Of a stretch of 34,226 nucleotides of DNA, positions 1 through 34,226 are shown in pieces. Under the pieces are notes generated by a model. That model was not told where the DNA came from and ran no database searches. It was given only the letters and a program-made list of their open reading frames with translations. The position numbers and the translations under genes were made by a program. How positions within the stretch are numbered: the first letter of the stretch is position 1; the number at the start of each line of letters is the position of its first letter. This DNA is from a bacterium (GTDB lineage Bacteria > Actinomycetota > Acidimicrobiia > Acidimicrobiales > RAAP-2): assembly GCA_027365055.1 (NCBI GenBank), contig DAHXOD010000006.1, positions 1-34,226 on the forward strand. Reading direction: 5' to 3'.

Positions 1-153
1 GTCTCCACCCCCGAGCAGGCCGTGCGGATCTGCCGTCACGCCGACGGCGTCGTGGTGGGGTCCGCGCTGGTCCACCGCCTGCTCGACGGCGCCGGGCCCG
101 ACGGCGCCGCCGAGCTGGTGGCCGGTTTCCGCCGAGCCCTCGACGCACCCTGA
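1..153 (+). CDS. trpA: Tryptophan synthase alpha chain, C-terminal fragment (5' end outside window)
   Basis: Frame 1 reads VSTPEQAVRICRHADGVVVGSALVHRLLDGAGPDGAAELVAGFRRALDAP*, matching the TrpA C-terminal 'STPEQ...ADGVVVGSA' signature. Confidence 0.85.
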   Translation, partial: VSTPEQAVRICRHADGVVVGSALVHRLLDGAGPDGAAELVAGFRRALDAP

Positions 154-178
154 TCCGCTACCCAGCGGTGGTCCCGGC

Positions 179-203
179 GTTTCCACCTCCGTTCGGGGGG
201 TAG
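179..203 (+). promoter_or_regulatory. Putative SigF/SigB-type promoter for the csbD-like gene (GTTT-N16-GGGTA)
   Basis: GTTT at 179-182 and GGGTA at 199-203, 24 bp before the ATG; matches the actinobacterial SigF/SigB general-stress consensus. Confidence 0.55.
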
Positions 204-227
204 ACCCCGCGAGAGCAGAGGAGACCG

Positions 228-422
228 ATGATGAGCAATGCCACTGAAGATGCAAAGGGTCGTGCGAAGGAGGCCGCCGGCGCGGTCACCGGTGATGACC
301 ACATGCGCCGTGCGGGGAAGGCCGACCAAGCCTCGGCCTCGGCAAAGGACGCCGTGGAGCGTGCCGGGAAGCAGGCGGAGGACGCCGTCGACACGGTGAA
401 GGACAAGCTCACCGGGTCCTGA
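228..422 (+). CDS. CsbD-family stress protein, 64 aa
   Basis: MMSNATEDAKGRAKEAAGAVTGDDHMRRAGKADQ...VDTVKDKLTGS has the CsbD pattern (KGRxKEAAGxxTGD); RBS GGAGA upstream. Start could be 231. Confidence 0.85.
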   Translation: MMSNATEDAKGRAKEAAGAVTGDDHMRRAGKADQASASAKDAVERAGKQAEDAVDTVKDKLTGS

Positions 423-483
423 ACGGCCGCTGGCCGACCTGCCCGCGACCGGCGGCGACCAGCGGCCGGTCGGTCCTGCCCGA

Positions 484-1686
484 TCAGTCCCCGCGGGGCG
501 TGATCACCAGACAGCCGTTGTGGCCACCGAACCCGAACGAGTTCGAGAGGACCGGAGCGGGGTCCCACTCGCGGGAGGTACCGGAGACGATGTCGAGGTG
601 GATCTCGGGGTCCGGCTGCTCGAACCCCGAGGTCGGCGGGATCAGGCGGCGCTCGATGGAGAGCGCCACCGCCACTGCTTCGATCGCTCCGGCGGCGCCG
701 AGGCCGTGCCCGGTGATTCCCTTGGTGGACGTGACCGGAGGGGGGTTCGAACCGAAGACCGCAGTGATGGCGTCGGCTTCGGCGCGGTCGTTCAAGGGGG
801 TGGAGGTCCCATGGGCGTTGATATGACCGATGGAGGTCCGCTCGATCCCCGCGTCCTCGAGTGCGAGCGCCATGCACGATGCCGCTCCCGATCCACCGGG
901 CACCGGGGCGGTGACGTGGTAGGCATCGGCCGTGCTGGCCGAGCCGGCGAGCTCGCCGTAGATGTGCGCTCCCCGGGAGACGGCGCGCTCCCAGTCTTCG
1001 AGCACCAGTGCCCCCGCTCCCTCGGTGATGACGAAGCCGTCGCGCCGGACGTCGAACGGTCGAGAGTGTCCGGAGGTGGACAGGGCGGTCATGTTGGCGA
1101 AGGCGGCGATCCCGACCTCGGTCATCGCCGCCTCGGCCCCCCCGCCGACGGCGACGTCGAGCCGTCCGGATGCGACCATGCGCGCGGCGTAGCCGATGCT
1201 GTGGGTCCCGGCGGCGCACGCGGTGGTGATGGTCTCGGAGGGGCCGTGCCAGCCGGTTCGCATCGACACGTTGGCCGCCCCCGCGTTCGCCATCATCATC
1301 GGGACCAGGCGGGGTGACACCCGCCGCGCTCCCTTCTCGCCGAAGACGAGCACCTGGGACTGCAGGGACTCGAACCCGCCCACTCCGGTGCCCATCACGA
1401 CACCGGCGCGCCCCGGGTCGACGGCCAGGTCCCCGGCGTCGGCGAGTGCCATGTCGGCGGCGGCCACGCTGAACTGAGCGAACCGGTCGAGCTGGCGCGC
1501 CTCCTTGGTGCCGAACCACTGGTCGGGGTCGTAGTCGGGGACGCGGCGTTCACCGGTGGGCTGGGGACCGTTCAACCCGGTCCAGAGCGCTTCGGTCCCG
1601 GTGCCGCAGCACGACAGCACGCCGATCCCGGTGATCGCCACCCGGCGCCCGCGGATCGGTCCATCCGGCCCCGAACCCAGGAGCAT
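484..1686 (-). CDS. fabF: 3-oxoacyl-ACP synthase II (KAS II)
   Basis: VAITGIGVLSCCGTGTEALW, TTACAAGTHSIGYA (active Cys), INAHGTSTPLND, STKGITGHGLGAAGAIEAV, SNSFGFGGHN. Confidence 0.93.
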   Translation of the reverse strand: MLLGSGPDGPIRGRRVAITGIGVLSCCGTGTEALWTGLNGPQPTGERRVPDYDPDQWFGTKEARQLDRFAQFSVAAADMALADAGDLAVDPGRAGVVMGTGVGGFESLQSQVLVFGEKGARRVSPRLVPMMMANAGAANVSMRTGWHGPSETITTACAAGTHSIGYAARMVASGRLDVAVGGGAEAAMTEVGIAAFANMTALSTSGHSRPFDVRRDGFVITEGAGALVLEDWERAVSRGAHIYGELAGSASTADAYHVTAPVPGGSGAASCMALALEDAGIERTSIGHINAHGTSTPLNDRAEADAITAVFGSNPPPVTSTKGITGHGLGAAGAIEAVAVALSIERRLIPPTSGFEQPDPEIHLDIVSGTSREWDPAPVLSNSFGFGGHNGCLVITPRGD

Positions 1687-1925
1687 CAGAGCTTGGCGGC
1701 GATCAGGTCGAACGCCTGGCCGATGGTCTCGATCCCTTCGAGCTCGGTCTCCTCGACGGTCACGTCGAACGACTCCTCGAGGGCCATCACCAGCTCCACC
1801 AGGTCGAGGCTGTCGGCATCAAGATCGTCGGCGAAGCGCGCCTCACGGGTGACCTTGTCGGCGGGCACCTGGAGCACCTCCACCGCACACTCGCGGAACT
1901 TGTCGAATACCTCGTCTTCGGTCAC
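1686..1925 (-). CDS. acpP: Acyl carrier protein
   Basis: 79 aa; DDLDADSLDLVELVMALEESFDV phosphopantetheine site; GTG start with AAGGAG RBS. Confidence 0.95.
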   Translation of the reverse strand: MTEDEVFDKFRECAVEVLQVPADKVTREARFADDLDADSLDLVELVMALEESFDVTVEETELEGIETIGQAFDLIAAKL

Positions 1926-1938
1926 TGACGGACTCCTT

Positions 1939-1997
1939 GTCTGGGTTGCGGTCTGGATGTTGTCTGGGTGGCGGTAGGGGTGTCGGTAGGGGTGGCG
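1939..1997. repeat. Degenerate ~12-bp tandem repeat (5 units) in the acpP leader
   Basis: + strand units: GTCTGGGTTGCG / GTCTGGATGTT / GTCTGGGTGGCG / GTAGGGGTGTCG / GTAGGGGTGGCG. Confidence 0.75.
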
Positions 1998-2015
1998 GTC
2001 GCTCTGGTGGTCAGG

Positions 2016-2021
2016 ATTGTA
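2016..2021 (-). promoter_or_regulatory. Putative -10 box (TACAAT) for acpP-fabF
   Basis: Reverse complement of ATTGTA, about 90 nt upstream of the acpP start and downstream of the fabG stop. Confidence 0.5.
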
Positions 2022-2066
2022 CAGATGAACGGTCGGCGCGCCGGGTGGGTCGGCGCTGAGCTGGGC

Positions 2067-2846
2067 TCACAGGCCCATCGCCAGGCCGCCGTCCACCGGA
2101 AGCACCGCCCCGGTGATGTAGCCGGCTTCGTGGGAGGCGAGGAAGCCCACGGCGGCGGCGACGTCGTGGGGATCGGCGACCCGTCCCAGCGGTACCTGGG
2201 CGGCCATGGCCGCCTTGCGATCGTCGCCGAGAGCTCCGAGCATGTCGGTCTCCACCAGCCCGGGCGCCACCACGTTCACGGTAATCGACCGGCTGGCGAC
2301 CTCGCGTGCCACGGATCGAGCCATGCCCACCAGCCCGGCCTTGGCGGCTGCGTAGTTCGCCTGACCCGGTGATCCGATGAACGCACCGACCGAGGACATC
2401 AGGACGATCCGTCCTCGGTGGAGGCGGAGCATCTTCGCGACGGCTCGCTTGGTGACCCGGAACACCCCGGTGAGGTCGGTATCGATGACCTCGGACCAGG
2501 CCTCGTCCCCCATGCGGAGGAGCAGCGTGTCGCGGGTGATGCCGGCGTTGGCGACGAGTACCTCCACCGGCCCCCATGCCTGTTCGACGGCGGTGAAGGC
2601 CCTCTCGACGTCGTCGGCGACCGTCACGTCGCAGGCGACGGCGAGGAGGCGGTCCGGACCGGCATCGATCGGCCCGTCGATGGTGCCCGATCGCGAGGTG
2701 ACCGCCACCCGGTCCCCCCGGGCCAGGAACCACCGCGCGCAGGCCAGGCCGATGCCACGGGTGCCACCGGTGATCATCACGACGCGAGGCGACGGGGGAG
2801 CGGCAGTACCGCCGTCGCCGGCCTCGATCCCGTCAGTGGTGCTCAC
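2067..2846 (-). CDS. fabG: 3-oxoacyl-ACP reductase
   Basis: MITGGTRGIGLACARWF Rossmann motif, NAGITRD, SSVGAFIGSPGQANYAAAKAG (S-Y-K), PVDGGLAMGL. GTG start overlaps the fabD stop by 4 bp; the longer ORF (2067..4259) is over-extended. Confidence 0.92.
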   Translation of the reverse strand: MSTTDGIEAGDGGTAAPPSPRVVMITGGTRGIGLACARWFLARGDRVAVTSRSGTIDGPIDAGPDRLLAVACDVTVADDVERAFTAVEQAWGPVEVLVANAGITRDTLLLRMGDEAWSEVIDTDLTGVFRVTKRAVAKMLRLHRGRIVLMSSVGAFIGSPGQANYAAAKAGLVGMARSVAREVASRSITVNVVAPGLVETDMLGALGDDRKAAMAAQVPLGRVADPHDVAAAVGFLASHEAGYITGAVLPVDGGLAMGL

Positions 2847-4096
2847 CGGGTCGGCGCCGATCGGATCCAGACCACCGGTTGGCCCTCGACCACCCGCTCT
2901 CCGCGTACGGCCAGCCACCGGACGAGGATGCCCTCGAACGGTGTCCGCACCTCGGTGGTGCCCACCAGCCCGACCCGGTCCCCGACCTGGAGCACCGTCC
3001 CGGGCGCTCCGTCCCCGCCACTCCCCGGCGCGGCGGAAGCGACCGCCAACGCGGTCGGTTCGAGGGCGGCAAGCTGCACATCGGGCTCGAACACGCCGGC
3101 AGACGGGCTGACCACCACCCGCTCGGAGGTATAGAGATGCTCGCCCTGATGGGTGGGCGACGAGGCGTTCCACACGTCGGGGCCAGCCACCGCGTCCATC
3201 AGCGTGTCGAGGTCGGCCGGGACGGCGACGGCGACGGCGCGGACGTCGGGGATGGTGCGTCGGACCAGCCCGGTGAGCACGCCACCGGGTCCGAGCTCGA
3301 TCATGGTGGTCGCACCCCTTCCCCCAAGGGCTTCGAGGGTCTGGCGCCACCGGACCGGGCTGCAGAGCTGGGCGGACAGCAGCCCAGGCCATTCGGAGGG
3401 ATCCGTGTGGACGTGGGCGTCGACGTTGGCCAGTACCGGCACTTCGGGCGAGAGGAACCGGACATCGCCGAGCATGGAGCGGAGCCTGGCCCGGGCCGGG
3501 AGCATCAACGGGGTATGGAAGGCGCCCGATACCGGGATGGGGAGGACCTTGCGTGCGCCGAGGTCGCGTGCCCGCTCGCCACCGGCGGCGACCCCTTCCG
3601 CCGTGCCGGCGATGACGACCTGGCCGGGAGCGTTGAAGTTCGCTACCCACACCTCCTCCTCGGCCCGCTGACAGGCGGCCTCCGCGTCGCCGTCGTTGAT
3701 CCCGAGCAGCGCGGCCATGGTCCCGGGCCGATCGTCGGCGGCGGCCTGCATGGCCGATCCCCGCTCGGTGACGAGCCGGATGCCGTCGGCGAAGGAGACC
3801 GCTCCCGAAGCGACCAGTGCGCTGTACTCGCCGAGACTGTGGCCTGCACACGTCCCGGGGAAGAGCCCGAGTCGTTCCACTGCGTCGAGGACCAGCATGC
3901 TGGTGACGAACGTGGCGAGCTGCGCGTTCGCCGTGAGGGTGAGCTCCTCCATCGGTGCGTCGAGCAGCAGTCGGGCAAGGTCGCTTCCGGCGAGCTCGGA
4001 TGCCTCGACCACCACTTCCCATGAGGGATGGTCGACCCAGGCGCGTCCCATGCCGGATCGCTGCGACCCCTGGCCGGGGAAGGTGAAGGCCAACAC
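2843..4096 (-). CDS. fabD: ACP S-malonyltransferase with ~110-aa C-terminal biotinyl/lipoyl-like extension
   Basis: FTFPGQGSQRSGMG, AGHSLGEYSALVASG (GHSLG), SGAFHTPLM, ELGPGGVLTGLVRR, followed by an extension ending VLQVGDRVGLVGTTEVRTPFEGILVRWLAVRGERVVEGQPVVWIRSAPTR. Confidence 0.92.
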   Translation of the reverse strand: MLAFTFPGQGSQRSGMGRAWVDHPSWEVVVEASELAGSDLARLLLDAPMEELTLTANAQLATFVTSMLVLDAVERLGLFPGTCAGHSLGEYSALVASGAVSFADGIRLVTERGSAMQAAADDRPGTMAALLGINDGDAEAACQRAEEEVWVANFNAPGQVVIAGTAEGVAAGGERARDLGARKVLPIPVSGAFHTPLMLPARARLRSMLGDVRFLSPEVPVLANVDAHVHTDPSEWPGLLSAQLCSPVRWRQTLEALGGRGATTMIELGPGGVLTGLVRRTIPDVRAVAVAVPADLDTLMDAVAGPDVWNASSPTHQGEHLYTSERVVVSPSAGVFEPDVQLAALEPTALAVASAAPGSGGDGAPGTVLQVGDRVGLVGTTEVRTPFEGILVRWLAVRGERVVEGQPVVWIRSAPTR

Positions 4097-4182
4097 CTGC
4101 GGACTCCTCTCGGAAGTGGTTCGAGACGTTCGACCACGGCACCACGCTTAGTGTTACACGGGAGTGGCGAGGTGGCGTCGGG

Positions 4183-4265
4183 TGCCCGGGGCGGGACTCG
4201 AACCCGCACGCCCTTTCGGACAATGGATTTTGAGTCCATCGCGTCTGCCATTCCGCCACCCGGGC
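4183..4265 (-). tRNA. tRNA-Leu (anticodon CAA)
   Basis: Minus strand GCCCGGGTGGCGGAATGGCAGACGCGATGGACTCAAAATCCATTGTCCGAAAGGGCGTGCGGGTTCGAGTCCCGCCCCGGGCA; 7-bp acceptor stem, long variable arm, loop CTCAAAA, T arm GGTTCGAGTCC. Confidence 0.95.
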
Positions 4266-4273
4266 CCGGGCTC

Positions 4274-4279
4274 AGTGTA
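4274..4279 (-). promoter_or_regulatory. Putative -10 box (TACACT) of tRNA-Leu(CAA)
   Basis: Reverse complement of AGTGTA, 8 nt upstream of the mature tRNA 5' end. Confidence 0.4.
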
Positions 4280-4300
4280 CTGGCAGCGGGAAGGTGGTCC

Positions 4301-4306
4301 TAGCCT
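4301..4306 (+). promoter_or_regulatory. Putative -10 box (TAGCCT) of menC, leaderless geometry
   Basis: TAGCCT followed by 6 nt then the GTG start at 4313. Confidence 0.4.
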
Positions 4307-4312
4307 GGCGAG

Positions 4313-5554
4313 GTGAACCGGTCCGGCGAGGTGAACCCGCTCGGTGCCGCACGGGCGGCCTGGGGGGCGCTGGGAGAGTCCACGGCGATCGAGATTCGCC
4401 AGGTCGAGATCGTCGAGGTGGAGCTGACCCTGCGAGTGCCGGTCCACACCGCCCGCTCGGTCCACCGACGGCGACCGGTCGTGCTGGTCCACCTCGTGGG
4501 CGACGCCGACGGCCGGCCGCTGGACGGCTGGGGTGAGTGCGCGGCGCTGTCGGAGCCGACCTACGACCGGGAGGGGGTGGCCGAAGCCTCCGAGATCATC
4601 GCCGGCCGGCTGGTCCCTGCCCTTTCGGAGTTGTGCCGCAGCACCGGAAGGCTCCCCCCGATCGAGGGGTTGCACGTGCTTCGACGGGTCGCCCCCGACG
4701 CCCCCCTTTCGTGTGCTGCCGTCGAGATGGCGGTGGCAGACCTGCACCTGCGAGCCGAAGGGCGTTCGTTCGCCGCCGTGCTCGGAGCAGGTCGGACACC
4801 GGCGCCGGTGGGTGCGGTCGTCGGAACGACCGGCAACCCCGACGCGCTGGTGGAGCAGGTGGATGCCCTGGTCCGCCAGGGCTACCTGCGGGTCAAGCTC
4901 AAGGTCGGCCCGGGAGCCGATGTTGGCCCGGTGCGTGCGGTCCGCGACGCGTTTGCGGACCTCAGGATCCAAGTGGACGGGAACGAAAGCTACACGGAGG
5001 AGACGGCCGGCGGGATCGTGGGGCTGGACGAACTGGGTGTCGACTGCATCGAGCAGCCGTTTGCACGCGACGATCTTGGCGCCCACGCCCGGCTGGCCCA
5101 GCGCATCCGGACCCCGATCTGCCTCGACGAGAGCCTGTCATCCCCCGAGGCCGTGGCGCGGGCGCTCCGGGCCGGAGCCTGCTCGGTGGTGTGCCTGAAG
5201 CCGGCTCGCCTGGGCGGGATCACCCCGGCACTCGACGTGGCACGGCGATGCGTCGACGCCGGGATCCCGCTCTGGATCGGCGGTATGTTCGAGACCACCT
5301 ATGCCCGAGGTGTCAACGCCGCGCTGGGCGGGCTTGTCGCTCCCGGGTGGCCCGGTGACTTGAGCCCTCCCCGTTCCTACCTCTCCGACGACCCCTGGGC
5401 CGAGACGGGCGGCGCCTCGTGGTGCCACGACGAGTCGGGTGCGCTCTGCGTCGTCGCCGGACGGATGCCAGGGATGGGTCCGTTGCCGGCGCATCCGGAC
5501 CTGGGCGCTGTCTCCCGGAGTACCCGGGTCGATTGGTCCGGAACCGGCGGTTGA
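4313..5554 (+). CDS. menC: o-succinylbenzoate synthase-like enolase-superfamily enzyme (MenC/NSAR type)
   Basis: Muconate-lactonizing-type motifs: YLRVKLKVGPG (KxK), IQVDGNESYT, DCIEQPF, ICLDESLSS, VVCLKPARLGGIT, GGMFETTYARGVNAAL. Exact substrate not provable; start codon uncertain. Confidence 0.8.
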   Translation: MNRSGEVNPLGAARAAWGALGESTAIEIRQVEIVEVELTLRVPVHTARSVHRRRPVVLVHLVGDADGRPLDGWGECAALSEPTYDREGVAEASEIIAGRLVPALSELCRSTGRLPPIEGLHVLRRVAPDAPLSCAAVEMAVADLHLRAEGRSFAAVLGAGRTPAPVGAVVGTTGNPDALVEQVDALVRQGYLRVKLKVGPGADVGPVRAVRDAFADLRIQVDGNESYTEETAGGIVGLDELGVDCIEQPFARDDLGAHARLAQRIRTPICLDESLSSPEAVARALRAGACSVVCLKPARLGGITPALDVARRCVDAGIPLWIGGMFETTYARGVNAALGGLVAPGWPGDLSPPRSYLSDDPWAETGGASWCHDESGALCVVAGRMPGMGPLPAHPDLGAVSRSTRVDWSGTGG

Positions 5555-5599
5555 GGGACGCTGCTCGACGAACCCGGACGGGTCCGGCCGGACTGTGCC

Positions 5600-5605
5600 T
5601 ACAAT
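5600..5605 (+). promoter_or_regulatory. Putative -10 box (TACAAT) for the coiled-coil ORF
   Basis: TACAAT with only 9 nt to the ATG at 5615, no visible RBS. Confidence 0.5.
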
Positions 5606-5614
5606 TGCCCCCCC

Positions 5615-5908
5615 ATGCACCGGTCGACCGTCGAACGCAGGCTCAACGACGCCCACCAGCGATTGGTGCGCGCCCGGAGCGAGTTGGCGGTGCTCGACGA
5701 GCAGTTGGAGGTGGTCTCCGACATTGCGGACGAGACCCGATTGAAGGCCCTGGTCGCCGAGACGCCGACCGCGTCGCGCGAGCACGACGAGGCGAGCCGC
5801 CATGCCGATGCGATGCGTCGGACCCGCCAGGCGCTGGTGGAGTCGATCTCCGAGCTCGAACGGCGCCAGAACGAGCTGCTCGACCGGCTCGTGGTCGGAC
5901 CCGGTTGA
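5615..5908 (+). CDS. Small predicted coiled-coil protein, 97 aa, unknown function
   Basis: Glu/Arg/Leu-rich heptad-like sequence (RRLNDAHQRLVRARSELAVLDEQLEVV...ALVESISELERRQNELLDRLVVG); precedes pdtaR. Confidence 0.7.
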   Translation: MHRSTVERRLNDAHQRLVRARSELAVLDEQLEVVSDIADETRLKALVAETPTASREHDEASRHADAMRRTRQALVESISELERRQNELLDRLVVGPG

Positions 5909-5964
5909 AGCCCGGCTCGTGCGGTCGCCGGAGGCACGGCCGAGAGCGGCGCGGCGGCCGGCAA

Positions 5965-6082
5965 CGCAGTGACCGGTAGCACCGCAGTGACAGGCAGCAC
6001 CGCAGTGACAGGCAGCACCGCAGTGACAGGCAGCACCGCAGTGACGGGCAGCACCGTGGGAACAGGCAGCACCGTGGGAACA
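5965..6082. repeat. 18-bp tandem repeat (about 6.5 units), consensus CGCAGTGACAGGCAGCAC
   Basis: Units at 5965, 5983, 6001, 6019, 6037, 6055 and a partial unit at 6073; units 2-4 identical. Confidence 0.95.
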
Positions 6083-6102
6083 GACACAGAGGAGAGGCGT
6101 CA

Positions 6103-6711
6103 GTGAGCAGACGGGTGGTCATCGCCGAAGACGAAGCGATCATCAGGCTCGACCTGAAGGAGATCCTCCAGGACGAGGGGTACGACGTCGTCGGCGAGAC
6201 GGGACGGGGTGACGAGGCCGTTGAGCTGGTGCGGTCCCACCAACCCGACCTGGTGATCCTGGACGTGAAGATGCCCGGTGCGGACGGCCTGTCAGCGGCA
6301 CGGTCCATCCGGGATCTGGGCGGCAAGGTGGCGGTCCTGATCCTGACCGCGTTCAGCCAGCGGAACCTGATCGACGAGGCGAGGGACGCCGGGGTGGTGG
6401 CGTATCTGGTCAAGCCGTTCCAGCGGGCGGAGCTGGTGCCGGCGATCGACCGGGCCGTCACCCGCTGCGAACAGGAGTGGGCGATCGACGCCGAAGTGAC
6501 CACGGCCTCTGCCGTGGGCAACGCACTGCCGTCGGCAGAGGACAAGCTCGAGACGCGCCGGATGGTCGACAGTGCAAAGAGCCGGCTCATGGAGCAACAC
6601 GGACTGGAGGAGTCGGACGCCTTCGCGTTCATCCAACGGACCGCGATGGGACAGCGCACCCGGATGATCGAGATCGCCCGCCAGGTGCTCGAGGGATCGC
6701 TTGCCCCGTAA
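6103..6711 (+). CDS. pdtaR: ANTAR-domain response regulator (PdtaR/AmiR-NasT type antiterminator)
   Basis: Receiver domain VVIAEDEAIIRLDLKEIL, DLVILDVKMPGADGL, ILTAFSQ, YLVKPF; C-terminal ANTAR-type LETRRMVDSAKSRLMEQHGLEESDAFAFIQRTAMGQRTRMIEIARQVLEG; located upstream of polA-rpsA as Rv1626 is in M. tuberculosis. Confidence 0.88.
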   Translation: MSRRVVIAEDEAIIRLDLKEILQDEGYDVVGETGRGDEAVELVRSHQPDLVILDVKMPGADGLSAARSIRDLGGKVAVLILTAFSQRNLIDEARDAGVVAYLVKPFQRAELVPAIDRAVTRCEQEWAIDAEVTTASAVGNALPSAEDKLETRRMVDSAKSRLMEQHGLEESDAFAFIQRTAMGQRTRMIEIARQVLEGSLAP

Positions 6712-9574
6712 AGCGGAAGGCCCGGTTCCGGCCGGTGGACCGCCAGGTCCACTGATCCTGTTGGACGGGATGTCCCTTGCGTTCCGGGCATACTTCGCGC
6801 TGCCGGCCGATCTCTCCACCAGTGACGGCGTCGTCACCAATGCCGTCCACGGGTTTGCTTCGATGCTGGTGAACTTGGTCCGGGACCAGCGTCCCGCCGG
6901 CCTGGCCGTCGCCTTCGACCTTCCCGGTGGGACCTTCCGGGACGACCTGGTGGACGAGTACAAGGGCGGACGGGCCGAGACACCCGAAGACCTGCTGCCC
7001 CAGTTCGACATGATCCGGTCCCTGGTGGGCTCTCTGGCGATCCCGGTGATCGACGCCCCCCGGTTCGAGGCCGACGACGTGCTCGCCACGTTGGCGACCC
7101 AGGCGCGCGATCGAGCGCAACCGGTGATCGTGGTCACTGGGGACCGCGATGCATTTCAGCTGGTCGAGGATCCCTACATCCGCGTGCTCTACAACCGCCG
7201 GGGCGTGAGCGACTACGCCCTGTACGACGAGGCCGGGATCGTGGAGCGTACCGGGGTACGGCCTGGGGACTACCCCTTGCTGGCATCCTTGCGAGGAGAC
7301 CCTTCGGACAACCTCCCCGGGGTGCCCGGGGTGGGGGAGAAGACTGCCGCCAAACTGGTCAACGAGTACGGAGACCTGGAGACCCTGTACGCGCATCTCG
7401 ACGCGCTCTCGCCCAAGCTGCGTGAGAACCTGGCTGCGCATCGCGAGCGCGTGCTGAAGAACGCCGAGGTCATCCCGTTGGTCCGGGATGTCTCGATCGA
7501 TGTCGGGGTCGAGGAATTGACCCTCGGTGGCTGGGACGAGGAGACAGCCCGCCAGTGCTTCGCCGAGCTCGAGCTGCGCACGCTGTGGACCAAGTTCCGA
7601 GATCTGATGCGAGACGGGCGCTTCGGGACACCGTCGGCCACCCCGTCGCCGGGCGCGGCGCCGGGCGGGGGGGCCGGCCCCGCGGACCCCCCTGGCGGTG
7701 TGGTGGCCGAACCAGACTGGCTGGTCGCTCCCGAGGTGGTGGTGCCCGAGACACCGGAACAGGCCGTCGCCGCACTCGATGCCCTGGAGGCAGGCGTGCG
7801 GGCGGCGACCGGGGTGGTCGCGTCGGCCGCCCGGTGGGCGGGGACACCGGGCCGTTCGGCAGTGCGGTCGCTGACGTTGGCCGCCGAAGCATCCGGTCCG
7901 GCCGTTCACCTGACCGGATCCGAGCAGTCCGATGACCCGGACGGGCTTGTGGCCGGCCTCGTCGGGAATGCGACGGTGCGGTCCCGGCTGGCGGTGCTGC
8001 TGGGCGCCGGCGGCGTCGGGGTCGTCGGGCACGACGTCAAGGAGCTGATGCGGGTCCTGTTGCCGGTCGGGGTGGATATCACTGGGTTGTCGATGGACAC
8101 GGCGGTGGCGGCGTACCTCCTCGACCCCTCGGTCGACCGGTACCGGGTCGCCGACCTGGCCCGGAACTATCTCGGGGTGGTCATCGAAGACGAGACGGGC
8201 CCTCCGGGTCAGGGCACCTTCGCTCTCGAGGAGGAGGACGACCGTCAGCTGGAGTCCGGACCGCGGCATGATGCGCTGGCCGCCGCCCGCCTGGTCGCCG
8301 TGCTCGGGCGGCTCCGTCGACCCCTCGAAGAGGCGCTCTCGGCCGTCGAGGAGCGCACCCTGCACGACACGGTGGAACGACCGCTGGTCCGGGTGCTCGC
8401 CCGCATGGAGGTCGCGGGCGTCCCGGTCGACCGGGAGGTCCTGCGGTCGATCGCCGCCGGTCTGGTCGACGAGTGTCGATCGCTCGAAGGGACCATCCAG
8501 GAGCTGGCCGGGTTCACGTTCAACGTCAATTCGGTGCCCCAGCTCCGAGACGTCCTCTACACCCGCTTGTCGCTCACCCCGGTGCGCAAAACCAAGACCG
8601 GCTTCTCCACCGATGCCCGGACCCTCGAGCAGCTTCGGGGCCAGCACCCCATCATCGACGCGCTGCTCCGATACCGGGAGATCGAGAAGCTGCGTTCGAC
8701 CTACGGTGAGAGCCTGGCCGCGGAGGTGGCTTCCGACGGTCGGATCCATGCCACCTTCCGTCAGACCGTGGCCCGCACCGGCCGGCTCTCCTCCGACCGT
8801 CCGAACCTCCACAACATCCCGGTGCGCACGGACGAAGGACGACGCTTCCGCGAGGCGTTCGTGCCGTCGCCCGGTCGCAGCCTGCTGGTGGCCGACTACG
8901 ACCAGGTGGAGCTGCGTGCGATCGCCCACCTGTCCGGAGATCCCGGCCTGACCGCCGCGTTCGAGGCGGGTGAGGACATCCACCGGACCGTGGCGTCCCG
9001 AGTGTTCGGCGTCGACCGGGAAGCGGTCACCGCTCAGCAGCGGTCGACGGCGAAAATGGTGTCCTACGGGCTTGCCTACGGGATGGAGGCGTACGGGCTG
9101 TCTCAGCGGCTGGGGATCCCCGTCGACGAGGCACAGGGGATCCTCGAAGCATTCTTCGCCGCATTCCCCGCGGTTCGCCAGCACATGGACGACGCGGTGG
9201 CCAGCGCCCGCAAGACCGGCTTCACTGTGACCGAGTACGGCCGACGCCGCCCGCTCCCCGACTTGGCGTCGTCCAGCTACCAGGTCCGCCAGGCGGCTGA
9301 GCGGCAGGCGATGAACGCCGGCATCCAGGGTCTGGCCGCCGACCTGTTCAAGATCGCCCTGGTTCGCCTCGACGCGGCGCTCGAGCAAGGGGGGTTCCGC
9401 TCCGTCCTGGTGCTTCAGGTCCACGACGAGGTGATGGTCGACGTCGATCCCGAAGAGTCCGACGCGGTGGCCCGGTTGACCGAGGAGGCCCTGGTCGGCG
9501 CGGCGGCGTTGCGGGTGCCGCTGAAGGTGGCAATGTCCTGGGGCTCGTCGTGGGCGGCGGCCAAAGGCGGGTAG
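6701..9574 (+). CDS. polA: DNA polymerase I
   Basis: 5' nuclease domain (LLDGMSLAFRAYFALP, VTGDRDAFQLV, GVPGVGEKTAAKL) and polymerase motifs (DYDQVELRAIAHLSGD, RSTAKMVSYGLAYGMEAYGL, LQVHDEVMVDV). Start at 6701 likely. Confidence 0.95.
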   Translation: MPRKAEGPVPAGGPPGPLILLDGMSLAFRAYFALPADLSTSDGVVTNAVHGFASMLVNLVRDQRPAGLAVAFDLPGGTFRDDLVDEYKGGRAETPEDLLPQFDMIRSLVGSLAIPVIDAPRFEADDVLATLATQARDRAQPVIVVTGDRDAFQLVEDPYIRVLYNRRGVSDYALYDEAGIVERTGVRPGDYPLLASLRGDPSDNLPGVPGVGEKTAAKLVNEYGDLETLYAHLDALSPKLRENLAAHRERVLKNAEVIPLVRDVSIDVGVEELTLGGWDEETARQCFAELELRTLWTKFRDLMRDGRFGTPSATPSPGAAPGGGAGPADPPGGVVAEPDWLVAPEVVVPETPEQAVAALDALEAGVRAATGVVASAARWAGTPGRSAVRSLTLAAEASGPAVHLTGSEQSDDPDGLVAGLVGNATVRSRLAVLLGAGGVGVVGHDVKELMRVLLPVGVDITGLSMDTAVAAYLLDPSVDRYRVADLARNYLGVVIEDETGPPGQGTFALEEEDDRQLESGPRHDALAAARLVAVLGRLRRPLEEALSAVEERTLHDTVERPLVRVLARMEVAGVPVDREVLRSIAAGLVDECRSLEGTIQELAGFTFNVNSVPQLRDVLYTRLSLTPVRKTKTGFSTDARTLEQLRGQHPIIDALLRYREIEKLRSTYGESLAAEVASDGRIHATFRQTVARTGRLSSDRPNLHNIPVRTDEGRRFREAFVPSPGRSLLVADYDQVELRAIAHLSGDPGLTAAFEAGEDIHRTVASRVFGVDREAVTAQQRSTAKMVSYGLAYGMEAYGLSQRLGIPVDEAQGILEAFFAAFPAVRQHMDDAVASARKTGFTVTEYGRRRPLPDLASSSYQVRQAAERQAMNAGIQGLAADLFKIALVRLDAALEQGGFRSVLVLQVHDEVMVDVDPEESDAVARLTEEALVGAAALRVPLKVAMSWGSSWAAAKGG

Positions 9575-9669
9575 CATGGTCAGTCGGCCACCGCGGCGTG
9601 GTCGAGCAGTTGGGTTCCGCGGCCGAACGTGCCGCAGGAGCCTCGTCCGGAAAGCGAGCGACCTACTTC

Positions 9670-11175
9670 ATGTCTGACCTGTTGGCAGTACCCGGGGGAC
9701 CAGCTCTCCTCTCACCCGAGGCGATGGGCCACTTCGACGAGGACGGGGTCTACGTCCCCCGCTCGATCACCGAGGACGACCTCGGCGGGTCGTCCCTCGA
9801 AGACGCGATGGTCGGCACCATCGTGGAGTTCGAGGACGGTGACCTGGTGCACGGAACCGTCGTGAAGATCGATCGCGACGAAGTGCTTCTCGACATCGGG
9901 TTCAAGTCCGAGGGCGTGGTACCGGTCCGTGAACTGTCGATCCGCAACGACGTGGATCCGTCGGAGATCGTCACGCTGGGCGAGGCGATCGAGGCCCTGG
10001 TCCTCCAGAAGGAGGACAAGGAGGGTCGCCTGATCCTCTCGAAGAAGCGTGCCCAGTACGAGCGGGCCTGGGGTACCATCGAACAGCTGAAGGAAGCCGG
10101 TGAGATGGTCACCGGACCGGTGATCGAGGTGGTCAAGGGTGGATTGATCGTCGATATCGGCCTGCGCGGGTTTCTGCCGGCGTCGTTGGTGGAGCTGCGC
10201 CGGGTGCGCGAGCTGCAGCCCTACGTGGGGCGCACCATCGAAGCGAAGATCATCGAGCTCGATCGCAACCGCAACAACGTGGTCCTCTCGCGCCGGGCCT
10301 GGCTCGAGGAGACCCAGAAGGAGCAGCGGGGCGAGTTCCTCGAGAACCTCAAGCCGGGCGAGCGCCGGAGGGGAACCGTCTCGTCGGTGGTCAATTTCGG
10401 CGCCTTCGTCGACCTCGGCGGCATGGACGGCCTGGTTCACGTGTCGGAGCTGTCGTGGAAGCACGTCGACCACCCCTCGTCGGTGGTGGCCGTCGGGGAC
10501 GAGATCGAGGTCGAGGTGCTCGATGTCGATCTGTCCAAGGAGCGGATCAGCCTGTCGCTCAAGGCCACCCAGACCGACCCCTGGCAAGAGTTCGCCAATT
10601 CCCACCAGGTCGGTGAGCTGGTGTACGGGCGGATCACCAAGCTGGTGCCGTTCGGCTCGTTCGTGCAGGTGGGCGACGGTATCGAGGGATTGGTGCACAT
10701 CTCCGAGATGGCGGTGCATCACGTCGACCTTCCGGAGCAGGTCGTGAGTCCCGGCGAGGAGCTGTGGGTGAAGATCATCGACATCGACCTCCAACGCCGG
10801 CGGATCAGCCTGTCGATCAAGCAGGCCGCCGAGGGTGGCGAGGTCTCCGAGGAGTACCGCGAGGCGTTCGGGGAGCATGCCTACGACGCGGAGGGCAATT
10901 ACATCGGCCCCTTCGACTACACCGAGTCCGAGTTCACCCCCGAAACGGAGGCGCAGGCGGCGTGGGCCGACTTTGTCGTCGAGCACGGAACCGGCGAGGC
11001 GCCGGCCGCCGAAGCAGCGCCGGCCCCCGAAGCAGCGCCGGCCCCCGAAGCAGCGCCTGTGGCCGAAGCAGCGCCTGTGGCCGAAGCAGCGTCGGCCCCC
11101 GAAGCAGCGCCGGCCACGGCAGCAGCGCCGGCCCCGGAAGCAGCGTCCGCTGAGGCGGCTCCCGGGGAGGGCTGA
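9670..11175 (+). CDS. rpsA: 30S ribosomal protein S1
   Basis: Four S1 domains (e.g. GTVVKIDRDEVLLDIGFKSEGVVPVREL; GTVSSVVNFGAFVDLGGMDGLVHVSELSWKHVDHPS), Ala/Pro/Glu-rich tail. ATG at 9670; ORF call 9550 is upstream-extended. Confidence 0.95.
   Translation: MSDLLAVPGGPALLSPEAMGHFDEDGVYVPRSITEDDLGGSSLEDAMVGTIVEFEDGDLVHGTVVKIDRDEVLLDIGFKSEGVVPVRELSIRNDVDPSEIVTLGEAIEALVLQKEDKEGRLILSKKRAQYERAWGTIEQLKEAGEMVTGPVIEVVKGGLIVDIGLRGFLPASLVELRRVRELQPYVGRTIEAKIIELDRNRNNVVLSRRAWLEETQKEQRGEFLENLKPGERRRGTVSSVVNFGAFVDLGGMDGLVHVSELSWKHVDHPSSVVAVGDEIEVEVLDVDLSKERISLSLKATQTDPWQEFANSHQVGELVYGRITKLVPFGSFVQVGDGIEGLVHISEMAVHHVDLPEQVVSPGEELWVKIIDIDLQRRRISLSIKQAAEGGEVSEEYREAFGEHAYDAEGNYIGPFDYTESEFTPETEAQAAWADFVVEHGTGEAPAAEAAPAPEAAPAPEAAPVAEAAPVAEAASAPEAAPATAAAPAPEAASAEAAPGEG
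11000..11155 (+). repeat. 18-bp-period repeat encoding the rpsA C-terminal tail ([A-P/S-A/V-P/A-E-A]n)
   Basis: Repeated GCGCCGGCCCCCGAAGCA-type units give AAPAPEAAPAPEAAPVAEAAPVAEAASAPEAAPATAAAPAPEAASAEAA. Confidence 0.85.
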
Positions 11176-11185
11176 CCACTTCTAA

Positions 11186-11221
11186 CGCTGACCGGTCGGC
11201 GGGGGTTTGCGCCGGTCAGCG
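11186..11221. terminator. Perfect 10-bp inverted repeat between convergent rpsA and oppF; putative bidirectional terminator
   Basis: CGCTGACCGG (11186-11195) / CCGGTCAGCG (11212-11221), 16-nt loop; no clear U-tract. Confidence 0.55.
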
Positions 11222-11269
11222 CGGCACGTGGCGACGGCGCATGTCTCGGCGACGGGACTCGTTCGGAGA

Positions 11270-12313
11270 TCAGACGGTGGTCGCCGCCGGCCGTTCGGGC
11301 ACGGGAGACAGCTGGCGCAGAGGGAAGTGGCAGGCCACTTGGTGGCCGGGAGAGACCTCGCGCAACGGCGGTTCCTCCGAAGCGCACCGATCCTGGACGT
11401 AGGGACACCGGGTCCGGAACCGGCAGCCCGAAGGGGGGTTGAGCGGGGACGGGAGCTCCCCGGTCAGCGGTTCGTGGGTGGAGACATGCTCGGGGTCGGG
11501 CTCGGGGATCGACGCCATCAGGGCTTCGGTGTAGGGATGGGCCGGTGAACGGTAGAGGTCGTCGGAGTCGGCCAGTTCGACCAGCTTGCCCAGGTACATC
11601 ACCGCGACCCGGTCGCTGACGTTCTTCACCACGGCCAGGTCGTGAGCGATGAACACCATGGTGAGGCCGAAGGCGGCTTTGAGGTCGGCGAGCAGGTTGA
11701 GGATCTGAGCCTGCACGGAGACGTCGAGCGCCGAGACCGGTTCGTCGCAGATCAACATGGAGGGCTTGGCCATCAGCGCCCGGGCGATGCTGATCCGTTG
11801 GCACTGACCCCCGGAAAACTCTTGGGGCCGCCGGTCCCCGGCGGTGTCGGGATCGATCCCGACCGACTCGAGCATCGAGCGCACCTGCGCGGCACGCTCC
11901 TCCGCGGATCCGGTCCCCCAGATGGCCAGGGGCTCGGCCACGATGTCGCGGATGCGCCGACGGGGATTGAGCGAGGAGATCGGATCCTGAAAGATCATCT
12001 GGATCCGGGTGCGGGTCTTGCGGAGCTCGCGCTTGGAGAGGCGTCCAAGATCCTGTCCCTGGAACCGCACCGATCCGGAGGTGGCGGGTTGCACCTGTAC
12101 GAGGGCGCGCCCGGTCGTGGTCTTTCCGCAGCCGGACTCGCCGACCAGGCCGAGCGTCTCACCCGTCCTCACCTCGAAGCTGATGTCCGAGACCGCTTGG
12201 ACCCGCTCCTTCCCGGATCGGAACTCGACCACCAGATGCTCGACTTCGAGCATCACCGGGGCCTCGGCGGCGGATCCAGCGTTCGTTCCAGGGGTCGCGG
12301 CGGGACCGGTCAT
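11270..12313 (-). CDS. Oligopeptide/dipeptide ABC transporter ATP-binding protein (OppF/DppF type)
   Basis: GLVGESGCGKTTTGRAL Walker A, EFSGGQCQRISIARAL signature, LICDEPVSALDVSVQ Walker B, CRFRTRCPYVQDRC C-terminal Cys motif. Start MTGPAAT at 12313. Confidence 0.92.
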   Translation of the reverse strand: MTGPAATPGTNAGSAAEAPVMLEVEHLVVEFRSGKERVQAVSDISFEVRTGETLGLVGESGCGKTTTGRALVQVQPATSGSVRFQGQDLGRLSKRELRKTRTRIQMIFQDPISSLNPRRRIRDIVAEPLAIWGTGSAEERAAQVRSMLESVGIDPDTAGDRRPQEFSGGQCQRISIARALMAKPSMLICDEPVSALDVSVQAQILNLLADLKAAFGLTMVFIAHDLAVVKNVSDRVAVMYLGKLVELADSDDLYRSPAHPYTEALMASIPEPDPEHVSTHEPLTGELPSPLNPPSGCRFRTRCPYVQDRCASEEPPLREVSPGHQVACHFPLRQLSPVPERPAATTV

Positions 12314-13440
12314 GACGCGGGAGCCTCGACGGCGTTGTTGGGTGCCCCGTTGGTGGTGAGGGTCACCGGCTGGCCCGATCCGCTCGGCCCGGAAGGGACG
12401 CCGTCGACCAGGGGGAACCAACAGGCGAACAGGTGATCAGGCGAACCGGCGGTGCGCAACGGTGGGTCGGCCTCCCGGCACTTGTCCTGGACGTAGGGGC
12501 ACCGGGGCGAGAACCGGCAACCGGTGGGGGGGTGGATCAGATCGGGAGGTCTGCCTCCGATGGCCCGGAGCCGGGTGCCGCTCGGATCGGACAGCCGAGG
12601 GATGGAGTCCATCAGGGCTCGCGTGTAGGGCATGCGGGTGTGGGCGAACAGGGTCCGGGTGGGTGCCCGCTCGACGATCCTCCCGGCGTACATCACCGCG
12701 ATGTCGTCGGCCCGTTTGGCCACCACGCCCAGGTCGTGGGTGACCAGAATGACCGCCATGTGGCGTTCCTGTTGCATCGCGGCCAGCAGATCGAGGATCT
12801 GGGCTTGGACGGTGACGTCGAGCCCGGTGGTGGGCTCGTCCGCCAGCACCAGGCGCGGGGCGCAGGCGAGCGCGATGGCGATCATCACCCGCTGACGCAT
12901 GCCGCCGGAGAGCTGAAAGGGGTAGGACCGGATCCGTTGCTCGGGGGAGGGGATCCCCACCGACCGGAGGAGCTCGATGGCGGTGGCGGTCGCCTCCTTC
13001 CGATCCATCTTCAGATGGAGGCGTAGCGACTCGGTGATCTGACGCCCGATCCGGACCACCGGGTTGAGGGCGGTCATCGGATCCTGGAAGATCATGCTGA
13101 GCTGCGCACCCCATACCTGGCGGAGCTGGGCCGGCTCCATGGCGGTGAGGTCGTGACCGGCGAACCGGACGGTCCCACTGCGGAGCACGTCACGGGCGGG
13201 GAGCAGGCCCATGATCGAGCGCGACAGCACGGTCTTGCCCGACCCCGACTCGCCCACCACCCCGAGCGTCTGTCCCCGGTTGACGGTGAGGGAGACCCGG
13301 TCGACCGCGTGGACGGTCCCTCGCGTCGTCCGGAACGACGTGACGAGGTCCTCCACCTCCAACAGCGGATCGGCCAGGTCGCTCACGTCGGGGAAGTGGA
13401 GGGTGCCGGCGTTTCCTCTCCCAGCGGTGGGCCTGATCAC
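12310..13440 (-). CDS. Oligopeptide/dipeptide ABC transporter ATP-binding protein (OppD/DppD type)
   Basis: [62 protein letters not shown]. Confidence 0.92.
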
Positions 13441-14396
13441 AGGAGCCCCTCCCGCACGTCGAAGCGTTGCCGCAGCCGGTCACCGATCAGGTTGATGGAG
13501 AGTAGCAACAGAAACATGGCGAGGGCCGGCCACATCAGGATGTAGGGGTTGGTGCTGAGGTTGCCGTTCGACGTGCCCTCCGAGATGATGTTCCCCCACG
13601 ACGGGGTGGGGAGGGCCACGGAAAGGCCGAGGAAGGCCAGGGAGCCTTCGAGGACGATGACACCGGCCACCGCGATCAGCCCGAACGCCACCGCCACCGG
13701 GATCACGTTCGGGAGGATCTCCTTGAAGACGATGCGGGTGCTGGTGGCGCCCAGGGTCCGTGCCGCCACGACGAAGTCCCGGTTGGCGTACGCCAACGAC
13801 GAGGCCCGGACCACCCGGAACAGGACCGGGATGGTGGCTACGCCGATGATGATGGTGATCTTCGCCAGGGTCTGACCCCAGAAGGCGACGATGGCGATGA
13901 CCGCCACGATGGCCGGGAACGCCAGGATGACGAAGGAGGCGGCATTCAAAACGATGTCCAATTTGCCGCCCCGGAATCCCGAGATGAGGCCGAGCGTCCC
14001 ACCGATGGCCATGCCGATGCCTACCGCCCCGAACCCGACCACCAGCGAGACCCGGGCTCCGTAGATGATCCGGCTGAGGAGGTCTCGGCCCAGATCGTCG
14101 GTGCCCAGCAGATGGTGGAGGCTGGGACCGACGTTGATGGCCGCATAGTTCTGGAGGTTCGGGTTGGGGAGGGGCAGCAGGTTGGCGATGACGGCCAGGA
14201 GCACCACCAGGCCGACCCAGCCGAGCGCCAGCCAGAACAGGAGGCCGAGCGGCCGCCGGGCCAGCGCCTCGTCGGTCTCGGGCGCTGGTTCCTGGCGCAT
14301 CACTACCATCTCGTCGACGGCGGCCTGACCGGGGAACGTGTCGGTGGGCAACGTCTGTCCCGAGCCGGTGGATCGGAGCTCGCGGTCGTCAGGCAT
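13437..14396 (-). CDS. Oligopeptide/dipeptide ABC transporter permease (OppC/DppC type)
   Basis: HHLLGTDDLGRDLLSRIIYGARVSLVVGFGAV; VRASSLAYANRDFVVAARTLGATSTRIVFKEILPNV EAA loop; multiple hydrophobic TM segments. Confidence 0.92.
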   Translation of the reverse strand: MPDDRELRSTGSGQTLPTDTFPGQAAVDEMVVMRQEPAPETDEALARRPLGLLFWLALGWVGLVVLLAVIANLLPLPNPNLQNYAAINVGPSLHHLLGTDDLGRDLLSRIIYGARVSLVVGFGAVGIGMAIGGTLGLISGFRGGKLDIVLNAASFVILAFPAIVAVIAIVAFWGQTLAKITIIIGVATIPVLFRVVRASSLAYANRDFVVAARTLGATSTRIVFKEILPNVIPVAVAFGLIAVAGVIVLEGSLAFLGLSVALPTPSWGNIISEGTSNGNLSTNPYILMWPALAMFLLLLSINLIGDRLRQRFDVREGLL

Positions 14397-14399
14397 GGG

Positions 14400-15344
14400 T
14401 CACTCCCGGGTCACTCGTGGATCGACCACCGTGAAGAGGAAGTCGACGATGAACTGCAGCACGACATAGGCGATAGCGACGACCAGAGCGATGCCCTGGA
14501 TGACCAGGTAGTCGCGTTGCTGGACGGCCACGACGATCGAGTAGCCCAGGCCGTTCATGGCGAAGAGGTACTCGACGATGAACGTGCCGGCCAGCAGGGC
14601 ACCGATGTTGACGCCGGCCGCCGCCATCAGGGAGAAGGTGGACGGCCGGAAAGCGTGGCGCATCATGATGTAGCGGTTGGAGAGGCCCTTGGAACGGGCC
14701 ATGGTGATGAAGTCTTCTTGGAGGGTGCTGATCAGGTCCGACCGGAGGAGCCGGTAGTAGACGGCGATCGAGGCCGCGGTCAGCGCCAGCCCCGGAAGGA
14801 TCATGTCGTGGATGTTGGTGGCCGGGTCGGTGGTGAACGAGGTGTAGCCGGTCGCCGGGAACCACTTCAGGGCTACGGCGAAGACGGCCACGAAGACCGG
14901 GGCGATCACGAACGGGGGCAGGGCGAGCAACCCGAACGTCCCGGTGGTCGCTACGTTGTCCACCGGGCGGTTGGGGCGCCGGGCGGTGAACAGCGCCAGC
15001 GGGATCGCCACCGCGAACGCCACCACCTGGGACACGATGATGAGCTCCAGGTCGATGGGGAACCCGGTGGCGATGATGTGGCCGACCGACTCGTGGGTGA
15101 CGTAGGACTCGCCGAGGTTGCCGCTGAAGACGTGGCTGATCCAGATCCAGTACTGCTGGTAGAGGGGCTTGTTCAGCCCGAGCTGGGCGAGGAGCAGGGC
15201 GCGGTTGTGGGCGGTGTCGTTGGGACCCAGGATGACCACCGTCGGATCCCCCGGGAGGAGGTGCACCAGAAGGAACACCAGGATCGAGATGATGAACCCG
15301 ACGACGACCAGTTGCCCCAGTCGCTTGGCGAGGTAGGCGAGCAT
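14400..15344 (-). CDS. Oligopeptide/dipeptide ABC transporter permease (OppB/DppB type)
   Basis: N-terminal MLAYLAKRLGQLVVVGFIISILVFLLVHLLPGDP; LLRSDLISTLQEDFITMARSKGLSNRYIMMRHAFRPS EAA loop. Confidence 0.92.
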   Translation of the reverse strand: MLAYLAKRLGQLVVVGFIISILVFLLVHLLPGDPTVVILGPNDTAHNRALLLAQLGLNKPLYQQYWIWISHVFSGNLGESYVTHESVGHIIATGFPIDLELIIVSQVVAFAVAIPLALFTARRPNRPVDNVATTGTFGLLALPPFVIAPVFVAVFAVALKWFPATGYTSFTTDPATNIHDMILPGLALTAASIAVYYRLLRSDLISTLQEDFITMARSKGLSNRYIMMRHAFRPSTFSLMAAAGVNIGALLAGTFIVEYLFAMNGLGYSIVVAVQQRDYLVIQGIALVVAIAYVVLQFIVDFLFTVVDPRVTRE

Positions 15345-15374
15345 GTGTGCGTGGCTCGGGCCGGTTCCCGGTGC

Positions 15375-17057
15375 CTACCCCTCCATCCAGATCTGGGTGC
15401 TGAAGAACGACCCGTTGTCGAACCCCTTCCCCGGCTTCCCCCCCGGGAGGATCGTGCCGGCGAAGTTCTGGATGCGGGAGTCGGCCACCGCCGACCAGGA
15501 GGTGCGGCCCAGCCAGAGGTAGGGGAGGTCGACCGCCAGCCGTTCGTTGACCTTCTGGTACGCGGCGATGACGTCGGACGGGTTGGAGGACGAACGCCCG
15601 GTGACCAGCGCGGCCTCGATCTGCGGGTCGGAGTTACGGGCGAAGTTGAGGGCGATCTTCCCCACCGGCGCCACGGTGGTTGTGCTCCACCATACGTAGT
15701 TGATGCTCGGGTCCGGGGCGGCGAACTGCTCGTAGGTGACCGCCTGGTAGTTGCCGACGATGGTGTTGGAGATGAGCTGGGCCTGTTCGATGGCCTGGAG
15801 GTTGACCTTGCACCCGATGGCCTGCCACATGGACTGGAGGACCTGGGTCACCCGGGTGAGGCGAGCGTCCGTGACGGTGGCCAGGTCGAACGTGGGGGTA
15901 CCCTTCTCGGCCGTGTACGCCTTGACCAGGGCCTTGGCCGCGGCAGGGTCGTAGGTCGGATAGCCGGTCTGGCTGAAGTACTTGGAGCCTGGGGGGAAGA
16001 GGCCGGTGGTGGCGAGGTTCAGCCCGGAGTCGAACAGCTTGGCGAACGCCGGGTAGTTGATCCCCTTGGCGAGCGCCTGGCGGATGCGCAGGTCGTCCAT
16101 CGGGGCGGCGAGGCAGTTCAGCATGATGAAGCTCATGTCGGGCTCCCCCAGGGTGTCCGACAGGCTGTCGACGACCTGGTAGCTGGATTGACCCTGGAAC
16201 TGGGTGATGGTGACCGGGTCGGTCGAGACGATCAGGTCGACGCCGCCGGACTGGAGGGTGGCGACCCGCTGGGAGTGGTCGGGGATGGGCCGGAAGGTGA
16301 TCTGGTCGAGGTACGGGTAGCCGGACCTCCAGTAGTGGGGGTTGCGGACCGCGGTGAAGTGGTTGTTGGGTAGCCACGACGAGTAGACGAAGGGTCCGGT
16401 CCCGACCGGGGTGGGGTTCGAGTTGCCGCCCTTCTCGGCGTCGATCATCGACTGGCTCACCATGTAGCCGACCTGGGTGGCGAGTCCGGCGGGGAGGGGG
16501 ACGTAGGGCTCGTTGAGGTTGAAGTTGACGGTCATCGAGTCGACCACCGTCACGTTCTTCAGGAATTTGAGTGCCAGTCCGGTGAGGAGCGAGGCCTGGA
16601 GCGCGTCGTAGTTGTTCTTGACCACGGTGGCGTCCAGCGCGCTGCCGTCGTGGAACTGGATGCCGGGGCGAAGTGTCATCGTCCACACCGTGTAGTCGGC
16701 GTTGGGCGTCATCGACTTGCAGAGGTAGGGCTGGATGCTCCCGTCAGCCGCCACGGCCATCAACGGGTCGTAGATGCAGTTGGCGTAGAGGAAGCCGTTG
16801 TTGTCCCAGTGGTTGCTCGGGGGGTAGAAGCCGTCGATGTCGGCGTCGTTGCCGATGATGGCGGTGCCCCCGCGCTTGGGCGTCCCGTGATTGATCCCCG
16901 CGGTGCCGCTCTGCGCCTTGGTCCCCGCCGTGCTGCTCGAGGACGACGAGCAGGCGGCCAGCCCGGTGGCGCTTCCGGCGCCCAGGAGCACGGCGCCCCC
17001 GGCGACTGCGCTCCTCGAAAGAAAGCTCCTCCGACTGATCGGCTCGGGCATCGTCAT
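15375..17057 (-). CDS. Peptide ABC transporter substrate-binding protein, family 5, Tat-type lipoprotein
   Basis: Signal ISRRSFLSRSAVAGGAVLLGAGSATGLAACSSSSSS (twin Arg plus lipobox LAAC); family-5 SBP core. Start taken at MTMPEPISRR (17057). Confidence 0.9.
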   Translation of the reverse strand: MTMPEPISRRSFLSRSAVAGGAVLLGAGSATGLAACSSSSSSTAGTKAQSGTAGINHGTPKRGGTAIIGNDADIDGFYPPSNHWDNNGFLYANCIYDPLMAVAADGSIQPYLCKSMTPNADYTVWTMTLRPGIQFHDGSALDATVVKNNYDALQASLLTGLALKFLKNVTVVDSMTVNFNLNEPYVPLPAGLATQVGYMVSQSMIDAEKGGNSNPTPVGTGPFVYSSWLPNNHFTAVRNPHYWRSGYPYLDQITFRPIPDHSQRVATLQSGGVDLIVSTDPVTITQFQGQSSYQVVDSLSDTLGEPDMSFIMLNCLAAPMDDLRIRQALAKGINYPAFAKLFDSGLNLATTGLFPPGSKYFSQTGYPTYDPAAAKALVKAYTAEKGTPTFDLATVTDARLTRVTQVLQSMWQAIGCKVNLQAIEQAQLISNTIVGNYQAVTYEQFAAPDPSINYVWWSTTTVAPVGKIALNFARNSDPQIEAALVTGRSSSNPSDVIAAYQKVNERLAVDLPYLWLGRTSWSAVADSRIQNFAGTILPGGKPGKGFDNGSFFSTQIWMEG

Positions 17058-17360
17058 CCGGTTTCCCCCTTCGTCCACCCGCCGGCTCTCCCGGCAGGTC
17101 TGGCCATGTTCCCATGTTCGCTCCGGTGAGACCGACCTGTTCGGCGGGTGCCCCCTCACGTCCTTCAACCGTCCCTTCCGGGCGGGTCTCCGGCAGGTTA
17201 CCGCTCACCAGTCGCCGGGTCGAGGTCATGGGGAAAGAAAGTTCGCCGACGTGGTGAACCGCCGCTGAGCCTGCGGTGCGCCGCGACGACATCGACCTAG
17301 GGTGTGGAGCCTGGTGCCGGTTCGTGCCGGCAGGCCAACAGCACGAAGGGAGGCCATGCG

Positions 17361-17978
17361 GTGCTTGCGGTAGGGCTGACCGGAGGGATCGGTTCGGGCA
17401 AGTCGACGGTCGCCGGCATGCTGGTCGAGCGGGGAGCGGTGCTGGTCGATGCCGATCGCATCGCCCGGGAGGTGGTCGAGCCGGGCGCCCCGGCCTACCA
17501 GGCCCTCGTCGATCGCTTCGGCACCGAGGTGGTGGCGCCGGACGGGACGATCGACCGTCCGGCCGTGGCTGCACTGGTCTTCGGCGATCCGGAGGCGTTG
17601 GCCGACCTGAATGCGATCACCCACCCCGCCATCGGAGTCGCCATGCTCGAACGCAAGGCCAGCTACGACGGAACCGACGAGGTGGTGGTGCTCGACATCC
17701 CCCTGCTGCGCGACGAGCACCGCGAGCTGTTGTCGCTCGACGTGGTCGTGGTGGTCGACACGCCGGTCCAGACCGCGCTGGGACGACTGACCACGCAGCG
17801 CGGCATGTCCGGCGAGGATGCGGCGGCGCGGATCGCGGCCCAGCCCGACCGGAGCGCACGGCTGGCCGTCGCCGACATCGTCGTCGACAATTCCGGTGAC
17901 CTGGACCTGCTGACCCGAGAGGTCGATCGGGCCTGGGCGGCGCTCCGGACCCTGGGGGGTGCGCGCCGGGCGGTCTGA
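17361..17978 (+). CDS. coaE: Dephospho-CoA kinase
   Basis: [21 protein letters not shown]...[16 protein letters not shown]...[12 protein letters not shown] start with AAGGGAGG RBS. Confidence 0.93.
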
Positions 17979-17988
17979 GCCCTCCCGG

Positions 17989-17994
17989 TACCAT
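17989..17994 (+). promoter_or_regulatory. Putative -10 box (TACCAT) of uvrB, leaderless geometry
   Basis: TACCAT followed by 6 nt then the uvrB GTG at 18001; no good -35 seen. Confidence 0.4.
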
Positions 17995-18000
17995 CGGAGG

Positions 18001-20130
18001 GTGCCGGCGTTCGAAGTCGTTTCCCCCTTCCAACCGTCGGGAGACCAGCCGCAGGCCATTGACTCGCTGGTGGCCGGAATCCAGCGGGGCGATCGGTACC
18101 AGACCCTTCTCGGGATCACCGGATCGGGGAAGACCGCCACCATCGCCTGGACCATCGAAGGGGTGCAACGGCCGACCCTGGTCATCGAGCCCAACAAGTC
18201 GCTGGCCGCTCAGCTGGCGGCCGAGCTGAAGGGGTTCTTCCCCCACAACCGGGTCGAGTACTTCGTCTCCTACTACGACTACTACCAACCGGAGGCGTAC
18301 GTTCCCTCCTCGGACACCTATATCGAGAAGGACTCGTCGATCAACGACGAGATCGACCGGCTCCGCCATGCCAGTACTTCGTCGCTGCTCCTGCGGCCCG
18401 ACACCATCGTGGTGGCGTCGGTGTCGTGCATCTACGGTCTCGGATCGCCCGACGAGTACCGGGACCGGATCGTCGTCCTCCGACCCGGCGAGGAGTACGA
18501 GCAGCGCTCGCTGCTCCGGCGACTGGTCGAGCTGCAGTACTCGCGCAACGACGTCGCCGTGACCCGCGGCCAGTTCCGGGCCAAGGGCGACACCGTGGAG
18601 ATTCACCCCGCGTACGAGGAACGGGCGGTGCGGATCGAGTTCTTCGGGGACACCGTCGAGCGGATCCGGTCTTTCGACGTGACCACCGGGGAGATCGGCG
18701 ACGAACTCGACGAGTTGGTGGTGTTCGCGTCCACCCACTATGGGACAGGTGACGAGAAGCTCCGCCGGGCGGTGGTCGGGATCGAGGCCGAGCTCCGGAC
18801 CCGGTTGGCCGAGCTCGACGCGGCCGGCAAGCTTCTCGAGTCCCAGCGGCTCCGGATGCGGACCGAGTACGACCTCGAGATGCTGGCGGAGACCGGCGTG
18901 TGCAGCGGGATCGAGAACTACAGCCGTCACCTCGATGGCCGCCGGCCCGGCGAGGCGCCGTTCACCCTGCTCGACTTCTTCGCCGACGACTTTCTGGTGG
19001 TGCTGGACGAGAGCCACGTCGCCATCCCTCAGCTGCGGGGGCAGTACGCCGGGGACCGGTCGCGCAAGGAGACCCTGGTCGATCACGGCTTCCGCCTCCC
19101 TTCGGCGCTCGACAACCGCCCGCTCCGCTTCGAGGAGTTCCTCGAGCGCACCGGCCAGGTGGTGATGCTCTCCGCCACGCCCGGCCCCTGGGAGCTCGAG
19201 CACAGCGCCCAGGTGGTCGAGCAGGTCATCCGCCCGACCGGCCTGCTCGACCCGGAGGTGGACATCCGCCCGACGGTGGGACAGATCGACGACCTGCGGG
19301 CCCGCATCGACACCACGGTCGCCGCCGGCTCGAGGGTACTGGTGACCACGCTGACCAAACGCATGGCCGAAGATCTCACGGACTACCTGCGGGAGCAGGG
19401 CGTCAAGGTCGAGTACCTCCACTCCGACGTGGACACCATGGCACGGGTCGAACTGCTCCGGGAGCTGCGGCTGGGCACCTTCGACGTACTGGTGGGGATC
19501 AACCTGCTGCGCGAGGGGCTCGACCTCCCAGAGGTCGCTCTGGTGGCGATCCTTGACGCCGACAAGGAGGGCTTCCTCCGATCGGGGTCGTCGCTGATCC
19601 AGACCATGGGCCGGGCCGCCCGCAACGTCGACGGGCGCGTGGTCATGTACGCCGATACGGTCACCGACTCGATGACCAGGGCGATCGGGGAGACCCAGCG
19701 CCGGCGCGCCCGTCAGATCGCCTACAACGAGGCACACGGCATCGACCCGGTCACCATCGTCAAGTCGGTCTCCGACATCCTCGAGCGGGTGCGGGACACC
19801 AGCCCGCTCGGAGCCAGGCGCCCCGCCGGGGCGGCGCGCTCCTCCGGCGGCGACGGGCGCAGAAGGCCCGGTGGGGTCGATCCGAGGGCGGTCGCCGCCG
19901 AGCTGGCCGGCGCGATCGGCGCGGATGCGGACGAGCTGTCGAGCCTGGTGCACCAGCTCGACGCCGAGATGCTGCGGGCCGCCGAAGAGCTCCGTTTCGA
20001 GGAGGCGGCCCTCCTGCGCGACGAGATCGCGGAGCTCCGGGTGCTGCTGGCGACCGATCCGGTCGACGGTACCCCGGTGCTGGCCGACGAGGAAGGGGAC
20101 CCGCACCGGTATCCTCGCCGCCATGGCTGA
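18001..20130 (+). CDS. uvrB: Excinuclease ABC subunit B
   Basis: [85 protein letters not shown]-terminal UVR motif. Confidence 0.96.
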
Positions 20131-23050
20131 TCGACTGGTGGTGCGGGGGGCGCGGGAGCACAACCTCCAAGATGTCTCGCTCGACCTCCCGCGTGACCGG
20201 CTGATCGTCTTCACCGGACTGTCCGGCTCCGGCAAGTCGTCGTTGGCGTTCGACACCATCTACGCGGAGGGCCAGCGCCGCTACGTCGAATCGCTGTCGG
20301 CCTACGCGCGTCAATTCCTCGGGCAGATGGACAAGCCCGACGTGGACTTCATCGAAGGTCTCTCTCCGGCGATCGCCATCGACCAGAAGTCCGCCTCGCG
20401 CAATCCGCGCTCCACGGTGGGGACGGTCACCGAGGTCTACGACTACCTCCGCCTGCTCTACGCCCGCATCGGGAAGCCCCACTGCCCGACCTGCGGGCGT
20501 CCGGTCGCCCGCCAGAGCCCCCAGCAGATCGTCGACCGGATCCTGGCGTTCGAGGAAGGCACCCGCTTCCTGGTGCTGGCGCCGGTGGTCCGGGGCCGGA
20601 AGGGGGAGTACAGCACGCTCCTCGACGACCTGGCCACCCAGGGGTTCGCCCGCGTGCGGGTAGACGGCGTCGCCGTCGAGCTGGCGGATCGGGCGGCGGT
20701 CGACCTGGCGCGCTACGAGCAGCACTCGATCGAGGTGGTCGTCGACCGACTGGTGCGCCGGGGGGAGATCCGGCACCGGCTGACCGAGTCGATCGAGACG
20801 GCCCTGGCGCTGGCCGAGGGGGTGGCGGAGCTGGTCGTCGTGGAGCCGGACGGCACCGAGGGGGAGGCGATCACCTTCAGCCAGCACCTGGCATGCACCC
20901 ACTGCGGCACCAGCTTCGAGGACCCGGCGCCGCGGAGCTTCTCGTTCAACTCCCCCTACGGGGCCTGTCCGGCGTGCGCCGGCCTCGGCACCACCTTCGA
21001 GGTGGATCCCGACCTGGTGGTCCCGGACCCGGGCCGCTCGCTCGCCGGCGGTGCGCTCGCCCCCTGGTCCGGCGCCCGCAGCGAGTACTTCGCCCGGGTG
21101 GTGGGCGCCGTGGCCGAGCTGGGCGGGTTCTCCACCGAGACCCCCTGGGAGGATCTCTCGAAGGCGCACCGCAAGCTCGTCCTGTACGGGGCCGGCACCA
21201 AGCAGGTCCATCTCAAGTACAAGAACCGCTACGGCCGTCAACGCTCGTTCCACACCAGCTACGAGGGGATCGTCCCCTGGATCAAGCGGCGTCACCGCGA
21301 GGCCGAGTCGGACTTCCTCCGCGACAATCTCGAGGCGTACCTGCGCGAAGTGCCCTGCCCGGACTGCGGAGGGTCGCGGCTCCGCCCCGAATCACTGGCG
21401 ATCACCGTGGGCGGCCTGTCGATCTTCGAGCTCTGCTCGCTCCCGATCGCCAAGGCCGTCGAGATGGTCGGGACCCTCGCACTGACCGACCGCGAGCACC
21501 TGATCGCCGACCGGGTGTTCCGCGAGGTACGCGAACGCATGCAGTTCCTCCTCGACGTCGGGCTCGACTACCTCACGCTGGCCCGTGCCGCCGCCACGCT
21601 CTCGGGTGGGGAGGCGCAGCGGATCCGGTTGGCCAGCCAGATCGGCAGCGGGCTGGTCGGAGTGCTGTACGTCCTCGACGAGCCCTCGATCGGCCTCCAC
21701 CAACGCGACAACCAGCGGCTGATCGGCACGTTGCTGCGCCTGCGCGACCTGGGCAACACCGTGATCGTGGTGGAGCACGACGAGGAGACCATCCGGGTGG
21801 CCGACCACGTGGTCGACGTGGGTCCTGGAGCCGGCGAGCACGGCGGTCGGATCGTGCACTCCGGACCGGTCACCGGACCCGGGGGTCTCGAGTCCAACGG
21901 CGAATCGGTCACCGGCCTGTACCTGTCGGGCCGGCGCACCATCCCCGTTCCCGCCCGCCGCCGGCCGGGGAACGGCACGTTCCTGACCGTCCACGGCGCC
22001 CGCGAGCACAATCTCCGCGACGTCGACGCCGCCTTCCCCCTGGGTTGCCTGGTGGCGGTCACCGGCGTCTCCGGATCGGGCAAGTCCACGTTGGTCAACG
22101 ACATCCTGCTCCGCTCGTTGGCCCACCAGGTGCACCGCTCGAAGGCCGTGCCCGGACTCCACCGCTCCATCGCCGGCGTCGAGCACGTCGACAAGGTGGT
22201 GGAGGTCGACCAGGCGCCCATCGGACGGACCCCCCGCTCGAACCCGGCCACCTACAGCGGGGTGTTCGACCACATCCGCAAGCTGTTCAGCCAGACCCCG
22301 GAAGCGAAGGTGCGGGGCTACCTGCCGGGAAGGTTCTCCTTCAACGTCAAGGGCGGCCGGTGCGAGGCCTGCTCGGGGGACGGGACCATCCGCATCGAGA
22401 TGCACTTCCTCCCCGACGTCTACGTCCCCTGCGAGGTCTGTCACGGCGCCCGGTACAACCGGGACACCCTCGAGGTCACGTTCCGGGGAAAGACGATCGC
22501 CGACGTGCTCGACCTGTCGTGCGAGGAGGCGCTGTCGTTCTTCGCCAAGCAGCCCCCGATCGCACGGCACCTGCAGACACTGGTCGACGTCGGCCTCGGG
22601 TACGTCCGGCTGGGACAGCCGGCTCCGACCCTCTCCGGGGGTGAGGCACAGCGAGTCAAGCTCGCATCGGAGCTGAGCCGGCGATCGACCGGGCGCACCT
22701 TCTACGTCCTCGACGAACCGACCACCGGTCTGCACTTCGACGACGTGCGCAAGCTCCTCGACGTGCTGAGCCGTCTGGTCGATCAGGGGAACACGGTCGT
22801 CGTGATCGAGCACAACCTCGACGTGGTGAAGAGCGCCGACTGGATCATCGATCTCGGTCCCGAGGGCGGTGACGGGGGCGGGGTGATCGTGGCGACCGGA
22901 ACCCCGGAGCAGGTGGCCGCGCTCCCCGGGCACACCGGCGCGGTGCTGGCACCGGTGCTCGGTCCGGTCGAACCGGTGAGCAAGCGGTCGACGAAGCCGG
23001 GGAAGGCGGCGGCCGTCACGCGACGCCGCAAGGCCCCGGTCGCCACGTAG
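20123..23050 (+). CDS. uvrA: Excinuclease ABC subunit A
   Basis: [73 protein letters not shown] and CEACSGDG zinc motifs; [15 protein letters not shown]. Confidence 0.96.
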
Positions 23051-23092
23051 CTCGCGGCGCCGCAAGGCCCCGGTCGTCACGTAGCTCGCGGC
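23025..23092. repeat. 34-bp direct repeat (2 copies) spanning the uvrA 3' end and stop codon
   Basis: GCCGCAAGGCCCCGGTCGCCACGTAGCTCGCGGC (23025-23058) and GCCGCAAGGCCCCGGTCGTCACGTAGCTCGCGGC (23059-23092), one mismatch. Confidence 0.95.
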
Positions 23093-23158
23093 TCCGCCGC
23101 TCAGACATAGCCCGCGGCTCCGCCGCTCAGACATAGCCCGCGGCGCCGCCGCTCAGAC
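23081..23158. repeat. 26-bp tandem repeat (3 copies) spanning the nadA 3' end and stop codon
   Basis: GTAGCTCGCGGCTCCGCCGCTCAGAC (23081-23106), ATAGCCCGCGGCTCCGCCGCTCAGAC (23107-23132), ATAGCCCGCGGCGCCGCCGCTCAGAC (23133-23158). Confidence 0.95.
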
Positions 23159-24268
23159 GGTGGCGAGCATCCGTTCCAACGCCACCCGGGCCCACACCGC
23201 AGTGTCCTCGTCGACGCGGATCCGGTTGCGCACCTCGCCGGCCACCAGTCCCTCGAGGATCCACGCCAGGTGGGCGGCGTCGATGCGGAACATGGTCGAG
23301 CAGGGGCAGACCTGGGGATCGAGCGACTGGACCGTCTTGGTGGGGTGCTCGGCGTCCAGGCGGTTGACCAGGTGGATCTCGGTTCCCACGCCGATGACCG
23401 CCCCGTCGGGGGCGTTGGCCACCGCGTCGATGATGAAATCGGTCGAGCCCACCAGGTCTGCTGCCTCCACGACGTCGTGGGAGCACTCCGGGTGCACCAC
23501 GGTGATGCCGTCGGGGTGCGCCTCACGGAAGGCGGCCAGCTGTGCCGGCCGGAATCGCTGGTGGACCGAGCAGTGGCCCTTCCAGAGCAGGAGGGCGCGG
23601 CCCTTGATCGACTCGCCGTCCAGGCCTCCCCGTTCGAGGCCGGGGTCCCAGACGGCCATGTCGTCGTGGCCGTATCCCAGGGCGAACCCGGTGTTGCGCC
23701 CGAGATGCTGGTCGGGGAAGAACAGGACCTGGTCGCCCTGCCCGTCCCGTTCCCCCCGCGTTCCGATCGCCCAGGCCAGAACGGCACGGGCGTTGGACGA
23801 GGTGCACACCACGCCCCCGTGGCGACCGACGAACGCTTTGAGGGCGGCGGAGGAGTTCATGTAGGTGACCGGAACCACCCGTTCGACGTCGGTGGCCGAG
23901 GCCAACACGGTCCACGCCTCTTCCACCGCGTCGATGTCGGCCATGTCCGCCATCGAGCACCCGGCGTTCAGGTCGGGGAGCAGCACCTGCTGGTGGTCAC
24001 CGGTGAGGATGTCGGCCGACTCGGCCATGAAGTGCACGCCGCAGAACACGATGTACTCGGCCTGGGACTGCTCCGCGGCGATCCGTGACAGCGCGAACGA
24101 GTCGCCGCGGGCGTCGGCCCAGGCCATCACCTCATCTCGCTGGTAGTGGTGGCCGAGGACCAGGACCCGGGACCCGAGCACCGACTTGGCGGCGCCGATC
24201 CAATCGGCGAGCGCCTCGGGGGTCGCGGTGGAGTAGCGGTCGGGGAGCGCCGTCTGCAGTCGGACCAT
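23153..24268 (-). CDS. nadA: Quinolinate synthase A
   Basis: LVLGHHYQRDEVMAWAD, FCGVHFMAESADIL, YMNSSAALKAF, GGVVCTSSNA, HPECSHDVV, QVCPCSTMFRI (Fe-S Cys). Start MVRLQTALP at 24268 with CCAGGAGA RBS; longer ORF is over-extended. Confidence 0.93.
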   Translation of the reverse strand: MVRLQTALPDRYSTATPEALADWIGAAKSVLGSRVLVLGHHYQRDEVMAWADARGDSFALSRIAAEQSQAEYIVFCGVHFMAESADILTGDHQQVLLPDLNAGCSMADMADIDAVEEAWTVLASATDVERVVPVTYMNSSAALKAFVGRHGGVVCTSSNARAVLAWAIGTRGERDGQGDQVLFFPDQHLGRNTGFALGYGHDDMAVWDPGLERGGLDGESIKGRALLLWKGHCSVHQRFRPAQLAAFREAHPDGITVVHPECSHDVVEAADLVGSTDFIIDAVANAPDGAVIGVGTEIHLVNRLDAEHPTKTVQSLDPQVCPCSTMFRIDAAHLAWILEGLVAGEVRNRIRVDEDTAVWARVALERMLATV

Positions 24269-24364
24269 GTCGTCTCCTGGTTCCTCGGTGTGCTCCGTCG
24301 AGAGCCGGCGGGGACAGCCTGGTCGCCCGTCCGCGGGGATGTCGGCCCCGGAGTCACGGTGTCG

Positions 24365-24376
24365 CCTGATGTCAGG
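24365..24376. promoter_or_regulatory. Short palindrome CCTGA-TG-TCAGG in the nadA-uvrC intergenic region
   Basis: CCTGA (24365-24369) / TCAGG (24372-24376). Confidence 0.35.
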
Positions 24377-24382
24377 TCGTGC

Positions 24383-24402
24383 GTCTCCGGGTGACCGGAG
24401 AC
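24383..24402. promoter_or_regulatory. Perfect inverted repeat GTCTCCGG-GTGA-CCGGAGAC
   Basis: 8-bp perfect arms, 4-nt loop (GUGA, GNRA class, if + strand is transcribed). Confidence 0.7.
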
Positions 24403-24430
24403 CATGCGCCGGAGTCCAGGCCGGCGCATG
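24403..24430. promoter_or_regulatory. Perfect inverted repeat CATGCGCCGG-AGTCCAGG-CCGGCGCATG
   Basis: 10-bp perfect arms, 8-nt loop, directly abutting the previous inverted repeat. Confidence 0.7.
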
Positions 24431-24433
24431 GCC

Positions 24434-24439
24434 AGTGTA
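24434..24439 (-). promoter_or_regulatory. Putative -10 box (TACACT) of nadA
   Basis: Reverse complement of AGTGTA; places the predicted TSS near 24427, about 160 nt from the nadA start; no clear -35. Confidence 0.35.
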
Positions 24440-24501
24440 GGCGGCAGCGCCCCCGATCGCGGCCCGTACGGTGGACCACGCGCTCGGGGCACACTGGAGC
24501 A

Positions 24502-26433
24502 GTGGTGCGACGACCTCCCGCCGGCTCGATCCCGGATGCACCCGGCTCCTATCAGTTCCTCGATCAGGACGGCCGGGTGCTCTACGTCGGGAAGGCCAAG
24601 TCCCTCCGCCAACGGCTCGGTTCCTACTTTCAGGATCCCTCCGCCCTGGCGCCCCGGACCGCACAGATGGTGGCGCAGTCGGACCGGGTCGAGTGGATGG
24701 TGGTCAACAGCGAGGCCGAGGCCCTGCTGCTCGAGCACAACCTGATCTCGCGTTGGCAGCCCCGGTACAACGTGCGACTGAAGGACGACAAGAGCTACCC
24801 GTGGCTGGCGGTCACCGTCGCAGATACCTGGCCCCGGCCGGCGGTGGTCCGGGGGCGGAAGCGATCGGGGGTGCGCTATTTCGGCCCGTACCCCAACGTC
24901 GGGGCGATCCGCGAGACGCTCGATCTGCTGCTGCGCTCGTACCCGCTACGGACGTGCACCGACGGAAAGTTCCGGAGGCACGAGCGGCTGGGGCGACCGT
25001 GCCTGCTCTTCCACATCGACCGCTGCTCGGGACCGTGCGCCGGCGAGGTGGGGCGGGAGGAGTACGACCGGATGGTCGCCGACCTGATGGTGTTCCTCGG
25101 GGGCGAGACGAGCGCGCTCGAGCGCGGGCTCGAGGAGTCGATGCGGGCCGCCGCGTCGGCCCTCGAGTTCGAGCGGGCGTCCGTCTGGCGCGACAAGCTC
25201 GAAGCGGTCCGTTCGGCCGATGCGGTGCGTCAGATGGAGCTGGCGACCGGTGAGGACGTGGACGTGATCGGCATGGTCGAGGACGAGATCGAGGCCGCGG
25301 TGCAGGTCTTCCACGTGCGTTCGGGGAAGGTGGTCGGCCGACTCGGGATCCTGGTCGACAAGGTCGAGGATCTGTCGGCTTCCGCCCTGATGGCCCGGGT
25401 GCTGGTGGATGTCTACGCCGATCCGGCCGCCGGCGTCCCGGGCAGCATCCTCGTCCCGGTGCTCCCCGAGGACGCCGACGCGGTCCGGTCCTACCTGGCG
25501 GAACGCCGGGGGGGAGCCGTCGCGCTCCGGGTTCCCCTGCGGGGTGCGAAGCGGGCGCTGCAACAGACGGTCGAGCGCAACGCAGCAGAAGCGTTCCGCC
25601 GGCACCGCCTGCAGCGGACGTCGGACCACAACAGCCGGGCACGCGCCCTCGAGGCCCTGCAGCGGGAGCTGTCGCTTCCCGTGGCCCCGCTGCGCATCGA
25701 GTGCTACGACATGAGCCACCTGCAGGGCACCGATTACGTGGGTTCGATGGTGGTGTTCGAGGACGGGTTGGCGAAGAAGAGCGACTACCGACGGTTCAAC
25801 GTGGTCACCGTGGACGGCAACGACGACTACGCGGCCATGGAGGAGGTGCTGTCCCGCCGGTTGACGGCGCTGGTGGAGGACGAGCGCGAGGAACCCGCCT
25901 CGGAGCGGTCCCGTCGGAGGTTCGCCTACCCGCCGCAGCTGCTGCTGCTCGACGGCGGGTTGGGACAGCTCCATGTCGGGGTGCGGGTGCTCGCCCGTCT
26001 TGGGCTGACCGACCGGGTGCCCATCGCCTCGCTGGCCAAGAGTTTCGAAGAGGTGTTCGTGCCCGGTCGCGACCAGCCGATCCGGCTTCCCCGCCAGTCC
26101 GAGGCCCTCTACCTCCTGCAGCAGCTCCGCGACGAGGCCCACCGGTTCGCCATCTCGCACCACCGCGCACGGCGCGGGGCCCGCATGACCACCGGTGTGC
26201 TCGACGGGATCGAGGGCCTCGGGCCGAAGCGGCGTACCCGCCTGCTCGACCAGTTCGGTGGGCTGACCGCTTTGCGCGCCCTGTCGAAGGACGAGCTGAC
26301 CGGGGTGACCTGGTTGCCGGCCGCGGTCGGCGCGGCGGTGTTCGATCGGCTCCACACCCCGCTCTCACCGGAGCGCGGACCAACGGCCCGGCGTGGATCG
26401 GCCCGGGGGAGTCGTGGGAAGGTGGGGGAGTGA
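24502..26433 (+). CDS. uvrC: Excinuclease ABC subunit C
   Basis: GIY-YIG region IPDAPGSYQFLDQDGRVLYVGKAKSLRQRLGSYF; RIECYDMSHLQGTDYVGSMVVFEDG; C-terminal HhH GIEGLGPKRRTRLLDQFGGL. GTG start at 24502 preferred. Confidence 0.95.
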   Translation: MVRRPPAGSIPDAPGSYQFLDQDGRVLYVGKAKSLRQRLGSYFQDPSALAPRTAQMVAQSDRVEWMVVNSEAEALLLEHNLISRWQPRYNVRLKDDKSYPWLAVTVADTWPRPAVVRGRKRSGVRYFGPYPNVGAIRETLDLLLRSYPLRTCTDGKFRRHERLGRPCLLFHIDRCSGPCAGEVGREEYDRMVADLMVFLGGETSALERGLEESMRAAASALEFERASVWRDKLEAVRSADAVRQMELATGEDVDVIGMVEDEIEAAVQVFHVRSGKVVGRLGILVDKVEDLSASALMARVLVDVYADPAAGVPGSILVPVLPEDADAVRSYLAERRGGAVALRVPLRGAKRALQQTVERNAAEAFRRHRLQRTSDHNSRARALEALQRELSLPVAPLRIECYDMSHLQGTDYVGSMVVFEDGLAKKSDYRRFNVVTVDGNDDYAAMEEVLSRRLTALVEDEREEPASERSRRRFAYPPQLLLLDGGLGQLHVGVRVLARLGLTDRVPIASLAKSFEEVFVPGRDQPIRLPRQSEALYLLQQLRDEAHRFAISHHRARRGARMTTGVLDGIEGLGPKRRTRLLDQFGGLTALRALSKDELTGVTWLPAAVGAAVFDRLHTPLSPERGPTARRGSARGSRGKVGE

Positions 26434-27281
26434 GCGAATACCTGGTGGTCACCGGCATGTCCGGGGCGGGGCGCTCGACGGCGGCGGCCACCCTCGAGGA
26501 TCTTGGATGGTTCGTGATCGACAACATGCCCCCCGCCCTGATCTCGAAAGTGTCCGAGCTGGTGGACGGCGCGGGGTCGGAGATGGAGCGGGTGGCGCTG
26601 GTCGTCGGTCGGGGTGGCGGGGAGCTCGACGACGTGCTGCCGGCGATCGACGCCCTCCGCGCCGGCCGCCACCGCGTGCGGATCCTGTTCCTCGACGCCG
26701 CCGACGACGTGCTGATCCGCCGGTTCGAAGGAACCCGGAGGCGTCACCCTCAGGTGGCTCGCGGCGTGGAGGAGTCGGTGAGCGACGAGCGACGGCTCCT
26801 CGCCGACCTCCGGGACCGTGCCGACCTGGTCGTGGACACCGGCGACCTGAACACCAACCAGCTTCGGTCCCGGTTGCTCGAGGTGTTCGGCGAGGAGGAT
26901 GCCGGGGCCACCATGCGCACGTCGATCCTCTCCTTCGGGTTCAAGCACGGCGTGCCCATCGACGTGGATCTCCTCTTCGATTGCCGGTTCCTTCCCAACC
27001 CGTACTGGGACGAGGCGCTTCGCAGCCACAGCGGGCTCGAAGCGCCGGTCCGGGCGTACGTGCTCGAACGGCCGGAGACCGCCGCGTTCCTCGAAAAGCT
27101 CGAGGACCTGCTCGACATGCTCCTCCCGGCGTACGTGCGGGAGGGGAAGTCCTACCTGACCGTGGCGATGGGCTGTACCGGGGGGCGGCACCGTTCGGTG
27201 GTGCTGGCCGAGGAGCTCGGCCGACGGCTCGGTGCCCGCGGCGTCCCCGCCGCCGTGTTCCACCGCGACGTCGACCGGTGA
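26430..27281 (+). CDS. rapZ: RapZ-family nucleotide-binding protein
   Basis: VVTGMSGAGRSTAAATLEDLGWFVIDNMPPALI; SFGFKHGVPIDVDLLFDCRFLPNPYW; VAMGCTGGRHRSVVLAEELG. GTGA overlap with uvrC. Confidence 0.93.
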   Translation: MSEYLVVTGMSGAGRSTAAATLEDLGWFVIDNMPPALISKVSELVDGAGSEMERVALVVGRGGGELDDVLPAIDALRAGRHRVRILFLDAADDVLIRRFEGTRRRHPQVARGVEESVSDERRLLADLRDRADLVVDTGDLNTNQLRSRLLEVFGEEDAGATMRTSILSFGFKHGVPIDVDLLFDCRFLPNPYWDEALRSHSGLEAPVRAYVLERPETAAFLEKLEDLLDMLLPAYVREGKSYLTVAMGCTGGRHRSVVLAEELGRRLGARGVPAAVFHRDVDR

Positions 27282-28156
27282 ATCGGTCCGGCGGAGACCA
27301 GATCCGGGTGGTGGCGATCGGGGGTGGCCACGGGCTGGCGGCGACCCTCCGTGCCGTGCGGACCCTCACCGACGCGGTCACCGCGGTGGTGTCGGTCGCC
27401 GACGACGGCGGATCCTCCGGACGGCTGCGCGAGCTGCTCGACATCGTGGCGCCGGGGGACCTGCGCAAGTGCATGGTGGCTCTGGCCGAGCCCGGCTCGT
27501 TGCTGGCCCGGGCGTTCGCCCACCGGTTCACCGAACAGGAGTTGGCCGGCCACGCGCTCGGCAACCTGATCCTGGCCGGGCTGATGGAGGTTGCCGGCGA
27601 CACCGTCGCCGGCATCGACGAGGCGTGCCGCTTGCTGGGCGTGCGCGGGCGGGTGCTGCCGGCGACGTCCACGCCGGTCGTGCTCGAAGCGACCTCGGAG
27701 CTGGGCCAGGTGGCGGGCCAGGTGGCGGTGATGGAGATGACCGGTCTACGGCAGGTGACCCTGGTGCCACCCGACGCACCGTCTCCGCCGGAGGCGATCG
27801 ACGCGATCGAGGAGGCCGACCTGATCGTGATCGGACCCGGTTCGCTGTACACCAGCGTGCTCGCCGCCGTGGTGGTGCCCGGCGTGCTCGACGCCGTCCG
27901 TCGCACTCGGGCCCGGACCGCGTATGTGTGCAATCTCCGCCCCCAGGAACCCGAGACGGCCGGGTTCGACGTGGGTATGCACCTCGCTGCCCTGGTCGCC
28001 CACGGCGTGCACGTCGACGTCGCGGTGGCCGACCTCGCGGGCATGGCCCTTGGCGAGCCCGGCGTGCCGGTGGTCACCGGCGACCTGGCCAGGCCCAATG
28101 GGCTCGCCCACGACCCGGCGAAACTGGCGAACGTCCTCGCCGATCTGCTCGGGTGA
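27278..28156 (+). CDS. yvcK: YvcK/CofD-like (gluconeogenesis factor) family protein
   Basis: VVAIGGGHGLAATLRAVRTL, VSVADDGGSSGRLRELLDIVAPGDLRKCMVAL, IGPGSLYTSVLAAVVVPGV. GTGA overlap with rapZ. Confidence 0.92.
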   Translation: MNRSGGDQIRVVAIGGGHGLAATLRAVRTLTDAVTAVVSVADDGGSSGRLRELLDIVAPGDLRKCMVALAEPGSLLARAFAHRFTEQELAGHALGNLILAGLMEVAGDTVAGIDEACRLLGVRGRVLPATSTPVVLEATSELGQVAGQVAVMEMTGLRQVTLVPPDAPSPPEAIDAIEEADLIVIGPGSLYTSVLAAVVVPGVLDAVRRTRARTAYVCNLRPQEPETAGFDVGMHLAALVAHGVHVDVAVADLAGMALGEPGVPVVTGDLARPNGLAHDPAKLANVLADLLG

Positions 28157-28179
28157 CGACCCGGTGGTCCCGTTTGCCC

Positions 28180-28306
28180 TAGCTTTGTCGCTGCGGATCA
28201 CCGGGATCCACGGAACCAGGGGAGATCGCATCGCCGATGCGCTCCCGGGTTGGAGCAACGATCGTGTCCGGCCAGTGCTTGCCGGACGGAATGAGGTAGT
28301 GGAGCC
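28180..28306 (+). promoter_or_regulatory. Candidate gap promoter (TAGCTT, 28180-28185) and structured 5' leader
   Basis: Two hairpins: GGGAG-at-CGCAT-cgccg-ATGCG-CTCCC (28220-28246) and GTCCGGC-cagtgctt-GCCGGAC (28266-28287), before the gap ATG at 28307. Confidence 0.45.
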
Positions 28307-29332
28307 ATGACCGTTCGGGTCGGGATCAACGGGTTCGGTCGGATCGGGCGCAACTACGTGCGCGCCGTCCGGGCGCTCGGAGCTGACGTCGAGGTGGTCG
28401 CGGTCAACGACCTCACCTCGGCCGCGACCCTGGCCCATCTGCTGGCCTATGACTCGACCCACGGCCGCTTCGGCTCCGAGGTGGCGGCCGTCTCCGATCG
28501 GATCGAGTTCGACGGGAAGGGCATCCGGGTGCTGGGAGAGCGCGACCCGTCGGCACTCCCCTGGGGCGAGCTCGGAGTGGACGTGGTGGTCGAAGCGACC
28601 GGACTCTTCACCTCGCGGGCGACGGCCGCGGCCCATCTGGAAGGGGGCGCCTCGCGGGTGATCGTCTCCGCCCCTGCGACCGATGTCGATGCGACCTTCG
28701 TGGTCGGAGTCAACGACCACCAGTTCGATCCGGAATCCCACGTCGTGGTGTCCAATGCGTCGTGCACCACCAACTGCTTCGTCCCTCTGGTCAAAGTGCT
28801 CGACGACGCGTTCGGGGTCGAGTCGGGCCTGATGACGACCGTGCATGCGTTCACCAACGACCAGAACCTGCTCGATTTGCCGCACAAGGATCTGCGACGG
28901 GCTCGGTCGGCTCCGGTCAATATCGTCCCGGCGTCGTCGGGCGCGGCCCGGGCCACCAAGCTGGTACTGCCGCTGATGGAGGGAAGGCTCGACGGCGCCG
29001 CGTTGCGGGTGCCGGTCGCCGACGGTTCCATCACGGACTTTACCGCCGTGGTTCCCGGTTCGGTGACCGTCGACCAGGTGAACCAGGCGTTCGCCTCGGC
29101 GGCTGGGTTCGGGCCGCTCTCCCGGGTGCTCGACTACACCGAGGCCCCGATCGTCTCGTCGGACATCGTCGGCAATCCGGCGTCGTGCACGTTCGATGCC
29201 GGGCTCACCATGGTGATGCCGTCGGCCTCGGGGATCTCGCTGGTGAAGGTGCAAGGCTGGTACGACAACGAATGGGGCTATGCGAACCGCCTCGTCGACT
29301 TGTCGCTGATCGTGGGCGGTGCCGGCGCCTGA
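28307..29332 (+). CDS. gap: Glyceraldehyde-3-phosphate dehydrogenase, type I
   Basis: VRVGINGFGRIGRNYVRA, SNASCTTNCFVPL, VHAFTNDQNLLD, QGWYDNEWGYANRLVDL. Confidence 0.95.
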   Translation: MTVRVGINGFGRIGRNYVRAVRALGADVEVVAVNDLTSAATLAHLLAYDSTHGRFGSEVAAVSDRIEFDGKGIRVLGERDPSALPWGELGVDVVVEATGLFTSRATAAAHLEGGASRVIVSAPATDVDATFVVGVNDHQFDPESHVVVSNASCTTNCFVPLVKVLDDAFGVESGLMTTVHAFTNDQNLLDLPHKDLRRARSAPVNIVPASSGAARATKLVLPLMEGRLDGAALRVPVADGSITDFTAVVPGSVTVDQVNQAFASAAGFGPLSRVLDYTEAPIVSSDIVGNPASCTFDAGLTMVMPSASGISLVKVQGWYDNEWGYANRLVDLSLIVGGAGA

Positions 29333-29357
29333 CGCGCCGGCCGGAGGGGAAATCATC

Positions 29358-30572
29358 ATGACGTCGACCGGCAGCTTCAACCCGCTCCTGCGAGGGCTTC
29401 CGTTGCTCGGAGACCTCCCGGCGCTCGACGGGGCAAGCGTGCTGGTCCGCGTCGATTTCAACGTGCCTCTCCGGGCCGAGGGCGGCGCGGTGGCGACGGT
29501 GGCGGACGACTTCCGCATGCGCGCCGCGGTTCCGACCATCGAGTACCTGCTCGACCAAGGTGCGCGGGTGACCGCGTGCACCCACCTCGGACGCCCTGAC
29601 GGTGTACCCGATGCCCGGTGGGAGATGACTCCGGTGCGGGACCGCCTGGCCGAGCTCGCCCCCAGGGTCGAGCTGCTCGAGAACCTCCGTTTCGACCCGG
29701 GAGAGACCGGCTGCGATCCCGACTTTGTGGCCAAGTTGGTCAACGGGCACGATGCCTATGTCAACGAGGCGTTCGGGGTATGCCACCGTTCGCACGCATC
29801 GGTGGTGGGGCCCCCGCGGCAGATCCCGAGCGCAGCCGGGCTCCTCCTCCAGCGCGAGCTGGAGGTGCTGGGTGGCCTGCTTGTCACCCCCCGCCGGCCA
29901 TTCGTGGCGGTCGTCGGGGGAGCCAAGGTCGCCGACAAACTGGGGGTTCTCAGCGCGCTGATCGACCGGGTCGACGTCCTGCTGGTCGGCGGGGGCATGG
30001 CCTTCACCTTCTTGGCCGCTGCCGGCCACCAGGTCGGCGGGTCGATGGTCGACCAGGATCGGATCGACGACTGCGCCGCACTGCTCGCCACGGGGAAGGC
30101 GATCCTGATCCCACACGACACGATGGCGCTCGAGCCTGGAGCGAGGTTCGGAGACGGCTGCCAGGACGGTCGGCTGCGCCTGGTGGGGAGGGACGTGCCC
30201 GACGGCTGGACCGGGCTGGATATCGGCCCCGAGACGGTCGAGCGCTACGCGCGTGAGATCGCCGTTGCGGGCACCGTGTTGTGGAACGGCCCGATGGGAG
30301 TGTTCGAGGACAGCCGGTTCGCCGCCGGCACCAGGGGCATCGCCCAAGCGGTCGCCACCTGCGACGGGTTCACCGTCGTCGGTGGGGGAGACAGCGCCGC
30401 GGCCGTCGACGCGCTGGGACTGTCCGATCAGGTCGACTTCATCTCGACCGGAGGTGGTGCGTCCCTCGAGCTGATCGAGCACGGCGACCTCCCCGGTCTC
30501 GCAGCGCTCCGCGGCGCCTCGAATGCACCCCGGCCCGGTGCGGCGCCGACCAGAACGCGTTCGCTCCGGTGA
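29358..30572 (+). CDS. pgk: Phosphoglycerate kinase
   Basis: VLVRVDFNVPLR, THLGRPDG, ENLRFDPGE, VVGGAKVADKLGVL, WNGPMGVFE, VGGGDSAAAV. Start ATG 29358 with GGAGGGGA RBS. Confidence 0.95.
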   Translation: MTSTGSFNPLLRGLPLLGDLPALDGASVLVRVDFNVPLRAEGGAVATVADDFRMRAAVPTIEYLLDQGARVTACTHLGRPDGVPDARWEMTPVRDRLAELAPRVELLENLRFDPGETGCDPDFVAKLVNGHDAYVNEAFGVCHRSHASVVGPPRQIPSAAGLLLQRELEVLGGLLVTPRRPFVAVVGGAKVADKLGVLSALIDRVDVLLVGGGMAFTFLAAAGHQVGGSMVDQDRIDDCAALLATGKAILIPHDTMALEPGARFGDGCQDGRLRLVGRDVPDGWTGLDIGPETVERYAREIAVAGTVLWNGPMGVFEDSRFAAGTRGIAQAVATCDGFTVVGGGDSAAAVDALGLSDQVDFISTGGGASLELIEHGDLPGLAALRGASNAPRPGAAPTRTRSLR

Positions 30573-31345
30573 GTGCCACCCGGCGACCGATCGTCAGCGG
30601 CAACTGGAAGATGAACCTCGACCACTTCGAGGCCATCCACGCGGCCAGATCCCTGGGCCTTCGGCTGACGCCCCGTGCTGCTGCCGCGGTCGATGTGACC
30701 ATTCATCCCCCGTTCACCGATCTCCGGTCGGTACAGACGGTGGTGGAGGCGGAGGGGATTCCGGTGTCCCTCGGTGCGCAGAACTGCGCGATCGAAGACG
30801 CCGGCGCGTTCACCGGCGAGGTCAGCCCCCGCATGCTGGCCAGGTTGCACGTGACCTCGGTGATCGTCGGCCACTCTGAGCGGCGCCGCCTGTTCGGGGA
30901 GACCGACGAGCTGGTGGCGGCCAAAGCGTCGGCGGTGGTGCGCAACGGGATGATCCCAGTGTGCTGCGTGGGAGAGACCGAAGAGGAGCGCGAAGCCGGT
31001 GCAGCCCGCGATCGCCTGGCTGCCCAGCTGGCGCCGATCACCTCGGCCCTGGGCCCCGCCGTCACCGGAACGGTAGTCATCGCCTACGAGCCGGTCTGGG
31101 CGATCGGCACCGGACGGGCCGCCACCCCCGATGATGCCCAGGAGGCATGCCGGTGGATCCGCGACTTGGTCCGGACTGCCTCGGGTGACCAGGCGGCGGA
31201 CACCGTCCGCATTCAGTACGGCGGATCGGTGTCGCCGGCCAACACCAGTTCCTTGATGGCCGGCGAGGATGTCGACGGGCTGCTGGTCGGGGGTGCCAGC
31301 CTCGATGCGGCGGCATTCGTCGACATCGTGACCGCCGCGGCCTGA
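30569..31345 (+). CDS. tpiA: Triosephosphate isomerase
   Basis: IVSGNWKMNLDHFEA, VIVGHSERRRLFGETDE, IAYEPVWAIGTGRAATPD, IQYGGSVSPAN; GTGA overlap with pgk. Confidence 0.95.
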   Translation: MSATRRPIVSGNWKMNLDHFEAIHAARSLGLRLTPRAAAAVDVTIHPPFTDLRSVQTVVEAEGIPVSLGAQNCAIEDAGAFTGEVSPRMLARLHVTSVIVGHSERRRLFGETDELVAAKASAVVRNGMIPVCCVGETEEEREAGAARDRLAAQLAPITSALGPAVTGTVVIAYEPVWAIGTGRAATPDDAQEACRWIRDLVRTASGDQAADTVRIQYGGSVSPANTSSLMAGEDVDGLLVGGASLDAAAFVDIVTAAA

Positions 31346-31363
31346 CCGGTCGCTTGGGTTTGC

Positions 31364-31369
31364 TACCCT
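31364..31369 (+). promoter_or_regulatory. Putative -10 box (TACCCT) of secG
   Basis: TACCCT in the tpiA-secG gap, about 35 nt before the secG GTG; upstream TTGGGT is a weak -35-like element. Confidence 0.4.
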
Positions 31370-31403
31370 TTGGGTCGGTGCAGATCGGAAGGAACGAGTC
31401 GAC

Positions 31404-31634
31404 GTGTTGACGGCAGTGATTGTGGTGGTGCAGATCCTGGCGTGCCTGGCACTGATCTTCCTCGTCCTGATGCACAGTGGCAAGGGTGGCGGCCTCTCCG
31501 ACATGTTCGGCGGCTCGGTCGGCACCGCGGCGGCCGGTTCCACCGTGGTGGAGAAGAACCTCGACCGCATCACCATCACGGTGGCGGTCATCTTCGGGTT
31601 CACCAACCTGATCCTCATCCTCCGTCTGCAGTGA
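31404..31634 (+). CDS. secG: Protein translocase subunit SecG
   Basis: 76 aa; VVVQILACLALIFLVLMHSGKGGGLSDMFGGS...second TM VAVIFGFTNLILIL. Confidence 0.93.
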   Translation: MLTAVIVVVQILACLALIFLVLMHSGKGGGLSDMFGGSVGTAAAGSTVVEKNLDRITITVAVIFGFTNLILILRLQ

Positions 31635-33418
31635 CCCCCGGTGGCGCCGCACCGGTCGGGCGCCACGGACGGCTAGCGGCCTTCTGGGCGGAACGACGGT
31701 CGCGCTGGACGCTCCCGCTGGTCATCATCGCGGTGATCGTGCTGGTCGCGGTGATCGACCATGTCGGATCGCACCGGATCAGTCAGGTCGACCAGCCCGC
31801 GGTCTCCCAGCTGGTCCCGGCCGCGGGCGGTTCCGCGGTGGTCGATCTGGGTCGAGCGTGGAATGGGTTCAATCCCGGGACCCCGGCAGGGGCTGCTTCG
31901 GCGACGCCGACGTTGCTTGCCCCGGTGCTGCCGAGCGCGTTTGTCGTGAACCCCAAGCTCGGCACCGAATTGAACAGCAACCTGCTGGCGAGTGTCGAGG
32001 TCACGTCCACGTCCCCTCTGACGGTGCACTACGTCATCGACCCGCGGGCGGTGTGGTCGGACGGGGTCCCGGTGAGCGCCGCCGACTTCGTCTATGCATG
32101 GCAGTCCCAGCGGGGGACCGGTGTCAGCGTGCATGGGCATCCGGATCAGGTGGCCTCCACCCTGGGCTATCGCGACATCGCCTCGGTCACCGGCAGTGAC
32201 GGAGGCAAAACGGTCACGGTGGTCTTCGCCAAGCCGTTCACCGATTGGAGGTTGCTGTTCCACGAGATGGTCCCGGCGCATGTGGCCCAGCGGGTCGGAT
32301 GGAATCGAGGATTTGCCACGTTCAATCCGTCGGTGGTCCTCTCCGCCGGTCCCTACCTGGTCCGGTCGGTCTCTCCGGCGGGAGTGGCCGTGCTGGTGCG
32401 CAACCCCAAGTGGTGGGGTGCCAGTCCGTCTCTCGACCGGTTGACGGTGCGGGCCGCCACGCCCCAGCCGGATTGGCTGTCGGCTCTGGCCGGGTCGAGC
32501 CGGATGGTCGCCCATCCGGAGACGTTCGGGACGGGGACGATGAATGCGGTGTCGTCGTTGCCCGATGCACAGGGCACGGTGGCCCCCTCGCTGTCGTTTC
32601 TGCAATTGGAGTTCAACGTCACCGCACCTGCCACCTCGTCCGCAATCGTGCGTGAGGCGGTGGCGCACGGGATCGATCGCACGGCGTTGCTGGCCCAGAC
32701 CGTCGGCATCGTCGATCCGAGCCTGACGGTGATCGAGGATCATCTGGCCGTCCCCTCCCAGGGGGCGTACGTCGCCTCGTCGGCCGCGTCCGGGTACGAC
32801 GTCGCCGATCCGGCCGCGGTCGGAACCCTGATGGTCAGCGCTGGTTACCACCGGGGGGTGGACGGGCGGTATGTGGATGCGAGCGGTGTCCCTTTCGTCC
32901 TGCGGCTGGCGGTGGAGCGGGGGGATCCATGGCTCGGCCAGGTGGCCACGGCGCTCGCGGCCCAGTTGGTGGCGGTGGGGTTCACCGTGGTCACCGTTCC
33001 GGTCAGTGGGCCCGCCGGCCTGACGGCGGCGGCCCGGACCGGCTCCTACGACATGGCCCTGGTGCGGCGCACGGCCAGTGCCTTCCTCACGTCCACCGCC
33101 GGCTGGTACTCCACGTCCGCCAGCTTGTCGGGGAGTGGTGCTGACGCCAACTGGAGCAACTTCAACGATCCGGAAGTCGACCAGCTGTTCTCTCAGGCCG
33201 CGCGCGATCTGAACCCGGTCACCGGCGCCGCTGCGTATGCACAGGTCGACGACCAACTTTGGGACCAGATGGTGGCACTGCCCCTGTTCGGGGAACCGGC
33301 GTTGGTGGCCAATGGAGTGCAACTGACGAACGTGCAGTACAACCCGTCGAGGGACGGGTTGCTCTGGAACGTGGCCGACTGGACGATCCTGAGCCCGAAG
33401 GCCGCTCATCGGACCTGA
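31631..33418 (+). CDS. Family-5 (peptide-type) substrate-binding protein with N-terminal TM anchor
   Basis: N-terminal hydrophobic segment LPLVIIAVIVLVAVI; SBP motif VIDPRAVWSDGVPVSAADFVYAWQ; GTGA overlap with secG. Confidence 0.85.
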   Translation: MTPGGAAPVGRHGRLAAFWAERRSRWTLPLVIIAVIVLVAVIDHVGSHRISQVDQPAVSQLVPAAGGSAVVDLGRAWNGFNPGTPAGAASATPTLLAPVLPSAFVVNPKLGTELNSNLLASVEVTSTSPLTVHYVIDPRAVWSDGVPVSAADFVYAWQSQRGTGVSVHGHPDQVASTLGYRDIASVTGSDGGKTVTVVFAKPFTDWRLLFHEMVPAHVAQRVGWNRGFATFNPSVVLSAGPYLVRSVSPAGVAVLVRNPKWWGASPSLDRLTVRAATPQPDWLSALAGSSRMVAHPETFGTGTMNAVSSLPDAQGTVAPSLSFLQLEFNVTAPATSSAIVREAVAHGIDRTALLAQTVGIVDPSLTVIEDHLAVPSQGAYVASSAASGYDVADPAAVGTLMVSAGYHRGVDGRYVDASGVPFVLRLAVERGDPWLGQVATALAAQLVAVGFTVVTVPVSGPAGLTAAARTGSYDMALVRRTASAFLTSTAGWYSTSASLSGSGADANWSNFNDPEVDQLFSQAARDLNPVTGAAAYAQVDDQLWDQMVALPLFGEPALVANGVQLTNVQYNPSRDGLLWNVADWTILSPKAAHRT

Positions 33419-33445
33419 CCGTCCACCGGAGCGTGTGCGAGGAAC

Positions 33446-33462
33446 GCGCCGGGTGTCGGCGC
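33446..33462. terminator. Possible terminator hairpin GCGCCG-GGTGT-CGGCGC
   Basis: Perfect 6-bp stem just after the SBP stop codon; no U-tract. Confidence 0.35.
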
Positions 33463-33534
33463 CGTGATCCGTCAGAGCAGGGCATCCGGTCGCGCTACGA
33501 TTCCCCTGTTGCCGGTCCCCGATCGGTGACCATT

Positions 33535-33621
33535 GTCGGAGTGGCGGAATAGGCAGACGCGCCAGCTTGAGGGGCTGGTGCCCGCAAGGGCGTGGGGGTT
33601 CAAGTCCCCCCTCCGACACCA
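33535..33621 (+). tRNA. tRNA-Leu (anticodon GAG), CCA encoded
   Basis: GTCGGAGTGGCGGAATAGGCAGACGCGCCAGCTTGAGGGGCTGGTGCCCGCAAGGGCGTGGGGGTTCAAGTCCCCCCTCCGACACCA; TACGAT -10-like box at 33496-33501. Confidence 0.95.
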
Positions 33622-33737
33622 TTCACTGGGTTCCAGCCCAACATTCGGTGTCTCAAGTGAAATTTGACGGGCCAGGCTCCCCGTCCCCGCTTGAACACCC
33701 CGTTCCCGCAGCTGGGAGCCCTGCACCCCGGGCGCCG

Positions 33738-34103
33738 ATGTCGCTCCTGGCCGACTTGGGGAGCGAGCCGCAGGTGCCGCTGTGGCGGCACTGGATCGCC
33801 GGTGTGGAGCCGATCGGACGGATGACCCTCCCGTCCGGCGCAAGGCATCTGCTCGGCACTGAGCTGTTGGTCCAGGCCGTCAGCCGTGAGCGCATGCTGG
33901 TGCTGCGCACCGGTGCTGTGGGAGCCAACCTCCCGATCGATCGTCGGGGTCGCCTGGTCCTGCCGGCATGGTTCCGGGGGACGACCCGACCATCGGGCTC
34001 AGTCCTGGTCTCGGCCCGCTCGGCCGCCATTCCTACCATCGTGCTCGCCGGGACCGGCCTCCTCAAAGATTTGGTGTCCCAGATGGCCGCGGAGGCTCGG
34101 TGA
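33738..34103 (+). CDS. Small protein with two SpoVT/AbrB (MraZ-like) half-motifs
   Basis: GRMTLPSGARHLLGTELLVQAVSRERMLVLR and GRLVLPAWFRGTTRPSGSVLVSARSAAIPTIVLAG resemble each other and AbrB-type 'GR-x-x-LP-x-x-x-R'. Start ATG 33738; the ORF call from 33567 runs through the tRNA. Confidence 0.5.
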   Translation: MSLLADLGSEPQVPLWRHWIAGVEPIGRMTLPSGARHLLGTELLVQAVSRERMLVLRTGAVGANLPIDRRGRLVLPAWFRGTTRPSGSVLVSARSAAIPTIVLAGTGLLKDLVSQMAAEAR

Positions 34104-34226
34104 TGGATCGTCTGGTTCGTGCCCGCATTCTGCTGGCCGAGGCCGCCGCCCTCGGGGTGACCGTCGATCACCTGATTGCCGTGGCGTCGTCAGATGCCCC
34201 GGGGGCACCCAGCACCGGCCCGACCG
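34103..34226 (+). CDS. Unknown ORF, truncated by window end (MDRLVRARILLAEAAALGVTVDHLIAVASSDAPGAPSTGPT...)
   Basis: TGATG overlap with the preceding stop, open to the window end; too short to assign. Confidence 0.5.
   Translation, partial: MDRLVRARILLAEAAALGVTVDHLIAVASSDAPGAPSTGPT

Follow-up and report, generated by a model that had tools for sequence, protein, structure and literature searches.

We find that most of the nadA leaders examined in Acidimicrobiia carry a conserved structured RNA, which in the 34,226-nt stretch of DNA analyzed here (the window) extends from 24430 to 24293 on the minus strand and is about 138 nt long, compared with about 95 nt in relatives. The layout common to the nadA upstream regions of this class consists of a –10 box, a hairpin (SL1) with the loop CCUGG, a short linker, the 5′ strands of the stems P0 and P1, the bulge ACANCCCC, P1a, a loop CCAGG, the closing strands, the ribosome site and AUG. 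Covariation among aligned leaders shows that this leader contains a conserved kissing-loop RNA structure in which SL1 docks alongside the bulged stem through its loop. The element is likely to be a variant of the NAD+-I aptamer with a single domain and a kissing hairpin and, as we infer for both ligand and direction of control, would repress nadA when an NAD(H)/ADP-type ligand is plentiful. The preliminary description had proposed that NAD synthesis is controlled here by an RNA in cis that might be a relative of NAD+-I, and this is supported by covariation, by strand asymmetry and by a resemblance to the Rfam nadA motif (RF03013).

The core of the element is formed by the outer stem P0, the inner stem P1, an 8:0 bulge (ACAUCCCC in the window), P1a and an apical loop, all on the minus strand. 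The 5′ strand of P0, CUCCG, occupies 24349..24353 and its 3′ strand, CGGAG, 24293..24297, the latter placed by P0 covariation and by covariance-model alignment of the window; P0 covaries at seven of seven consensus pairs, five of which form in the window. P1 is a covarying helix of GGCCG (24343..24347) and CGGCU (24303..24307) that runs on through a 3′ bulge into P0, and the last two letters of its 5′ strand, C and G, stand at the places of NAD+-I C6 and A7. The J1 bulge at 24335..24342 is near-invariant in the 100-sequence alignment (columns 59–66 of alignment A3). It is followed by the P1a 5′ strand GCGG (24331..24334), which pairs with CCGC (24308..24311) in a covarying helix whose second pair exchanges C-G for U-A with 31 double changes; P1a has four fixed pairs, its interior pairs vary or mismatch, and its 3′ strand is almost always 7 nt long. 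The apical loop CCAGG (24318..24322) is the 3′ half of the kissing helix and pairs with the SL1 loop CCUGG at 24416..24420, and its last G is also the first letter of a GCUG junction (24315..24318) that is nearly invariant in the main clade.

When 62 leaders were aligned with MAFFT, covariation was evident in SL1, P1, P1a and the helix between the SL1 loop and the apical loop; P0 was added from a trimmed alignment. R1, a covariance model built without the kissing helix, gathered and aligned 100 leaders, in which 98.2% of cells are paired and both-side changes occur at 23 of 28 pairs; none of 500 shuffles scored as high, and slid controls were 23 to 47% paired. The kissing helix itself has five base pairs that are fully Watson–Crick in 100/100 leaders, in eight sequence combinations (CCUGG/CCAGG, CCGGG/CCCGG, CCCGG/CCGGG, CCAGG/CCUGG, CUCGG/CCGAG, CUUGG/CCAAG, UCCGG/CCGGA and CCCAG/CUGGG), whereas shuffling of partners across the 95 distinct sequences left 56 of them complementary on average and 69 at most. 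All four Watson–Crick pair types are seen at its central pair, related sequences not being independent. Across the alignment, G-U cells outnumber A-C cells by 57 to 10 (p = 4e-9), and the RNA strand is therefore the nadA-sense strand.

These data bear on two further readings that the preliminary description had raised. The first, a double operator in DNA over the nadA promoter for an NAD-responsive repressor such as NrtR or NiaR, draws on palindromes that abut the –10 box; it leaves unexplained a covarying pseudoknot between sites tens of nucleotides apart and the asymmetry of G-U and A-C cells, the element lies downstream of the –10 box, neither a NiaR nor an NrtR domain turned up in 19 genomes searched from the family of the window, and we regard this reading as very improbable. 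The second, an RNA on the uvrC side or a bidirectional terminator, we consider more improbable still: uvrC is divergent at 56 of 61 loci and a GUGA loop would form on the plus strand, but the strand asymmetry favors nadA sense, no U-tract terminator was found at the element, and five element-bearing loci show no uvrC upstream, including L051, L063 and L075, in which the leader persists.

The gene that follows the leader in the window (23153..24268, minus strand) is nadA, as had been predicted, and encodes quinolinate synthase (PF02445, E = 4e-90, with phmmer matches to solved NadA structures); its Shine–Dalgarno (SD) sequence AGGAG lies at 24274..24278 on the minus strand, 6 to 10 nt before the ATG. 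Its divergent neighbor uvrC (24502..26433, plus strand; PF08459 and GIY-YIG, with an inferred start codon) lies outside the element. The minus-strand TACACT at 24439–24434, from which a nadA transcript had been projected, is a conserved, predicted –10-like box directly upstream of SL1, with T in 58 and A in 56 of the 62 aligned orthologous leaders; its distance to SL1 is similar across these leaders, at 8 nt in the window and identical in the same-genus locus L002. No sigma-70 consensus pair was found at the nadA leader. Elsewhere in the window the order rapZ-yvcK-gap is present (27275–28307), but yvcK (CofD/YvcK domain) and gap lie too close together to accommodate whiA, which usually separates them in actinobacteria.

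Two abutting perfect inverted repeats had drawn attention to this leader, and both are present, GTCTCCGG/CCGGAGAC at 24383–24402 and CATGCGCCGG/CCGGCGCATG at 24403–24430, the latter extending by one further pair to 24402–24431. A third, described as a palindrome (CCTGATGTCAGG, 24365–24376), is indeed an inverted repeat of 5 + 5, with a TG center that makes it imperfect. The 73-nt minus strand folds with a predicted energy of –41.6 kcal/mol (z = –5.3), and no shuffle was equally stable. The assignment of these repeats to a regulatory RNA holds for 24403..24430 (minus strand), which is SL1 (CAUGCGCCGG-CCUGGACU-CCGGCGCAUG), fits the consensus SL1 ACGCCGGCCUGGUAUCCGGC and has a stem that is conserved and covaries in orthologous nadA leaders, the comparison that had been suggested for it. 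It fails for the other two, which lie in a lineage-specific insertion between SL1 and the core (24365..24402, minus strand) composed of the hairpin GUCUCCGG-UCAC-CCGGAGAC and an SL1-like hairpin CCUGACAUCAGG. This insertion is missing from the same-genus loci L002, L011, L014 and L016, and the 24383–24402 repeat was rejected as part of the conserved RNA on that ground. R1 aligns 24365–24384 as SL1, but with broken pairs; we rejected this choice of 24365–24376 in favor of 24403–24430, where the stem is intact, the loop is CCUGG and the distance to the promoter is correct. The SL1-like hairpin with its broken pairs (about 24365–24382) is perhaps a decayed SL1 duplicate. The linker is also lengthened in L065, and together with the insertion in the window this indicates that the linker can accommodate insertions, in keeping with a kissing contact that is tertiary. 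The hexamer GTCTCC occurs both in the SD region (24271–24276) and in an arm of the inserted hairpin (24383–24388), and the 5′ arm of the insertion may pair with the SD of the window (GGAGAC), possibly by chance.

The strongest conservation lies outside these repeats, in about 50 nt downstream of them (24304–24353) that the preliminary description had passed over. When the leader was used as a DNA query against 172 family genomes, 65 of them gave matches, almost all confined to query positions 36–85, which correspond to this segment, at up to 98% identity between genera. R1 scores 64.6 bits in the window (24384–24290, minus strand) and matches 99 of 395 genomes of the class, nearly all with a single copy. 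Among 68 Acidimicrobiia nadA loci fetched by NadA similarity, the element precedes nadA in 61, of which 59 match at E ≤ 1.4e-6 and two (L092 and L094) more weakly. Conversely, nadA adjoins 49 of the 52 R1-match loci examined, the three exceptions being weak matches (E > 0.02). The element was not seen in some nadA-bearing lineages (e.g., L070, L081, L088, L090 and L093), and in a sample of 397 genomes of the phylum R1 found no match outside Acidimicrobiia.

The element is not in the Rfam catalogue: at gathering thresholds the window returns two tRNAs only, with no family over its cut-off at the leader. In a permissive search over 4227 families, RF03013 (NAD+-I, the nadA motif) appears at the right place and on the right strand (24347–24301, minus) at a score of 12.2 bits (E = 7.8), and in two divergent members it is the best of the 4227 families (L179, 17.8 bits, E = 0.28; L172, 15.4 bits, E = 1.4); the score in the window and those in the relatives tested, at most 17.8 bits, are far below the gathering score of 37.5 bits. 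Over 198 genomes of the class, RF03013 found nothing above its cut-off; the eight best sub-threshold matches lie away from any nadA and appear fortuitous. Unrelated sequence in genomes of the class scores 20 to 28 bits with this model, and homology to NAD+-I rests accordingly on position and anatomy, not on score.

We compared this anatomy with NAD+-I using the Rfam consensus and the published numbering. In NAD+-I, the ACANCCCC bulge lies between P1 and P1a, adenine contacts C6:G47, and G16:C45 opens P1a (PMC7297122); the second domain always follows in tandem, as described from Acidobacteria (PMC10702441). The element likewise precedes nadA and has an 8-nt ACANCCCC bulge between P1 and P1a with nothing opposite, kept as ACAUCCCC in the window; the equivalents of C6:G47 (A3 columns 57:99) and G16:C45 (A3 columns 67:97) are C-G and G-C, respectively, in 95/95 sequences, and a P1a 3′ strand of about 7 nt follows a conserved G. 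The P1a of NAD+-I has 7 bp; that of the element has the four fixed pairs named above and a 3′ strand that is almost always of 7 nt. The GCUG junction occupies the place of the GYG J2 loop, yet it is not GYG (compared with PMC7708056 and PMC7297122). In NAD+-I, G36 and G38 of this loop pair with C14 and C13 (PMC7297122), and the G36C mutation abolishes binding (PMC7708056); in the window and the main clade the loop reads CUG, with G38 kept and G36 replaced by C, which changes one of the two contacts. The divergent L163 has GCG at this place, and there are divergent members without a G38 equivalent. NAD+-I has a second bulged domain in tandem, with the ribosome-binding site in P1′, whereas the element has a single bulged domain: only one ACANCCCC was found in the window leader, and among 61 relatives a second was found only in L034, L041 and L066, where it lies either within the anti-SD strand or close to uvrC, far upstream. 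The apical loop, not conserved in NAD+-I, is in the element kissed by the upstream hairpin, and the hosts differ, Acidobacteriota for NAD+-I and Acidimicrobiia for the element. We do not assign it to NAD+-I itself; judged by this comparison, it is probably a variant that would work like NAD+-I domain 1.

Two readings other than an NAD+-I relative keep some weight. A conserved structure that precedes just a single gene would be compatible with autogenous control as well, with the leader binding a protein (e.g., NadA itself or an unknown RNA-binding repressor) instead of a small molecule; we think this unlikely, given that the single-stranded bulge, near-invariant here, is the same as the one that binds ADP in NAD+-I and that the best of 4227 Rfam families in divergent members is a nadA riboswitch. 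Slightly less probable again is a riboswitch of separate origin for another ligand (NaMN, quinolinate or ATP) that converged on ACANCCCC. The differing J2, the missing tandem domain and the divergent members lacking a G38 equivalent speak for it, but chance is unlikely to have produced an 8:0 bulge of identical letters and flanking pairs before the same gene, and the E-value of L179 per family is about 7e-5 (0.28/4227). Among other riboswitches, NAD+-II (the pnuC motif) resembles the element in its NAD-related gene and its pseudoknot and differs in gene and sequence, and its Rfam model has no match in the leader at E ≤ 10. The tandem glycine riboswitch and the domain 2 arrangement of NAD+-I share with the element the docking of a second RNA element on the ligand-binding domain; the partner here is a plain hairpin with a loop–loop helix, not a second aptamer. 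In the open-licence literature on NAD+-I variants, the nadA motif and Acidimicrobiia or Actinobacteria, we found no report of such an element.

For the NAD+-I-like variant that we favor, the following mechanism can be proposed. SL1 would form first, and the core would then fold as P0-P1, the 8-nt ACANCCCC bulge, P1a and the apical loop. As covariation shows, the CCAGG of this loop kisses the CCUGG loop of SL1 and thereby docks SL1 beside the bulged stem, where SL1 would take the place of the second tandem domain of NAD+-I. The ACANCCCC bulge beside the P1 C-G pair is most likely a pocket that grips ADP, like domain 1 of NAD+-I, and binding of the ligand would stabilize P1/P0. P0 is immediately followed in most relatives by a CCUCC strand with which the ribosome site (GGAGG/GGGGG) can then pair, and this pairing would lessen nadA translation; the CCUCC strand is also a possible partner for the GGAG of P0, and such competition would result in ligand-induced repression. 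Of 59 leaders, 46 place the SD in a hairpin that immediately follows P0, a modest enrichment over the 33.4 expected from shuffling. In the window this hairpin is absent and an SD-pairing strand is not obvious; in its minimum-energy fold the SD is paired to the 5′ strand of P0, and such pairing would speak for control of the opposite sign. A search for an NrtR-type regulator, as the preliminary description had suggested, found neither NiaR nor NrtR domains in the 19 family genomes searched, which fits RNA-based control; across 31 genomes, NiaR (3H) occurs in 0 and NrtR_WHD in 2, neither from the family of the window, whose own genome (1.72 Mb) is 64% complete.

The role of domain 2 and the exclusion of ATP in NAD+-I are disputed (PMC10702441, PMC7708056, PMC10043782). 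As a naturally occurring relative that has one domain and another docking partner and is distributed across Acidimicrobiia, the element offers a direct test in which ligand specificity is compared with and without the kissing helix. More tentatively, and with somewhat less confidence than not, we propose that it constitutes a separate NAD+ (or adenylate) riboswitch architecture, a single ADP-binding bulge domain completed by a kissing hairpin instead of a second aptamer, possibly with a specificity against ATP that is lacking in NAD+-I RNAs in vitro. The element also lends support to a published view of the ADP-binding bulge as a module that can be reused (PMC7297122).

Finally, several leaders depart from the common layout. 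L054, L057 and L058, from the IMCC26207 lineage, retain the kissing loops and have the bulge ACUUACCA in place of ACANCCCC, a natural variant that is a candidate for an altered ligand. In the divergent L160, L158, L161 and L163 the bulge is CCAUCCCC or ACAUCCCC, the apical loop is a tight one of the GCCAGG type, and the GCUG junction is lacking. The nadA leaders of L174 (G187:C236:5747-5804) and L156 contain P0, P1, ACAUCCCC and P1a but lack the CCAGG apical loop, and SL1 is not evident in them; they may represent a form without the kissing helix that is nearer to an isolated domain of NAD+-I.
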